A stretch of 64,000 bases of DNA from Thermococcus stetteri (lineage in GTDB: Archaea > Methanobacteriota_B > Thermococci > Thermococcales > Thermococcaceae), in contig NZ_JAGGKB010000001.1 in the NCBI RefSeq assembly GCF_017873335.1, positions 372,001-436,000 of the forward strand. The letters run 5' to 3'. The notes under the pieces were generated by a model, which ran no database searches, was not told the origin of the DNA, and saw nothing but the letters and a program-made list of their open reading frames with translations. A program made the translations under genes and the position numbers. Positions 1 through 64,000 of this stretch are shown piece by piece (positions within the stretch are counted from its first letter, which is position 1; each line of letters begins with the position of its first letter).

Positions 1-40
1 AGGTTTTTAAACGTGCCGCGAGCTACTCCGGGTGGGCACG

Positions 41-598
41 ATGATAATCATCGTCACGGGAATGCCAGGTTCCGGGAAGAGCAAGATCGTGAAGGAGTTT
101 GAAAAGAGGGGTTTTCCGAGCGTTTCTCTGGGAGATATCGTCAGGGAGGAAACGGTGAAGCGCGGCCTTGAACTTACCAAGGAGAACGTCGCGAAGGTCA
201 GCATACGACTGAGGCAGGAACTCGGACAGAACGCGGTTGCAAAGCTCGCAGTTGAGAAGATAAAAGCTCTTTTGAAGGGTTCAAAAGTCGTTGTGATAGA
301 CGGCGTCCGCTCCCTCGATGAGGTGGGAACCTTTAGGGGGGCCTTTCCAGAGGAGAGGATAGTTATCATAGCGGTCCACACGCCACCAAAACAGCGCTTC
401 GAGCGGCTGAAGGCGAGGGGAAGGCACGATGACCCCCAAAGCTGGGAAGACTTCGAAGAGAGGGACTGGAAGGAGCTCCGCTTCGGTATCGGCGGTGTCA
501 TAGCGATGGCCGACTACATGATAGTGAACGATGGTTCGAAGGAAGACTACGAGAGCGCCGTTAAGAGGCTCGTTGACGGCATCCTTTCCCAGCTTTGA
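41..598 (+). CDS. UPF0200 family P-loop nucleotide kinase-like protein
   Basis: A 185-residue protein with a Walker A motif GMPGSGKS at residues 7-14, a central VVVIDGVRS strand and an RGRHDDP segment near residue 127. It resembles dephospho-CoA kinase and adenylate kinase and matches the archaeal UPF0200 family; the substrate is not known to me. A GTG at 32 would add three residues, but the ATG at 41 has the GGTGG ribosome site at 31-35 at good spacing. The UPF0201 gene follows 43 bases later on the same strand; the two families are often neighbours in Thermococcales. Cytosolic, no membrane segments. Confidence 0.85.
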   Translation: MIIIVTGMPGSGKSKIVKEFEKRGFPSVSLGDIVREETVKRGLELTKENVAKVSIRLRQELGQNAVAKLAVEKIKALLKGSKVVVIDGVRSLDEVGTFRGAFPEERIVIIAVHTPPKQRFERLKARGRHDDPQSWEDFEERDWKELRFGIGGVIAMADYMIVNDGSKEDYESAVKRLVDGILSQL

Positions 599-641
599 GA
601 AGCTTTTTAACACATTCTTCTAAACCGACGTGGGTGAGAAC

Positions 642-1058
642 ATGAGCGAACTGTTTGATGAGGTCGAGGTCGAGGCCTACGTTTACCCCACTGAGGACAT
701 CGAGAAGGTAAAAAAGGCGATGCTCAACCTTATTCCTGATTTGGAGTTCGAGGCATTCGATAGGGGAGACTACATAATCCTGACAGGGAAAACCAAGAGC
801 AGAAAAGCCCTGAGCAGGCTTTATGAGCTCTTCAGGGGTCAGGCGATACTCGACACGGCCAGGAGCTTCCTTGAGGAGGGCTACTTCGGCGAGGAGATTA
901 TCATCAAGGTGAACAAGCAGGCTGCCTATGCAGGCGTCGTTAACTTCAACGAGGAGAGCCCTCTCGGCCCGATAACGATAATCATAAGGACGAAAGACCC
1001 GCAGAGGCTCATGAAGTGGCTGGCTCCGAGGACGAAGGACGGCGTGCCGATAGAGTGA
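642..1058 (+). CDS. UPF0201 family protein, likely RNA-binding fold
   Basis: A 138-residue protein matching the archaeal UPF0201 family. It begins with acidic segments ([11 protein letters not shown]) and contains [25 protein letters not shown], a pattern I recall for this family, which is described as resembling ribosomal protein L5/RNA-binding folds. The function is not established. The ATG at 642 is preferred over the GTG at 630 because GGTGA at 633-637 sits just upstream of it. A TATA-like AGCTTTTTAAC lies at about 601-611, so it may have its own promoter although the UPF0200 gene ends only 43 bases before. Confidence 0.82.
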
Positions 1059-1072
1059 AAAAAAAGGAGGGA

Positions 1073-2344
1073 TCACTTCCTCTTCTTCCCCCAGCTTATC
1101 TTCGCCGTCAGAACCTTTTCGCTTGAGAACACCTTCGCCGTCATGTAGAGCGTTACGAGGGCCACTGCCGCTAGGTAGGCGATGCTGAAGAGAGTTGGAA
1201 CGTATTCACCGGTTATGGCGTACCTGTAGGCTGCTATCGGGTGAGTGAACGGGATCGCCAGCAGGCCGTAGCGCGCAAAGGCCGGGAGCTGGGATAGGTC
1301 AACGAACATCAGGAGGAAGGCCGGGAAGGCCAGCGGAAGGATTACGGAGCTTACAACGGTATTGGCGCTCTGAACGTCTTCAGCGTATACAGCAAGGAGC
1401 ATCGCCAGCGCCAGGGCGAAGACTATCGTCAGGAAGACCACTACCGAGAACAGGGCCATTCCCTCTGGCGTTATGCTGAGTCCCAGGTCTTTGAGGCTTA
1501 TTCCTGCCTCCGTCTGGAAGGTGCCGAGGTAGCTCCTCAAACCGACCATGTAAGCTAAAGCCGCGATGAGGCCCATAACGGCGGTTCCAGTTATTTTCGA
1601 CGCCACTATCGTCGTCCTCTTCACCGGAAGGGTCAGCAAGGTTTCTAACGTCTTGTTCTCCTTCTCAGCCGCCACTGCTCCAGCGGACATCTGGGCGGTT
1701 ATGGTCACCATAAGGAACACTATCAACGGCAGGCTCGTGGATTGAGAGGCGAGGACCGATGAGACTATCGAGGGCGAAACGTCGACTACCCTGCCGCGGA
1801 TGACTGACCTGCTGACGGCGTTGATCGGGTGCAACACGGCATCAGGGTTCTCAAAGCCCGCGCTCTTTATTTTTATTTTAGCTAGCTCCTCCGAGAGCAC
1901 GTCGAGTACCACCTTTATCCTTGCCTCACTTACGCTCTCCTTGAGTCCGGTTCCAACGGTGTTGAATATGCCATATATCTCCACCTCCGCCCTCTGGTTG
2001 GTTTCTATCGCCGTGCTGAAGTTGTGTGGAATAACGACAAGGACGTTTTGTCTCATGGCAGAGGCTTTTTCAAGGGCCTGTTCGGGCGAAGACGCGCTTA
2101 TGACGGTAACCGTCACGTTTGGAGTAACGTTGAGGGCCTTTATCAAAAGCTCGCCGTATTTCCCTTCGTCGAAGTTGACTATGGCAACGTGAGTCTCCTC
2201 CTGTGCCTGCTTTAGTCCAACCTGTATCATCTTCCCGAGGGCAGGGTAAAGGACGAGCGGGACTATGATGAGGCCAAAAAGCAGCTTTTTGTCCTTTATG
2301 AGGTTCATTATCTCCTTCCTAGCTAGCACCCAGAAGTCGCTCAT
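1073..2344 (-). CDS. ABC-2 type exporter permease (NatB-like)
   Basis: A 423-residue membrane subunit of an ABC exporter. One N-terminal membrane helix (about residues 20-42) is followed by a large extracytoplasmic domain (about 45-200) and then about five membrane helices in the C-terminal half. The segment AAEKENKTLETLLTLPVKR is the typical ABC-2/NatB motif. It starts in an ATGA overlap with the ATPase gene at 2341-2344, so the two are translationally coupled. The NatAB family exports Na+ or drugs, but the substrate cannot be read from sequence. It is the last gene of a five-gene unit that begins with DUF2178 and an XRE regulator. Confidence 0.88.
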   Translation of the reverse strand: MSDFWVLARKEIMNLIKDKKLLFGLIIVPLVLYPALGKMIQVGLKQAQEETHVAIVNFDEGKYGELLIKALNVTPNVTVTVISASSPEQALEKASAMRQNVLVVIPHNFSTAIETNQRAEVEIYGIFNTVGTGLKESVSEARIKVVLDVLSEELAKIKIKSAGFENPDAVLHPINAVSRSVIRGRVVDVSPSIVSSVLASQSTSLPLIVFLMVTITAQMSAGAVAAEKENKTLETLLTLPVKRTTIVASKITGTAVMGLIAALAYMVGLRSYLGTFQTEAGISLKDLGLSITPEGMALFSVVVFLTIVFALALAMLLAVYAEDVQSANTVVSSVILPLAFPAFLLMFVDLSQLPAFARYGLLAIPFTHPIAAYRYAITGEYVPTLFSIAYLAAVALVTLYMTAKVFSSEKVLTAKISWGKKRK

Positions 2345-3099
2345 GAACCTTCACCCCCAACTGGCTCTGGAATCTCAACGCCAACTGCCCTCATGAAGAC
2401 CTCCTCGAGGTTCTCGGCGTCGTACTTCTCCTTCAGCTCAACCGGTGTTCCGGACTCAACGATCCTCCCCTCGTTTATCAGCGCCACCCTGTCGCAGAGG
2501 AACTCCACCTCGAGCATGTTGTGGCTCGAAACTAGAAAGGTAACGCCTTCCTCCCTCGCGAAGCGTTTTATCGTCTTCCTTATCGTGTATGCGTTAATTA
2601 TGTCCAGACCGCTCGCCGGCTCGTCGAGGATAGCTAATTTCGGCATCACCATGAGCGCCCTCGCGAGGAGGAGCTTTCTCGTCATACCCTTGGAATACGT
2701 CGAGACCTTGTCCCTGAGCCTGTCTCCGAGACCTGCTATCTGGACTCCAAGCTCGACCATCTCCTCTGCCTTTTTCTCGTCCTTCGCGTAGAGCCTCGCC
2801 ATGAAGCGGAGGTACTCAAACCCAGTGAGGTTCTTGTAGGCTCCCGCCTCCTCAGGCAGGTAGCTGATTATTCTCCTCACTTCCTCTGCCTCCTCAACGA
2901 CGTCGTGGCCGAAGACCTCTGCTTTTCCGCCGGTTGGCCTGAGCAGTGTCGCGAGTATCTTGAGCGTGGTGCTCTTTCCGGCACCGTTCGGGCCGATGAG
3001 GCCGAAGATCTCCCCTTCCTTGATCTCGAAGCTTATCCCCTTCAGGGCCTTGACCTTTCCGTAGTCCTTCTCAAGGCCCTCAACGAGAACTGCTTTCAT
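2341..3099 (-). CDS. ABC transporter ATP-binding protein (NatA-like)
   Basis: A 252-residue nucleotide-binding subunit: Walker A GPNGAGKS at residues 36-43, a degenerate signature (YSKGMTRKLLLARAL in place of LSGGQ) and Walker B LAILDEPASGLD. The start is ATG at 3099; a GTG at 3102 would add one residue, but the ATG follows a GGGGGG-rich ribosome site and overlaps the TGA of the upstream small membrane protein gene. It energises the ABC-2 permease encoded next. The divergent LSGGQ (YSKGM) is common in this exporter class. Substrate unknown. Confidence 0.9.
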   Translation of the reverse strand: MKAVLVEGLEKDYGKVKALKGISFEIKEGEIFGLIGPNGAGKSTTLKILATLLRPTGGKAEVFGHDVVEEAEEVRRIISYLPEEAGAYKNLTGFEYLRFMARLYAKDEKKAEEMVELGVQIAGLGDRLRDKVSTYSKGMTRKLLLARALMVMPKLAILDEPASGLDIINAYTIRKTIKRFAREEGVTFLVSSHNMLEVEFLCDRVALINEGRIVESGTPVELKEKYDAENLEEVFMRAVGVEIPEPVGGEGS

Positions 3100-3455
3100 C
3101 ACGATCCCCCCAGTTTGTACAGGAGCAGGCCGATGGTGGCAAGTACGGCCCCAAAAAGAGCCGCTTCATTTAGGCCGGCATAGCTGCCAATAAAAGCGAT
3201 ACCTACACCGCTCGCCACTCCCAGCCACCTGCTCCGCTCATGGGTGTTCCTGAAGGTATGACCAAGAGAGATCAGGAGAGACCCCACTACTACAAGCCCA
3301 ACATAGAGGGTAAGAAAGAACGGGTTAATAGTTGTGCAGACTCCACCGCTTGGGAGCACTGTGCCGGCGGCCCGATCAATCGGAGGCTTCAAAAATGAAA
3401 GGGCCAAACCGAGGGCGTATAGCACTCCTCCAGCCAGTTTCTCATTTATCTCCAT
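3099..3455 (-). CDS. Small four-helix membrane protein of ABC exporter operon
   Basis: A 118-residue hydrophobic protein with about four predicted membrane helices, for example around residues 7-22 and 44-64. No family is recognised. The start chosen is ATG 3455: the ribosome site GAGGAGGA at 3461-3468 abuts the alternative ATG at 3461 too closely and is correctly spaced from 3455. It overlaps the end of the XRE regulator gene by 14 bases and the ATPase start by one, so it belongs to the same transcript. It may be an accessory or immunity-type membrane subunit of the exporter; that is inference from context only. Confidence 0.7.
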
Positions 3456-3654
3456 TTTCATCCTCCTCGTAAATGAATACGTCTTCAATCTTAAGCCCAA
3501 AAAACCTTGCTATCCGGAAAGCAAGCCTGAGGGAGGGGTCGTACTTGCCCTTCTCTATCGCTATTATCGTCTGCCTCGTAACGCCGAGGACCCTTGCGAG
3601 CTCCTCCTGAGTTAGGCCCCTCTCTTCCCTCAGCTCGCGGAGGCGGTTCTTCAC
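3442..3654 (-). CDS. XRE family HTH transcriptional regulator
   Basis: A 70-residue protein that is almost entirely one helix-turn-helix of the Cro/cI type: [23 protein letters not shown] at about residues 14-36, then the typical [17 protein letters not shown]. These short regulators are usually paired with a small membrane protein and an ABC exporter in archaea and bacteria, as here. The GTG start at 3654 directly follows the TGA of the DUF2178 gene (ATG TGA GTG), indicating coupled translation. A likely target is the doubled palindrome at 4151-4182 in front of the operon, giving autoregulation (inference). Confidence 0.9.
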
Positions 3655-4134
3655 TCACATCACCCTCGAGTAGTATTGGAGCAGTGTCCAGTGGAGCACA
3701 AAGACGAATACAAGGAGGCCGGAAACTACCTTGAATGCCATGCTAAGCTCGGGGTTTGCCCCCTTCTCCACGGAGAGGTAAACCATCAGAACAGCCAGGA
3801 GGAGCATTGTAACCTGGAGCGCTCTTCTCGAAGCGGCTTCCTCTATTCTCAGCGTCCTTTCATCTCTCAGGACGTAACCGCTTTTTTCCAGTCTCTTGTA
3901 GTAGATGTTGAGGATAAGAGCACCCACTATGAAGACAGAAAAGGCCGCCGCGAGGTTCCTTTCGCTCACTGCCCAGCCAAGGAAGTAGCCCATGGTGAGG
4001 ACTACGAGGAGAGCTGGAATGGAGGCCTTTTTGTGTTCACTACCTCTTGATCGCTTTGGGAGGCTCAGGAGGATAACGGCAGAGCCCAAGACAATCCCAA
4101 CCCAGATCAAGATGCTCTTAAGAGCCTCGTTCAT
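3655..4134 (-). CDS. DUF2178-like integral membrane protein
   Basis: A 159-residue protein with about four membrane helices in two pairs and a cytoplasmic stretch DERTLRIEEAASRRALQ between the pairs, which is the pattern I associate with DUF2178 proteins encoded beside small XRE regulators. The function is unknown; a sensing or regulator-sequestering role is possible. ATG 4134 is chosen over GTG 4143 because GGTGG lies 5-6 bases upstream of the ATG. It is the first gene of the operon; the promoter with two tandem palindromes lies at 4151-4196. Confidence 0.75.
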   Translation of the reverse strand: MNEALKSILIWVGIVLGSAVILLSLPKRSRGSEHKKASIPALLVVLTMGYFLGWAVSERNLAAAFSVFIVGALILNIYYKRLEKSGYVLRDERTLRIEEAASRRALQVTMLLLAVLMVYLSVEKGANPELSMAFKVVSGLLVFVFVLHWTLLQYYSRVM

Positions 4135-4150
4135 GGCTTCCACCGCCGAT

Positions 4151-4196
4151 GTAAAGTTTCCTTTACGTAAAGCTTCCTTTACATCCTTATAAACAT
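4151..4196 (-). promoter_or_regulatory. TATA box with tandem palindromic operators of the XRE/ABC operon
   Basis: Read on the minus strand, a TATA box TTTATAAGG lies at about 4185-4193. Directly downstream are two adjacent palindromes of identical design, GTAAAG-N4-CTTTAC, at 4151-4166 and 4167-4182 with no base between them. A start site 25 bases after the TATA box would fall near 4163, inside the operators, so a bound repressor would block polymerase. The XRE protein encoded in the operon is the natural candidate. Confidence 0.75.
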
Positions 4197-4203
4197 TTCC
4201 CCA

Positions 4204-4214
4204 AAATTTTTAAA
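4204..4214 (+). promoter_or_regulatory. TATA-like box of tRNA-Leu
   Basis: An AT-rich element AAATTTTTAAA lies about 30 bases before the mature 5' end of the tRNA-Leu gene at 4240, the usual distance for an archaeal tRNA promoter. Confidence 0.5.
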
Positions 4215-4239
4215 TCCCGCCGGAGAAGGGTAGGAATGA

Positions 4240-4327
4240 GCGGGGGTTGCCGAGCCTGGTCAAAGGCGGTGGACTCAAGATCCACTCCCGTAGGGGTTCC
4301 GGGGTTCAAATCCCCGCCCCCGCACCA
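4240..4327 (+). tRNA. tRNA-Leu (anticodon CAA)
   Basis: An 88-base tRNA including an encoded CCA end. The acceptor stem pairs GCGGGGG with CCCCCGC. The anticodon stem GTGGA/TCCAC closes the loop CTCAAGA, giving anticodon CAA. A long variable arm (CTCCCGTAGGGGTTC region) is typical of class II tRNA-Leu, and the T arm CGGGGTTCAAATCCCCG is standard. No intron is present. A T-rich run (CTCTTTTTTCT, 4333-4343) just downstream is a likely terminator. Confidence 0.97.
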
Positions 4328-4384
4328 GAAGACTCTTTTTTCTAACATCCATACCCATTCAAAGGAAAACTCGTACCGGGAAAA

Positions 4385-4420
4385 GTTTTTATGAAGGCTA
4401 GCACTATCTCTAAATTAGAG
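4385..4420 (+). promoter_or_regulatory. Promoter and 13-bp palindromic operator of the BlaI-M48 pair
   Basis: A TATA-like GTTTTTATG at 4385-4393 is followed by a perfect palindrome CTCTAA-A-TTAGAG at 4408-4420, which overlaps the expected transcription start and abuts the ribosome site GAGGAGG before ATG 4431. A BlaI-type repressor binds palindromes at its own promoter, so autoregulation is likely. Confidence 0.55.
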
Positions 4421-4430
4421 GAGGAGCACC

Positions 4431-4796
4431 ATGGAACCTCACGAATTCAAGCTCACCGAGGAGGGTATAAAGGCTGTTCTTCCGCCTATGGAAGCCGAGA
4501 TAATGGAGCTCATGTGGCGCTTTAGGGTCGCGACCGCCGGACAAATCTACGAGGAGCTGAAGAAGAAATACCCCGAGATAAGGAGGTCAACGGTCAGCAT
4601 CTTGATGAACAGGCTCTGCGAGAAGGGACTTCTAAAGAGGACGGTGGAGCGCGGAAGAGGCGGAATGAGGTACGTGTACTCGATAACAACAACTAGGGAG
4701 GAGTTTGAACAGAAGGTCGTCAAGAGCATACTGGACGCCCTGATGAACAACTTTAGGGAGGCGACATATGCCTACCTCTCAAAGATGAAAAAGTGA
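4431..4796 (+). CDS. BlaI/MecI family transcriptional repressor
   Basis: A 121-residue winged-helix protein. The N-terminal part (PPMEAEIMELMWRF, then ATAGQIYEELKKK and RRSTVSILMNRLCEKGLLKR) follows the BlaI/MecI (penicillinase repressor) pattern: a DNA-binding winged helix at about residues 17-75, then a C-terminal dimerisation helix pair (EEFEQKVVKSILDALMNNF). In bacteria such repressors are inactivated by proteolysis through a membrane metalloprotease. Here an M48 metalloprotease gene starts six bases downstream, an analogous arrangement. A palindrome at 4408-4420 in its own promoter suggests autoregulation. Confidence 0.88.
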   Translation: MEPHEFKLTEEGIKAVLPPMEAEIMELMWRFRVATAGQIYEELKKKYPEIRRSTVSILMNRLCEKGLLKRTVERGRGGMRYVYSITTTREEFEQKVVKSILDALMNNFREATYAYLSKMKK

Positions 4797-4802
4797 TGAA
4801 GG

Positions 4803-5582
4803 ATGATACCTCTGATAATAGCCCTCGAGATTCTGTTGCTGTACCTATCCTTAGAACCAGTGGGAATCCTAGCCATGGTTCCTCCCGTGCTCATTCTCGT
4901 AGGTATGCACCTAATGGCGAACAGAGGTAGGACAAACAACCAGCTCATCCCGCTAGATGAGAAAGAGATGAAGTGGCTCCACGAGGGGATAGCAGAGATG
5001 TCAAAAAAAGCGGGGACAAAGATTCCAGAAGTGTATATTCAGGACGACTACATACCAAACGCCTACTCCTTCGGCAGGAATATAGTCCTTTCGCTAGGAC
5101 TATTCGAGGTTCTAGACAAGGATGAAATCTTAGCCGTGGCCGCCCACGAGCTTGGCCACATAAAAAACGGAGACACAAAGCTGTTCCCGTTAGTAACGTA
5201 CGGGCGGTATCTAATGCTCATAACTACCCTCCTGCTGGTGGTCGGTGGCAACCTTCTCGTCAAAATAACTGCCCCACTGCTCTATGTCTCCTACGAGGTG
5301 TCAAGGGTAAACTTCATGAAGAGGAGAGAGTTTATGGCCGACGACACTGCACTAAGGCTACTCCCCACGCCCATGAGCCTCAAAAGAGCCCTCGAAGAGC
5401 TGAAGTACTACGAAGACCTGAGAACGGACGTAAAGATCAGCGCCCTGCCAAGCATTGAACCGAGCATAGAGAGGGATCAAGGGTCTAAATGGTCTTCCTT
5501 CGTCGAGACTCATCCCTCCTACGAAGAGAGGATAGTTAGGATCACAATGTACATTACAAACCTCAACAAACGCCTCCAGTGA
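4803..5582 (+). CDS. M48 family membrane zinc metalloprotease (HtpX-like)
   Basis: A 259-residue membrane peptidase. Two membrane helices near the N-terminus (about 4-38) precede the catalytic domain with the zinc motif HELGH at residues 115-119; the probable third ligand is E176 in RREFMADDTA, the typical M48 EXXXD segment. A hydrophobic hairpin (about 136-165) lies between them. M48 enzymes degrade membrane or damaged proteins. The coupling with a BlaI-type repressor (6-base gap) recalls BlaR1/BlaI, but BlaR1 is M56 with a sensor domain and this protein has none, so signal sensing is unproven. Confidence 0.85.
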   Translation: MIPLIIALEILLLYLSLEPVGILAMVPPVLILVGMHLMANRGRTNNQLIPLDEKEMKWLHEGIAEMSKKAGTKIPEVYIQDDYIPNAYSFGRNIVLSLGLFEVLDKDEILAVAAHELGHIKNGDTKLFPLVTYGRYLMLITTLLLVVGGNLLVKITAPLLYVSYEVSRVNFMKRREFMADDTALRLLPTPMSLKRALEELKYYEDLRTDVKISALPSIEPSIERDQGSKWSSFVETHPSYEERIVRITMYITNLNKRLQ

Positions 5583-5588
5583 TGGGAT

Positions 5589-6125
5589 ATGTTAAGGATA
5601 GAGATAAAGCTTGATCCTGAGAAGGCCGAGAGGATAAAGAAGATCAGACCGACCAAAGACGAGTACTTCATGCTGATAGCCAAGCTCGTATCCCTCCGAG
5701 CGACATGCCCGAGGCTCAGGGTCGGAGCGGTTGCAGTGAAGGACGGCTACATTCTCGCGACCGGATACAACGGCGCGCCGAGAGGAATGGATCACTGCAT
5801 TGACGTCGGCTGTCTGATGGTGGACGGGCACTGCCATAGAGCGGTACATGCCGAACAGAACGTCATTGCTATGGCGGCAAGGAAAGGGATAAGCCTCGAG
5901 GGGGCAACGCTTTACGTTACCCACTTCCCATGCGATACCTGCTTCAAGCTCCTCATAAACGCCGGCATCAAGGAGATAGTCTACGAGGAGATGTATCCCA
6001 ACGAGGCAACCGAGATACTCCTGAGGGAAGCCCAGGAGAAGGGGATTGTGAAGATCAGACAGTTCAAGCTCAAAAAGGAAAGGGTAAGGCTGTTCCTGGA
6101 GGAGCTATTCGGAGAGGATTTCTAG
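5589..6125 (+). CDS. dCMP deaminase (ComEB-like zinc cytidine deaminase)
   Basis: A 178-residue zinc-dependent deaminase with HAE at residues 87-89 (zinc ligand His and catalytic Glu) and PCDTC with Cys115 and Cys118. The CIDVGC/HCHRAVHAEQN context is typical of deoxycytidylate deaminases (ComEB/Dcd family), which convert dCMP to dUMP for dTTP synthesis. Length fits. It starts six bases after the M48 gene but appears functionally unrelated. It converges with the DUF2304 gene, whose stop codon abuts its own at 6125/6126. Confidence 0.92.
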   Translation: MLRIEIKLDPEKAERIKKIRPTKDEYFMLIAKLVSLRATCPRLRVGAVAVKDGYILATGYNGAPRGMDHCIDVGCLMVDGHCHRAVHAEQNVIAMAARKGISLEGATLYVTHFPCDTCFKLLINAGIKEIVYEEMYPNEATEILLREAQEKGIVKIRQFKLKKERVRLFLEELFGEDF

Positions 6126-6500
6126 TTAGGATTTCCCTTCTTTCCCCTCTAGTTTCTTCAGCCTCTCGTTGATCTCCTCGAGTTCTATTGCAACCTTTCT
6201 CGTCAGCTCTGTTATCTCCCTTTCCGTTTTATCAATTTTCAGGTAGAGGTCAAAGACGACAAAGAACATGAGGCCTATAGATACCACGAAAAGGGCATCA
6301 AGCCCTCTGCCAAGGCCCAAAAGACCTTTTATCGTCTGTGATACCTGGATGGGGAATATCGCCACTACTACAAACACCAGTATGAGTATTGCCCACGATA
6401 CAACGCTCTGCCGGTCAAGTCTCCCGTTAGAGTAGTCGCGGTATATCCTCAGCAGGAGGTATGCGAGCACCAGCAGTGCTATAACCTGAGCCGCGTACAT
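6126..6500 (-). CDS. DUF2304 membrane protein, partner of the glycosyltransferase
   Basis: A 124-residue protein with three membrane helices (about residues 3-22, 34-53, 70-90) and a C-terminal coiled coil (KTEREITELTRKVAIELEEINERLKKLEGK). This is the DUF2304 layout, a small protein regularly encoded next to dolichyl-phosphate sugar GT2 transferases in archaea, as here. ATG 6500 is preferred over GTG 6503 because of the GAGGTGAGGGG ribosome site. It lies six bases after the HAD-GT2 gene on the same strand. A role as membrane partner or flippase helper is inference. Confidence 0.82.
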   Translation of the reverse strand: MYAAQVIALLVLAYLLLRIYRDYSNGRLDRQSVVSWAILILVFVVVAIFPIQVSQTIKGLLGLGRGLDALFVVSIGLMFFVVFDLYLKIDKTEREITELTRKVAIELEEINERLKKLEGKEGKS

Positions 6501-6506
6501 CACCCC

Positions 6507-7829
6507 TCACCTCAGTTTGTCGAACAGCAGGTTGAGGGCTATCTTAACACCCTCAAGGACGTTCGTCCCCTTTCTCATCGAGTACTCAGTGTAGACGGCC
6601 TTTATCGGGACCTCAGCGATCCTGCAACCGTTTTTAACGGCCTCGATTATGATCTCGCTCGAAACAGCGTACCTGTCGCAGGTGATTTTGATCTTTGCGG
6701 CACACTCACCGCTGAAGCACCTGAGTCCGCTCTGGCTGTCGCTGACGTACTTATGCGCAAACAGCGCCGTTATGAAATCGAGGACGAAGTTCCCAAACTT
6801 TTTGACGAAGGGCATCTGACTGGTGTCGCCCTTGAGGCGGGAGCCGACTGCAAAGTCCGCTTTCCCCTCTGCAACGGGCTTCATGACCTTCAACGCGTCA
6901 CTTATCAGGTGCTGGCCGTCGGCATCGAAAGTGATGACCATCCTGGCACCCTTCCTAACCGCGTAAGCGAGCCCCGTACCGAGCGCACCTCCAAGACCCC
7001 TGTTCACTAGGTGGGTGAGGACGTGGACACCGAAGGATCTCGCTATCTCCTCGGTTCTGTCCCTTGAGCCATCGTTGACAACGACTATTTCTTCGCGCCT
7101 GAAATACCTCAAGAGATCAGTGAGGACCGAGCCGATTGTTTTTTCTTCATTGTAAGCTGGAACAACAACGTAGCTAGACAGCAACCGCTCCATCATAGGG
7201 ATAAAGTGCTCCATGGTGGGGATTTCAAAATTAGGAGTGGCCTCAACTGAAAAGCTCATCCTCCCGGCTTCGTGGGATGTCACCAAGAGGCTGAGCGCAC
7301 CGGCGTTCTTTGCAGCGATGACGTCGTAGCCATGATCGCCAACTACAAGAGTCTTCTCGGGAGGAACTCCGAGGACATCCAGAACCCTGGTTATCTGCCC
7401 CCCACTGGGCTTCAGCTGGTCTGGGTGGACATCTTCTCTCGCGACAATAACGTCAAAGTAACCGGCAATGCCCGTTTTCTGAAGGGCAAAGAGTGCGGCA
7501 TCCCTTGAACTCCTGGTCACAACTGCCATCCTGATTCCTCTCTCCCTCAGGAATTCGAGAGACTCCAGAACACCTTTGAAGAGGAAGGCATCTTTCATCC
7601 TGTCTCTCTCAAGCTCGACCTGTATGGAATGGAGTTCATCAAAGGGGATACCAGTTTTCTCGGAGATTTTGATCAAAGTCTCGTACATCGGCGTTAGGTC
7701 TCCGATAAGACCCTCCCTTATGCCAAGCTCTAAGAGCCTGTTTCTAAGCTCATCCTTGATCTCAGAGAAGGCCTTTGGAGCGCCAACCAGCGTGCCGTCG
7801 AGGTCAAAGACAACCAGTCTGATGTCCAT
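6507..7829 (-). CDS. HAD phosphatase - GT2 glycosyltransferase fusion protein
   Basis: A 440-residue two-domain protein. Residues 1-205 are a HAD-superfamily phosphatase with VFDLDGTLVG at 7-16, VVTRSSRDAAL and the ADHGYD-like VVGDHGYDVIAAKNAGA motif (phosphoglycolate phosphatase type). Residues about 218-440 are a family 2 glycosyltransferase of the dolichyl-phosphate mannose synthase type: VVVPAYNEEKTIGSVL, VVNDGSRDRT, FDADGQH and DSQSGLRCF. No membrane helices follow; the neighbouring DUF2304 protein may supply the anchor. The fusion suggests sugar-phosphate or dolichyl-phosphate turnover coupled to transfer, but substrates are unknown. Confidence 0.9.
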   Translation of the reverse strand: MDIRLVVFDLDGTLVGAPKAFSEIKDELRNRLLELGIREGLIGDLTPMYETLIKISEKTGIPFDELHSIQVELERDRMKDAFLFKGVLESLEFLRERGIRMAVVTRSSRDAALFALQKTGIAGYFDVIVAREDVHPDQLKPSGGQITRVLDVLGVPPEKTLVVGDHGYDVIAAKNAGALSLLVTSHEAGRMSFSVEATPNFEIPTMEHFIPMMERLLSSYVVVPAYNEEKTIGSVLTDLLRYFRREEIVVVNDGSRDRTEEIARSFGVHVLTHLVNRGLGGALGTGLAYAVRKGARMVITFDADGQHLISDALKVMKPVAEGKADFAVGSRLKGDTSQMPFVKKFGNFVLDFITALFAHKYVSDSQSGLRCFSGECAAKIKITCDRYAVSSEIIIEAVKNGCRIAEVPIKAVYTEYSMRKGTNVLEGVKIALNLLFDKLR

Positions 7830-7882
7830 ACTACCACCGAAGGGTTTATTTTTGACGGTTCCAACGAAATGCGGTGTCAGTA

Positions 7883-8779
7883 ATGGAAGCGGCGGCCCCC
7901 CTTATAGCCTTAACCCTTTCGGCAGTACTAACCCCCTACATGGCCGGACTCATGAAAAAAGCCGGGATAGTCGGAAGGGACATACACAAGTTGAACAAGC
8001 CGGAAGTTCCCGAAATGGGGGGACTAGCACTTCTCATATCCATTGGAGTTGTTTCATCCATAATTGAGCCGAAAATCGGCCTTGTTTTCCTCCTGTTTGG
8101 GATAGTGGGAGTTATTGACGATCTAACTGCCTTAAGACAGTCCCACAAAGTCCTCATGTCCTTGCTAGTAGCCTCACCTGTAATGTTTTTTGATATCCCG
8201 GGGTACGTAGATGTATTTGGATTCCAGATCAATCTCGGGTCTGTTTATCCACTAATAGCTCTCCTGTACGTGGTGGGTTCGGCGAACTTGGTGAACATGC
8301 TCGCCGGTTTTAACGGGCTGGAGGTCGGAACGAGTGCGATAGCACTGGCTTTTCTCGGAGTTCTTACGAGGGGAGTAGCCAAAGAGCTGGCCTTTATCGG
8401 TGTGGCAGCGGCCCTGGGGTTTCTCTGGTGGAACAGGTACCCAGCCAAGGTGTTTCCAGGGGACACTGGAACCCTCAGCCTCGGAGCCCTCATCGGACTC
8501 GTCGCCGTTGTGGGAAAAGTAGAAGTCTATGGAGCAATCCTTCTGATACCTCACTTTCTGGACTTCGTTATAAAAGCTGTTGGAGTGAGGTTTGGAGTCA
8601 GAAAACACGGAAGGACCGAAGTCCTCCCCGACGGAACTCTAAGAGCACCACCTTATCCGAGTTTTCTGGGGATGATAATAAGAAAAGTGCGGGTTAACGA
8701 ACCAAGACTAGTGGGAATCGTATGGGCCATAGAAGTCATTCTTGGTTTTCTTTCCCTTGCTCTGAGTCAATTACTTTGA
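7883..8779 (+). CDS. GT4 family polyprenyl-P GlcNAc-1-phosphate transferase
   Basis: A 298-residue polytopic membrane protein of the MraY/WecA/GPT family (AglH-like). It shows the cytoplasmic motifs KLNKPEVPEMGG, GVIDDLTAL (aspartate pair), NLVNMLAGFNGLEVG, and FPGDTGTLSLGA. This family transfers GlcNAc-1-P (or a similar sugar-P) from a UDP-sugar to dolichyl phosphate, the first step of N-glycan lipid-linked oligosaccharide assembly. ATG 7883 is preferred over GTG 7874 because GGTG at 7873-7876 serves as its ribosome site. It is divergent from the HAD-GT2 gene (53-base gap), so the two may share a promoter region. It overlaps the Cas6-like gene end by 44 bases (convergent). Confidence 0.9.
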   Translation: MEAAAPLIALTLSAVLTPYMAGLMKKAGIVGRDIHKLNKPEVPEMGGLALLISIGVVSSIIEPKIGLVFLLFGIVGVIDDLTALRQSHKVLMSLLVASPVMFFDIPGYVDVFGFQINLGSVYPLIALLYVVGSANLVNMLAGFNGLEVGTSAIALAFLGVLTRGVAKELAFIGVAAALGFLWWNRYPAKVFPGDTGTLSLGALIGLVAVVGKVEVYGAILLIPHFLDFVIKAVGVRFGVRKHGRTEVLPDGTLRAPPYPSFLGMIIRKVRVNEPRLVGIVWAIEVILGFLSLALSQLL

Positions 8780-9485
8780 CCATGCCAAAGCCGTAGCGGG
8801 TCTTCTCGCCAAATCCAGTCTCGTATCCAAGCCGCGCCAGTTCGGGTGAGCCAGAGTACTTGAAGACCATAAGAGAACTCCTGTAGTAGGTGTCCTTGAC
8901 GAGAATCCTGACGGGCTTAAACTTCAGAACCTCAATCTTAAACTCCTTGTTCTCTGGCATCTTACCGTAGATACTTGAATAACGCATGAGCATTATTTTC
9001 CGGAGTTTATCGAAGAACATCTCGTCATCGGGATAGAGATCCCACACCTTCATCCGGCCATTAACGAACTTGACGGTCCTTACGAGAATCGGACTGAGGG
9101 TTGAAAAGAGGATCGGATCCTTTAGTTCTGGCTCCTTTAAGACCTTGACGTCATCCGCGATGAAAACGGCATCCTTGATCTTCAGGAGAGGATCATCAAG
9201 GAACCCCTCAGCGATGGCATGGATAACATCGGTGGAATGGGATGAAACGTAGAGAGAAACATCATCGGAGAGAACCCTGATACCTGCCTCTGGAATAAGC
9301 TCCCTCTTCCGAACCATTATCCTTGAGAACGTAAAGTAATCAACACCGCTGGACTCGACCTCCTTGCCAAGCTCTGGAGAGACCAGATAGATCTTCTCCA
9401 GTAACTGAGAATAGACCTCGTAGTTGTAGTTAAACGGGAGAATAGTACCCACCTCAGCGGGCCTGAGTTTTATTTCAATCCTCAT
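8736..9485 (-). CDS. cas6: Orphan Cas6-family protein, probably non-catalytic
   Basis: A 249-residue protein that follows the Pyrococcus Cas6 pattern along its whole length: N-terminal MRIEIKLRP, PFNYNYEVYSQLLEKIY, FSTLSPI in the middle, and the C-terminal glycine-rich GYETGFGEKTRYGFGMVKV (a RAMP loop). Cas6 cuts CRISPR repeat RNA. Aligned from memory to P. furiosus Cas6, the positions of catalytic Tyr, His and Lys appear replaced (FTFSRIM preceded by SSGVDY rather than a His/Lys pair), so it may bind without cutting, like the non-catalytic P. horikoshii homologue. No other cas gene or array is in the window. ATG 9485 has GGAGGG seven bases upstream. Confidence 0.85.
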   Translation of the reverse strand: MRIEIKLRPAEVGTILPFNYNYEVYSQLLEKIYLVSPELGKEVESSGVDYFTFSRIMVRKRELIPEAGIRVLSDDVSLYVSSHSTDVIHAIAEGFLDDPLLKIKDAVFIADDVKVLKEPELKDPILFSTLSPILVRTVKFVNGRMKVWDLYPDDEMFFDKLRKIMLMRYSSIYGKMPENKEFKIEVLKFKPVRILVKDTYYRSSLMVFKYSGSPELARLGYETGFGEKTRYGFGMVKVIDSEQGKENQE

Positions 9486-9530
9486 TATTGATCCCTCCAA
9501 TGCAGTACCAATACGTTCAAACATCAAAGA

Positions 9531-9541
9531 GGTTAATAAGT
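9531..9541 (-). promoter_or_regulatory. TATA-like box of the Cas6-like gene
   Basis: On the minus strand ACTTATTAACC lies 46 bases before ATG 9485, consistent with a start site near 9505. The remaining 9542-9703 interval before PAN shows TATA candidates (AGATATACAC near 9670) but no CRISPR repeat or other gene. Confidence 0.4.
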
Positions 9542-9703
9542 GTTTCGAGGGGGAGTATGAAATTTGCTGTCAATCCGATAGTTACCTTTTGAATCGTTAA
9601 ATAAAAAGTGTGGGCTAGGGACACTGCCGACCCAAAGCATGGATAGAGTTAAAAAGAGTCCCAACTAGATATACACTAGGAGAGAAGTTAGAGGTGAGAG
9701 CGC

Positions 9704-10897
9704 ATGAGTATTGATAACGCTGAGGTTCACCCGGAGGGTTACGATGACTACGTCACTTTCCTCAAAAGGAGAATCAGGCAGCTGGAACTTCAAGTGAGAA
9801 CGCTTGAAGCAGACAAAGAGAGGCTGGAGAGGGAGCTTTCGAGACTGAGGATGGAGATGTCGAGGCTCAGGCAGCCGCCGGCCTTCGCAGGGAACGTCAT
9901 AGAGGTGCTCGACGACGAGAGAGCCATCGTCCAGAACTACAACGGGCCGAGGTTCGTCGTCAGGATAGCGCCGTGGATAGAGAGGGACAAGCTCAAGCCC
10001 GGGGCCAGAGTTGCCCTCGACCAGAGGACGATGGCGATAGTCGAGCTCCTGCCGAGCGAGAAGGACCCAAGCGTCCTCGGCTTTGAGGTTATTGAAAGGC
10101 CCAACGTCACATATAAGGACATTGGAGGACTTAACAAGCAACTACAGGAGCTAAGGGAAGCCATCGAACTCCCGCTCAAGCACCCGGAGCTCTTTGAACA
10201 GGTCGGCATCGAGCCGCCGAAGGGGGTACTCCTCTACGGCCCGCCGGGCTGTGGAAAGACCCTAATGGCCAAGGCTCTCGCAAGGGAAGTCAACGCCACA
10301 TTCATCCGCGTGGTTGGGAGTGAGCTTGTGAGGAAGTTCATAGGCGAGGGCGCCAGGATGGTCCACGAGCTCTTCGAGCTGGCCAAGGAGAAGGCCCCGA
10401 CGATAATCTTCATAGACGAGATAGACGCCATAGGCGCCAAGAGGATGGACGAGACAACCGGTGGCGAAAGGGAGGTAAACAGGACGCTCATGCAGCTCCT
10501 AGCTGAAATGGACGGCTTCGACCCGAGGGGCAATGTGAAGGTCATAGCGGCAACAAACAGGCCGGACATACTCGACCCAGCGCTCCTCAGGCCAGGAAGG
10601 TTCGACAGGCTGATAGAGGTTCCGCTCCCGGACTACCACGGCAGGCTGGAGATACTCAAGGTCCACACGAGGAAGATGAACCTCAAGGGCGTTGACCTGC
10701 GCGTTATAGCGGAGATAACCGAGGGAGCCAGCGGGGCAGACCTCAAGGCCATAGCGACCGAAGCCGGGATCTTCGCCATCAGGGACAGGAGGACGTACGT
10801 TACGCAGGACGACTTCCTTAAGGCCGTTGACAAGGTTCTCGGCTCGGAGAAGAGGCTGGCCCAGCAGATAGCGATGCACGAGGTCATGTACGGCTGA
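9704..10897 (+). CDS. pan: Proteasome-activating nucleotidase PAN
   Basis: A 397-residue AAA+ ATPase: N-terminal coiled coil at about 15-58, OB domain (about 60-120), Walker A GPPGCGKT at 179-186, Walker B IIFIDEID at 234-241, and a C-terminal M-Y-G (HbYX motif) that docks into the proteasome alpha ring and opens its gate. PAN unfolds proteins and feeds them into the 20S proteasome; the beta subunit gene psmB is 44 kb away in this window. Monocistronic; a T-rich run at 10898-10919 is a probable terminator. Confidence 0.97.
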
Positions 10898-10966
10898 GGT
10901 CTTTCTCTTTCTTTTTCCGATTTAATGCTCCCATCTAGGGCGCAAGTTCAGTCCTTCTGTTTTATT

Positions 10967-12082
10967 TCAAAGTTTTCTCCTTTCCATGAGGTCCTCAACT
11001 CCTAGTATCGCCCATGCAAGCAGGTACATAATCGGAATAACCAAGAAGGCAGGCCCGTAACCCAGAATGTCTATAAGCAGGCCAACGAGATAGGGCCCGA
11101 CCGTCGCGCCGAAGAACCCTACCATGTTGACGAAGCCCATGACCGAACCAAGGTTTTCAGGCCTCGCTTTCTCGGAGGTGTAGGCAGTAACGATTGGACC
11201 CACTGAGTAGAAAGTAAGACCGAGTGGAATTATAACCCAGGGAGAAGCAGTTATTGCAAGAAGGAAAGTCAGTAGTGCGTTGAGCACGAATATCAGCGAG
11301 ACGCTCTTCCTTCCGGTTCTGTCGTAGACCACTCCACCGAGGAAAGAACCAGCCACACCGACCACCGAGAGCAGGGAGAAAAGACCCGAGGCTATCCCGA
11401 GGGAGACTCCTGAGTGCACCAAAAAGGACACCAGAAACGTTAGCAGGCCAAAGAATGAAGCAAGCGCAAGGAAATTTGCAGCGCTGAGTGGGAGGGCATT
11501 CATTGGAATCGAGAGTAAGGCCCTATACGGCTTAGAGACCTCTCCCTTGACGGCGATGGCAAGGGTGACTCCAACAAGGAGGCTCATGGAAGAGAGCACC
11601 GCGAAAGCGTATCTCCACGGGAGTGAGAGCGCTATGGGGACGACTACCAGGGGGGCAATCCCACTCCCTACCGGTGGCCCGACCATGAAAATGCCCATGG
11701 CGGAACCCTTCCTTTCCTGGTAGACCTCGCTTATGAGGGCCGTCGCTGGGGCATAGTAAAGGCCCGAGAAAACTCCATAGAGAGCCCTAACCGCCAGAAG
11801 CTCCCAGTACTGGCGCGCAAAGATTATGAGGGCAGAAGAGAGGGAGTAGCCGATGATGCTCACCACTAAAAGACGCTTTCTCCCGAGCCTGTCTCCAAGA
11901 TATCCCGCCGGAACCTGGACGAGGGCGTAGGGGAGGAGCAGAGCCGTCATTAGCAGGCCCGCCTCGGCATTGGTTATACCCAGTTCTGACTTGATGATCG
12001 GAATGAGGGGTGGTATCGCCATTCTGTGGGCGTAGTTGAATATCCAGCCGAGGGAAAGCAACAACAAGAGTTTTCTCCGCAT
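10967..12082 (-). CDS. MFS transporter
   Basis: A 371-residue protein with about 12 membrane helices and the major facilitator motif GYLGDRLGRKRLLV in the loop between helices 2 and 3, repeated more weakly as GGVVYDRTGRKSVSL between helices 8 and 9. The substrate is unknown. The gene is transcribed alone, divergent from rio2 with an 89-base gap. The sequence resembles general archaeal MFS permeases rather than a defined sugar or drug family. Confidence 0.88.
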   Translation of the reverse strand: MRRKLLLLLSLGWIFNYAHRMAIPPLIPIIKSELGITNAEAGLLMTALLLPYALVQVPAGYLGDRLGRKRLLVVSIIGYSLSSALIIFARQYWELLAVRALYGVFSGLYYAPATALISEVYQERKGSAMGIFMVGPPVGSGIAPLVVVPIALSLPWRYAFAVLSSMSLLVGVTLAIAVKGEVSKPYRALLSIPMNALPLSAANFLALASFFGLLTFLVSFLVHSGVSLGIASGLFSLLSVVGVAGSFLGGVVYDRTGRKSVSLIFVLNALLTFLLAITASPWVIIPLGLTFYSVGPIVTAYTSEKARPENLGSVMGFVNMVGFFGATVGPYLVGLLIDILGYGPAFLVIPIMYLLAWAILGVEDLMERRKL

Positions 12083-12132
12083 GGATTCGATAGATGATGA
12101 AACGTTTAAAAGCTTGTTGGACAGTAAAGTAA

Positions 12133-12143
12133 GTTTATAAAAG
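12133..12143 (+). promoter_or_regulatory. TATA box of rio2
   Basis: GTTTATAAAAG lies 29 bases before ATG 12172, giving a short leader that still holds the ribosome site GGGAGAG. Confidence 0.6.
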
Positions 12144-12171
12144 GCGCGGACAACCAGTTACGGGAGAGAGC

Positions 12172-13107
12172 ATGGTCAGCAAACTGCTCGCACTTGAGGC
12201 TTACCCATCACTCAGGGATCTGGACTTCAGGATACTGAGGGGAGTAGAGCTCAACATGCGCCACCACCGCTGGGTTCCCTTAGAGGACATAGCGCGCTTC
12301 GCCAGGGTGGACGTTGAGACTGCCAGCTTCCGCCTCGGGAAGCTCGACGATATGGGACTCGTGGTGAGGAGGAGCGATATAGGCTACATAGGGTATCAGC
12401 TGACAATACACGGCTACGACGCTCTAGCTATAAGAGCACTTGCCAAGAAGGGTGTCATAGAGGCCATAAGCACGACGCAGATAGGGGTTGGCAAGGACGC
12501 TGATGTTTACGTTGGCGTAACTCCGTCTGGAGAGAAGGTCGCGGTCAAGTTCAACAGGATAGGCGGGAGAACAGCTTCCAGAAGGGCCGGCTACCACGGC
12601 CACGTCTTCCAGGATAAACATCACACCAGCTGGCTCTACGTTTCGAGGCTGATAGCCAAGAAGGAGCACGAGGCCCTCGTCCTGCTCAGTCCGATAGCCA
12701 GAGTCCCGCGGCCAATAGCCTGGAACAGGCACGTTGTAGTAATGGAGTTCGTGGAGGGAAAAGAACTAGCTGAACTCAGGGACACCGACCTGACCAAGGA
12801 AGAAGCCGAGAGGATACTCGATAGAGTCCTTGAGGAGTACCTTAAAATAGTGCGCTTTGGCATAGTACATTCCGATATGAGCGAGTTCAACATAGTCCTG
12901 ACAAAAGACGGGGACATCCTGATAATAGACTGGGCACAGTACCTCAGTACCGCCCATCCGGAAAGCTATGAGCTGTTGAAGAGGGATATAACCGTCCTCC
13001 TGAATGCCTTCAGGAGAAGGTGGGGAGCGAGGAGAGAATTCGAAAAGGTCTGGCCGGAGTTTGAATCAGCCTGGAAGGAGAGCAGGGGTGAGGAAAATGG
13101 TAATTAG
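12172..13107 (+). CDS. rio2: RIO2 atypical serine protein kinase
   Basis: A 311-residue kinase with the RIO2-specific N-terminal winged helix (residues about 1-92) followed by the RIO kinase domain: nucleotide loop IGVGKDADVY at 104-113, lysine AVKF at about 124-127, catalytic loop HSDMSEFN at 233-240 and metal-binding IIDW at 251-254. RIO2 acts in maturation of the small ribosomal subunit. The following TPR gene starts inside its last codons (13097), so the two are co-transcribed. Confidence 0.96.
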   Translation: MVSKLLALEAYPSLRDLDFRILRGVELNMRHHRWVPLEDIARFARVDVETASFRLGKLDDMGLVVRRSDIGYIGYQLTIHGYDALAIRALAKKGVIEAISTTQIGVGKDADVYVGVTPSGEKVAVKFNRIGGRTASRRAGYHGHVFQDKHHTSWLYVSRLIAKKEHEALVLLSPIARVPRPIAWNRHVVVMEFVEGKELAELRDTDLTKEEAERILDRVLEEYLKIVRFGIVHSDMSEFNIVLTKDGDILIIDWAQYLSTAHPESYELLKRDITVLLNAFRRRWGARREFEKVWPEFESAWKESRGEENGN

Positions 13108-13588
13108 GTACGAGCCTCTCAACAGGAAGGAGAGGATAGCAAGGCTCTTCAGGGAGGCCATAGAGGCCGAAAACCGCAAAGACCTTGAGACCGCAAAGAA
13201 AAAGCTCGACGAGATACTCCACGAGAGCATGGAGGAAGAGCCGGAGCTTTACTTCGAGGCCTGCTTCCGCCTCGCCGAAATCTTCCTCCAGGAGGACAAC
13301 TACAGGGGAGCGGTTAAGTGCGCGCTGAGGGCCATCCGCAACGCGCCGAACGACGACCTCTTCCGCCTAGGCTTCAAGAGGCTCGGGGACGTGCTCGCCA
13401 TAATCAAAGACTCGGGAAGAGAACTGGAACTCACTGAGAACATGGATTCGCTCAGGGTTCTCCTCAAGGATGACGAACTCCTCAGCTCGTTCCTTGAGGC
13501 CCTAGTGAAAACGGCAAAAGGGGAAGAAGTCAGCGTGGAGTTCCCAGTTAAGGAGATGAACGAGGCCCTAAAAGCGCTCAAAGGATAA
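13097..13588 (+). CDS. TPR-like helical repeat protein
   Basis: A 163-residue protein of alpha-helical repeats: [31 protein letters not shown] and LYFEACFRLAEIFLQEDNYRGAVKCALRAIRNAPNDDLFRLGFKRLGDVL have tetratricopeptide spacing. It probably acts as a binding scaffold; no enzyme motif is present. The ATG at 13097 lies within the rio2 reading frame end, with GGGTGAGG upstream, so it is coupled to rio2 and may work with it in ribosome maturation (inference). Convergent overlap of 11 bases with the LipS2-like gene. Confidence 0.75.
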   Translation: MVIRYEPLNRKERIARLFREAIEAENRKDLETAKKKLDEILHESMEEEPELYFEACFRLAEIFLQEDNYRGAVKCALRAIRNAPNDDLFRLGFKRLGDVLAIIKDSGRELELTENMDSLRVLLKDDELLSSFLEALVKTAKGEEVSVEFPVKEMNEALKALKG

Positions 13589-14516
13589 ACTTCAGCGCTT
13601 TCTCAAAATCTTCTCTTCTTGGCGGGAACGGGTAGTTGTAGGGTTCTTTTCCGGGTCTTTCGTTGTAGTACGGCCTGTTGCAGCCTGGACAGCCGTGGGT
13701 CATAAAGACCGTAGGGGGAATCTTTGCAACTTCGTCCTCCAAGAGCCTGAAGCCCTTGATGGAGTCTCCATCGAAGACAATTGCATCTTCTTTTCCGGTG
13801 CTCACGAGGTATTCAGCAAGCTGGATCCTTCTGTAGCGTTCGAGGCTCGGCGGCTCCATGTTTTCAAGGCGGGTTCCCTTTATCGGCGTGAATGCGAAGA
13901 GCGAGAGGTCGGCACCAAGCTCTCTCGCGCGTATGACAGTATCCACCAGCTCTCTGTCCGTCTCTCCAAGGCCAACTATGACATGAATTAGGGCCTTTCC
14001 ATGGCCAAAAACATCAACCACTCTCTCTGCAAAATCCCAAACTTCTTCCCAGGAGAGGTCGGGCTTTATTTCCTTAAAGAGCCTCTCGCTGGCAACGTCG
14101 AGGCCGACTCCTATGTAGTCCACGCCAAGCTCCTTAAAGCGTTCAAGGGTCTCTGAGTCAACGGGTGTTATCGAGACCGAAGCCGGGAGCTTCAAGTCAG
14201 AGAAGGCCTCAAGGAGGTCAAAAACGTCCTCAACCATTCCAGGATAGTCAATGGTCTGGAGGCAGATTCTTGCAAAATTACCTTCCTTAAGACCTTCAAG
14301 TACTTCCTCCAGCCTAAATGCAGGCCACACAACCCTCGAGAGCTTCTCAAGGTCCGCCCTGCTCGAACGGGCCTGAGCGCAGAAGGCGCAGTCGTTAGAG
14401 CATCTCCCAGGCCAGTATGTCATGAGGTAAGCTGTAGTTGGCCTCGCCAACAGCTTCGCCCTGATTAGACCCATTGCTATTGCTGTTCCATAGGAGACCC
14501 TTATCGTTTCAGGCAT
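13578..14516 (-). CDS. Radical SAM lipoyl synthase component (LipS2-like)
   Basis: A 312-residue radical SAM protein with the [4Fe-4S] motif CSNDCAFC at Cys39, Cys43 and Cys46 and a second Cys pair near the C-terminus (HGCPGCNRPYY) that could hold an auxiliary cluster. It resembles biotin synthase-related proteins. From gene order around PAN-RIO2-TPR I believe it is the equivalent of the T. kodakarensis LipS2 subunit, which with LipS1 inserts sulfur to make the lipoyl group of the glycine cleavage H protein. LipS1 is not in this window. ATG 14516 has GGGTGA upstream; GTG 14525 is the alternative. Overlaps the upstream MFS gene by 8 bases. Confidence 0.75.
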   Translation of the reverse strand: MPETIRVSYGTAIAMGLIRAKLLARPTTAYLMTYWPGRCSNDCAFCAQARSSRADLEKLSRVVWPAFRLEEVLEGLKEGNFARICLQTIDYPGMVEDVFDLLEAFSDLKLPASVSITPVDSETLERFKELGVDYIGVGLDVASERLFKEIKPDLSWEEVWDFAERVVDVFGHGKALIHVIVGLGETDRELVDTVIRARELGADLSLFAFTPIKGTRLENMEPPSLERYRRIQLAEYLVSTGKEDAIVFDGDSIKGFRLLEDEVAKIPPTVFMTHGCPGCNRPYYNERPGKEPYNYPFPPRREDFEKALKFIL

Positions 14517-15684
14517 TCCATTCACCCTTAACTTTCGTGATTAGGATGCTTATAAGTGCCACTCCAGCTATGAGCGGGAGCAGAGGGAAAACAGCGCGGT
14601 ATCCCTTAAGGTCTGCGACGTAGCCGAGCATAACCTGGCCGCCCAGCATGCCGAGATCAAAGAACATCGTGTATATGCTTGAACCCATCGCTCGTATTTT
14701 CCCCGGGAGGGGAGCGAGGGCCATCATCTGCATCGCGGGAACGGCCAGACCGAAGCCCGCACCTATGAGGAGGGCGCTAACGTAGGACTCCGGCGGCAGA
14801 ATCCTGTAGTTGAGAAATATGTAGCCCAGAATAACGACCAAGATCCCACCAAAGGAGACGGGAACGGGGCCGATCCTATCCGCGGTTCTGCCTCCAATCA
14901 ACCTGGTGGCAAAGCTCGAGGCACCGACAACCATCATGTAGAGGCCGAAGGTCCTCTGAGGAAGGTCGAAGGACTTGTAAAGGGCCGGGAGGTAGGTCAG
15001 GACTCCAGAATAGGAGGCCGAGAAGAAGAGAAGAGCCAATGACGTGAAAACAAACGAGACTTTAAGGAGAGCCCGGTAGCTGACGCTCTCTCTGGAGGGC
15101 CCTTCGTCGCCGGTTATTCTTCCCACCTCTCTCCACACGGGGACTACAAAGACAGCGCCGATGAGGGAGAAGAGCGACACGAACGAGAAGGCTCCAGCGA
15201 AGCCAAGGTAGTCGGAAAGGTAGCCGCCAAGAGCCGGCCCGATGATGTTGCCGAGGGAGAACATCATGCCGCGCCATCCGAGGGTCTCGCCCACTCTGCC
15301 GGGGGGAGCGAGATCAACGGCAGTGGAGAGGCTTGAGGGGAAGAATATACCCATCGAGAACCCGTGGAGGGCCCTGGTGAACGCGAAGAGGGGGAGGTTT
15401 GAGGTGTAGGCGGAGACAACGTAGAGAAGGCCGCTGACAAAGGACAGTACGTTCCCGGCTATCATCATCTCAAGGCGATAGCCCTTGTCTCCTATGAAGC
15501 CGCCAACCGGCTTTGAAACGAGGGACACAAAGGACGTAACACCCGCGACGAGGCCGACAACGAAGGGGCTAGCTCCAAGTGTTATTGCGAAGGGGGAAAC
15601 TATAGGGTTGGTTAGGCTGATCCCGAGGAAGAAGAAAAACGTCGAGAGGTTGAGGAGCCAGATGTTTCTGAGCGTTTTTTCCAC
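14509..15684 (-). CDS. MFS transporter
   Basis: A 391-residue major facilitator with about 12 membrane helices. The loop 2-3 motif reads SKPVGGFIGDKGYRLEM and loop 8-9 contains ATRLIGGRTADRIGPVPV. Substrate unknown. It sits in a tight minus-strand run: its start shares the asparaginase stop at 15684 and its end overlaps the LipS2-like gene, so all three are probably on one mRNA. No functional link between them is obvious. It is distinct from the other MFS gene at 10967. Confidence 0.87.
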   Translation of the reverse strand: MEKTLRNIWLLNLSTFFFFLGISLTNPIVSPFAITLGASPFVVGLVAGVTSFVSLVSKPVGGFIGDKGYRLEMMIAGNVLSFVSGLLYVVSAYTSNLPLFAFTRALHGFSMGIFFPSSLSTAVDLAPPGRVGETLGWRGMMFSLGNIIGPALGGYLSDYLGFAGAFSFVSLFSLIGAVFVVPVWREVGRITGDEGPSRESVSYRALLKVSFVFTSLALLFFSASYSGVLTYLPALYKSFDLPQRTFGLYMMVVGASSFATRLIGGRTADRIGPVPVSFGGILVVILGYIFLNYRILPPESYVSALLIGAGFGLAVPAMQMMALAPLPGKIRAMGSSIYTMFFDLGMLGGQVMLGYVADLKGYRAVFPLLPLIAGVALISILITKVKGEWNA

Positions 15685-16604
15685 TAAACACCAGCCTCCG
15701 GTTTCTCCATTCCGTCCTTCATGAAGGCGTAGCTCATGTGCTTGGTGTTCTTGGCAAAGCCGACGTTACCATTAGCGTCTACCATGATTATGCCCATCGT
15801 ATCCGGACCAAAGTGCCTGGTCGCGAAGCTTATAGCGGCCTCGCTAGCCGTCTGAGCGTCCAATCCAAGTCTGACGAAGTCTGTCGCCGTCTTGGCCAGC
15901 GCCAGCTTTATCGCAACCTCGCCGAGGCCGGTGCAGGAAGCTCCCGCAACTTCGTTTGCATACGTTCCGCCGCCGATTATTGGTGTGTCTCCAACGCGGC
16001 CGAACATCTTGAGGAATACTCCGCCAGTGGAAGTTCCTGCAACGACCTCTTCGCCGTCAAAGGCAACAGCCCCAACCGTGCTCCTCAGGACTTCCGGGTA
16101 CTCCTTGATCAGCTCGTTGAGCTTCTTCCAGTGCCTCGTTTCACCCTTCTCTATGAGCTTCTTCCTGAGCTCCTCCCACTGCTTGAGCCTCTCCTCCGTT
16201 ATCGGGTCGTACTCCTCGAAGCCGAGCAGTCTGGCGAACTTAACAGCACCCTCGCCGATGAGGAGGACGTGATCGGTCTTCTCCATGACCTTTCTGGCAA
16301 CGCTTATTGGGTTCTTGACGCCCCAGATTCCTGCGACGGCACCTGCATCGAGCGTCTTGCCGCGCATTATAGCGGCATCCATCTCAACCTTCCCGTCGAG
16401 GGTCAGAACGCTTCCAGTTCCGGCGTTGAAAATCGGATTATCCTCGAGGGCCTTAACAGCCTCTTCAACTGCATCCAGGGCGGAGCCCTTCCTCAGCTCC
16501 CTCCAGCCTGCGAGAACAGCCTCTCTAACGCCCTCAATGACCTTGGGTATCCTCTCCTCCTTCCTTATTGTTCCAGCCCCGCCGTGGACTATGATAGCGA
16601 CCAT
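15684..16604 (-). CDS. Plant-type L-asparaginase / isoaspartyl peptidase
   Basis: A 306-residue Ntn hydrolase that cleaves itself before a threonine to form alpha and beta chains. N-terminal VAIIVHGGAGTI and NPIFNAGTGSVLTLDG are family signatures; the expected nucleophile is Thr176 in STVGAVAFDGEEV, followed by GTSTGG. It hydrolyses L-asparagine and beta-aspartyl dipeptides. The best characterised close relative I know is the thermostable T. kodakarensis enzyme from the equivalent position. ATG 16604 with GGTGATC upstream is chosen over GTG 16613. Confidence 0.93.
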   Translation of the reverse strand: MVAIIVHGGAGTIRKEERIPKVIEGVREAVLAGWRELRKGSALDAVEEAVKALEDNPIFNAGTGSVLTLDGKVEMDAAIMRGKTLDAGAVAGIWGVKNPISVARKVMEKTDHVLLIGEGAVKFARLLGFEEYDPITEERLKQWEELRKKLIEKGETRHWKKLNELIKEYPEVLRSTVGAVAFDGEEVVAGTSTGGVFLKMFGRVGDTPIIGGGTYANEVAGASCTGLGEVAIKLALAKTATDFVRLGLDAQTASEAAISFATRHFGPDTMGIIMVDANGNVGFAKNTKHMSYAFMKDGMEKPEAGV

Positions 16605-16656
16605 GAGGATCACCGAGAAGAGTCTCCTCGAAAGGTTAAAAGAATTATGGAAACGA

Positions 16657-17571
16657 CTAACTCAGTGCCATGTTTATTATGGTCTCGCCGATGTTCTCAA
16701 GGTACTCAAGGATTCTGCGGTAGCTCTCCATTGCTATTGACCTGTGGTAGTCTATGGACTTTATCTCCTCCTTAAGTTCCAGCATGAGCTTGTCCACTTT
16801 CATAAGGTCCCTCTCCTCGATCTGGTCAAGCATCTGGCTGAACTTTTCCCTGAGGTAAGGAACGTTTATCCTGTCCGGATTCTCGGCTATTCTTATGAGA
16901 TGGTCGCCGATCCTCTCGATGTTGCGCACTATGAAGAGTATGCCGATTAGGTCAAAGGCCCGCCGTATTATGCCGCTCTCTTCGGTGACACCGTGTTTGG
17001 TCAAGAGCCTGCTGACAGTCCTAATTATTAGGAAGTAGAACCTGTCAAGCTCGTTTTCAAGGTCGTTAATGTCCCTGAGGATTTCTTCGTTTTCCGGAGA
17101 TTGAATGAGAAGCTCGATGTCGCCGAGCATTGAAAGGACCAGGGAGCGTATCCTGTTCAAAAGCTCCGCCAGATTCACCTCATCCTCATCGAGGAGGCTC
17201 TTGGCCACTATCCTCATCGGCTCATCCAAGATTATCTCAACTCCTGGAAGGCTCTGGAGGGTCTTCCTCAGCTTAACCTTGTATATGGGCATCTCCTCTG
17301 TGAGGTTTATCTCAAGGACGTCGTAGCCCTGGATGTAAGCAGAGATGACGAGCCTTATTGCCATGTCTGGCGAGTACTTTTTTGAAATGCTCAGAACCTT
17401 CTTCTCGCTTACCTCTCTAACCTCCCTTGGGAATATCGTTATGCTACCATCGGGGTTCACAACGAGCGGGACGGCATCGCCCTGCTTGAGGTTGTTCATC
17501 TTAACCCATTTTTTTGGGAGCGATATTATGTAGGAGCTTCTGCCAGTAAACTGAATCTTCCTGAACTCCAT
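16657..17571 (-). CDS. PhoU domain protein with N-terminal AbrB-type DNA-binding domain
   Basis: A 304-residue protein. Residues 1-50 (RKIQFTGRSSYIISLPKKWV...LKQGDAVPLVV) form a swapped-hairpin AbrB/SpoVT fold; residues about 115-300 are a PhoU-like helical bundle with ENELDRFYFLIIRTVSRLL and RNIERIGDHLIRIAENP (metal-binding acidic motif). Such fusions are archaeal phosphate-uptake regulators. No pst transporter is adjacent. A separate gene: 52 bases from the asparaginase gene and 77 from the next. Confidence 0.87.
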   Translation of the reverse strand: MEFRKIQFTGRSSYIISLPKKWVKMNNLKQGDAVPLVVNPDGSITIFPREVREVSEKKVLSISKKYSPDMAIRLVISAYIQGYDVLEINLTEEMPIYKVKLRKTLQSLPGVEIILDEPMRIVAKSLLDEDEVNLAELLNRIRSLVLSMLGDIELLIQSPENEEILRDINDLENELDRFYFLIIRTVSRLLTKHGVTEESGIIRRAFDLIGILFIVRNIERIGDHLIRIAENPDRINVPYLREKFSQMLDQIEERDLMKVDKLMLELKEEIKSIDYHRSIAMESYRRILEYLENIGETIINMALS

Positions 17572-17648
17572 ATTGACTCACCCCATCTATATAGCAACTA
17601 CAAGAAGAACGGAGGAGATATAAAGGTTGTGGAAAAATATGGAAACGT

Positions 17649-18233
17649 TCACTCTTTTGAAAGCTCGATCCCTCTCTCAAAGGCCCTGAAGTTCATCTCC
17701 CAGAGCTTCTCTCTGAGGGTCAGCTTGATGCCCTCGATAATGCTCTCCTTCTTGAGGGGCACGAGGCCCTTTCCGAAGGCGTAGCCGAGCATAAGAACGC
17801 CAAGGGTTCTTGGGTTTATCTTGTCGGCCTCTTTCTGGAAATTAAGCATGTCAACCGGACAAATCCGACCTATTGCCTCCTTTATCTCTCCAAGCTCCGG
17901 GTAGCGCTCCTTCCCGACGAGGGTTGTGGCGGTGTGTATTGGATAGGCGTTTATTATCGAGTAGCTCTTCCTGCTCAGGAAGCGGGCGTTCCTCAGGGCT
18001 TCCGCCGGCTCGAGGGCAAGCATTAAATCCGCTTCGCCCTCCTCAATGAGTGGGGAGTACACTTCCTCACCGAAGCGGAGATAGCTCAGGACACTCCCGT
18101 AGCGCTGGCTCATTCCGAGCGTCTCGCCGATTCTGACGTTGTAACCTTCTACCATGGCCGCGTTCCCGACTATGCGAGAGAGCGTTAGACCACCCTGACC
18201 GCCCACGCCGGTTATGATGAGGTTGAACTCCAT
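17649..18233 (-). CDS. Stand-alone 2-oxoacid:ferredoxin oxidoreductase gamma-type subunit (IorB-like)
   Basis: A 194-residue protein of the POR/IOR gamma domain: MEFNLIITGVGGQGGLTLSRIVGNAA at the start and GETLGMSQRYGSV, typical of indolepyruvate:ferredoxin oxidoreductase beta subunits. These enzymes oxidatively decarboxylate 2-oxoacids made from amino acids and reduce ferredoxin. No alpha subunit (TPP-binding) gene is near, so it is either the partner of a distant iorA or a paralogue of unknown role. ATG 18233 with GGTGG upstream is used; the longer frame to 18266 is less likely. Confidence 0.85.
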   Translation of the reverse strand: MEFNLIITGVGGQGGLTLSRIVGNAAMVEGYNVRIGETLGMSQRYGSVLSYLRFGEEVYSPLIEEGEADLMLALEPAEALRNARFLSRKSYSIINAYPIHTATTLVGKERYPELGEIKEAIGRICPVDMLNFQKEADKINPRTLGVLMLGYAFGKGLVPLKKESIIEGIKLTLREKLWEMNFRAFERGIELSKE

Positions 18234-18292
18234 TTCCACCACCGGGAAAAGTTTGAGAAGAAACATAAAAACCTAAGCTCAAAAAAGTTCGG

Positions 18293-19444
18293 TCAGATTA
18301 TTAGTTTCTCGAATATCCTGAGCTTTTCCCTCTCCTTCAGCTTGACCCAGTCAAAGATGGAGCCTGAGCTTTCCCTCAGCCTGAGGGTCTCAACGAGCTC
18401 CCTGTATTTTCCACCTGCAATGCCGTTCGCTATTACAGCGCTTCCCTCTGCCGCTTCCTTCGCCCTTGCCCGACTCTCGAGCTTGAGAACATCAACGGAG
18501 AAGCCGTAGCCTTCGAAGGCCTCCTCAAGTGCAGCCTTGACGTCCCTGAAGAACTCTGGAATCCTCGAGAAACGGCCGCTCAGGTAGATCGAATCTGGCT
18601 TTACAGAGGAGAGCAGGGCAAAGACGTCCTTGACTACGGCCTCTATCATAGCCTCGTAGCCCTCTCTTACTTTCCCGTCTTCCTTTGCCAGCCTGACGAA
18701 CTCCTCGGGGGAGACGCTGAAGGGGTCTACTCCAGCCACGTAGGCCACTCCACCCTGGAAGAGCACCATCTTCCCAAAGTCCTCAAGGGCGTTCGCCAGG
18801 GCATAGGCCAGCTCGCCGTCCATGAAGCCCATTCCTAGGTAGCCCGGGAATCCAGCGGTGCCGGCCATTCCGTCAACGATCTGGCCGTTCTTAACTGCCA
18901 TTGCGGAAGTATAGGCGAAGCCTATCTCGACTGCTATGAGGTTGGTCTCGGAATAGGGCACTCCCTTCCTCTCCGCCTCCCTGACGATGGATAGAGCCGC
19001 GGTGAAGACCTTGTCAGCTGTGCCAAGGTCGATCCTGTTGGCCTTCCTCCACTCGGGAACCGTCGGGAGGTGTATGACTCCCGGGGTGAAGTAGATGTTC
19101 AAGTCTTCAGCTTCTCGCATCATGAGCATCAGTTCCCTGAGGCCAACTATCTTGAGCCTCCTCCTCACGTCGGCCTCCGTTATGAAAGTCGCCAGGGCTA
19201 TCTCGGCATCGGTGGCTTCCCTGGCGGGTTTTAAGGGAATTCCGTAGCCGCAGGAACCGACTATAGCGTCTATCTTCCCGCGTTCCTCCTGAACCTCCCT
19301 GAGAATGTCAATGATTATCCCCGGATTTTCAGTAACGCGGTTCCTGTCCACGGAAGCGTCTATTATGATTTCTCCGGTCTCGTCGTCGAAGCCGAAAATA
19401 TCCATACTCTTCGTTCCAGAGTCTATTCCAACCGCCTTAACCAT
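18293..19444 (-). CDS. DUF1464 family predicted acyl (butyrate-type) kinase
   Basis: A 383-residue protein of the ASKHA fold: VKAVGIDSGTKSMDIFGFD at the N-terminus is a phosphate-1 loop, IVGSCGYG, and SIYLSGRFSRIPEFF are further motifs. It matches DUF1464 (COG2441), labelled as predicted butyrate kinase by comparative genomics; activity is not shown as far as I know. The start is ATG 19444, eight bases into the end of the GHMP kinase gene (19437), with GGTGGTGCTGG just upstream. Translationally coupled to that gene. Confidence 0.82.
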   Translation of the reverse strand: MVKAVGIDSGTKSMDIFGFDDETGEIIIDASVDRNRVTENPGIIIDILREVQEERGKIDAIVGSCGYGIPLKPAREATDAEIALATFITEADVRRRLKIVGLRELMLMMREAEDLNIYFTPGVIHLPTVPEWRKANRIDLGTADKVFTAALSIVREAERKGVPYSETNLIAVEIGFAYTSAMAVKNGQIVDGMAGTAGFPGYLGMGFMDGELAYALANALEDFGKMVLFQGGVAYVAGVDPFSVSPEEFVRLAKEDGKVREGYEAMIEAVVKDVFALLSSVKPDSIYLSGRFSRIPEFFRDVKAALEEAFEGYGFSVDVLKLESRARAKEAAEGSAVIANGIAGGKYRELVETLRLRESSGSIFDWVKLKEREKLRIFEKLII

Positions 19445-20393
19445 CCAGCACCACCATCCCCCTGTTGTCGGCCTTCGTGACGAAAACCTCACCACCATCT
19501 CCGTTTTCCCTCAGGAAGACTTCAACCTCTGCCTTGAGCCTTTCAGCCTGCTCAATACCATCAACAAGGCCGTAGAAAGTCGGTCCCCAGCTTGTCTGGC
19601 AGGCACAGTAGGCCCTATCGAGCATCAGCTTGATTCCCTCGTTCACGATGTCACAGCAGTAGACGTTCTCTTGGTAATCGCTCCAGAACTCGCCGAGTAG
19701 ATGGTTGAACTGGTAGAGGCCCTCTCCAAAGGTTTTAATGTCCCCCTCAACGAAGGCAGGAAGGATCTTCATGAGTACTATCCTTGAAAGCCTGTCGGCC
19801 AGCTCCGGCGGCATATTCTTCAGGTTTCCGAGTATCTCATCCTCCCTCTTCCTGACCTCTGCTAAAGCCTTTCTCGGCGTCTCCGGGATGGCAACCACGA
19901 AGAGCCAGTTATCGGGCATCTCCCCCCTAAATATCAGCGGGGGGACGACTTTTTCCCGCTTATCAACCGGGAAGCCGGCCTCGTAGATGAAGCCTCCCAC
20001 TTTAACAGCGTAGAAGCCCAGAGCGGTTATCAAACCCCTGCGCATGGCCAAAGCAACGTCCTCAAGCGACAGGCCGAGGCCGTAAAGTTTGGATATGGCC
20101 GCCCCCAGGGTTAGCGCAAGGGTCGTGTGAAAACCAATCCCAACCCACTTGGGTATGTACCTGTGAACTGTGATCTCAACGGGTGGAAACTCATAAGCCT
20201 CTCTAAAGCGGTTTAAAAACTTCAAAGCGTCGTTGTCGTTCGAACGATCCCTATCAGACTTCCTAACTTCAACCTCCAGAGAAGGAGTCTCAATGGCAAA
20301 ACCAACGGTCCCGTAGAGCCTCCCCATGTCGCCGCTGAGGTCGGGGTTTCCGGTATGAAGATGGGCTGGTGCTCTGATCCTGATCGAATCCAC
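19437..20393 (-). CDS. Beta-RFAP synthase family protein (GHMP kinase fold)
   Basis: A 318-residue protein with N-terminal IRIRAPAHLHTGNPDLSG and a glycine-rich PKWVGIGFHTTLALTLG, matching beta-ribofuranosylaminobenzene 5'-phosphate synthase, which joins p-hydroxybenzoate (or pABA) to PRPP in methanopterin-type cofactor synthesis. Cys pairs (YCCDIV, AYCACQTSWGPTFYG) lie near the C-terminus. Thermococcales make a pterin of this class. GTG 20393 is the start, with GGGAGGTG upstream. Related kinases cannot be fully excluded. A PRPP synthase gene lies elsewhere in the window. Confidence 0.87.
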   Translation of the reverse strand: MDSIRIRAPAHLHTGNPDLSGDMGRLYGTVGFAIETPSLEVEVRKSDRDRSNDNDALKFLNRFREAYEFPPVEITVHRYIPKWVGIGFHTTLALTLGAAISKLYGLGLSLEDVALAMRRGLITALGFYAVKVGGFIYEAGFPVDKREKVVPPLIFRGEMPDNWLFVVAIPETPRKALAEVRKREDEILGNLKNMPPELADRLSRIVLMKILPAFVEGDIKTFGEGLYQFNHLLGEFWSDYQENVYCCDIVNEGIKLMLDRAYCACQTSWGPTFYGLVDGIEQAERLKAEVEVFLRENGDGGEVFVTKADNRGMVVLDG

Positions 20394-20449
20394 CCAACAT
20401 CACCTCCCCCAGGGACTCATTACGGCCCGTTAAAAACCTACCCGAGTTA

Positions 20450-20459
20450 GGTATATAAG
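20450..20459 (+). promoter_or_regulatory. TATA box of the methyltransferase gene
   Basis: GGTATATAAG lies 23-32 bases before ATG 20482, implying a leaderless or nearly leaderless mRNA; only a weak ribosome site is present. Confidence 0.65.
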
Positions 20460-20481
20460 GTCTCAAAACAAACCTGCCAAC

Positions 20482-21168
20482 ATGGGGTTTGTAGAGTACT
20501 ACTCAGCATTTAAAGCCTACAGCGACATAAACTCCGACGAGTACAGGAAGAGGATAGAGAACATAGAGCCGCTACTCATGAAGTTCATGAAGACGAGGGG
20601 CAGAGTTCTCGACCTCGCCTGCGGTGTTGGGGGCTTCTCGTTCCTTCTAGAGGACCTCGGGTTTGAGGTAGTTGGCCTTGATAACAGCAAGTTTATGCTG
20701 GAAAAGGCCAGGGAGTTTGCGAAAGAGAGGGAGTCTCGTGTAGAGTTCATCGAGGGTGACGCGAGGCAGCTCCCATTCGAAAACGACAGCTTTGACTACG
20801 TACTCTTCATAGACAGCCTCGTGCACTTCGAGCCACCTGAGCTGAGCAGGGTATTCAGAGAGGCCGCAAGGGTGTTGAAACCGGGAGGGAGGTTCATACT
20901 TCAGTTCACGGACCTAAGGACGCTCCTTCCCGTACTCATGAACGGCCAGGTAGTGGGTGCTGAGTACTGGGTAAACAAGGTTCTGCCGGATCCGGAAGAA
21001 AAGACCGTCGTCATAGAATTCCAGAGCGAAAAGGACTCGTTCAGAGTGAGGTTCAACGTCTGGGGTAAGGTAGCGGTGGAACTGCTTGCGAAGCTCTACT
21101 TCAGGAAAATAGGGGAAGAAAAGCTGAACGAGCACTCCTACTTCCAGGTCTATGAGCCAAAGAAATAG
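20482..21168 (+). CDS. Class I SAM-dependent methyltransferase
   Basis: A 228-residue methyltransferase: motif I VLDLACGVGGFSFLLEDLGFEVVGLD at about residues 41-66, motif II VEFIEGDARQLPFENDSFDYVLFIDSLVHF, and ARVLKPGGRFIL. It belongs to the Methyltransf_11/25 (UbiE-like) group; the substrate is unknown. It is a single gene, convergent with lysS (6 bases between stops). Predicted cytosolic. Confidence 0.85.
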   Translation: MGFVEYYSAFKAYSDINSDEYRKRIENIEPLLMKFMKTRGRVLDLACGVGGFSFLLEDLGFEVVGLDNSKFMLEKAREFAKERESRVEFIEGDARQLPFENDSFDYVLFIDSLVHFEPPELSRVFREAARVLKPGGRFILQFTDLRTLLPVLMNGQVVGAEYWVNKVLPDPEEKTVVIEFQSEKDSFRVRFNVWGKVAVELLAKLYFRKIGEEKLNEHSYFQVYEPKK

Positions 21169-21174
21169 AGGGGC

Positions 21175-22755
21175 TTAACCCTCCAGCCTCAGCCTCTTAA
21201 TGACGAACTCCCTGTCGAGGGAAGCCAGGAACGGTGCCAGCCTCGGCCCCCTGTCCTTGCCGATGAAGACGTTGTATAGTGCCTTGAACCACTCCCTGCT
21301 CGGAATCCCGCGCTTCTTTGCAGTGTCGAAGATGGCGTTGTTCAGCTCATCGACGCTAAACCTCTCGTGCTCCTCAATCCAATTGGCAACTTCGAGCATG
21401 GCTTCTCTGATCTCCTGCCTGAGCTCGATCTCAGGCGGCTTTTCGAGGAGAGAGAACTTAACCTCCTCCGGCGCGTACTTCTCGACCCAGTTCCTGGCCA
21501 GGCGTATGCGGAGCTTTATCCTCTCGATGTCCTTATCGGTGAGGTTCTCTGGGACGTGGCCCTGCTCCTGAAGAACCTTTATTATCCCGTCCTCGTCGAG
21601 GTGCGGCATCTGAACGAGAGTAACCAGGAAGCGGAAGGGTGCCTGTGCCACCAGCCTCTCCGGGAGCTTCGGCATCGAAAGCTCATACGTCCTCTTCAGC
21701 TCCTCCTCTTCCTCCGGGTTCTTGGCGTGCTCGAGGCCGAAGTATATCCTCTCGACCTTGTCGAACTCGTCGTAGAGGTTGAGAAGACCGAGGCCGAGGT
21801 CTATCTTGAGCTCCTTGTTCGGACGAGCCTTCGCGTAGATGAAGCGGATTATCCCAGGTTCGAGAACCTCGTAGAGGTCGCTGAGCAGGATGACGTTGCC
21901 CTTTGAACCGCTCATCTTGCCCTTCTGGCCCTTTATGCCGACGAACTCGTACATGAGAGTGAGCGGGGCCTTCCAGCCGAAGACCTTCTCAGCTATCTCC
22001 TTCCCTGTGTCGTAGGAGCTCCCAGCGGCGAGGTGATCCTTACCAGCGGGCTCGAAGTCAACCCTGAAGTGGGCCCACCTCATCGGCCAGTCAACACGCC
22101 AGCGGAGCTTAACGTTGCCTTCCCTTATGTCCGTCTCGCCTTCGGCGCCGCAGTGGGAGCACTTGTAGGTTACCTTCCACTCACCGTCCCAGGATACAAA
22201 CTCGGCTTCCCTTCTGCAGTGTGGGCAATAGACCATGACCGGCTGCCATAATTCCTCGAGTGGTGGCTGTTTTGCTATCTCCCTGTATTTGTCGAGGATG
22301 GCCTTTATCTCGTCCCTCTTCTCGAGGGCGAGCCTTATCTCCTCGGCGTACTCGCCGCTCTTATACAGCTCGCTCGCGTGAAGGAAGTCAGCCTCGATGC
22401 CGAGCTTCGAGACCTCCTCCTCGAAGAGGCTCATGAAGTGGTCTGCGTAGCTCTCATGACAGCTCCAGGGGTCTGGGACCTCGCGGACTGGCTTCGTGAG
22501 GTGCTCCTTCCACTCCTGCGGGACGTTCTTGGGGACCTTCCTAAAGCGGTCGTAGTCGTCCCACATGTGGATGTGGCGAACCTTCTTGCCTCTGTCCCTC
22601 AAAGCGTGCCCAACGATGTAAGCGGTAAAGAACTCGCGGAAGTTGCCTATGTGAACGTAACCGCTCGGGGTTATCCCGCTCTCGACGACGTACTCCTCCT
22701 TGTCGCCCCTTTCCCTGATGATCTTCTCGGCCATGTAGTCAGCCCAGTGAACCAT
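21175..22755 (-). CDS. lysS: Lysyl-tRNA synthetase, class I
   Basis: A 526-residue class I LysRS, the archaeal type unrelated to the bacterial/eukaryotic class II enzyme. Motifs: HIGH-type HIGN in [14 protein letters not shown], and KMSKS-type KMSGS in [13 protein letters not shown] zinc-ribbon insertion has CPHC and CSHC pairs in the middle of the protein. It charges tRNA-Lys. ATG 22755 (MVHWADYM) has GGTGG at five bases; the GTG at 22764 is less likely. Single gene with its promoter in 22756-22830. Confidence 0.96.
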
Positions 22756-22830
22756 TTTCCCCACCGCGCTTAGCTCGGGAAAAGCCCTTTTAAGGTTACG
22801 GTCCTTTCAGAACTACTTTGCCGAGGGCAA

Positions 22831-22840
22831 AAGTTATAAG
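22831..22840 (+). promoter_or_regulatory. TATA box of the gene at 22887
   Basis: AAGTTATAAG lies 47-56 bases before the start codon at 22887; a second AT-rich run (CTTTAATAG) follows directly. Confidence 0.5.
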
Positions 22841-22886
22841 CTTTAATAGTAAGCATTAAACGACACAAAAATAAAAGGTGGTCGAG

Positions 22887-23756
22887 GTGGAAGTTGGACT
22901 GCTGAGGAGTCAGGTCTTCTTTCCAGCGTCGCTGGAGATACAGGAAGAGCTCCTGAAGGCTGGCTTTAAGGTGCCCTACGACAAGGAAAGCGGGAGAAAA
23001 ACGCCAGTTCCGGTCGTCGTCAGCTCAAGGGAGAGGAGAAAGGTTAGAGGGTTGCGGTTGCTGAAGGCAAAGGACTACGAAAGCGACAGGAAGTTTGCCC
23101 TCCTCCCAGAGGGGAAGGCAGTGCTCGAACTCGATGTAACTGAGAAGGGCTTTCTCATGCTGAAGCCAAAGCTTATGGAGTACCACCTTGAAGAGATGGG
23201 ATTCCTATCAGTACCGCCGCGGCTCTGGGGGACGTGGGCGAGCTTTTCGCTTCCATTTTCGGCGTATGAGAGCATCGTTGAAGAGCTCAGTGCCTTCAGA
23301 GATGACGCTAAAGGCATTCAGCTCGCTTCAAAGGGTTCTGGGAGCAGGATAGAGGTCCATGCCTACAAGGGAAGAAGCAGAAAAGACCTCGGAATACCCG
23401 TCTTTGGATATGCCCTGGGACTGCACGGGCTGACCCTAGCAGATGAGTACTTCAGGGAAAAGGCCAGAGAGAACGATGTTCCAGAGGAGAGGCTCCGCTA
23501 CCTAAAGCTCGGGCTGAAGAAGAGGAAGGAGACGAAAGCGGGCTTGAAAGTCGGAGTGGTCTGGGAAAACGGAAAGCCGACCGAGATAACCCTGAAGCTC
23601 ACGACCACAGAGCCGAGGGTGAGGATACAGGGGCTCTACGGAGAGTTGATCGGGAAGTCGAGGGGAGAGCTGACGAGAACAGATGACTGGTACGTTGTTG
23701 TACATGCTAGAGACTTCATAAACGCCCTTGAGGCAGTGCGTAAGGCCTTCGGATGA
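22887..23756 (+). CDS. Conserved hypothetical protein, function unknown
   Basis: A 289-residue soluble, basic protein I cannot assign. It contains alternating strands and charged helices, a tandem RERRKVRGLRLLKAKDYESDRKF stretch, and a C-terminal half with RYLKLGLKKRKETKAGLKVGV and EPRVRIQGLYGELIGKSRGEL. High lysine/arginine content suggests nucleic-acid contact, which is inference. GTG 22887 is chosen because GGTGG at 22877-22881 is correctly spaced; an in-frame GTG at 22878 would add three residues. It stands alone between lysS and the kinase-like membrane protein. Confidence 0.7.
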   Translation: MEVGLLRSQVFFPASLEIQEELLKAGFKVPYDKESGRKTPVPVVVSSRERRKVRGLRLLKAKDYESDRKFALLPEGKAVLELDVTEKGFLMLKPKLMEYHLEEMGFLSVPPRLWGTWASFSLPFSAYESIVEELSAFRDDAKGIQLASKGSGSRIEVHAYKGRSRKDLGIPVFGYALGLHGLTLADEYFREKARENDVPEERLRYLKLGLKKRKETKAGLKVGVVWENGKPTEITLKLTTTEPRVRIQGLYGELIGKSRGELTRTDDWYVVVHARDFINALEAVRKAFG

Positions 23757-23760
23757 GCAA

Positions 23761-23770
23761 GGTATATAAC
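23761..23770 (+). promoter_or_regulatory. TATA box of the dolichol/phytol kinase-like gene
   Basis: GGTATATAAC lies 35-44 bases before GTG 23805, directly after the stop of the preceding gene. Confidence 0.6.
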
Positions 23771-23804
23771 CCTCTCACACGCTTTTCATCTTTGGTGGGA
23801 TAGG

Positions 23805-24416
23805 GTGGACTTTAGCTGGGTTCCCTACGCACTCATCGGGGCCGCTATCATAGTTGGGACCATCTGGCTTACAAAGTACCCCGGACAGGATTTGGCCTGG
23901 GTGAACAGGAAGCTCATACACTTCAGCATTGTGCCCGCGATCTTGATGTTCTACTATGGGTTCATTCCGAAGGGCATATTCGCACTAGCGGCCTTTGCAT
24001 TCGGTCTGGTTCAGCTCTGGCCCCACCTAAAGCGGAGTGAATTCTCGTGGTATCAGCTCCAGAACAACTACGGTGAGGTGTTCTTCGCCTTCTCAGCCTC
24101 GGCGGTTTCAGTGCTCTTTCCGAGGGACTACGCGACTGCCCTTCTTCTGGCTATGGCGATAAGCGACGGGGTTACCGGGATGATCCGGCACTACTACTTC
24201 AAGCGGAACGGCTTCAACGTGAAGCTCAAAAAGCACTGGACAGGAAGCTTGGGCTATCTAATAACGGCCGTTATAATCGCGATTGCCCTTCTTGAAGGAG
24301 ACATGATAGGAAAAATAGGATGGGCGTTTGTACTCATGCTCGCCGAGTACCAGCCGTGGATAGATGACAACCTGGCAGTTCCCCTTGTTGGGTCGATTCT
24401 TTACATCCTCTACTGA
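23805..24416 (+). CDS. Polyprenol/phytol (dolichol) kinase-like membrane protein
   Basis: A 203-residue protein with about six membrane helices. It carries NRKLIHFSIVP, AISDGVTGMIRHYYF and KKHWTGSLGYLITA, the arrangement of the dolichol kinase/phytol kinase/CTP-dependent lipid kinase family (CDP-diglyceride synthase superfamily). Likely phosphorylates a polyprenol or other lipid alcohol with CTP; substrate unknown. GTG start at 23805 with AGGGTGG context. Convergent overlap of 7 bases with the DUF366 gene. Confidence 0.75.
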   Translation: MDFSWVPYALIGAAIIVGTIWLTKYPGQDLAWVNRKLIHFSIVPAILMFYYGFIPKGIFALAAFAFGLVQLWPHLKRSEFSWYQLQNNYGEVFFAFSASAVSVLFPRDYATALLLAMAISDGVTGMIRHYYFKRNGFNVKLKKHWTGSLGYLITAVIIAIALLEGDMIGKIGWAFVLMLAEYQPWIDDNLAVPLVGSILYILY

Positions 24417-24976
24417 GCCCACCTGACCTTGAGGCTGTCCTTCTTTACCTTGTTAAACTCCTCGACGAGTGCTCTCCCAGTTCTTTCCATAAACTTATCA
24501 ACGTCGGTTATTCCAAGCTCCTTCAGGCCTATCGCGTCAACACCCTCTGGAATTCCCCTAGCCTCAACGTTTATACCGATGTGTATCTTCACGCTAACCG
24601 GGGAAACGGTGGCTATCGAGATACTGAGCTTCTTTCCGTTCACATAGATGTCATCGCCCTTCCTTTCAGTCTTTACTCCGTATTCAGACAGAACCTCGCA
24701 CAGCTTCGCTATGAAAAGCTTCTGGAGCGTCGAGGCAAAGAGTGTGTTTACAAGGTCAAAAACCTCGATGATGTAGTGCACCATGTCGTCGCTCTTTATC
24801 TCCTTGCTCTGGCGGAGGTCTTCGATGTCAATCATCTCCTCAACTTTAACGTCGCACTTCCCTCGGAAGATCACTATCGAGTTTCCAAGGACTCCAAAGT
24901 TCCTGTAGGCCCAGTGGCTCTGGATAGCAGAGCCGTCGTAGTCTATTCTTTTGTCCTTGACGATGAGAAGTTCCAT
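24410..24976 (-). CDS. DUF366 family protein
   Basis: A 188-residue soluble protein matching DUF366: KRIDYDGSAIQSHWAYRNFG at the N-terminus, DDMVHYIIEVFD in the middle and KIHIGINVEARGIPEGVDAIGLKELG. The family is archaeal and uncharacterised; its core resembles enzymes that act on nucleotides or cofactors, but no activity is known to me. ATG 24976 has GAGGTGA upstream; the longer frame to 25024 would run far into the phosphatase gene. Co-transcribed with the phosphatase just upstream (11-base spacing). Confidence 0.75.
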   Translation of the reverse strand: MELLIVKDKRIDYDGSAIQSHWAYRNFGVLGNSIVIFRGKCDVKVEEMIDIEDLRQSKEIKSDDMVHYIIEVFDLVNTLFASTLQKLFIAKLCEVLSEYGVKTERKGDDIYVNGKKLSISIATVSPVSVKIHIGINVEARGIPEGVDAIGLKELGITDVDKFMERTGRALVEEFNKVKKDSLKVRWAQ

Positions 24977-24986
24977 TTCAATCACC

Positions 24987-25463
24987 TCAGTCCAGCTTTT
25001 CAAGGAGTTGTTTAAGCTCTTCAAAAGACTTTACATCCACCCACATGTGGATGAAGTCCACCTCGGGGAGCTCCCTCTTGATCTTGTCCATGTGAATTGC
25101 CCTGTCATCGACATAGATGACGTCATCGATGGTGTAGCCGATCGATTCGAGCTCTTCGATGGTTCTCCGTATCATGTCCGCCTTGTTGGGGTGTCCCTCG
25201 ATTTTCGGGAACAGGAAGTAGTCCCAGAGACCAAAGCCTTCGAGGATGGGCCTCACTCTTTCCTCCACGTTCCAGCTGGCTATTGAGAGGAGAAAGCGTT
25301 CGCTGGCCCAGTCAAGAAACTCGCGGACGCCTGGAAAAAGGTGCAGTTCCTCACCGTAGGCATCGACGAGGTAATCACCATGAAACTCGTAGGGCGGGGT
25401 AAGGCGGGAAGCATCCTCATGGTCCCATAGGGTTCCGTCCAAGTCGAGAACGAGAAGCCTCAT
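24987..25463 (-). CDS. Magnesium-dependent phosphatase-1 like HAD phosphatase
   Basis: A 158-residue HAD phosphatase with VLDLDGTLWDHEDASRL (nucleophile in DLDGT at residues 7-11), SIASWNVEERV for motif II and DVIYVDDRAIHMD for motif III, without a cap insert. The DGTLWDH motif is typical of the MDP-1/acid-phosphatase-like group, which dephosphorylates sugar phosphates or phosphotyrosine. It is the first gene of a two-gene unit with DUF366, followed downstream (leftward) by that gene. It starts 134 bases from the rRNA processing-stem arm. Confidence 0.85.
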   Translation of the reverse strand: MRLLVLDLDGTLWDHEDASRLTPPYEFHGDYLVDAYGEELHLFPGVREFLDWASERFLLSIASWNVEERVRPILEGFGLWDYFLFPKIEGHPNKADMIRRTIEELESIGYTIDDVIYVDDRAIHMDKIKRELPEVDFIHMWVDVKSFEELKQLLEKLD

Positions 25464-25597
25464 GACACCACCAGAAAAAGCTCCGCTGGAGAAAATTTAA
25501 CTGTTACTATCGGGAGCAACAGAATCCACAGGAGATTATATTGCAGTTGAACACATCAATCGCAAGGAGAACAGAATCTTCAGAAGAGTTATCACGC

Positions 25598-25643
25598 TGA
25601 GGGCCGTGCATAGGCGAGCTGGTCTCTCAGACGTCCCGCCCGG
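25598..25643 (-). other. 3' arm of pre-23S rRNA bulge-helix-bulge processing stem
   Basis: 25598-25624 (27 bases) is the exact reverse complement of 28679-28705. Next come TCT (25625-25627, bulge AGA in RNA), CAGA (25628-25631, central strand UCUG) and 25632-25643, which pairs perfectly with 28660-28671. In RNA this forms two long helices around a 4-bp helix (CAGG/UCUG, one G-U pair) with 3-nt bulges AAA and AGA: a canonical BHB cut site of the archaeal splicing endonuclease. Confidence 0.9.
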
Positions 25644-25644
25644 G

Positions 25645-28659
<3,015 letters not shown>

Positions 28660-28660
<1 letters not shown>

Positions 28661-28705
28661 CGGGCGGGACGTTTCCTGGACCAGCTCGCCTATGCACGGC
28701 CCTCA
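28660..28705 (-). other. 5' arm of pre-23S rRNA bulge-helix-bulge processing stem
   Basis: The 27-base segment 28679-28705 pairs exactly with 25598-25624; 28675-28678 (CAGG in RNA) is the central helix strand, 28672-28674 the AAA bulge and 28660-28671 the inner helix. Between this arm and tRNA-Ala lie two short GC hairpins (28711-28728 and about 28739-28757). Confidence 0.9.
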
Positions 28706-28772
28706 TCGTGACCCCTGTTCGGGGTCTCAGGCCCTTCCACCCCGAGCTTGGCTCGGGATGTGCACCTCTTCG

Positions 28773-28849
28773 TGGTGGACCGGCCGGGATTCGAACCCGG
28801 GGCCTTCGGCTTGCAAAGCCGACGCTCTCCCAGGCTGAGCTACCGGCCC
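28773..28849 (-). tRNA. tRNA-Ala (anticodon TGC) in the rRNA spacer
   Basis: Minus-strand tRNA of 77 bases including encoded CCA: acceptor GGGCCGG pairs with CCGGTCC (one G-T), D arm TAGCTCAGCCTGGGAGAGC, anticodon stem GGCTT/AAGCC with TGC, and T arm CCGGGTTCGAATCCCGG. It lies between 16S and 23S as in most euryarchaea. Intron-free. Confidence 0.97.
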
Positions 28850-28855
28850 ACTGAT

Positions 28856-28891
28856 GGCAGGCCCGACATCCCTTAAACCCCCCGGACGGGA
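28856..28891 (-). other. 3' arm of pre-16S rRNA bulge-helix-bulge processing stem
   Basis: 28856-28872 (17 bases) is the exact reverse complement of 30461-30477. It is followed by TTA (bulge UAA in RNA, 28873-28875), AACC (central strand GGUU, 28876-28879) and 28880-28891, which pairs exactly with 30442-30453. The central 4-bp helix is GACC/GGUU with one G-U pair and 3-nt bulges AAA and UAA: a canonical BHB. Confidence 0.9.
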
Positions 28892-28902
28892 TTTCCGGCG
28901 AT

Positions 28903-30390
<1,488 letters not shown>

Positions 30391-30790
30391 TGAGCAAGGA
30401 GTACGGCCGGTGGGACTTCCCTTAGCGGGAAGTACCAAAATTCCCGTCCGGGGTTTGGTCGGGATGTCGGGCCTGCCTTACCCCCGAGGGGTCCGCCTTT
30501 CGGCGTTTCCTCGGGAGCGCACCTTTTTGTGACCCGGGCTGGAGGGCGGGGTTCATAGTGGGTGCTTTGCACCCGTTCCCCCCGACGCCGCCGTCATGGC
30601 GCCCGGGTTTTGTCGCGCCCTGTTCGGGCGCTCCACCCTATAGGGACGAACCCTTGCAGTGAAAAATTTTTGCAAAACCCTTGAGAGGCCATATTTTTGA
30701 AAATAAAGCTGTCAAAACCCAGCTTCAAAATTCGAGAAAATTAACACAAAAATGTTAAAACACAGCAGGGGACAGAACCAACTGCAAAAG
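30391..30790 (-). promoter_or_regulatory. rRNA operon leader and promoter region, incl. 5' BHB arm
   Basis: This 400-base interval holds no gene. The part next to 16S is GC-rich transcribed leader containing the 5' arm of the 16S processing stem: 30461-30477 (outer helix), 30457-30460 GACC (central), 30454-30456 AAA bulge and 30442-30453 (inner helix). Further hairpins occur at about 30481-30513 and 30600-30636. The strongly AT-rich block 30655-30750 must carry the promoter; candidate TATA boxes on the minus strand are CAAAAATATGG (30689-30699) and GCAAAAATTTTTC (30661-30673). I cannot choose between them. Confidence 0.65.
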
Positions 30791-31633
30791 TCAACCAAGT
30801 TTCACCAACTCAGGCACTATGCTTATCCTCGATACTGGAGTCGGTATGGTGTTGGTGACGGCGAGCTCATCGACGGCACCACTTACCCTCTCTATTGCCC
30901 CCTCGGCAAAGACACCGTGCGTTGCGGAGACGTAGATTTTCTTAGCCCCGAGCTTCCTCAACAGTTCAGCGGCCCTCACCATTGTGCCTCCCGTGCTGAT
31001 TATGTCGTCCACTATCAGGACGTTTTTACCATTCACATCAACGTCAACGGGATGCATCTCGACCTCTGTCGGTGATATCCTGCGCTTTTCAAAGTGGCTG
31101 TACTCAAGCCCAAGGACTTCCGCAATGGCCCTGGCTCTCTCCAATGCACCTTTGTCGGGTGCGAGAACCAAGCCGTCTTCCAGCCTGTCGCGGAAGTACT
31201 CCCCAATGACCCTCGCGGGCGAAACGTTCACCGCCTTCCCTGGGAAGAACCTGAGGGTCTCTGGGTTGTGGATGTCGAAGACGTAAAGCTCGTCGTAGTA
31301 GATGCCGAGTGCCCTCATGACTGCCCTAACGCTTATCGGCTCCCCCTCTTTAGTCACCCTGTCCTGCCTGCTGTAGGCAAAGTACGGAACGACCAGCTTC
31401 AGCTTTCCAAAGCCCTTCTCCCTTAGAGCGTCCCCGAGGAGAAGCAGTTCGACGATCTTCTCGTCCTGTGGATAGAAGGTTGAGCTTACGACTGTTGCTT
31501 CTTCCCCGTTGCCCATAACCCTCACGTACTTCTCGCCGTCAGGGAAGCGCTTTATCTCAGCCTCAAGAATCTCTGCACCCATATTCCTGAGCTCGTCCTC
31601 GAAGTGCTTTCCACCGCTGCCCAGAAGGAACAT
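30791..31633 (-). CDS. prs: Ribose-phosphate pyrophosphokinase (PRPP synthase)
   Basis: A 280-residue class II-like archaeal PRPP synthase. Motifs: LFLLGSGG-type N-terminus, [16 protein letters not shown], the pyrophosphate loop region [10 protein letters not shown] and the PRPP-binding signature [21 protein letters not shown]. It makes PRPP from ribose 5-phosphate and ATP for nucleotide, histidine and methanopterin synthesis (a PRPP-using beta-RFAP synthase is also in the window). The minus-strand TATA GGGTTTATAAGGG lies at 31671-31683. Shorter than bacterial enzymes, as is usual in archaea. Confidence 0.94.
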
Positions 31634-31687
31634 CCAACCACCCCCTTTGCCGAATTCCTGTCGAATTGTCCCCTTATAAACCCACCG

Positions 31688-32407
31688 TCATACCAGAAGG
31701 ACGGCAATAACCCCCGCTAGGAACACACCATCGAAAGTGCCCGCACCACCTATGCTGACCATAGGCGCACCGAGGTACTTCAGCTTCCTCCAGTTCATTA
31801 TGTCCGCTCCAAGAAGGGCACCCAGGGTGCCGCTGATGTAGGCAACCAGCGTCGGGTTCCCGTCCCCGAGCAACCACCCGAGGAGGACTGCAACAAGCGG
31901 TGGGACGATTGAGGGCATGGCTATACCCACGCCCCTCACTGGTATGGAGACCGCGTTGCATATAAGCGCCGCTATCAGGACGGCAAGGAGGGTGTTGAAG
32001 AGAAGGCCATACTGTCCTAACATAGTGATTCGAATCAGCTCATAGAGAACTATGCTCAGCGGCACCAGTGCGCCGCCGACGTTTATCGAGATTATCATCC
32101 TCCGTTCTTCCACCTCAAAATACGGGACTGGATAGAAGAACCCAAAGAACCTAACTTCTCTCAGCTTAATAACGGGTTCGTAGGCTCTCTCCTCTGCTAT
32201 TGGGATGTTTATGAAGCTCCCAACGAGGGCAAAGACGAACATCGTGAGAGCAACTCCGGGCGGAAGCCCCAGTCTCTGAAACGCAACGAGAACCGCCCCG
32301 GAGAAGAACGCGAACATGACTACCAGAAAGAGACCGAGGAACAGAAGAAACGGCCAGCGGAGGGCTGGGAAAAAGAGGGCTAATCTTTGAGAACCACGTT
32401 GGCCCAT
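31688..32407 (-). CDS. DUF1614 family integral membrane protein
   Basis: A 239-residue protein with about seven membrane helices. It matches DUF1614: SFINIPIAEERAY, SINVGGALVPLSIVLYEL and the C-terminal GADIMNWRKLKYLGAPMVSIGGAGTFDGVFLAG. The function is unknown; glycine-rich helix pairs hint at a channel or transporter. Its start lies 28 bases inside the ASCH gene's end, so the two are co-transcribed. The prs promoter lies between its stop and the prs start. Confidence 0.8.
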   Translation of the reverse strand: MGQRGSQRLALFFPALRWPFLLFLGLFLVVMFAFFSGAVLVAFQRLGLPPGVALTMFVFALVGSFINIPIAEERAYEPVIKLREVRFFGFFYPVPYFEVEERRMIISINVGGALVPLSIVLYELIRITMLGQYGLLFNTLLAVLIAALICNAVSIPVRGVGIAMPSIVPPLVAVLLGWLLGDGNPTLVAYISGTLGALLGADIMNWRKLKYLGAPMVSIGGAGTFDGVFLAGVIAVLLV

Positions 32408-32745
32408 ATCTGAACCCCCTTGGCCATCCCAACTTCCTTCGGCTTCTCAAACTTCTCGGCGTTCTTGAAGACCCAAGCGTAGAGCGGCTTTCCATTGGAG
32501 TACTCCTTCAGGAACTCTAGCTCTGCCCGGTGCTTGTCAACGTGCTCAGCAAGCTCCTCTGGAGAGAAGGGCCCCAGAACATCAACGAGCTCTGCCTTCC
32601 CTATGGCCTTTCCGTTGCTTATGATGAGCACCTCGCCCCTTATCTTCGTCCTGGACTTTCGTATCTCCCATACTTTCTCGCCCTCGACGATGAGGGTCGC
32701 GTATGGTTCTCTAACTATCAGTCCCTTTTTCTTCTCCGACATCAT
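32380..32745 (-). CDS. ASCH domain protein
   Basis: A 121-residue protein consisting of an ASCH (ASC-1 homology) beta-barrel: LIVREPYATLIVEGEKVWEIRKSRTKIRGEVLIISNGKAIGKAELVDV. This PUA-like fold binds RNA and some members act on modified nucleosides (for example as amidohydrolases). The conserved EIR and RTKIRG elements are present. Two adjacent ATG codons (32745, 32742) are possible starts; no strong ribosome site separates them. Likely first gene of a unit with DUF1614. Confidence 0.85.
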   Translation of the reverse strand: MMSEKKKGLIVREPYATLIVEGEKVWEIRKSRTKIRGEVLIISNGKAIGKAELVDVLGPFSPEELAEHVDKHRAELEFLKEYSNGKPLYAWVFKNAEKFEKPKEVGMAKGVQIWANVVLKD

Positions 32746-32831
32746 GCTGAACTACCCGTAACCCTTAATAAAGCCAACGCCAAATAAACTTTAAGTTCGT
32801 CCCACCGAAACTTCCCGAGGAGGTCATGCCG

Positions 32832-33467
32832 ATGAAGATCATATGGTACGGTCATTCCTGCTTCTGGATAGAGACGAAGGGAGTGAAGTTCCTCATAGAC
32901 CCGTATCCCGAGGTTGACGACGACAAAATAGGCGATGTGGACTACATCCTGATAACCCACGAGCACACCGACCACTATGGAAAGGTCGAACTGCTCTCAA
33001 GGCTCAGAGACGCCACGGTCATCGGGCCAAAGCAGGTGTACCTTATGGCGGTAGCCGACGGTGTCACTAAGGTGAGGGAAATCGATGCCGGTGAGACCAT
33101 TGAACTAGAGAACGGCGTCAAGGTTACTGCAATCTACGTTGAGCACCCATCAAGCCAGTACCCCCTCGGTTACATAATTGAGGGAGACAAAACGGTTTTT
33201 CACACGGGAGATACGTATTCAACACCCGCGTTTCAGAGGCTGAGGGGGAAGATCGACGTCCTCCTGGTGCCGATCAGCGGGCGCTCGACGGCAAACGAGA
33301 GGGAAGCAGCTCAGATAATCGAGGACATCAGACCCAGAGTTGTCATACCCATGCACTACGGGGTTTACAATGACGAAGACCCTTCAAAGCTCGAAAGGGA
33401 GCTTAGAAAGAGAAGGATATGGGTCCGCTTCATAAAACCAGAGCTCTACAAGGAAATCGAGGTTTGA
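32832..33467 (+). CDS. UPF0173 metal-dependent hydrolase (metallo-beta-lactamase fold)
   Basis: A 211-residue hydrolase with the metallo-beta-lactamase motif THEHTDH near residue 42, GHSCF at the N-terminus, HTGDTY and PMHYG as further metal ligands. It matches the UPF0173 family (YtkL-type), whose substrate is unknown; some relatives resemble UlaG-like lactonases. ATG 32832 is chosen because GAGGAGGT at 32817-32824 is seven bases before it; ATG 32826 would be only one base away. radB follows nine bases after the stop. Confidence 0.88.
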
Positions 33468-33476
33468 GGGAGCATC

Positions 33477-34139
33477 ATGCTCTCAACCGGCACCAAGAGC
33501 CTAGACGACCTTCTTGGGGGAGGCTTCGCTCCCGGGGTTCTCACCCAGGTCTATGGGCCGTACGCCAGCGGTAAGACAACCCTAGCCCTTCAGACAGGTC
33601 TGTTAAGCGGAAAGAAGGTAGCATACGTTGACACTGAGGGAGGCTTCTCTCCCGAAAGGCTGGCCCAAATGGCCGAGACTAGGGGGCTAAACCCCGAAGA
33701 GGCCCTCTCAAGGTTCATTCTGTTTACTCCAGCAGACTTCAAGGAGCAGAGACGTGTCATAGGCTCGCTGAAGAAGACCGTAGATGACAACTTTTCGCTC
33801 GTCGTGGTTGACTCAATAACCGCTCACTACAGGGCGGAAGAGAACAGGAGCGGTCTGATAGCGGAGCTGAGCAGACAGCTTCAGGTTCTCCTCTGGATAG
33901 CCAGGAAGCACAACATACCGGTAATAGTCATCAACCAGGTCCACTTCGACACCAGAACCGAGATGACAAAACCCGTGGCAGAACAGACCCTTGGCTACCG
34001 CTGTAAGGACATCCTCCGGCTCGACAGACTGCCGAAGCCAGGACTAAGGGTGGCAGTCCTCGAAAGACACCGCTTCAGACCCGAAGGACTTATGGCATAT
34101 TTCAGGATAACGGAGAAAGGGATAGAGGACGTGGAGTGA
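33477..34139 (+). CDS. radB: RadB recombinase paralogue
   Basis: A 220-residue RecA-fold protein without the N-terminal HhH domain of RadA. Walker A GPYASGKT at residues 27-34, Walker B LVVVDSITAHY, and the C-terminal LRVAVLERHRFRPEG are typical. RadB is a euryarchaeal RadA paralogue that binds DNA and assists recombination and Holliday-junction work (interacts with Hjc and PolD in Pyrococcus as reported). The HerA-Mre11-Rad50-NurA operon of the same pathway lies 12 kb downstream. Usual full length. Confidence 0.94.
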   Translation: MLSTGTKSLDDLLGGGFAPGVLTQVYGPYASGKTTLALQTGLLSGKKVAYVDTEGGFSPERLAQMAETRGLNPEEALSRFILFTPADFKEQRRVIGSLKKTVDDNFSLVVVDSITAHYRAEENRSGLIAELSRQLQVLLWIARKHNIPVIVINQVHFDTRTEMTKPVAEQTLGYRCKDILRLDRLPKPGLRVAVLERHRFRPEGLMAYFRITEKGIEDVE

Positions 34140-34144
34140 GTGGT

Positions 34145-34204
34145 ATGATGACAGTTCTTCTTGTTGGCGGATATTACTCGGTGAGTATATTACCGATTTG
34201 GTAA
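34145..34204 (+). pseudogene. Possible 5' fragment of a lost gene
   Basis: A 19-codon frame, MMTVLLVGGYYSVSILPIW, begins six bases after the radB stop behind a GAGTGAGTGG ribosome-like site and ends at TAA 34202-34204. The start looks like a real hydrophobic N-terminus, so it may be what is left of a gene whose remainder has gone, or pure chance. Nothing downstream continues it in any frame that I can see. Confidence 0.25.
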
Positions 34205-34207
34205 TAT
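34187..34207. repeat. 8-bp inverted repeat (possible terminator or old operator)
   Basis: ATATTACC (34187-34194) and GGTAATAT (34200-34207) are perfect complements around a 5-base loop GATTT. A related ATATTAC occurs at 34171-34177. It follows radB and sits in the degraded-gene region, so it may be a leftover operator of a toxin-antitoxin locus or a weak terminator. Confidence 0.5.
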
Positions 34208-34224
34208 TCCAAAAAGTACAAACC

Positions 34225-34419
34225 TCAGAACTTCGGCTCGATCTTCTCCAGTTCCCTAACGAGCTCTATCGTCCGCTTGAGGATTTCTACGACCTTGTAG
34301 ATGTGCTCAAGATCTTCTAAGCCCAGCTTCCTTCTCTTCAGGTGATACAAAAGCCAGGACATAGCTAATGTCATCCCCTCAATCTTAAACAGCCCAAGGA
34401 CGAGGGTTATCGGCGAACA
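34225..34419 (-). pseudogene. Truncated gene fragment or very small gene
   Basis: A 64-codon open frame ends at TGA 34225-34227. Its translation ends in LGLEDLEHIYKVVEILKR and EKIEPKF, preceded by a hydrophobic stretch (MTLAMSWLLYHL). Codon pattern and amphipathic helices look like real coding sequence. It has no start at its upstream edge (TAA at 34420-34422) unless ATG 34374 after GAGGGG is used, giving 49 residues. It abuts the VapC remnant on the other strand at about 34416, as if both genes lost their 5' halves in one deletion. Confidence 0.45.
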
Positions 34420-34637
34420 TTAAGAAGTACACAAAACGCGCACTAGAACTCACTAAGAACCTAAAGCGGTTCAACGATATGGTTATACTCGCCACTGCAG
34501 AGGACTTCAAAAGGCTGGCAACTTATGATAAAAGGCTGAAAAAAGAAGCGGAAAAGCTGGAATCGAGACTCTCCCTTAAACCCTCTCAAAGACCTCCTGC
34601 GTTATCCTCAACACAGCCCTGTAGAGCTTCTCGCTGA
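34416..34637 (+). pseudogene. Remnant of a VapC-type PIN-domain toxin gene
   Basis: The plus strand reads RFNDMVILATAEDF, then RLATYDKRLKKEAEKLE, at about 34470-34565. This is the C-terminal end of PIN-domain (VapC) ribonuclease toxins (the ND..ILATA, then LAT.D.RL...A..L pattern). There is no start codon or N-terminal acidic cluster, and no antitoxin gene. The frame runs on to a TGA at 34635-34637, into the 3' end of the opposite FAU-1 gene. It is a broken gene left by an old toxin-antitoxin locus. Confidence 0.6.
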
Positions 34638-36000
34638 TGATGCCTTCCTTATAGTGCTCTTTGAGATCCTCCTGGTCGATTATCTCCTTCTTGCCGTCCG
34701 GCCACTTGACTATGTCAACCTCAAGGTCGACGTAGCGAGCCCCGTCAGGGTATATCTCAACTGGCGTGTTTATGTTGTAGTACTCTCCCTTCAGGTTGCC
34801 GTTCTTGTCGTAATACTTGTGCACGAACCACCACTTTCCGGCTTCGAGCTCGGTTATGGCGTAATCCCCAAACTCAATGGGAAGCTCAAGGCCGTCGTAG
34901 AACTTCCCGGGCTTGAGGCTTCTCTTTATGGTAACCCTGAGCGGGTTGTGGGAGACCTCCACCACTTCGCCAGGCCCTATCTTTATCCTCTGGCCGTCTG
35001 GCTTGACGTGCTCAAGGGTGAAGAGCCAGCCCTTCTTCGGTCCCTTGTTCTCCACGAGCGCCTCCCAGAAGCCCTGGTTAACCTTGGCCCTCTGGCCCGG
35101 CATCTTCGAGAGTATTCCCTCGGCTATCTCCACGGCGAAGCCGAGCTCCGGATCCTTGGCCTTGAGGTGGTGGTGGCCCTCAACCGTTGGGGCGACCTTG
35201 TTCCTTATCTCGTCGAGCTTCTTCTTAGCCCCTCCGCCGAACTCAACCTCGTAGATGTTCCTTCCCTCGATTATCAGGGACGGAGCAAAGTACGTGTCCG
35301 CCTTGGCGAGCCTGTCGGCGAGCTTTGAAAGCCTGACTATCTCGTCCCTGAGGGTGTTCCAGTCCTTGTAGGCGGCGGCCGTCCTCCAGAGAATTCCCCA
35401 CTTGCCGAGGTCTATGCTGAGGCCCAGGATTCTGAGCCTCTCCCTCTCCGAGCTGTCCCTTATCTTCCTGGATATCTTGACGTGCCTCTGCGCCCCTATC
35501 GGCTTCGGTATCAGAACCGCGTAGTCCCCCGGTATCGTTAGGGTAGTGCTCAAATGAGGGAGCAGGTTGTGCTTCTTGACCTGGACGAGTATCTCATCCC
35601 CCTCAGCGGCCTTCGGAAGCTCCTTCCTCGGGATTGTGCCAATGGAACTTCCGAGGTCAACGTAGACGTACTTATCGTCAACTTTCACAACAAGTCCCTT
35701 ATAGATGCCGTAGAGCTGGTACGGGAGCCTCCTGAAAAAGACGTCAATGAGTTCTTCCTCAAGAACTTTCTTGGCCTCCTCAACGGCGTCCCCAACGAGC
35801 ACAACACCATGCCTGTCCTTCTTATCGTAGATGTCAACGTCGAAATCGTCGTAGGTCTTTTCGAGGCCGAAGCGCTCGACGATCTTATTGCTCGGCTGGC
35901 TGATGCCGAAGCCCCTGTCGAGGAACAGCTTCGTCAGGGCAGTGCTGTATATCCCCCTAATCCTGACTGTAGGCCTTGTGCCTGTAGACACTTTCACCAC
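34576..36000 (-). CDS. fau-1: FAU-1 type RNA-binding protein / ribonuclease
   Basis: A 474-residue protein: N-terminal RNase E/G-like S1 region ([30 protein letters not shown] at about 103-132), a long central region, and a C-terminal DUF402 beta-barrel ([26 protein letters not shown]...[14 protein letters not shown]). It corresponds to Pyrococcus FAU-1, which binds AU-rich RNA and has reported ribonuclease activity, including on 5S rRNA precursors. GTG start at 36000 with GGATAGGGG upstream; a second GTG follows at 35997. It overlaps the end of the coiled-coil gene by 44 bases. Confidence 0.92.
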
Positions 36001-36688
36001 CCCTATCCTTTTTCTCTACCACTCCAATGAGCGCGAGTCCCTCAAGTATCTCGCCGGCCTCTCTCACTCCACTGGCCTTCTCAACGTTTCTCGCCTCGAC
36101 CCAGAGCAGACCTTTCGCATGCCACTCCCTCAGGGCCTGCTCGACCCTGTGAACATCTGACGGGTGAACGTAAAGCCTGTAAAGGAACTTCTTGAGGGTC
36201 TCAAGCTGGGCCGCAATCTCTTTAGTTTTTCTAAGCTCCTCAAGTATGCTGACGGGAACCTTTTTTTGGTTTTCGCCTAGGAGTGACAGACCTTCAACCT
36301 CGGCAGAAAGCTCACTAAGGGCCTTCCTAACGGCATAGTCATAGAGCCTGTGGAACTGAACCAGCCTGTCCAGAGCAGCCTTGAGCCTCGCTCTCCCCTC
36401 GTAGTCCTCCCTCCCTAGAAGGGACATCACCTCTTCAAGGCGGAACTTCATCTGATGTTCGTTCTTGTACAGCTCCTTCGCGAGCTCTTCAACCCTCCCT
36501 CCGACTGCAGAAAGTTCCTTGTAAACCTGGGAGGCTAGTTCAAGCTTCTTTGACGACAGCGAGTGAAGATCCCTCACAACGTTAGAAAGCTCCCCACTCG
36601 GTTCGTAGAGCCTTGAGAAGACCTCCTCGAAGGATGAGTGAAGTCCTTCAAAATCATCGAGCCTGGCCTTAAGTTCCTCTACGTCCAT
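35957..36688 (-). CDS. Conserved coiled-coil protein, function unknown
   Basis: A 243-residue soluble protein dominated by helices: long heptad-rich stretches at about 1-110 ([21 protein letters not shown]..., [13 protein letters not shown]...) and 128-180, then a short C-terminal winged-helix-like part ([29 protein letters not shown]). No family is recognised with confidence. ATG 36688 is used. The overlapping downstream FAU-1 gene suggests co-transcription and perhaps a shared role in RNA metabolism (inference). Confidence 0.7.
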
Positions 36689-36822
36689 CGGCACCCCCTA
36701 AGAGTATGTTGCCATTTCCACTACTTTTACTTTTCCATCATAGGGCGGCAATCTTAGGAAAACACAATCGCTTAACCGAAACCCTTTTTTAAGCTCATCC
36801 ATAATATAACTGGGTGGGTTGA

Positions 36823-37746
36823 GTGCTCTACGATCGCTTCGGCAGGCCAGTGACTAACCTCAGAATTTCGCTCACGCAGGAGTGCAACTACCGCTGTTTC
36901 TTCTGTCACAGGGAAGGCCAGAGGTTTCTGGCGAAAAACGAGCTCACTCCGGAGGAGATAGAGCGCCTTGTCAGGATTGCCTCGCGGCTCGGAATAAGAA
37001 AGGTCAAGCTGACCGGCGGCGAGCCAACGGTGAGGGAAGACATAATCGAAATCGTGAGACGGATAAAACCCTACGTCATCGACCTCAGCATGACGACCAA
37101 CGGGAGCAGGCTGAAGGAGCTGGCGAAACCGCTGGCTAAAGCAGGTCTCGACAGGGTCAACGTCTCCCTCCACAGCCTGAAGCCGGAGGTCTACAAACGT
37201 ATAACGGGCGTTGATGGGCTCGAAACTGTCCTCGATGGAATTGAGGAGGCAGTTAAGTACCTCTCGCCAGTAAAGCTCAACATGACGGTCATGAAGGGCC
37301 TCAACGACGGCGAGATATGGGACATGGTGGAGTTTGCCGCCAGGACCGGGGCTGTACTCCAGCTTATAGAACTTGAGGCCCCGAGGGAGATGACCGAGAC
37401 GGCCTTTTTCAGGAAGTACTTCTACCCACTCAAGCCCGTTGAAGAGAAGCTGGAAAAGCTCGCCGTTGAAACACGGGAGAGGCGGATGCACAGGAGGAAG
37501 AAGTACTTCGTCCCAACCGACTACGGGATAGCCGAGGTGGAAGTTGTCCGCGCGATGCACAACACAGTTTTCTGCGCCAACTGCACGAGACTGAGGGTAA
37601 CTTCAGACGGCAAGTTTAAGACCTGCCTGCTGAGGAACGATGACCTAATAGACTTCGTTTCCGCGATGAGAAATGGAGCAAGTGACGAGGAGATAGTTGA
37701 GATCCTCAAAAGGGCTGTTCTCATGAGGGAGCCGTATTGGAAGTGA
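36823..37746 (+). CDS. moaA: GTP 3',8-cyclase MoaA
   Basis: A 307-residue radical SAM enzyme of molybdopterin synthesis. The N-terminal [4Fe-4S] motif CNYRCFFC is at Cys21, Cys25 and Cys28; the C-terminal cluster ligands are CANC with a further Cys in FKTCLL, the MoaA-specific second site. Further motifs: [13 protein letters not shown] and MTTNGSRL. It converts GTP to 3',8-cyclo-GTP, the first step to the tungsto/molybdopterin used by Thermococcales tungsten enzymes. GTG start 36823 with GGGTGGG upstream. No other moa gene is adjacent. Confidence 0.93.
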
Positions 37747-37834
37747 TCACTTCCCCCGGTTCTAACCTCGTAACGCTAAAGTTGAGGCAAGGTTTTTTAG
37801 GGGTAAACCAGATAACAAAATTTGGAGGCCAACA

Positions 37835-39773
<1,939 letters not shown>

Positions 39774-39781
39774 GGAGACCC

Positions 39782-41266
39782 TTACTTCTTCCCCAAAAAG
39801 TCGAACAGCGTCGCCTGCTTGCCCTTCTTGGTTTTTTCCTTCTCGGGCTTCTCCTCCTTCCCAACGGCCTCTACCTCTTCCTCTGCTTCTTCAAGCTCTT
39901 CCTCGCTCAGTTCTTCCTCCTCGACCTCTTCAGCTTCCTCTTCGGTTTCTTCTTCCCCAGCCTCTTCTGCCTTCCTTCCCGCTTCCCTCACCCTGGCCTC
40001 AAGCTCGCCTTCCTTCTTGAGCTTCTTCTCGATGTTCATACTCTTTGCCCAGATTTTCCTCGCCTTCTCCTTGTCCCCGGCTATGAACTCGACTTCCTTC
40101 TCGCTGAGGTCGAGGAAGACGACGAAGTGTGCCGCCAAATCAGGGTTGTTCTCGAAGATGACCCTGAGGTAGCGGAGTGTCTCTATTGCCTCGAGCTTCG
40201 CCATGTGCATCTCTTTCATTATCTTCTTGATGATCGAGTCCCTCAGCGAGCGCTCCTCCTTGCTCTCGGTGAGGAGCTTTATCGTCTTTGGCGGGTAGAT
40301 TTTGACGAATCCCTTCTTCTTGACCCCGGCAACGGCAACTCCAGCCGTCATCATGTCAGTTGCGTACTTCCACAGCCCGTAGTTCCCCGTTCTCTGCGCC
40401 CTTCCAAGGAAGATGTCGGCCCTGCTTAGGGCCTCGTAGGCCCTCGCTATGTCTTCCGGCCGGTAGTAGACGTAGGGCACGTTCTCGTCTATCCACTGGA
40501 GTATCTCGTGGGGGAACATGTCCAGGCCGAGAACAGCCATCTTTGCCCTCTTGGTGTTGTCGGTCGCGAATATCTGGGCCAAAGCCTGAAAAACGCTCTT
40601 CTCGACATCGCGATAGGCCAGAACTTCGACTGCATCCTCGACTCCGCCGGTAACGACGGTCTGAAGGTCGTTTATCGCAGCCCTAAGGTCGCCGTTCGAC
40701 CTCTTCGCTATCTCGTAGAGAATCTCCCTTGGAACGGTCTTTCCTTCGCGCTTCAAGATTCTCACGAGGGCCTTGATAACGTCCCTCTGGCTCAATCTCT
40801 TGTACTCGACTATCTGCGCCCTGTCCCTTATCTCCCTTGGGACCTCCCAGTAGTGGTTGGCGCTCATTATTATCGGGTTTCTCGCCTTGTCGATGAGCTT
40901 CGCTATCTCCCTCGCTCCAGAGGGCTCGATGTTGTCTGCCTCATCGAGGAATATCAGCTTTCTCCTCTTTCCGAGGATGTCCATGGTGTAGGCGGCCTGG
41001 ACGTAGCGCTCTATCTTCTCGTAGGTTCTCTCGTCGCTCGCGTTGAGCTCGATGACTTCGAACCCGTACTCGTGGGCCAGGGCGTAAACGGTGGTTGTCT
41101 TCCCAGTCCCGGGCGGCCCCGCCAGGATGAGGGCCTTCTTCTTCGGCGGGTTTCCGTGAAGCCAGGCCTCAACCCAGGCCTTAACCTGCTCCAGTGCCTT
41201 CTCCTGGTTGACTATCTCGCTCAGCCTTCTCGGCCGGTACTTCTCAACCCAGGGAACTTCCGTCAT
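39782..41266 (-). CDS. rfcL: Replication factor C large subunit
   Basis: A 494-residue clamp-loader subunit: AAA+ domain with Walker [10 protein letters not shown] at about 52-60, Walker [11 protein letters not shown], sensor region, then a long C-terminal part with a highly acidic tail (runs of Glu, about residues 420-470) ending in [12 protein letters not shown], a PIP box that binds PCNA. It loads the PCNA ring with RFC-S during replication and repair. ATG 41266 is preferred over GTG 41275. It follows rfcS on the same mRNA (six bases). Confidence 0.95.
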
Positions 41267-41271
41267 AGTTA

Positions 41272-42252
41272 TCACTTGCCCATTATGGTGAACTGAGCGA
41301 GCAGGGCCTCGAGCTGTATCATCTCGTTGGCCCCTTCAACGAGGCGGAAGTTGTACTCACCTATCTTGTCAGCCAGGGCAACCTTCTTGTCCTCCGGAAT
41401 AGGGAGGTTGAAGACCTCCTTGTGCATCTGTATGAGGACGTCCTCGCCACTGAGGCCCTGCTTTAGTAGGATGTCCCTCAGCTTCTCCCTCGCCTTCAGG
41501 AAGTCGCCCTCCAAGGCCAGTGTCATCATCTCGCGAACATCTTCGGGCCTTGCCCTGCTGGCTACGAGGAAGACGTTCTCGTCGGTTATCTTCGTGTCGA
41601 GGGCCGCGGCCGCCTGAAGGACGTTTATTGCCCTCCTCAGGTCGCCCTCGGCGACGTAGAGAATCGCCTGGAGGCCTTCCTCCGTGAGCTCAAGTCCCTC
41701 GTTCTCGGCTATGTACTTGATGCGCTTCGCTATGTCCTCGTCGCGGAGCGGCCTGAAGCGGAAGATGGCGCATCTGCTCTGTATGGGTTCGATGATCTTG
41801 GATGAATAGTTGCAGCTCAGGATAAAGCGGACGTTGTTCGAGAACATCTCCATTGTTCTCCTCAAGGCCTGCTGGGCGTCCTGGGTGAGAGCGTCGGCTT
41901 CATCGAGGAAGATTATCTTGAAGCTCGCCCCGGCAACTGGTTTCGTTCTCGCAAACTCCTTTACCTTCTCCCTGATGACGTTGATACCGCGCTCATCTGA
42001 CGCGTTCAGCTCGAGAAAGTTGTGCCTCCAGCCCTCTCCGAAGAGCTCTCTGGCTAAAGCCAGCGCAGCGGTCGTTTTTCCGACACCGGGCGGGCCAGCA
42101 AATAGAAGGTGCGGCATCGAGCCGGTTTTAACGTAGTGCTTCAGCCTCTTGACTATGTGATCCTGACCGACTATTTCATCGAGCCTTTGTGGCCTGTACT
42201 TCTCAACCCACGGCTTTTCGAGAATCTTAACTTCCTTCACTTCCTCTGGCAT
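41272..42252 (-). CDS. rfcS: Replication factor C small subunit
   Basis: A 326-residue AAA+ clamp-loader subunit: Walker [16 protein letters not shown], Walker [11 protein letters not shown], and the SRC arginine-finger motif in [14 protein letters not shown]. Four copies with one RFC-L form the archaeal clamp loader. The P-loop and neighbouring motifs are continuous, so no intein is present; Pyrococcus and, as I recall, T. kodakarensis carry inteins here. ATG at 42252 overlaps an opposite ATG at 42251. Confidence 0.96.
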
Positions 42253-42301
42253 GGATTTCCACCTAAACCTTTATGAGCACTCGGAGTTTAAGGCTTTTGC
42301 C

Positions 42302-42763
42302 ATGGATCCGCTCGAGCACGCCTCGATCCCAACGCTTCTGTACCTCGCCCTGTCTCCCGTTTCGGACTTCACTGGAATAGCCTTCCTCGTGGCTGGAGCC
42401 GTCTTTCCAGACCTCGATGCCCTCTCAAAGGAGCACAGGTCTTACTTCCATTCCCTCCTGAGCTTTTTGCCTGCATTCCTAGCTGGGTGGCACTTCGGTG
42501 GCTATTTCTACCTCTTCGCCCTCGGCTGGCTCTCACATCTATTTCTCGACCTCTTCACCGGAGTCCTCCCGTTCTTCTACCCAATCTTCAGGAAGGGCTA
42601 TGGGATTTCAGTTAGGGCCGTTCTTGGACTCCACATACCTCGGTTCCACCTAAGAATAATCTCGGCCTACCCTACACCGAGAAGGGACTACGAGCTCGAC
42701 ATTGGCGGCGGCCTGGCCCTTTCTCTCCTGACGCTCTTCGTCCTTCTCCTCAGACTGCACTAA
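42302..42763 (+). CDS. Membrane-bound metal-dependent hydrolase (YdjM/DUF457-like)
   Basis: A 153-residue protein with about four membrane helices. It begins [10 protein letters not shown] and contains [24 protein letters not shown] and [19 protein letters not shown], the H...DLD...HR...H/SH..LD pattern of the YdjM/LexA-regulated membrane hydrolase family. Substrate unknown. A longer frame starts at 42251, but a TATA-like CCTTTATG at about 42268-42275 suggests the mRNA begins near 42300 and that ATG 42302 is used. Confidence 0.72.
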
Positions 42764-42776
42764 CCTGCCCACTGCA

Positions 42777-42790
42777 AAACTTTTATACTT
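42777..42790 (+). promoter_or_regulatory. TATA box of kbl
   Basis: AACTTTTATACTTC ends 29 bases before the start codon at 42819, with the ribosome site GGTGG between. Confidence 0.55.
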
Positions 42791-42818
42791 CGATGCCCAA
42801 AAACCACCGGTGGTTCTC

Positions 42819-44006
42819 ATGGGGAAGCTCGACTGGATTAGGGAAGAGCTCCAGGAGCTCAAGGAGAAGGGCTTGTATGTAACCATAAGGAAGCTTGAGA
42901 GCGCCCAGGGCCCGTGGGTGGTCGTTGACGGCAAGAGGGTTCTCAATATGTGCTCCAACAACTACCTCGGCCTGGCCGCGGCCCCGGAAATCAGGTACGC
43001 GGCCATAAGGGCCATCCTCGACTACGGCGTTGGAGCCGGTGCTGTTAGAACAATAGCTGGAACGATGGATCTACACGTGGAGCTTGAGGAGAAGCTGGCC
43101 AAGTTCAAGAAGCGCGAAGCGGCCATACTCTTCCAGAGCGGTTACAACGCCAACCTCGGAGCGATAAGCGCGCTCCTCAAGAAGGGCGAGGACGGTGTGT
43201 TCATCAGCGAGGAGCTCAACCACGCGAGCATCATAGACGGAATGCGCCTCAGTGGTGCCCCGAAGGTCATCTACAAGCACATCAACATGGATGATCTTGA
43301 GGCGAGGCTTAAGGAGAACAAGGACAAGAAGAAGAAAATCATCGTCAGCGACGGTGTCTTCTCGATGGACGGCGACCTCGCTCCCCTGCCCGAGATGGCC
43401 GAGCTGGCTGAACAGTACGATGCCATTCTCTACATCGACGACGCCCACGGTGAAGGAGTTTTAGGTGACAGCGGAAGAGGTATAGTAGACCACTTCAAAC
43501 TCCACGACAGGGTCGACTTCGAGATGGGTACGCTGAGCAAGGCCTTCGGTGTCATAGGCGGCTATGTAGCCGGCCCGGAGGAAGCGATAGACTACCTCCG
43601 CCAGAGGGCCAGGCCGTTCCTCTTCTCAAGCGCCCCAAACCCACCGGACGTCGCCGCCGCCATAGCGGCCGTCGAAATCCTCCAGAGAAGCGACGAGCTG
43701 GTCAAGAAGCTCTGGGACAACACCCACTTCCTCCAGAAGGGGCTGAGGGACCTCGGCTACGACCTCGGCAACACCAAGCACCCGATAACTCCGGTTATGC
43801 TCTACGACGAGAAGCTCGCCCAGGAGTTCTCAAGGCGCCTGTACGACGAGTACAACATATTCGCTCAGGCCATCGTTTACCCAACCGTCCCGCTCGGAAC
43901 GGCGAGGATAAGGCTTGAGCCTTCAGCAGCCCACAGCAAGGAGGACCTGCAGTACGTCATAGACGCGTTCGAGGATCTCGGAAAGAAGACCGGGTTCCTG
44001 AAGTGA
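42819..44006 (+). CDS. kbl: 2-amino-3-ketobutyrate CoA ligase / glycine C-acetyltransferase
   Basis: A 395-residue PLP enzyme of the alpha-oxoamine synthase family. Motifs: [30 protein letters not shown] and the PLP-lysine segment [16 protein letters not shown]. Kbl cleaves 2-amino-3-ketobutyrate (from threonine dehydrogenase) with CoA into glycine and acetyl-CoA; the T. kodakarensis orthologue is, as far as I recall, at the same position next to RFC. ATG 42819 after GGTGG; a GTG at 42810 is less likely. Confidence 0.92.
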
Positions 44007-44035
44007 GGTTGTTTTTCCAACCCTCTTTCCTTTTC
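44007..44035 (+). terminator. Hairpin and T-rich terminator of kbl
   Basis: GGTTG (44007-44011) pairs with CAACC (44018-44022) around a TTTTTC loop, followed by CTCTTTCCTTTTC. T-rich runs of this type end archaeal transcripts. Confidence 0.5.
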
Positions 44036-44090
44036 AAAGTTTTCCCCTCGAATTCTTCTTTTAACACTCAACGCACCTTCGCGGCGAGAT

Positions 44091-44100
44091 GTTTATAAGG
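44091..44100 (+). promoter_or_regulatory. TATA box of the second DUF835 gene
   Basis: GTTTATAAGG lies 35-44 bases before ATG 44135; GGGGGGATAAC precedes the start codon. Confidence 0.6.
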
Positions 44101-44134
44101 ATTGGTTGCGTAGTTATCTATTCGGGGGGATAAC

Positions 44135-44965
44135 ATGCAGGGGGCAATAGTTCACCTGACACTGGCAGTGGTTGCACTGCTGTCACTGTTCATCATAACC
44201 CTGCTCAGCCTTTACTACTGGCGCCCCTTTGTCTCCCACTATCCCAGGTTCTCAAGGGCCTACACCCTGATAACCCTGGGCTTTGGCCTTGTCCTCCTTT
44301 CCAAGATTCTGTTCCTGCCACTTGATCTAAGCGATGCCGGAGTTTTATCATTCGAAGAAAGCAAGGAAAGTCTCCTCGGAACAATCGCGAATTTTGTCCT
44401 GTTTCTCGGCCTGTTTCCAGTGTTATTTGGCTGGGCGGATGTGATATTAGGAATAACAAAACGATACAAGCTCATACCGGTGGTGGAGGTTCCCGGAAAG
44501 CCCGAGGAAGTTGAGCCGGGGGTTTATCTCGTTCCATCCCCGCTCGGGCTGGAAGTTCTTCAAAAGCTCCTCCGGGGAAGGACGGCTGTCATTCTCTCCC
44601 GTTCAAAACCGGATGAATTGAGGGGATCCCTTGGGGTTGAGAGGGTTCCCATCTTCTGGCTTACCCCCGTTGAGTGCCCCGATCACTGCATCCACCCGCG
44701 GAGGCTTGAGTACATCCTCCAGAGCCTCGTGAACTTTATGAAGAGAGAGGCGATCCCCAAGCTCGTCTACCTCGACGGGATCGAATACCTCGTGGTCGAG
44801 AACGGCTTTTTGCCCGTTTTAAAGTTCCTCTCGACCCTAAAGGATTACGCAGTCCTAAACAACACCGTGGTCCTAATCCCGGTCGAAGAATCCACCTTCG
44901 GGGCGAGGGAATGGAGCCTTCTGGAAAGGGAGTTCAAGCTTCTTGGAGAGGAAGTGGCCGGATGA
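44135..44965 (+). CDS. DUF835 family membrane protein (second of two in window)
   Basis: A 276-residue protein with three membrane helices in the first 105 residues and a DUF835 domain (about 125-270): VYLVPSPLGLEVLQKLLRGRTAVILSRSKPDELR, then PKLVYLDGIEYLVVENGFLPVLKFLSTLKDYAVLNNTVVLIPVEES. The layout matches the protein at 37835 (three helices, YFDGLEYL/YLDGIEYL box, LKDY/VKDM helix), but this copy lacks the disordered tail. Convergent with the splicing endonuclease gene. Role unknown. Confidence 0.8.
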   Translation: MQGAIVHLTLAVVALLSLFIITLLSLYYWRPFVSHYPRFSRAYTLITLGFGLVLLSKILFLPLDLSDAGVLSFEESKESLLGTIANFVLFLGLFPVLFGWADVILGITKRYKLIPVVEVPGKPEEVEPGVYLVPSPLGLEVLQKLLRGRTAVILSRSKPDELRGSLGVERVPIFWLTPVECPDHCIHPRRLEYILQSLVNFMKREAIPKLVYLDGIEYLVVENGFLPVLKFLSTLKDYAVLNNTVVLIPVEESTFGAREWSLLEREFKLLGEEVAG

Positions 44966-44966
44966 A

Positions 44967-45473
44967 TCAGAACTTTACCCACTCAACCTTGTAGTACGTC
45001 ACATCCGCGTCTTCATCGACGACCGCCATTATCATGTTCTTCCTCACGCCGTGGGCAACCCTGACGCGGGCGGTTATGTCGTTGGGGCTCAGCCTTGAGT
45101 TCTCGGGAACTACCCAGACCAGCCACTGGGAGTGCTCCTCCATTCCCCTCCGGTAGACCCTGAAGTGGGAGCCGAACTTCAGACCGGACTTCACGGTGTA
45201 GCCTCTGTCCCTGAGGTCCTTGTAGACGAGGTACTTGGCATCGAACAGCTCGTCTTTGGCCCTTCCGAGGCTCATTATCTCCTCAAGCGACAGCTTTCTC
45301 TTACCGTCCCTGACCTCTATCTTGCCGCGCTCGACGAGGTAGGCCGCCTCGAGGAGCGACAGGAACAGCTTCCCCTCGACGACCTTTCCGAAATAGCGCT
45401 TGTTGTAGAGGCCGTTTATCGCGTTCTGATCCGTTGAGAAGACCCTGTCCCCGCTCAGGTAGAAGATTATCAT
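44967..45473 (-). CDS. endA: tRNA-intron (splicing) endonuclease EndA
   Basis: A 168-residue homodimer/tetramer-type archaeal splicing endonuclease. The C-terminal nuclease domain shows FGSHFRVYRRG...EEHSQWLVWVV and RVAHGVRKNMIMAVVDEDADVTYY; likely catalytic residues are His114 and Lys145 plus a tyrosine nearby. It cuts bulge-helix-bulge motifs in tRNA introns and in rRNA precursors; the rRNA operon of this window carries two such motifs. ATG 45473 overlaps the TGA of the upstream acetyltransferase (TGATG), with GGAGGGG before it. Confidence 0.93.
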   Translation of the reverse strand: MIIFYLSGDRVFSTDQNAINGLYNKRYFGKVVEGKLFLSLLEAAYLVERGKIEVRDGKRKLSLEEIMSLGRAKDELFDAKYLVYKDLRDRGYTVKSGLKFGSHFRVYRRGMEEHSQWLVWVVPENSRLSPNDITARVRVAHGVRKNMIMAVVDEDADVTYYKVEWVKF

Positions 45474-45973
45474 CAGCTTCCCCTCCACTCTTCCGCCGGC
45501 AGGAGCATGTAGTAGGCGTCCTCGCCGTCGGAGTAGTAGCCGATGATCCTCTTGACCTTCCTGAAGCCGAAGCGTTCGTAGAGCCTTATCGCCTTTTCGT
45601 TGCTCACCCTGACCTCAAGGCCGATGTACCGGGCTCCCCTCTTTATGAGCCTCTCTATGACCTCGGTCAGAAGGGCAGAACCTATCCCGTTGCCTCGGTA
45701 GTCCTCGTCAACGGCTATGCTCATTATGTGCCCCTCAAGGTCCGGGCGAAGATAGCCCATCACGTAGCCAACTACCTTCCCGTTGTACTCCGCCACGAGA
45801 AATGTCTCGGGGTTGTTTTCCAAGAACATCAGGAAAAGTCCCCTTGGATAGGCCTCACGGAAAGATTCGCGCTCTATCATCATCACTTCGGGGATGTCAA
45901 AGAGCTTCGCCGGCCTTATCACAACCATCGCAAGGGGGATCCTTCTGCTGGCCTCTCTCGCCGATGTGCTCAT
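45473..45973 (-). CDS. GNAT family N-acetyltransferase (Ard1/RimI-type)
   Basis: A 166-residue N-terminal acetyltransferase: VVIRPAKLFDIPEVMMIE at the start of the GNAT fold, SIAVDEDYRGNGIGSALL (acetyl-CoA loop R-G-N-G-I-G) and LEVRVSNEKAIRLYERFGF. Archaeal Ard1 acetylates protein N-termini. ATG 45973 has GGGAGGAG upstream and a TATA CCTTTTAAGG at about 45991-46000 on the minus strand. A longer upstream frame to 46501 is not used. Co-transcribed with endA. Confidence 0.9.
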   Translation of the reverse strand: MSTSAREASRRIPLAMVVIRPAKLFDIPEVMMIERESFREAYPRGLFLMFLENNPETFLVAEYNGKVVGYVMGYLRPDLEGHIMSIAVDEDYRGNGIGSALLTEVIERLIKRGARYIGLEVRVSNEKAIRLYERFGFRKVKRIIGYYSDGEDAYYMLLPAEEWRGS

Positions 45974-46033
45974 ATTACAATCTCCTCCCGAAGCCTTAAA
46001 AGGATTGAGGAGAGCCTTTGATGGGTGGCCACC

Positions 46034-46096
46034 CGAAGTGATGAGCACTCTCGAACCTGACGGGCAGGATGATGACCGGATTCCTGGCTGATTTTT
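46034..46096 (+). ncRNA. C/D box sRNA (2'-O-methylation guide)
   Basis: All four boxes are perfect and evenly spaced: C GTGATGA 46038-46044, D' CTGA 46057-46060, C' ATGATGA 46069-46075, D CTGA 46088-46091. The two guides are exactly 12 bases each (46045-46056 and 46076-46087) and the D'-C' spacer is 8, the archaeal standard. The D guide CCGGATTCCTGG has a 10-nt antisense match to 23S rRNA (complement of 26256-26265); the D' guide target was not found here. A TATA CCTTAAAAGG at 45991-46000 and TTTTTCCCTTTT at 46092-46103 fit its own promoter and terminator. 5' and 3' ends are estimates. Confidence 0.9.
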
Positions 46097-46126
46097 CCCT
46101 TTTGTGGTAAGAATAAGCAAGCAGCA

Positions 46127-46138
46127 AAGTTTAAAACT
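46127..46138 (+). promoter_or_regulatory. TATA box of the herA-mre11-rad50-nurA operon
   Basis: AAAGTTTAAAAC lies 34-45 bases before ATG 46172, just after the sRNA terminator. Confidence 0.5.
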
Positions 46139-46162
46139 CTGGAACTGGAAGTTACTCGATAG

Positions 46163-47950
<1,788 letters not shown>

Positions 47951-47961
47951 GGTGTGATGGA

Positions 47962-49352
47962 ATGAAGTTCGCACACATAGCAGACGTCCACCTCGGCTTC
48001 GAGCAGTACCGCCTGCCGTATAGAGCCGACGAGTTCGCTGAGGCCTTCAGACGGGCGATTGAGATAGCGGTCAAGGAGAGGGTTGACTTCATACTCATAG
48101 CAGGCGACCTCTTCCACTCCAGCAGGCCCAGCCCTGAAACGCTGAAGCAGGCGATGGAGATCCTCTCCCTGCCCAAGGAGAGGGGCATACCCGTCTTCGC
48201 CATAGAGGGCAACCACGACAGGACGCAGAGGAGAGTTTCCGCCTACCATCTCCTTGAAAAGCTGGATCTCCTCTACCTCGTCGGCCTCAGGGAGGAGAGG
48301 GTTGAGAGCGAGCACCAGACGAGCGAGAAGACCGAGAGGGGCTGGCTCGTTAAGGGAGTCTTTGAGAAAGGCGGTAAGAGCGTCGAGATACACGGCATGA
48401 AGTACATGAGCGCGGCGTGGCTTGAGAAGAACCCGCCGAGGGAGATATTCAGGCCTGAGGGAGACTCGATACTCATGCTCCACCAGGGGATCAGAGAGCT
48501 CGTCGAGGAGATGATGGGCAAGCTACCCGAGAGCCAGCGCGACTACTATGAATTAAGGCTCGGCGACCTGCCGAAGGGCTACCTTTACTACGCCCTCGGC
48601 CACATCCACAGGGCATTCCTCACGAGCTATGACATAGGAAAGCTTGCCTATCCCGGCTCGCTCCAGAGGTGGGACTTCGGGGACTACGAGATAAGGTACC
48701 GCTGGGACGGCAGAGCGTTCAAGCCGATCGCCGGAAATCCAAAGGGCTTCTACATCGTGGAGGACTGGGAGCCGAGGTTCGTGGAGCTGAAGGTCAGGCC
48801 ATTCGTAGACATCAACATCAAGGCCGACGAAGAGACTGCGAAGAGGGAGCTGAAGCGCCTGTCCACCAAAATCCCGGAAGAGGCTTTCGTGAGGCTTGAC
48901 ATCCGCTGGGAAAGGCCCTACGACGTCTCAAAGCTCACGGAGCTGATAAAGGCCCGCTATATTTACGTGAGGACGAGGTTCGAGAGGAAGCTGACCGGGA
49001 GAACCCCTTCGGGAGAAGTTCCAAAGCCAGAGGAGTACTTCCTTCCGGTTGAGCTGAAGGCGATAGAGCTGACTGGGGAGAAGAACATCGAGTCCATTGA
49101 CGACGTGGTGAAGCTCTTCCTTGGAGAGGGATGGGACGAGAGGCTTCCCAAGAAGGCAGAAAAACCTGAAATGAAAGAAGATTCACCTGTCAAAAAAGAA
49201 GATGCGAACCTCAAGAAGGAAAAGAAAGACAAAACTCCGAAGAAAGATGTGGAGAAGAAAAGACCAAAGAGTTCCGAAAAAAGCTCCGAAAGGAAGGTTA
49301 TTAAAAGGCCTTCTAAAGGTTCGAACCTTCTTGACTGGCTCGGTGGTGGAAG

Positions 49353-49356
<4 letters not shown>
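47962..49356 (+). CDS. mre11: DNA double-strand break repair nuclease Mre11
   Basis: A 464-residue manganese nuclease: phosphoesterase motifs HIADVHLGF at 4-12, IAGDLFHSS, EGNHDRTQRR, LMLHQGI and GHIHRAF. The C-terminal 75 residues are lysine-rich and low-complexity (KKEDANLKKEKKDKTPKKDVEKK), ending in SNLLDWLGGGR, probably a flexible DNA- or Rad50-binding tail. ATG 47962 with GAGGTGTG upstream. rad50 begins at 49353, overlapping the stop. Confidence 0.95.
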
Positions 49357-53335
<3,979 letters not shown>

Positions 53336-53337
53336 CG

Positions 53338-53371
53338 AAAGGTTTAAACACTTGGACAAAAAGTCCAGCAC
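53338..53371 (+). promoter_or_regulatory. Promoter with palindrome before the ABC importer
   Basis: AAAGGTTTAAAC (53338-53349) is a TATA/BRE-like element; between it and ATG 53372 lies TGGAC-AAAAA-GTCCA (53353-53367), a perfect 5-bp inverted repeat. The position suits a repressor operator, for example a metal regulator; there is no clear ribosome site, so the mRNA is probably leaderless. Confidence 0.45.
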
Positions 53372-54385
53372 ATGCGGAAGTGGCTCCCAGCACTGCTCAC
53401 CCTTTCACTGGTTTCAATCTTTCTCGGCGTCTACATCGGTCCGGTAAGCATGAGCTCCTTCGATGTAACTGAAGGTATAGCCTATGGAGTCAAGCTGACC
53501 CTCTCCAGGTTCTTCCCATTGAACCTCGGTGAGCCGCCGAAGTATTTCACCATAATATGGAAAATCCGCCTTCCAGAAGTTCTTCTAGCTTACTTGGTCG
53601 GTCTCTCCCTCGCATCAGCCGGTGTAGCGTCTCAGGCGCTCTTCAGGAATCCGCTGGCAGACCCGTACATAATCGGGATAAGCTCCGGAGCGGCGCTTGG
53701 TGCGGCCCTCTCCCTGCTAATAGGTATAGCTTACATGCCATACCTCTCGCTGGTCTTCTCTTTCCTCTCGGTTTTCGTCGTGTACTCCCTGGCAAGGACA
53801 AACGGGAAAGTGCCCGTTGACACCCTTCTCCTTGCAGGAATAGCCTACGGCTTCCTCGCGAACGCCACCACCTGGTACATCTACATAACCCACCCAAACA
53901 ACGCCTACATCACCTGGACGTGGCTTCTGGGAAGCTTCAACGGGGCGGGGTGGAAGGAAGTCCTGATAATGCTCGTGGTTTCCTCGCTCGGAACGGGCTT
54001 TCTCATCTGGAAGTGGCGCGAGCTGAACCTGATTTTGCTCGGCGAGGAGAGCATAGCCCTTGGTTTGGATCTCCACCTGTACCGGAAAGTTTTCCTCGGA
54101 GTTATCGCCACGCTGACGGCCTTTGCGGTCTACACTTCCGGTGTCATCGGCTTCGTGGGTCTGGTCAGCCCGCACATAATGCGCATCATTCTGGGGCCGA
54201 ACCACAGGGAGCTTACTCCAGCGACGGCCCTCTTCGGTGGCCTTCTCCTCGTTCTCGCTGACCTCTTGGCTAGAACCATTGCGAAACCGCAGGTGATCCC
54301 TGTTGGTATAATCACGGCCTTCATGGGCGCACCCTTCTTCCTCTACATTCTGATGAAGCACAAGAGGGGTGAGCTGATGAGATGA
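53372..54385 (+). CDS. FecCD family ABC importer permease
   Basis: A 337-residue BtuC/FecD-like permease with about ten membrane helices. It has LPEVLLAYLVGLSLASAGVASQALFRNPLADPYIIGISSGAALGA, the family signature, and VIGFVGLVSPHIMRIILGPNHRELTPATALFGGLLLVLADLLAR for the coupling helix. Transports iron-siderophore, heme or cobalamin; the substrate cannot be fixed because no solute-binding protein gene is adjacent. The ATPase gene overlaps its stop by four bases. Confidence 0.92.
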   Translation: MRKWLPALLTLSLVSIFLGVYIGPVSMSSFDVTEGIAYGVKLTLSRFFPLNLGEPPKYFTIIWKIRLPEVLLAYLVGLSLASAGVASQALFRNPLADPYIIGISSGAALGAALSLLIGIAYMPYLSLVFSFLSVFVVYSLARTNGKVPVDTLLLAGIAYGFLANATTWYIYITHPNNAYITWTWLLGSFNGAGWKEVLIMLVVSSLGTGFLIWKWRELNLILLGEESIALGLDLHLYRKVFLGVIATLTAFAVYTSGVIGFVGLVSPHIMRIILGPNHRELTPATALFGGLLLVLADLLARTIAKPQVIPVGIITAFMGAPFFLYILMKHKRGELMR

Positions 54386-55110
54386 GGCTGTTTGCGCGGG
54401 TTTCCTACTCCTACGGGCAGAGAGAGGCCTTGAAGGATGTTGAGATAGAGGCCAGAAGGAGTGAGCTGTTGGCCATAATCGGCCCGAACGGGGCTGGGAA
54501 ATCGACGCTCCTAAAGTCCCTCGTGGGGATTTTAAGGCCGAAGGGGAAGGTCGAGCTGGACGGGGTAGACCTTCTCTCCCTCAAACCGGCCGAGAGGGCC
54601 AAGCTGATAACATACGTGCCTCAAAGCTCCTTCCCGGAGTTCCTCTTCACAGTTGAGGAGTTCGTGGAGATGGGAAGCTACATGACGGGAGGAAGCGTTG
54701 AGGAAGCCCTGAAGAAAGTCGGCCTCTGGGAGAGGAGGAGGGACAGGATAACGGCCCTCAGCGGCGGGGAGTTCCAGCTTGCCCTGATAGCGAGGGCACT
54801 GGCGCAGGGGAGCAGGGCGGTTCTTCTCGACGAACCCACCAGCCACCTCGATGTCAACCACGCGCTGACGGTTATGGAGCTTCTCCGCGAGCTGAAGGGG
54901 GAGAAGATTATCATCACGGTTCTCCACGACGTGAACCTGGCACTGGAGTACGCTGACAGGCTCATCGTGATGAAAGATGGGGAGAAGTTCTGGGAGGGAA
55001 AACCCGGAAAAATAACGCCCGATATCCTCGAAAGGGTCTACGGGGTCAGGGCAAAGATAGTGGAGGTGGACTCCCACAGGGTCTTTCTTCCGGAGTTGGC
55101 AAAGGTTTAA
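54382..55110 (+). CDS. FecE/BtuD-type ABC importer ATPase
   Basis: A 242-residue nucleotide-binding subunit: Walker A GPNGAGKS in IIGPNGAGKSTLLKSLVG near residue 34, signature ALSGGEFQLALIARAL, Walker B AVLLDEPTSHLDV and switch His in VLHDVNLALEYADR. Pairs with the FecCD permease just upstream. Slightly short N-terminus typical of archaeal members. The psmB promoter overlaps its stop codon. Confidence 0.92.
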   Translation: MRLFARVSYSYGQREALKDVEIEARRSELLAIIGPNGAGKSTLLKSLVGILRPKGKVELDGVDLLSLKPAERAKLITYVPQSSFPEFLFTVEEFVEMGSYMTGGSVEEALKKVGLWERRRDRITALSGGEFQLALIARALAQGSRAVLLDEPTSHLDVNHALTVMELLRELKGEKIIITVLHDVNLALEYADRLIVMKDGEKFWEGKPGKITPDILERVYGVRAKIVEVDSHRVFLPELAKV

Positions 55111-55112
55111 AA
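55103..55112 (+). promoter_or_regulatory. TATA-like box of psmB
   Basis: AGGTTTAAAA spans the stop codon of the ABC ATPase gene and lies 33-42 bases before ATG 55145. Confidence 0.45.
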
Positions 55113-55144
55113 CAAGCGCGCGTTTCTTAGTTTAGGTGAGAGAC

Positions 55145-55744
55145 ATGGAGAAGAAGACAGGCACGACAACCGTGGGAATAAGGACGAAGGAAGGCGTCGT
55201 CCTTGCCGCTGACACTCAGGCATCACTTGACCACATGGTTGAGACCCTCAACATAAGAAAGATACTCCCGATAACCGACAGGATAGCGATAACAACCGCC
55301 GGAAGCGTCGGCGACGTCCAGGCCCTCGCGAGGATGCTTGAAGCCAAGGCGAGGTACTACCAGTTCACGTGGGGCAGGCCAATGACGGCCAAGGCGATGG
55401 CCCACCTGCTCAGCAACATCCTCAACGAGAACAAGTGGTTCCCGTACATGGTTCAGATAATCATCGGCGGCTATGTGGAGGAGCCGACCCTGGCCAATCT
55501 CGACCCGCTTGGAGGACTCATCTTCGACGACTACACGGCAACCGGCTCGGGCAGTCCCTTCGCAATAGCCGTCCTCGAAGAGGGGTTCAAGAAGGACATG
55601 AGCCTTGAAGAGGCCAAGGAGCTGGCAGTAAGGGCGGTGAGAACCGCGGGGAAGCGCGACGTCTACACCGGGGACAGAAAAGTCCAGGTCGTCGTTATAA
55701 GCAAGGACGGAATGAAGGAAGAGTTCGTCGAGTTCAAGGAGTGA
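55145..55744 (+). CDS. psmB: 20S proteasome beta subunit
   Basis: A 199-residue Ntn hydrolase with a six-residue propeptide MEKKTG; the active-site nucleophile is Thr7 (Thr1 of the mature chain) in [23 protein letters not shown] and [19 protein letters not shown] (with the conserved Lys) are typical. Two beta genes are usual in Thermococcales; this is one. It forms the proteolytic chamber fed by PAN, encoded at 9704. ATG 55145 with AGGTGAG upstream; GTG 55136 is the alternative. Confidence 0.94.
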
Positions 55745-55781
55745 ACCAATCCTTTTTAACCTCTTCTCCAAACTTTCTCCC

Positions 55782-56885
55782 ATGTGGAAACCGGGAACCA
55801 AGACCCTCGCACTCGGTTTAATCCTGCTCCTGTTCTCGTCCCTGTACTCTGCCGTTAAGGTCAGCGAAGGAGCCGACTCCATACTAAAGGAGACCGATAA
55901 GATACTCGCCCAGGTCGAGGAGATAAGAGGGCTGACCTTTAAGGAAAAGCCCAGGATCGTCGTCATAAGTAAAGCCACCGCACTCGAAATGTGGAAGCCC
56001 GGTCAGCCAGACCTGGAGAAGCTCCGCAGGGAGGAGCTGGTCTACAAGATGACCCTTCTCCTTCCGCCTGACTACAAGTACATCAGAGAAGAGAGCGAGA
56101 GAAGCGCGGGCTGGATAGCGGCCACCGTCGGGGACACAATTTACATCATAGAGGAGAACTTCATGGCGGATCCTGACACGGCGAGGAGAACAATAGCCCA
56201 CGAGAGCGTCCACGTACTCCAGAAGCAGTGGTTCAACGCCAAATACGGCGCAGACACCTTCGACGGAACCCTCGCGGTTCAGGCTCTGGTGGAGGGTGAT
56301 GCAGACCTCGTGGCTGACATCTACTGCGAGAGGAACGGAATTCCAATCCACAAGATACGCTCCCTGAGCGGGGATCCACTAACGGACATCCACATATTTC
56401 CCTACGTCTTCGGCGATTCCTTCGTCAGATACCTCTACGAGAAGGGCAACTGGACGCTCGTGAACAGGGCCTACAAGTATTATCCAGAGACAACCCTTCA
56501 GGTGATGGTTCCAGAGTACTACCTTGAGAACAGAACACCGGAGAACGTCACCCTGGAAGTTCCCGAAAACTGGACGGTCTTACGAGACGACAGGATGGGC
56601 GCGTTCTACGTCTACGTCCTCATGGGAGACGTTGCAAAGCTCGACAACGGTACGGCGTGGAACGTCTCAGCGGGCTGGCTGGGGGACAGGCTGATCCTGG
56701 CCAACAACGGCACAAACTATGTTCTCCTGTGGAAAGTTAAGTTCAAAGGCGAGAATGCCGCCGAACTCTTCGCGGAAACCCTGAAGAAGCTCGCCGAGGG
56801 CAACACCTATGCGACCTTCGAGGTAACGCAAGAAGAGAACACCGTAATTCTAAAAGCCGTTAGGAGGGTTAGAATTGAAGCTTAA
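55782..56885 (+). CDS. Secreted/membrane-anchored zinc metalloprotease-like protein
   Basis: A 367-residue protein with an N-terminal signal or anchor helix (about residues 8-26), then an extracytoplasmic region. A zinc-protease motif HESVH is at 140-144, and VEGDADLVADIY follows at 170-181 with the third-ligand-type Glu171; several N-x-T/S sites (NWTL, NRTPENVTL, NGTAWNVS, NGTNY) suggest N-glycosylation. The family is not one I recognise; the motif suggests a gluzincin-like protease. It overlaps the start of the threonine synthase gene by 11 bases. Confidence 0.7.
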   Translation: MWKPGTKTLALGLILLLFSSLYSAVKVSEGADSILKETDKILAQVEEIRGLTFKEKPRIVVISKATALEMWKPGQPDLEKLRREELVYKMTLLLPPDYKYIREESERSAGWIAATVGDTIYIIEENFMADPDTARRTIAHESVHVLQKQWFNAKYGADTFDGTLAVQALVEGDADLVADIYCERNGIPIHKIRSLSGDPLTDIHIFPYVFGDSFVRYLYEKGNWTLVNRAYKYYPETTLQVMVPEYYLENRTPENVTLEVPENWTVLRDDRMGAFYVYVLMGDVAKLDNGTAWNVSAGWLGDRLILANNGTNYVLLWKVKFKGENAAELFAETLKKLAEGNTYATFEVTQEENTVILKAVRRVRIEA

Positions 56886-58017
56886 ATGCCCGATCTGCGG
56901 GGCGGAATACGATGAACCGGTTCAGCGCTGTTCGTGCGGTGAACCCGTGGAGTTCGAGATCTTCAAGGCCGAACCATACCTCGGAAAGACCGTCTGGGAG
57001 CGCTTCTGGGACTTCTGGCCAATAGAACCGGCAATGGAGCTCTCGCTCGGCGAAGGAGATACACCACTCGTGAAGTCCAGGCTTGGGAAGGAGCTTGGGG
57101 TGAAGCTCTACCTGAAGAACGAGACGGTAAACCCAACCTGGAGCTTCAAGGACAGGGGCACGTTTTTGGCAGTGAGCTATGCAGTGAAAGCGGGATATAA
57201 GGCAATAGGGACTGTCTCAACCGGCAATATGGCGGCCAGCGTAGCGGCCTACGCCGCGAGGGCAGGGCTTGAGGCGAAGATACTCGTTTCGGAGAGCGCA
57301 AGCGATGAGAAGCTCAAGGCTGTGAGCGTTTACGGTGCGGACGTGATAAGGGTCAAAGGGGACTACGGAAGGCTCTATTTTGAGAGTCTGAAGCTTGGAG
57401 AAAAGCTCGGGATATACTTCATCAACTCGGACAACCCGTTCCGCGTCGAGGGCTACAAGGGGATAGCCTTCGAGATAGCAGAGGAGCTAACGCCCGACTA
57501 CGTTCTAATCCCAACCAGCTCCGGTGGCCTCTTCAGGGGAATAGCAAAGGGCTTCATAGAGCTTAAGGAGAGCGGGCTTATCGAGGAGCTCCCAACCCTC
57601 ATAGCAGTCCAGGCCGAGGGCTGTTCGCCGATATGCAGGGCCTTCGGAGAAGGGAAGGAGAAGATAGAGCGCTTCGAAAACCCGAAGACAATAGCAAAGG
57701 CCATAGCCAATTCGTATCCGCCGAGCGGGAATGCCGTCCTTAAGTTGCTCCGCGAGTTCGGCTGGGAGTGCGCCACCGTGAGCGACGGAGAAATTCTCGA
57801 AGCACAGAGAGAGCTCGCCGGTGAAGGGATTTTCGTCCAGCCGGCGAGCGCAACGGGAATTGCTGCACTCAAAAAGCTCGTGGAAAGTGGAGAAATCGAA
57901 GAGAGAACAAAGGTAGTGTCCATCCTCACTGGTTCCGGCCTAAAGACGCTCTCCCACGCAAAAGGTAGAAATGTAAAGGAGTGCCAGCTCGAAAGCCTTG
58001 AGGACTGCTTGAGGTGA
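56875..58017 (+). CDS. thrC: Threonine synthase
   Basis: A 380-residue PLP enzyme with an N-terminal zinc ribbon (Cys5, Cys8, Cys19, Cys21 in CPIC and CSC), the PLP-lysine segment PTWSFKDRG (Lys92), and a phosphate-binding region PTSSGGLFRGIA, with LTGSGLKT near the end. It makes threonine from O-phosphohomoserine. The start is TTG 56875, inside the preceding gene's end, with GGAGGG at about 56862-56868, so translation is coupled. No other thr genes are nearby. Confidence 0.92.
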   Translation: MKLKCPICGAEYDEPVQRCSCGEPVEFEIFKAEPYLGKTVWERFWDFWPIEPAMELSLGEGDTPLVKSRLGKELGVKLYLKNETVNPTWSFKDRGTFLAVSYAVKAGYKAIGTVSTGNMAASVAAYAARAGLEAKILVSESASDEKLKAVSVYGADVIRVKGDYGRLYFESLKLGEKLGIYFINSDNPFRVEGYKGIAFEIAEELTPDYVLIPTSSGGLFRGIAKGFIELKESGLIEELPTLIAVQAEGCSPICRAFGEGKEKIERFENPKTIAKAIANSYPPSGNAVLKLLREFGWECATVSDGEILEAQRELAGEGIFVQPASATGIAALKKLVESGEIEERTKVVSILTGSGLKTLSHAKGRNVKECQLESLEDCLR

Positions 58018-58022
58018 GGGAA

Positions 58023-58811
58023 ATGTTGGTCGGGATAGGACTGATGCCGCACGGGAACCCGGTCTTAGACCCGCCCGACGACGAAACGAAAAAGCTGGCC
58101 GAGGTTTTAAGGGATATCGGAAGGGAGTTCAGCGGTGTTGATGCATACGTCCTCATAAGCCCGCACAACGTCAGGATAAGCGACCATCTCGGCGTTATCA
58201 TAGCCCAGCACCTTATCTCCTGGCTCGGGTTTGAAGGAGTTGAACTGCCCGGGGAGTGGGAGACGGATAGAGAGCTTGCTGAAGAAATCCACAACGCCTG
58301 GAAAGAGAGTGGAATCCCTGCCGTTGACCTGCACTTCGCCAGCAGGAGCGGACGGTACTCGAGATGGCCGCTCACATGGGGCGAGCTCATACCGCTCCAG
58401 TTCCTTGAGAAGAAGCCGCTCGTTCTGCTCACTCCTGCGAGAGGGCTAAGCAGGGAGACGCTCATAAAAGCTGGAGAAGTCCTCGGCGAAGTTCTTGAGA
58501 GAAACGAGAAGAAAATCGCGCTTATAGTCAGTGCAGACCACGGGCACGCGCACGACGAGAACGGTCCCTACGGCTACGCCAAGGAGAGCGAGGAGTACGA
58601 CAGGCTGATAATGGAGCTGATAAACGAGAACCGCCTTGAGGAGCTTCCATCTATCCCAGACGAGCTGATAGAGGAGGCCCTACCCGACAGCTACTGGCAG
58701 ATGCTCATAATGCTCGGAGCGATGCACAGGGTTCCGGTTAAGCTCGTCAAGAGTGCCTACGCCTGTCAAACATACTTCGGCATGGCGGGGGCGCTGTGGG
58801 TGAGAGAGTAG
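58023..58811 (+). CDS. LigB-fold (extradiol dioxygenase-like) protein
   Basis: A 262-residue protein of the LigB/extradiol dioxygenase superfamily: GLMPHGNPVLDPPDDE, YVLISPHNVRISDHLG and ALIVSADHGHAHDENGPYG supply His residues for a metal centre. Archaeal members include the AmmeMemoRadiSam-type MEMO proteins, but this one is closer to LigB dioxygenases; substrate unknown. ATG 58023 is used with GAGGTGAGGG upstream, six bases after thrC. Likely same transcript. Confidence 0.75.
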   Translation: MLVGIGLMPHGNPVLDPPDDETKKLAEVLRDIGREFSGVDAYVLISPHNVRISDHLGVIIAQHLISWLGFEGVELPGEWETDRELAEEIHNAWKESGIPAVDLHFASRSGRYSRWPLTWGELIPLQFLEKKPLVLLTPARGLSRETLIKAGEVLGEVLERNEKKIALIVSADHGHAHDENGPYGYAKESEEYDRLIMELINENRLEELPSIPDELIEEALPDSYWQMLIMLGAMHRVPVKLVKSAYACQTYFGMAGALWVRE

Positions 58812-58877
58812 CATGGATTTGAAATGGGCACTTTTATATTTTCTTGTTTCCGTAAACAAAAAAAGAAGAAAAAGCCC

Positions 58878-60449
58878 TCAGCGTTTTATGTCCACGATTC
58901 TGCCCTCGCTTATAACCACTTTGACGTTGTCTCCGAGCTTGAGGGAGAGCAGCTTAAGGATAAGCTCGTCGCTCAGGTCAGATGCGCTGGTGTAGAGCGT
59001 TCTGTCGCCAACTACCAGTATCCAGTGAGTGTTGCAGTCCTTTATGTACGAATAGATGGCCTCTACTTCACCTTTGACCTCTTCAGTTTGAACGACTTCT
59101 CCCTTGAAGAGGAACTCCCTGACCTCGCGCTCGTCTTCGAATATCTTGACGTCCTTCGTTTCCGCGTTGACGAAGGCTATCTTGGCGACACCGGAACCGC
59201 TGCGAGGGATGATAGCTATACGCCACCAGAGAGTTCCGTCAATGAAGACTGGGATTGGCTCAACGGCCATGAACTGGCTCCAGTCAAAGGTCGGAAGGGC
59301 CTTCTTCACGTAGTCTATCGCCTTCACAGGGCCGGTTAAGGGAGTTTCAAACTTCACCTGAGTCATCTCACCAGTGCGAGCGTCCATGAGGTAGATGGCA
59401 GCCAAACCGTGGGCCTTTCCGTAGGGCTCAACCGCTGTCATCCAGTATTTCCTCCCGTCGCTGGCCACGACGAGGAAGGGTTGCCTGTTGCCCTGGTTGC
59501 TCACGTCTATAAGCTCTATCTGGTTCTCGTGGTGGAGCCAGAGGTTGTTTATGTTGGCAAAAACGCTATCCTTCCAGTAGTTCTGGGCCTCCACAACGTC
59601 CCTGACTAACCTTTCAGGGAAAATCGGGAAGTTTCTGAGGCGCTCATCTTTTACTGCCTCATCCGGACTCAGATCCTCAACGTTGCCATCCTCGTCCACG
59701 ATGAAGACACCGCCCCACTTTGGAACGGTGTAAAAGACTCTGAAGTCGTAGGAGATGTACGGGACGACTATGTAGAGCCTCCCGTTGTAGTAGAGGGCCC
59801 TTGGAAGGTCGAGGTCAACGAGGTAGTGCTTCTTGTAAAGAACCCAGTTAAGGTTGTCGAAGAACTGCATCCCCGGGCCAACCTGAAGTTCTTCCTCGAT
59901 GCGTTTCATCTTGGCTTGAGTAGTACCCATATCAACGAACAGCACGCCCTTGTCCTTGAGCCTTATCGAGTTCCAGGCCCCGTCCGGCACTATGTAGAAT
60001 CCCCACACCGGAGTGCCGTTGAGCATCGTTAGATGCCCGTCGCTTAGGGTGTAGCGCGCGTACTCGATGGTGTCTATGGCATACCTGTAGGCAGTGAACT
60101 TGGGAAGGATTCTGATGTGGCTCGTGGAGAGGTTGAGCTCTCCCCTCACGAGGGAGGGATGATAATCTTTGTACAGGGCAGTATTGGCGGAGGAAGACGC
60201 CAGGAAGAGCAGGGTTAAGAGTAGAACGAACAGAACACCCAAAACGATAGGAGAAATCCGCCTCACAGAAGTCCCAGACCCCTTAGGACTAAATAATATG
60301 ACAGCCGCAGCCAAGAGGATGATATACACCAGCACAGGGTTCCGATAGAAACCCATCACGAGTCCGTGGAACCAGGGCCTGAAAAACCAGTCCAACAGGA
60401 GCACTATTAAGGTGGTGACCAGCAAGGGATGACCTCGCGTTCTGTCCAT
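58878..60449 (-). CDS. Large membrane-anchored extracytoplasmic protein, unknown function
   Basis: A 523-residue protein: three to four membrane helices in the first 90 residues, then an extracytoplasmic region of about 430 residues rich in beta strands (YAIDTIEYARYTLSDGHLTML, RPALYYNGRLYIVVPYISYDF, WWRIAIIPRSGSGVAKIAFVN). Similar proteins occur across Thermococcales; I recognise no defined family. ATG 60449 with GGGGTGAG upstream. It stands alone between thrC-ligB and the cDPGS gene. A cell-surface or sensing role is inference only. Confidence 0.7.
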   Translation of the reverse strand: MDRTRGHPLLVTTLIVLLLDWFFRPWFHGLVMGFYRNPVLVYIILLAAAVILFSPKGSGTSVRRISPIVLGVLFVLLLTLLFLASSSANTALYKDYHPSLVRGELNLSTSHIRILPKFTAYRYAIDTIEYARYTLSDGHLTMLNGTPVWGFYIVPDGAWNSIRLKDKGVLFVDMGTTQAKMKRIEEELQVGPGMQFFDNLNWVLYKKHYLVDLDLPRALYYNGRLYIVVPYISYDFRVFYTVPKWGGVFIVDEDGNVEDLSPDEAVKDERLRNFPIFPERLVRDVVEAQNYWKDSVFANINNLWLHHENQIELIDVSNQGNRQPFLVVASDGRKYWMTAVEPYGKAHGLAAIYLMDARTGEMTQVKFETPLTGPVKAIDYVKKALPTFDWSQFMAVEPIPVFIDGTLWWRIAIIPRSGSGVAKIAFVNAETKDVKIFEDEREVREFLFKGEVVQTEEVKGEVEAIYSYIKDCNTHWILVVGDRTLYTSASDLSDELILKLLSLKLGDNVKVVISEGRIVDIKR

Positions 60450-60641
60450 TCCACTCACCCCGTATTTTACTATGCCAAATAGTTCACGGAGTTTATTAAT
60501 CTACCTCAAGTGTAGCCACAACGAGAGCCGTGCTCCAGTTCTTGTTCATCGCTTTTTGAAAGGTATTCGCGCTGTACATGCCCACACCGAAAAACCCTCA
60601 CGAAAAGCTTACACCAGTAAACAAAAACTGTTATAAACGCC

Positions 60642-60652
60642 AAAAACGATAC
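60642..60652 (+). promoter_or_regulatory. TATA box of the cDPGS-family gene
   Basis: A GTTATAAACGC-type box lies roughly 35-45 bases before ATG 60688. The 60450-60640 stretch upstream holds no gene that I can see; it is an intergenic spacer with mixed AT content. Confidence 0.5.
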
Positions 60653-60687
60653 ACCCACGCCAAAACGGAAATTTTGAGGTGATACCT

Positions 60688-62034
60688 ATGGCAGAGAAGA
60701 AAAAGAAGAGGGTTCTGATTTTGGGTGCCGCTGGAAGGGACTTCCACAACTTCAACGTGTTCTTCAGGGACAACCCCGAGTACGAGGTAGTCGCTTTCAC
60801 CGCCACCCAGATTCCCGACATCGAGGGCAGGATTTACCCGCCCGAGCTCGCCGGTGAGCTCTACCCGAACGGAATTCCCATCTGGAGCGAGGACGACATG
60901 GAGAAGATCATCAAGGAGCACGACATCGACATAGTCGTTTTCGCCTACTCCGACGTCTCCCACGAGCACGTAATGCACCTCGCTAGCAGGGCCCACAGTG
61001 CTGGAGCCGACTTCTGGCTCCTGGGACCAAAGAGCACGATGCTCAAGTCGAGCAAGCCGGTGGTAGCTGTTACCGCCGTCAGAACCGGCTGTGGAAAGAG
61101 CCAGACCTCAAGGAAGGTCGCCCAGCTCCTCCAAGAGATGGGCTACAAGGTCGTGGCAATAAGGCACCCGATGCCCTACGGCGACCTCAGGAAGCAGGTC
61201 GTTCAGCGCTTTGCCAGCTACGAGGACCTCGACAGGTACGAGTGCACCATCGAAGAGAGGGAGGAGTACGAGCCATACATAGACAGGGGAATGGTGGTTT
61301 ATGCCGGCGTTGACTACGAGAAGATCCTTCGCGAGGCCGAGAAGGAGGCGGACATCATCCTCTGGGATGGCGGAAACAACGACTTCCCGTTCTACGTTCC
61401 GGACCTCTGGATAGTCGTCACCGACCCGCACAGGCCGGGCCACGAGCTCAAGTACCACCCGGGTGAGACCAACTTCCGCGCTGCTGATGTCATAATCATC
61501 AACAAGATAGACACCGCCAACAGGGAGGACGTCCAGAAGGTTCGTGAGAGCATCGAGAAGATCAACCCGAACGCCATCGTCATCGACGGAGCCTCACCGC
61601 TCTACGTCGACAAGCCGGAGCTGATCAAGGGCAAGCGCGTTCTGGTTGTAGAAGACGGTCCGACCCTCACCCACGGCGGCATGAAGTACGGAGCGGGCTA
61701 CGTTGCCGCTAAGAAGTTCGGCGCCAAGGAGATCATCGATCCAAGGCCCTACGCCGTCGGCTCCATCGTGGATACCTACAAGAAGTACAGCCACCTCGAC
61801 GTCATCCTGCCGGCTATGGGCTACGGCAAGAAGCAGATCAAGGAGCTCGAGGAGACTATAAACCGCGCCGATGCCGACGTCGTCATCATGGGTACTCCAG
61901 TTGACCTCCGCAGGTTCATGAATCTCAACAAGCCGGCCGTTAGGGTCAAGTACGAGCTCGAGGAGATCGGCCAGCCCAAGCTCAAGGACATCCTCGAGGA
62001 GTGGGCCAAGAACTGCGAGAAGCTCAAGAAGTGA
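60688..62034 (+). CDS. Cyclic 2,3-diphosphoglycerate synthetase family protein
   Basis: A 448-residue protein with an N-terminal Rossmann-like domain (VLILGAAGRDFHNFNVFF) and a P-loop VTAVRTGCGKSQTSRKVA near residue 125, then WDGGNNDFPFYVPDLWIVVTDPHRPGHELKYHPGE and IINKIDTAN (GTPase-like NKxD). It matches proteins annotated as cyclic 2,3-diphosphoglycerate synthetase (COG2403), which ligates 2,3-DPG with ATP in thermophilic methanogens; the Thermococcus role is not certain. ATG 60688 with GAGGTGATA upstream. T-rich 62037-62072 follows as a terminator. Confidence 0.82.
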   Translation: MAEKKKKRVLILGAAGRDFHNFNVFFRDNPEYEVVAFTATQIPDIEGRIYPPELAGELYPNGIPIWSEDDMEKIIKEHDIDIVVFAYSDVSHEHVMHLASRAHSAGADFWLLGPKSTMLKSSKPVVAVTAVRTGCGKSQTSRKVAQLLQEMGYKVVAIRHPMPYGDLRKQVVQRFASYEDLDRYECTIEEREEYEPYIDRGMVVYAGVDYEKILREAEKEADIILWDGGNNDFPFYVPDLWIVVTDPHRPGHELKYHPGETNFRAADVIIINKIDTANREDVQKVRESIEKINPNAIVIDGASPLYVDKPELIKGKRVLVVEDGPTLTHGGMKYGAGYVAAKKFGAKEIIDPRPYAVGSIVDTYKKYSHLDVILPAMGYGKKQIKELEETINRADADVVIMGTPVDLRRFMNLNKPAVRVKYELEEIGQPKLKDILEEWAKNCEKLKK

Positions 62035-62114
62035 AGCTTCTCTTTTCTTTTAGCTTCTCTACTCTTTTCGCCCTGAAACCGCAAGGCTTTTAGTCAGAAT
62101 GCCTAACTCTTTCT

Positions 62115-62165
62115 GCCCGGGGAGTGCCGCCGAAGGCGGAGCCGATGAACTTGGGCGGGTTATTA
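62115..62165. other. GC-rich island in an AT-rich intergenic region
   Basis: GCCCGGGG, the hairpin CCGCC-GAA-GGCGG (about 62129-62142) and GCCGATGAACTTGGGCGGG form a compact GC-rich block between AT-rich flanks, the usual appearance of structured RNA genes in hyperthermophiles. GCCC ahead of the block and GGGC after it can pair. No C/D or H/ACA box set is convincing. It could instead be a degraded gene end (minus strand reads PPKFIGSAFGGTPRAE). The rest of the interval 62035-62282 is terminator and promoter. Confidence 0.35.
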
Positions 62166-62204
62166 CCCCCTTTATTCTACAGGTCAGCTTAACAACGGTA
62201 CAGA

Positions 62205-62282
62205 GGATATTTATAAACAATGAGAACTCACACTTCTCAACCTTTATAAACTCTTGAGAACTAAAACTTCTCAGGTGTTAGT
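62205..62282 (+). promoter_or_regulatory. Doubled TATA-operator promoter of the DUF4143 ATPase gene
   Basis: Two copies of the same module stand in tandem: TATA box TTTATAAAC (62210-62218) then palindrome TGAGAA-N7-TTCTCA (62221-62239); TATA box CTTTATAAAC (62242-62251) then TGAGAA-N7-TTCTCA (62255-62273). The 19-base palindromes differ at only two central positions. GGTG at 62274-62277 is the ribosome site before ATG 62283. Operator position right behind each TATA box points to a repressor. Confidence 0.75.
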
Positions 62283-63461
62283 ATGAGGCTTGGCAATATA
62301 ACTTATATGAACCCCTGGTGGGAAGGGAGAGAAGACTACCATGTAAGGCGCTGGAAGGAGCAGAAAATCCGCTGGTTGCCCGAGTGGGTAGGAGAGATTT
62401 CCCTAAGGCCATTCTCACTCAACTTCGTACTCGGCCCGAGGCAGGTCGGAAAGACTACGGGGATAAAACTCCTCATCAACGAAATCCTTAAGGAAAACCC
62501 GCCGGAGTCAGTCATTTACCTCAACGTCGAAGTCCTGCCAAGCTATAATGAGCTCTCCGGGCTTATCCGCGAGTTCCAGGAGCTGAAGATGGAAGAGGGA
62601 ATAGAGACCGGATACATCTTCCTGGACGAGGCTTCATCGCTTGAAGGCTGGTGGAGAGGAGTCAAACCACTCATCGATGCGGGCCTTCTAGAGAACGACG
62701 TTGTAACCGTCACCGGCTCAAGCTCACTCCGGGTTAAGAGGGACATCGAGCTCTTTCCGGGAAGAAGGGGACATGGAAAGACCATAGAGGTCATGCCGCT
62801 ATCTTTTCCGGAGTACGCAAAGATCATGGGACTTAAAAATCCCAGACTGGAGAGCGAGAGGGTTACCAAGCTCTTCGAGGAATATCTACAAACCGGTGGC
62901 TTTCCAGGATCAATAAACGGCCTCCCTATGGAAGACCTTTTGGGAGCGTACATCGGAGAGTTCGTCCGCTTTGGAAAGAGCCTTGAGATAGCGAAGGAGA
63001 CTTTTGCAGCGCTGATAAGAAGCGCGCCCTCGGCAACGAGCTTCAGGGCGCTGGCAGAGATGACATCAGGGTACTCCTACAAGGTTATCCAGGACTACAT
63101 CGAGTTTTTTAGGGAGCTCTACGTACTCGGGATAGCCTACCTAAAGCAGGGCAACCAGGTGCTCTACAGGCGGGAGAAGAAGTTCTTCTTTAGAGATCCA
63201 CTGCTCGCCAGACTGTTTTCAACCTGGAGCGGGACAGAGCTTAGAGAGGATGCCCTCTATGAATGGGTCGTTCAGGAGCACGTTTTCAGAAAATTCGGTG
63301 AAATCTACTACTTCAGAAACGGCTACGAGGTGGACGTCGTTGCCGACAATATAAAAATTGAGGTAAAGGCCGGAAAAGCCCACAGGAAATACGCAAGGAA
63401 CGTAAAAGTTCTGGAAAAGGAGGAAGTGCCCTTCTTCCTTCTGGAGCTCACTCCCCCATAA
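62283..63461 (+). CDS. DUF4143 family AAA ATPase
   Basis: A 392-residue ATPase: Walker A GPRQVGKT in NFVLGPRQVGKTTGIKLL at about residue 50, Walker B GYIFLDEASSLEG at about 109-121, VTGSSSLRVKRDIELFPGR as sensor region, a central winged helix (FRALAEMTSGYSYKVIQDYIEFFREL) and a C-terminal restriction-nuclease-like domain (FRNGYEVDVVADNIKIEVKAG with the D...E.K pattern) that defines DUF4143. Its role is unknown; such genes are patchily distributed and often mobile. Promoter with two palindromic operators upstream. Convergent 14-base overlap with the YjbQ gene. Confidence 0.85.
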   Translation: MRLGNITYMNPWWEGREDYHVRRWKEQKIRWLPEWVGEISLRPFSLNFVLGPRQVGKTTGIKLLINEILKENPPESVIYLNVEVLPSYNELSGLIREFQELKMEEGIETGYIFLDEASSLEGWWRGVKPLIDAGLLENDVVTVTGSSSLRVKRDIELFPGRRGHGKTIEVMPLSFPEYAKIMGLKNPRLESERVTKLFEEYLQTGGFPGSINGLPMEDLLGAYIGEFVRFGKSLEIAKETFAALIRSAPSATSFRALAEMTSGYSYKVIQDYIEFFRELYVLGIAYLKQGNQVLYRREKKFFFRDPLLARLFSTWSGTELREDALYEWVVQEHVFRKFGEIYYFRNGYEVDVVADNIKIEVKAGKAHRKYARNVKVLEKEEVPFFLLELTPP

Positions 63462-63861
63462 CCTGCACAATAACTCTCCTGTGCCTTGGCCTCACGTCGA
63501 GCTCAGCGAAGAATATCTGCTGCCAGGTTCCCCTCACCAGCCTCCCGTCCACCACGGGGAAGCATTCGCTCGCACCAAGCAGGCTCGCCCTCAGGTGGCT
63601 GTGGGCGTTGTCGTCTATCCTGTCGTGGAGGTAGCCGGCCCCTTTGGGTACGAGCTCCTTCAGGAGTCTCTTGAAGTCCTCCAACAGGCCGCTTTCGTGC
63701 TCTATCGTTATTATCGCCCCCGTGGCACCGGGCACGAAAACGAGAACCTGTCCGTTCTGAACCCCGCTCTCTTTCACAATTCTCTCAACCTCAGCGGTTA
63801 TGTCCACAAGGTCTATCTCGCCCCTCGTCGAGAAGCGCAGTTCCTTGGCAAAAACCCTCAT
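63448..63861 (-). CDS. YjbQ family (UPF0047) protein
   Basis: A 137-residue protein of the UPF0047/YjbQ fold: FVPGATGAIITIEHESGLLEDF, DDNAHSHLRASLLGASECFPVVDGRLVRGTWQQIFFAELDVRPRHRRVIVQV. Conserved His and Asp residues are consistent with the reported thiamine-phosphate synthase-like activity of YjbQ homologues; the physiological role is open. It starts in an ATGA overlap with the partial gene at the window end, so the two are coupled. Confidence 0.9.
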   Translation of the reverse strand: MRVFAKELRFSTRGEIDLVDITAEVERIVKESGVQNGQVLVFVPGATGAIITIEHESGLLEDFKRLLKELVPKGAGYLHDRIDDNAHSHLRASLLGASECFPVVDGRLVRGTWQQIFFAELDVRPRHRRVIVQVMGE

Positions 63862-64000
63862 GACTCATCACCCCTGAGAACCTCAATCAGTTTCTCAACC
63901 TTTCTCAGAACCTCAAAAGGAGTTCCTCCAAAGATGTAAACGAGCGGCTCGACACCCTCCCCGCCCTCATCTATGACCGCGTCATAAACCTCCTTTTCAA
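63858..64000 (-). CDS. Partial gene, C-terminal end only
   Basis: The last 46 codons of a minus-strand gene whose start lies beyond the window. The translation ends PFEVLRKVEKLIEVLRGDES, preceded by DEGGEGVEPLVYIFGGT. No family can be recognised from this piece. The stop TGA at 63858-63860 overlaps the ATG of the YjbQ gene (ATGA), so both are in one operon. Confidence 0.8.
   Translation of the reverse strand, partial: EKEVYDAVIDEGGEGVEPLVYIFGGTPFEVLRKVEKLIEVLRGDES

Follow-up and report, generated by a model that had tools for sequence, protein, structure and literature searches.

The gene at 9485..8736 on the minus strand of the 64-kb window (the whole stretch of Thermococcus stetteri DNA that was analysed) is an ortholog of the Pyrococcus non-catalytic Cas6 proteins PfuCas6nc and PhCas6nc (PH0350), and is referred to here as cas6nc. 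The protein is not new and its Pyrococcus relatives are known. What is new is its order-wide retention in one clade across the Thermococcales, with a conserved promoter-like element and under purifying selection, including retention in five genomes without detected cas genes. Overall, Cas6nc is probably a nuclease-dead, single-strand RNA-binding Cas6 that has been fixed in the core genome, and it probably has a client beyond crRNA. A previous sequence-only reading had described an orphan Cas6-like protein that seemed to have lost its catalytic residues; our analysis confirmed this observation and partly supported the interpretation given to it. Since the gene is retained almost universally, and also by the five genomes without detected cas genes, its role becomes a testable question. 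Retention in such genomes hints at a second job outside CRISPR, and if its client is a cellular RNA, Cas6nc would exemplify the conversion of a CRISPR RNA-binding protein into a housekeeping factor.

In the list of open reading frames (ORFs) of the window, cas6nc is uninterrupted and encodes 249 aa followed by a stop codon, and its assignment combines ORF, profile, alignment and fold evidence. A GGAGGG motif (9493..9498, minus strand), 7 nt before the ATG, resembles a Shine-Dalgarno sequence and may act in ribosome binding. Further upstream is the element CGAAACACTTATTAACCT (9530..9547, minus strand), which is BRE/TATA-like and was conserved in 19/19 aligned upstream regions (19 taken of the 89 available), consistent with a promoter. 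The 3′ end of cas6nc overlaps by 44 nt with a convergent ORF (7874..8779, plus strand) that we take to be MraY/GPT-like, and 78 of the 89 orthologs have this gene next to them. Neighbour overlap was ruled out as the cause of cas6nc conservation, because only 44 of 750 nt overlap in the window. On the other side, head-to-head with cas6nc, lies an ORF (9704..10897, plus strand) that is presumably a PAN-like proteasome-activating AAA ATPase. PAN was found within 700 nt of cas6nc in 63/89 orthologs (head-to-head in 55, downstream in the same direction in 8), which is a lower bound since some contigs or fetched pieces stop short of PAN. At eight loci (L062, L066, L068, L069, L071, L072, L074 and L075), cas6nc precedes PAN by 81-163 nt on the same strand, an arrangement suggesting that the cas6nc segment was inverted and that the two genes may be co-transcribed. 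An Rfam scan of the window returned two rRNAs, a tRNA, Pab19 and sR5, none of them at cas6nc.

Curated profiles placed the window protein in the Cas6 family with scores above their cut-offs. It matched the Pfam models Cas_Cas6_C (4.2e-31) and Cas6_I-A (8.6e-17), with 108.8 bits for PF01881 (cut-off 23) and 61.7 for PF21350 (cut-off 27), the NCBIfam model TIGR01877 (1.3e-43; 149.8 bits, cut-off 58.65) and the PADLOC Cas6 profile (2.9e-84). The best solved sequence matches in phmmer were 3ufc (9e-90) and 3qjj/3qjp (2.3e-86), with PfCas6 at 1.9e-28. An AlphaFold model (mean pLDDT 92.8, from a 20-row alignment), together with alignment to solved Cas6 proteins over residues 1-240, predicted two RAMP domains and a C-terminal glycine-rich loop. 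In fold comparison, the model was nearest to PhCas6nc 3qjj (Z 36.0, rmsd 1.4, 56% identity), followed by PfuCas6nc 3ufc (Z 35.7), canonical PfCas6 3i4h (Z 30.0, rmsd 1.6 over 224 residues) and M. jannaschii Cas6 5yi6 (Z 29.6). The window protein is thus closer to 3ufc and 3qjj than to canonical Cas6 by both sequence and fold, as expected for a member of the Cas6nc ortholog group, although it comes from another genus than these Pyrococcus proteins. The non-catalytic structures were released by the PDB in 2012, 3qjj under the title 'One RAMP protein binding different RNA substrates' and 3ufc under 'Characterization of a Cas6-related gene from Pyrococcus furiosus'. The primary papers are reportedly Wang et al. 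2012 and Park et al. 2012.

For the active site, we aligned (MAFFT) 90 Cas6nc proteins, i.e. 89 from Thermococcales plus PhCas6nc 3qjp, with 18 canonical Cas6 proteins that included M. jannaschii 5yi6 and L003, a Cas6-like protein of the host genome. PfCas6 catalytic numbering was assumed to be Tyr31, His46 and Lys52. In these columns the window protein has Leu29 (codon 9399..9401), Glu44 (9354..9356) and Asp49 (9339..9341; all minus strand). The proposal that the whole triad is replaced therefore holds, as does the exchange of Lys for Asp before YFTFSRIM. A change of His to Val, as had been suggested, was not recovered, because Val43 is the neighbour of Glu44 and phmmer places a gap, not Glu44, opposite His46. 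The replacement is also no one-off loss but is shared by the ortholog group of PfuCas6nc and PhCas6nc. Across the 90 proteins, the Tyr31 column holds only L, V, I or M (48, 21, 19 and 2), the His46 column E 61, Q 13, S 10, K 3, D 2 and R 1 with His in 0/90, and the Lys52 column D 80 and G 10. Not one of the 90 retains a triad residue at any position, compared with Tyr in 17/18, His in 18/18 and Lys in 17/18 canonical proteins. The window protein thus lacks the PfCas6-type Tyr/His/Lys triad of a crRNA-processing endoribonuclease, and carries the replacements typical of Cas6nc; the triad losses of 3qjp are the same in the alignment.

In contrast to the triad, which separates the window protein from canonical Thermococcales Cas6 (PfCas6 3i4h and 3pkm), the two-domain fold and the glycine-rich loop are common to both. 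The loop GFGEKTRYGFGMVK is intact in the window protein, as had been proposed, and spans residues 224-236 (GFGEKTRYGFGMV; 8778..8816, minus strand) in the alignments. PFNYN and GFG.KT..GFGMVK were invariant in 20 proteins compared, and FNYN was fixed in 90/90 Cas6nc proteins. In total, 69 columns were ≥98% identical among the 90, with Lys or Arg at 14 of these. The near-fixed basic columns include R55, R59, R136 and K163, which are mostly missing from 17 canonical members (the same set with L003 left out), and 22 near-fixed Cas6nc columns differ from these 17.

Triad loss alone is no proof of inactivity, as a passage in a review (PMC3727216) describes two active S. solfataricus Cas6 paralogues without a general acid or base, and Cas6nc could likewise still cut RNA by way of an unusual active site; the title of PMC3652601 speaks of an 'atypical active site'. 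The nearly fixed basic residues would fit such an enzyme, as would the His found somewhere in residues 41-51 of 65/90 Cas6nc proteins. However, the window protein has no His in this segment, where 3qjp has SSPHG before FTFSR, and the Lys52 position is Asp or Gly in 90/90. Furthermore, the P. horikoshii ortholog is called inactive in that review passage (PMC3727216), and 3UFC is named 'non-catalytic P. furiosus Cas6 (PfuCas6nc)' in PMC3652601. We consider an active nuclease improbable.

The earlier reading had suggested that the protein may bind crRNA or another stem-loop RNA in a new role. A stem-loop ligand is unlikely, because the review passage states that PfuCas6 and the inactive P. horikoshii homologue bind unstructured RNA; binding of repeat RNA by PhCas6nc is also reported there (PMC3727216). 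Most likely, the protein binds single-stranded RNA and leaves it uncut. Cas6nc is a two-RAMP-domain Cas6 by its predicted fold, lacks the catalytic triad and is encoded by a near-universal core gene of the Thermococcales; it would hold single-stranded RNA resembling the 5′ end of the repeat without cutting it and may act as an RNA chaperone or regulator, with at least one client under selection presumably being other than crRNA.

We then consider how widely the gene is kept. Some Cas6 match was present in 92/94 Thermococcales genomes, and an intact cas6nc ortholog in 89/94. The copy in G026 is broken, and four genomes gave no ortholog: G054 (53% complete), G059 (90%), G088 (75%) and G091 (80%). 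Among genomes ≥90% complete and ≤5% contaminated, cas6nc was intact in 72/74, the exceptions being G026 and G059. The two G026 halves are not counted among the 89, and the duplicates L030, L009 and L033 were excluded as their genes are identical to L037, L039 and L003. In most genomes, cas6nc lies away from cas loci at a shared chromosomal place. The median dN/dS was 0.061 (range 0 to 0.313, 198 pairs) for cas6nc and 0.127 for canonical Cas6, for which only 4 pairs passed; both medians use only pairs with dS of 0.1 to 1.2. cas6nc is therefore a near-universal core gene under purifying selection. The absence of an adjacent cas gene, the lost triad and the break in G026 could point to a decaying remnant of an earlier cas locus, yet a dN/dS of about 0.06, the conserved promoter-like element and the intact gene in 89/94 genomes make such a remnant hardly credible. 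A pseudogene was ruled out by the dN/dS and the promoter-like element.

In G026, cas6nc is split between codons 147 and 148 by a rearrangement (L041 4968-5525 and L042 4989-5318), with the halves ∼23 kb apart. Both halves look undecayed, and this is perhaps a recent natural knockout. Beside the N-terminal half are a 396-aa ORF and a 499-aa ORF (methylase-like by eye). With its cas6nc broken, G026 still has 99 repeat matches and another two Cas6 genes; the gene is therefore not strictly essential and, if the assembly is right, is dispensable there.

The window gene is in no cas locus and beside no array. As the first reading had reported, the 64 kb contains no array: no array-type direct-repeat family was found in the window, nor any match to the Thermococcales repeat. 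In the host assembly (2.03 Mb, 7 contigs), profile searches gave four Cas6 matches, i.e. the window gene on C1, two on C3 and one on C5, and the window protein as query recovered three Cas6 matches in its own genome. All Cas1, DevR, over-cut-off Cas3 and other Cas6 matches are on C3 or C5, outside the window, confirming a Cas6 homolog outside any cas locus. C3 carries I-A and I-B genes with a 29-copy repeat family, and C5 carries I-B and III-A genes with a 23-copy family of a different repeat. The search of the whole genome for arrays and another cas6 that had been called for thus found both. Because the genome has three further cas6 genes, and arrays on C3 and C5, the window gene is an orphan by location only. 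The triad is present in the C3:57667 Cas6 by alignment, and Tyr, His and Lys are near the expected places in the C5 Cas6 by eye. The other C3 gene (42431-43201, L003) is Cas6-like and beside I-A genes; it keeps His and has Ile/Val at the Tyr31/Lys52 columns. On C5, a TnpB-family gene (L035 7910-9220) lies between the cas3 ORF (5379-7466) and cas1 of the I-B/III-A locus.

Cas6nc might instead be an accessory of CRISPR. Repeats matching CAATAAGACTNNNNNAGAATTGAAA with ≤1 mismatch occurred in 88/94 Thermococcales genomes, and a 2026 preprint (PMC12934983) calls CRISPR–Cas near-ubiquitous in Thermococcales. Cas6nc could bind the pre-crRNA or crRNA repeat uncut and protect it, hand it over or compete for it. 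The gene would be kept because Thermococcales often lose and regain CRISPR, and genomes now lacking cas genes would have lost theirs recently. The repeat-RNA binding reported for PhCas6nc, the wide occurrence of CAATAAGACTNNNNNAGAATTGAAA repeats and the glycine-rich loop, invariant in the 20 proteins compared, all fit this account, as do the short arrays still present in three of the five genomes without detected cas genes (G020, G058 and G090). Against it stand the shared place of cas6nc away from cas loci in most genomes and its one clear break, which is in a genome that keeps repeats and other Cas6. Selection in the five genomes, two of which (G039 and G079) have no array of the types searched, shows no sign of relaxation and also speaks against it. 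We regard this account as possible but rather doubtful.

The five genomes G020, G039, G058, G079 and G090 are good assemblies (95-99% complete, G020 being one contig) that all keep cas6nc, and profile searches of them found no Cas1, DevR-type Cas7, PF03787 (type III RAMP), over-cut-off Cas3 or Cas6 other than Cas6nc. Below-cut-off helicase matches to the Cas3 model were present in all five and likewise in 14/14 control genomes, and we read those in the five as unrelated helicases. G090 at least is a MAG, in which cas loci can drop out in binning. The array search used only two repeat patterns; with these, G079 had no array match, and G039 had no array of either type and a single three-mismatch repeat match, equal to the control count, although this match is exact over its first 13 bases. 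In G020, cas6nc is kept with neither usual neighbour adjacent.

Selection on cas6nc in these genomes looks unrelaxed. Compared with nearest relatives, dN/dS was 0.077 for G020 (dS 0.53), 0.028 for G090 (dS 0.30), 0.026 for G058 (dS 0.86) and 0.010 for G079 (dS 0.18), and 0.022-0.036 for G039, where dS (1.4-2.1) is near saturation. Ten relative-rate tests across the five, not all independent, gave no acceleration: in 9/10 the cas-less branch had no more changes than the branch it was compared with, and in the remaining test it had 7 against 6. The five genomes thus keep cas6nc under strong selection although no cas genes were detected in them, which favours a role beyond crRNA and supports a selected client other than crRNA. 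Against this stands that their Cas loss cannot be placed in time and could be recent, that three of the five still have short arrays, and that the gene is broken in G026. Going further, Cas6nc could be a domesticated Cas6, i.e. a core RNA-binding protein of the Thermococcales that acts on cellular, non-CRISPR RNA and that arose, before the order diversified, by recruitment of a type I-B-like Cas6; we hold this fuller account tentatively, at a little short of an even chance. No host RNA client came to light, which also counts against a client beyond crRNA: a search of the five genomes with the repeat-5′-like pattern GTTNCAATAAGAC (≤1 mismatch) gave no excess over the reversed-pattern control outside arrays (e.g. 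5 vs 10 matches in G039 and 14 vs 17 in G079). In the open-licence literature, we found no paper on the role of non-catalytic Cas6 or its order-wide retention, and none under PH0350 or PF0393.

In G015 (L045, L184), Cas6nc is the sole Cas6 found, yet the genome has Cas1, Cas3 and 15 GTTTCCGTAGAAC-type repeats, i.e. an array without a recognised processing enzyme. G050 has isolated, near-identical degenerate repeats on three contigs (C64:1807, C65:11159 and C77:4117) and no Cas1 match.

The origin of cas6nc was examined in a tree of 54 proteins, which held 33 of the 89 Thermococcales Cas6nc proteins and neither 3ufc nor 3qjp. The 33 formed one clade (100/100), including the Pyrococcus-like L098, apart from canonical Thermococcales Cas6. 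A recent duplicate of a resident Cas6 was ruled out by this separate clade. Of the relatives in the named collection, 22/23 loci were from Thermococcus, Thermococcaceae, Thermococcales or Thermococci and one was from Methanofastidiosia, in a set from which records nearest the own genome may be omitted. The plasmid and phage collections, which may leave out records very near the own genome, had no cas6nc match. Inheritance of the gene is probably vertical.

The nearest catalytic relatives, by sequence and tree, are M. jannaschii Cas6 (5yi6, 7.6e-40) and the type I-B-like Cas6 of G114, a genome of the same class and another family (38% identity to the window protein). Both joined next to the Cas6nc clade with weak support (87/72, 86/70), and the tree program flagged the G114 join as a possible long-branch artefact. 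Unlike the window protein, both have Tyr, His and Lys by alignment, and the G114 gene, again unlike cas6nc, is in a locus where genes for a type I-B Cas7 and a Cas5-like protein accompany an array of about 23 repeats. In a search of the phylum outside the order, 5/21 genomes had a match at 1e-10, and no triad-less relative was seen among the three read (G114, G105 and G102; the others were G101 and G095), which have Tyr, His and Lys all in place by eye. Since the Cas6nc clade is separate and its nearest relative in G114 has an intact triad, loss of these residues most likely took place on the Thermococcales stem, before the present members diverged, in a protein that would not derive from the present resident Cas6.

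Follow-up and report, generated by a model that had tools for sequence, protein, structure and literature searches.

The element at the centre of this study lies in the window, by which we mean the whole 64,000-nt stretch of Thermococcus stetteri DNA that was analysed, and our preferred reading, which we hold with a probability of about 0.87, is that it is an orthologue of the sR5 guide RNA that would be made as its own short transcript and would guide methylation of 23S rRNA at G2404 and G2371. Its boxes, its family membership, its rRNA pairing, its conservation and a D' guide that tracks its target across genera were all observed.

Identity and architecture of the element

A cmscan search against Rfam 15 assigned the element to RF01304 (sR5) with 53.8 bits, against a gathering score of 40, and the match covered the full model (1–53). 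The features discussed below are listed by window position; nucleotide n of the 23S rRNA corresponds to window position 28666-n on the minus strand, with the gene ends taken from Rfam.

45994–46003 (approximate), plus strand: TATA-like element CCTTAAAAGG, with the C box about 35 nt downstream, from aligned relatives
46035–46092, plus strand: C/D box sRNA, Rfam RF01304 (sR5), from cmscan
46038–46044, plus strand: C box GTGATGA, read directly
46045–46056, plus strand: D' guide GCACTCTCGAAC, 12 nt, from 23S pairing
46057–46060, plus strand: D' box CTGA, read directly
46069–46075, plus strand: C' box ATGATGA, read directly
46076–46087, plus strand: D guide CCGGATTCCTGG, 12 nt, from 23S pairing; near-invariant in the family
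46088–46091, plus strand: D box CTGA, read directly
46092–46096, plus strand: T-rich tract 3' of the D box, read directly
26255–26266, minus strand: predicted 23S target of the D guide, nt 2400–2411, with G2404 at 26262, from pairing
26288–26299, minus strand: predicted 23S target of the D' guide, nt 2367–2378, with G2371 at 26295, from pairing

The C and C' boxes agree exactly with the archaeal RUGAUGA motif and the D and D' boxes with CUGA, both guides (C to D' and C' to D) have 12 nt where about 12 nt are expected of archaeal C/D box sRNAs, and the pair at the fifth position is a Watson-Crick C-G pair at G2404 for the D guide and at G2371 for the D' guide. This four-box layout occurred a single time in the 64 kb when both strands were searched and 0 times in 60 Markov-generated sequences, each of one strand's length. 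With the boxes read directly and the Rfam match in hand, the original prediction, a C/D box sRNA whose four boxes are exact and whose two guides are 12 nt each, was borne out; the novelty that it implied was not, as RF01304 already covers the element end to end. Judged by its boxes and its family match, the element is a real, ordinary C/D box guide and the Thermococcus orthologue of the known sR5 family; it is not a new kind of element, sR5 being in Rfam already, and its novelty is low.

The element resembles RF01304 in its full-length match, its boxes, its Pyrococcus-type D guide and its place in a Thermococcaceae-wide family, whereas its D'-C' spacer exceeds the Rfam consensus by about 5 nt and its D' guide sequence differs together with the rRNA target of that guide. 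Weak matches at the same place to RF00095 (snoPyro_CD), sR7, sR12, sR3 and sR28 share the common C/D box frame, but all are below their gathering scores and the guides are different. Elsewhere in the window, positions 17152–17221 on the minus strand gave a weak match to the C/D family sR53 (23.1 bits against a gathering score of 49) that is probably due to chance.

Predicted targets in 23S rRNA

The D guide was found to form 11 contiguous pairs (10 Watson-Crick and 1 G-U) with 23S nt 2400–2410, and this is its best site in the LSU of the window's genome according to RNAduplex. The 10 contiguous Watson-Crick bases that had been claimed for this guide match exactly at 26256–26265, and the +5 rule again leads to the G at 26262 that had been proposed for methylation, so that the predicted 2'-O-methyl site at G2404 is supported. 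Shuffled D guides scored as well somewhere in 16S and 23S in 16 of 150 cases, and the match is convincing because it is conserved across genomes, a lone rRNA match being only moderately beyond chance. Neither the core of the D guide (GGATTCCT) nor the rRNA sequence that it targets (TCAGGAATCCGC) varied in any of the 45 genomes in which both could be read, the sole D guide change among them being one A in G077 at a position outside the core. The identical guide is present in three genomes of the Pyrococcus group (G004, G006 and G008) opposite the same rRNA site, as an orthologous D guide.

For the D' guide, the original prediction had only a 7-nt match at 26245–26251 and allowed that the target may be elsewhere, naming tRNAs and 16S as places to search, and here it needs correction. 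A duplex of 10 contiguous pairs (9 Watson-Crick and 1 G-U) with 23S nt 2369–2378 (26288–26297) outscores the shorter match, and it is the top D' site in the entire LSU both by contiguous score and by RNAduplex; the two target nucleotides beside the D' box (26298–26299) are unpaired in the window's genus. The earlier site (LSU 2407–2422) ranks third in RNAduplex, with -14.4 against -17.6 for 2367–2378, and the best 16S site likewise scores lower than the 23S site. No tRNA or 16S site was found to be near as good, an exact complement of the D' guide occurs in the genome only at the gene itself, and 0 of the 8 places with one mismatch in the genome lie within a tRNA. Although 18 of 150 shuffled D' guides scored as well somewhere in 16S and 23S, only 11 of 3000 had an equally good site no more than 100 nt from that of the D guide. 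The predicted methylation site of the D' guide is most likely 23S G2371 (window 26295), in an rRNA stretch whose differences between genera the guide follows.

The D' guide and its rRNA stretch across genera

This comparison comprised 45 genomes with both the sRNA and the rRNA stretch readable, and its counts are of genomes and not of independent changes, some of which may be single inherited events. Guide and target differ together by genus, GCACTCTCGAAC occurring with TATCGAGGGTGC, GCGCTTCCGATC with TATCGGGGGCGC, and GTGCCCTTGATC with TATCAGGGGCGC or TATCGAGGGCGC. Pairing of the D' guide to its own target extends over about 10 positions in the window's genus and in the genera g4 and g5, and in Pyrococcus either 11 of 12 positions fit, the mismatch being central, or the fit is near-perfect with one bulge in 13-nt guides. 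Ranked by RNAduplex energy, the D' site is first in the LSU for the window's genome and for g5 and third for Pyrococcus.

RNAduplex energies were best or nearly best on the genus's own D' target. On its own site the window's D' guide gave -17.6 kcal/mol, compared with -7.6 to -13.7 on those of g5 and Pyrococcus, but it was equally good on some foreign sites, namely that of G002 (-17.6) and one variant from g4 (-16.7). The D' guide of G002 itself does not fit its site, and the +5 pair at D' is G-U in G087 and G089. Overall, there is good but not complete support for a D' guide that tracks its rRNA stretch, with a close correspondence in three genera and a loose one in Pyrococcus.

Genomic context, distribution and loss

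The sRNA is located between the divergent genes rimI (NCBIfam TIGR01575) and herA (NF040819). The upstream TATA-like element is kept as CTTTTAAG or as CTTAAAAG-like sequence in aligned relatives and is the probable promoter of the sRNA, the T-rich tract after the D box could act as an archaeal terminator, and the alignment of relatives contains a second conserved TATA-like box between the sRNA and herA. The sRNA is near-invariant in these relatives, whose flanks have diverged.

Pattern-based tabulation of sR5 and herA positions in 81 genomes placed the sRNA on the herA strand, 67–452 nt upstream of that gene, in 35 (nearly always at 67–105 nt) and elsewhere, with its guides kept, in 24 that include Pyrococcus; the pattern was not found in the remaining 22 of those tabulated. 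A strict linkage of sR5 to herA is ruled out by the 24 genomes with sR5 elsewhere. Across 94 Thermococcaceae genomes, the window's genus has two HerA types, with 68–100% versus about 45–47% identity to the HerA of the window, and since the divergent type never adjoins sR5, this suggests that the herA locus has been exchanged. The window also carries the H/ACA guide RNA Pab19 (RF02794, 96.6 bits) at 30528–30631 on the minus strand, immediately upstream of 16S, as has been described for T. kodakarensis too.

RF01304 was above its gathering cut-off in 60 of the 94 genomes, and the window's own genome has one sR5 copy. Matches to the model numbered 6–14 per genome in the Pyrococcus group (G004–G012) and were mostly below the cut-off; these extra matches, far fewer in Thermococcus, probably come from other C/D box sRNAs that cross-hit the model. 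The combined pattern of C' box, D guide and D box was present in 13 contigs of a collection of 84,980 species, 12 from Thermococcaceae/Thermococci and 1 acidobacterial. The latter exact match, on Acidobacteriaceae contig L200 (1878–1899, minus strand), is most likely due to chance.

C/D box sRNAs are well known for their turnover. In G015 (contig L168) and G035 (L169), herA, the rimI-side sequence and the TATA-like box are kept and the sRNA is gone, an arrangement by which at least two relatives are cases of loss in place and natural knock-outs for sR5. The sRNA is dispensable, because at least two relatives without it keep the same rRNA sequence. When the genomes that lack sR5 were searched for a substitute D guide, two short matches (G040 and G055) were obtained, at pattern level only.

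The genome G024, which we take to be T. kodakarensis, has its sR5 orthologue at 2,002,457–2,002,514 of contig C1. This orthologue is absent from the list of circularised RNAs in a T. kodakarensis study that detected 61 sRNAs, and the numbering in that list leaves space for sR59 or sR60 at its position (PMC9014305). No paper naming the targets of sR5 was found in our literature search. RiboMeth-seq data have been deposited for P. furiosus (GSE153501; PMC7758197).

Alternative readings of the element

A real C/D box guide with only its D guide productive, and with the D' guide directed at a different RNA (tRNA, 16S or mRNA) or at none, would account for the two mismatched positions adjoining the D' box and for the weak D' fit in Pyrococcus and in G002. 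We regard this as unlikely, as in three genera the D' guide varies with the rRNA, 16S offers no comparable site, and the genomic search returned as exact complement only the gene itself and one-mismatch places outside tRNAs. A mainly cis-acting role, in which the element would be no trans guide but would regulate the adjacent herA or rimI gene or form its kink-turn leader, could draw on the position upstream of herA in 35 genomes and on the remark that cis elements may account for some of the snoRNAs predicted close to transcript starts (PMC4247193). Such a role is very improbable, given that the element sits elsewhere with its guides kept in 24 genomes, that a TATA-like box of herA's own lies between the sRNA and that gene, that a T tract directly follows the sRNA and that rRNA-matching guides would be needless for it.

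It is hardly credible at all that the boxes are a functionless chance arrangement. Single rRNA matches as good as these are not rare among shuffled guides, but the Rfam match, the conservation in 60 genomes, the guides that track their target and the absence of the layout from randomised sequence all oppose it, and the conservation across genera has already refuted it.

Double-guide model and significance

In an alignment with E. coli 23S rRNA, G2404 corresponds to A2309 and G2371 to G2276. We take these positions to lie in H84 and H81, respectively, both in domain V. The D' guide follows a nearby 23S stretch whose predicted site is 33 nt from that of the D guide, and therefore sR5 is most likely a double guide for these two adjacent hairpins. 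In the published description of archaeal double guides (Dennis et al. 2015, PMC4644070), the D guide forms at least 9 Watson-Crick pairs and the duplex of the D' guide, for which G-U pairs are allowed, is no more than 100 nt away. The predicted sR5 duplexes have this form, including two 23S sites less than 100 nt apart and the +5 rule. Unlike the main methylation hotspots reported there (H35/35a, H61, H68–71 and H90–93), the sR5 targets are in H81 and H84.

The steps of transcription, RNP assembly, methylation and chaperone action that we infer would begin with a short transcript of about 60 nt from the rimI-herA intergenic region, on whose C/D and C'/D' motifs L7Ae, Nop5 and fibrillarin would assemble. 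The D guide would then direct 2'-O-methylation of G2404 in H84 and the D' guide that of G2371 in H81, and simultaneous binding of both sites may aid the folding of this part of domain V. Rather doubtful, and put forward tentatively, is the extension that sR5 is both a methylation guide and a co-folding clamp that holds H81 and H84 together during assembly, with its D' guide kept matched to genus-variable rRNA and the lineages with loss in place as natural knock-outs.

In summary, the sR5 gene itself is routine, belonging to a curated RNA family, and what our analysis adds is a corrected D' target and evidence from the comparison of genera that guide and target change together. Relatives that lack the sRNA and retain the rRNA site would provide a direct test of whether both methylations need sR5.
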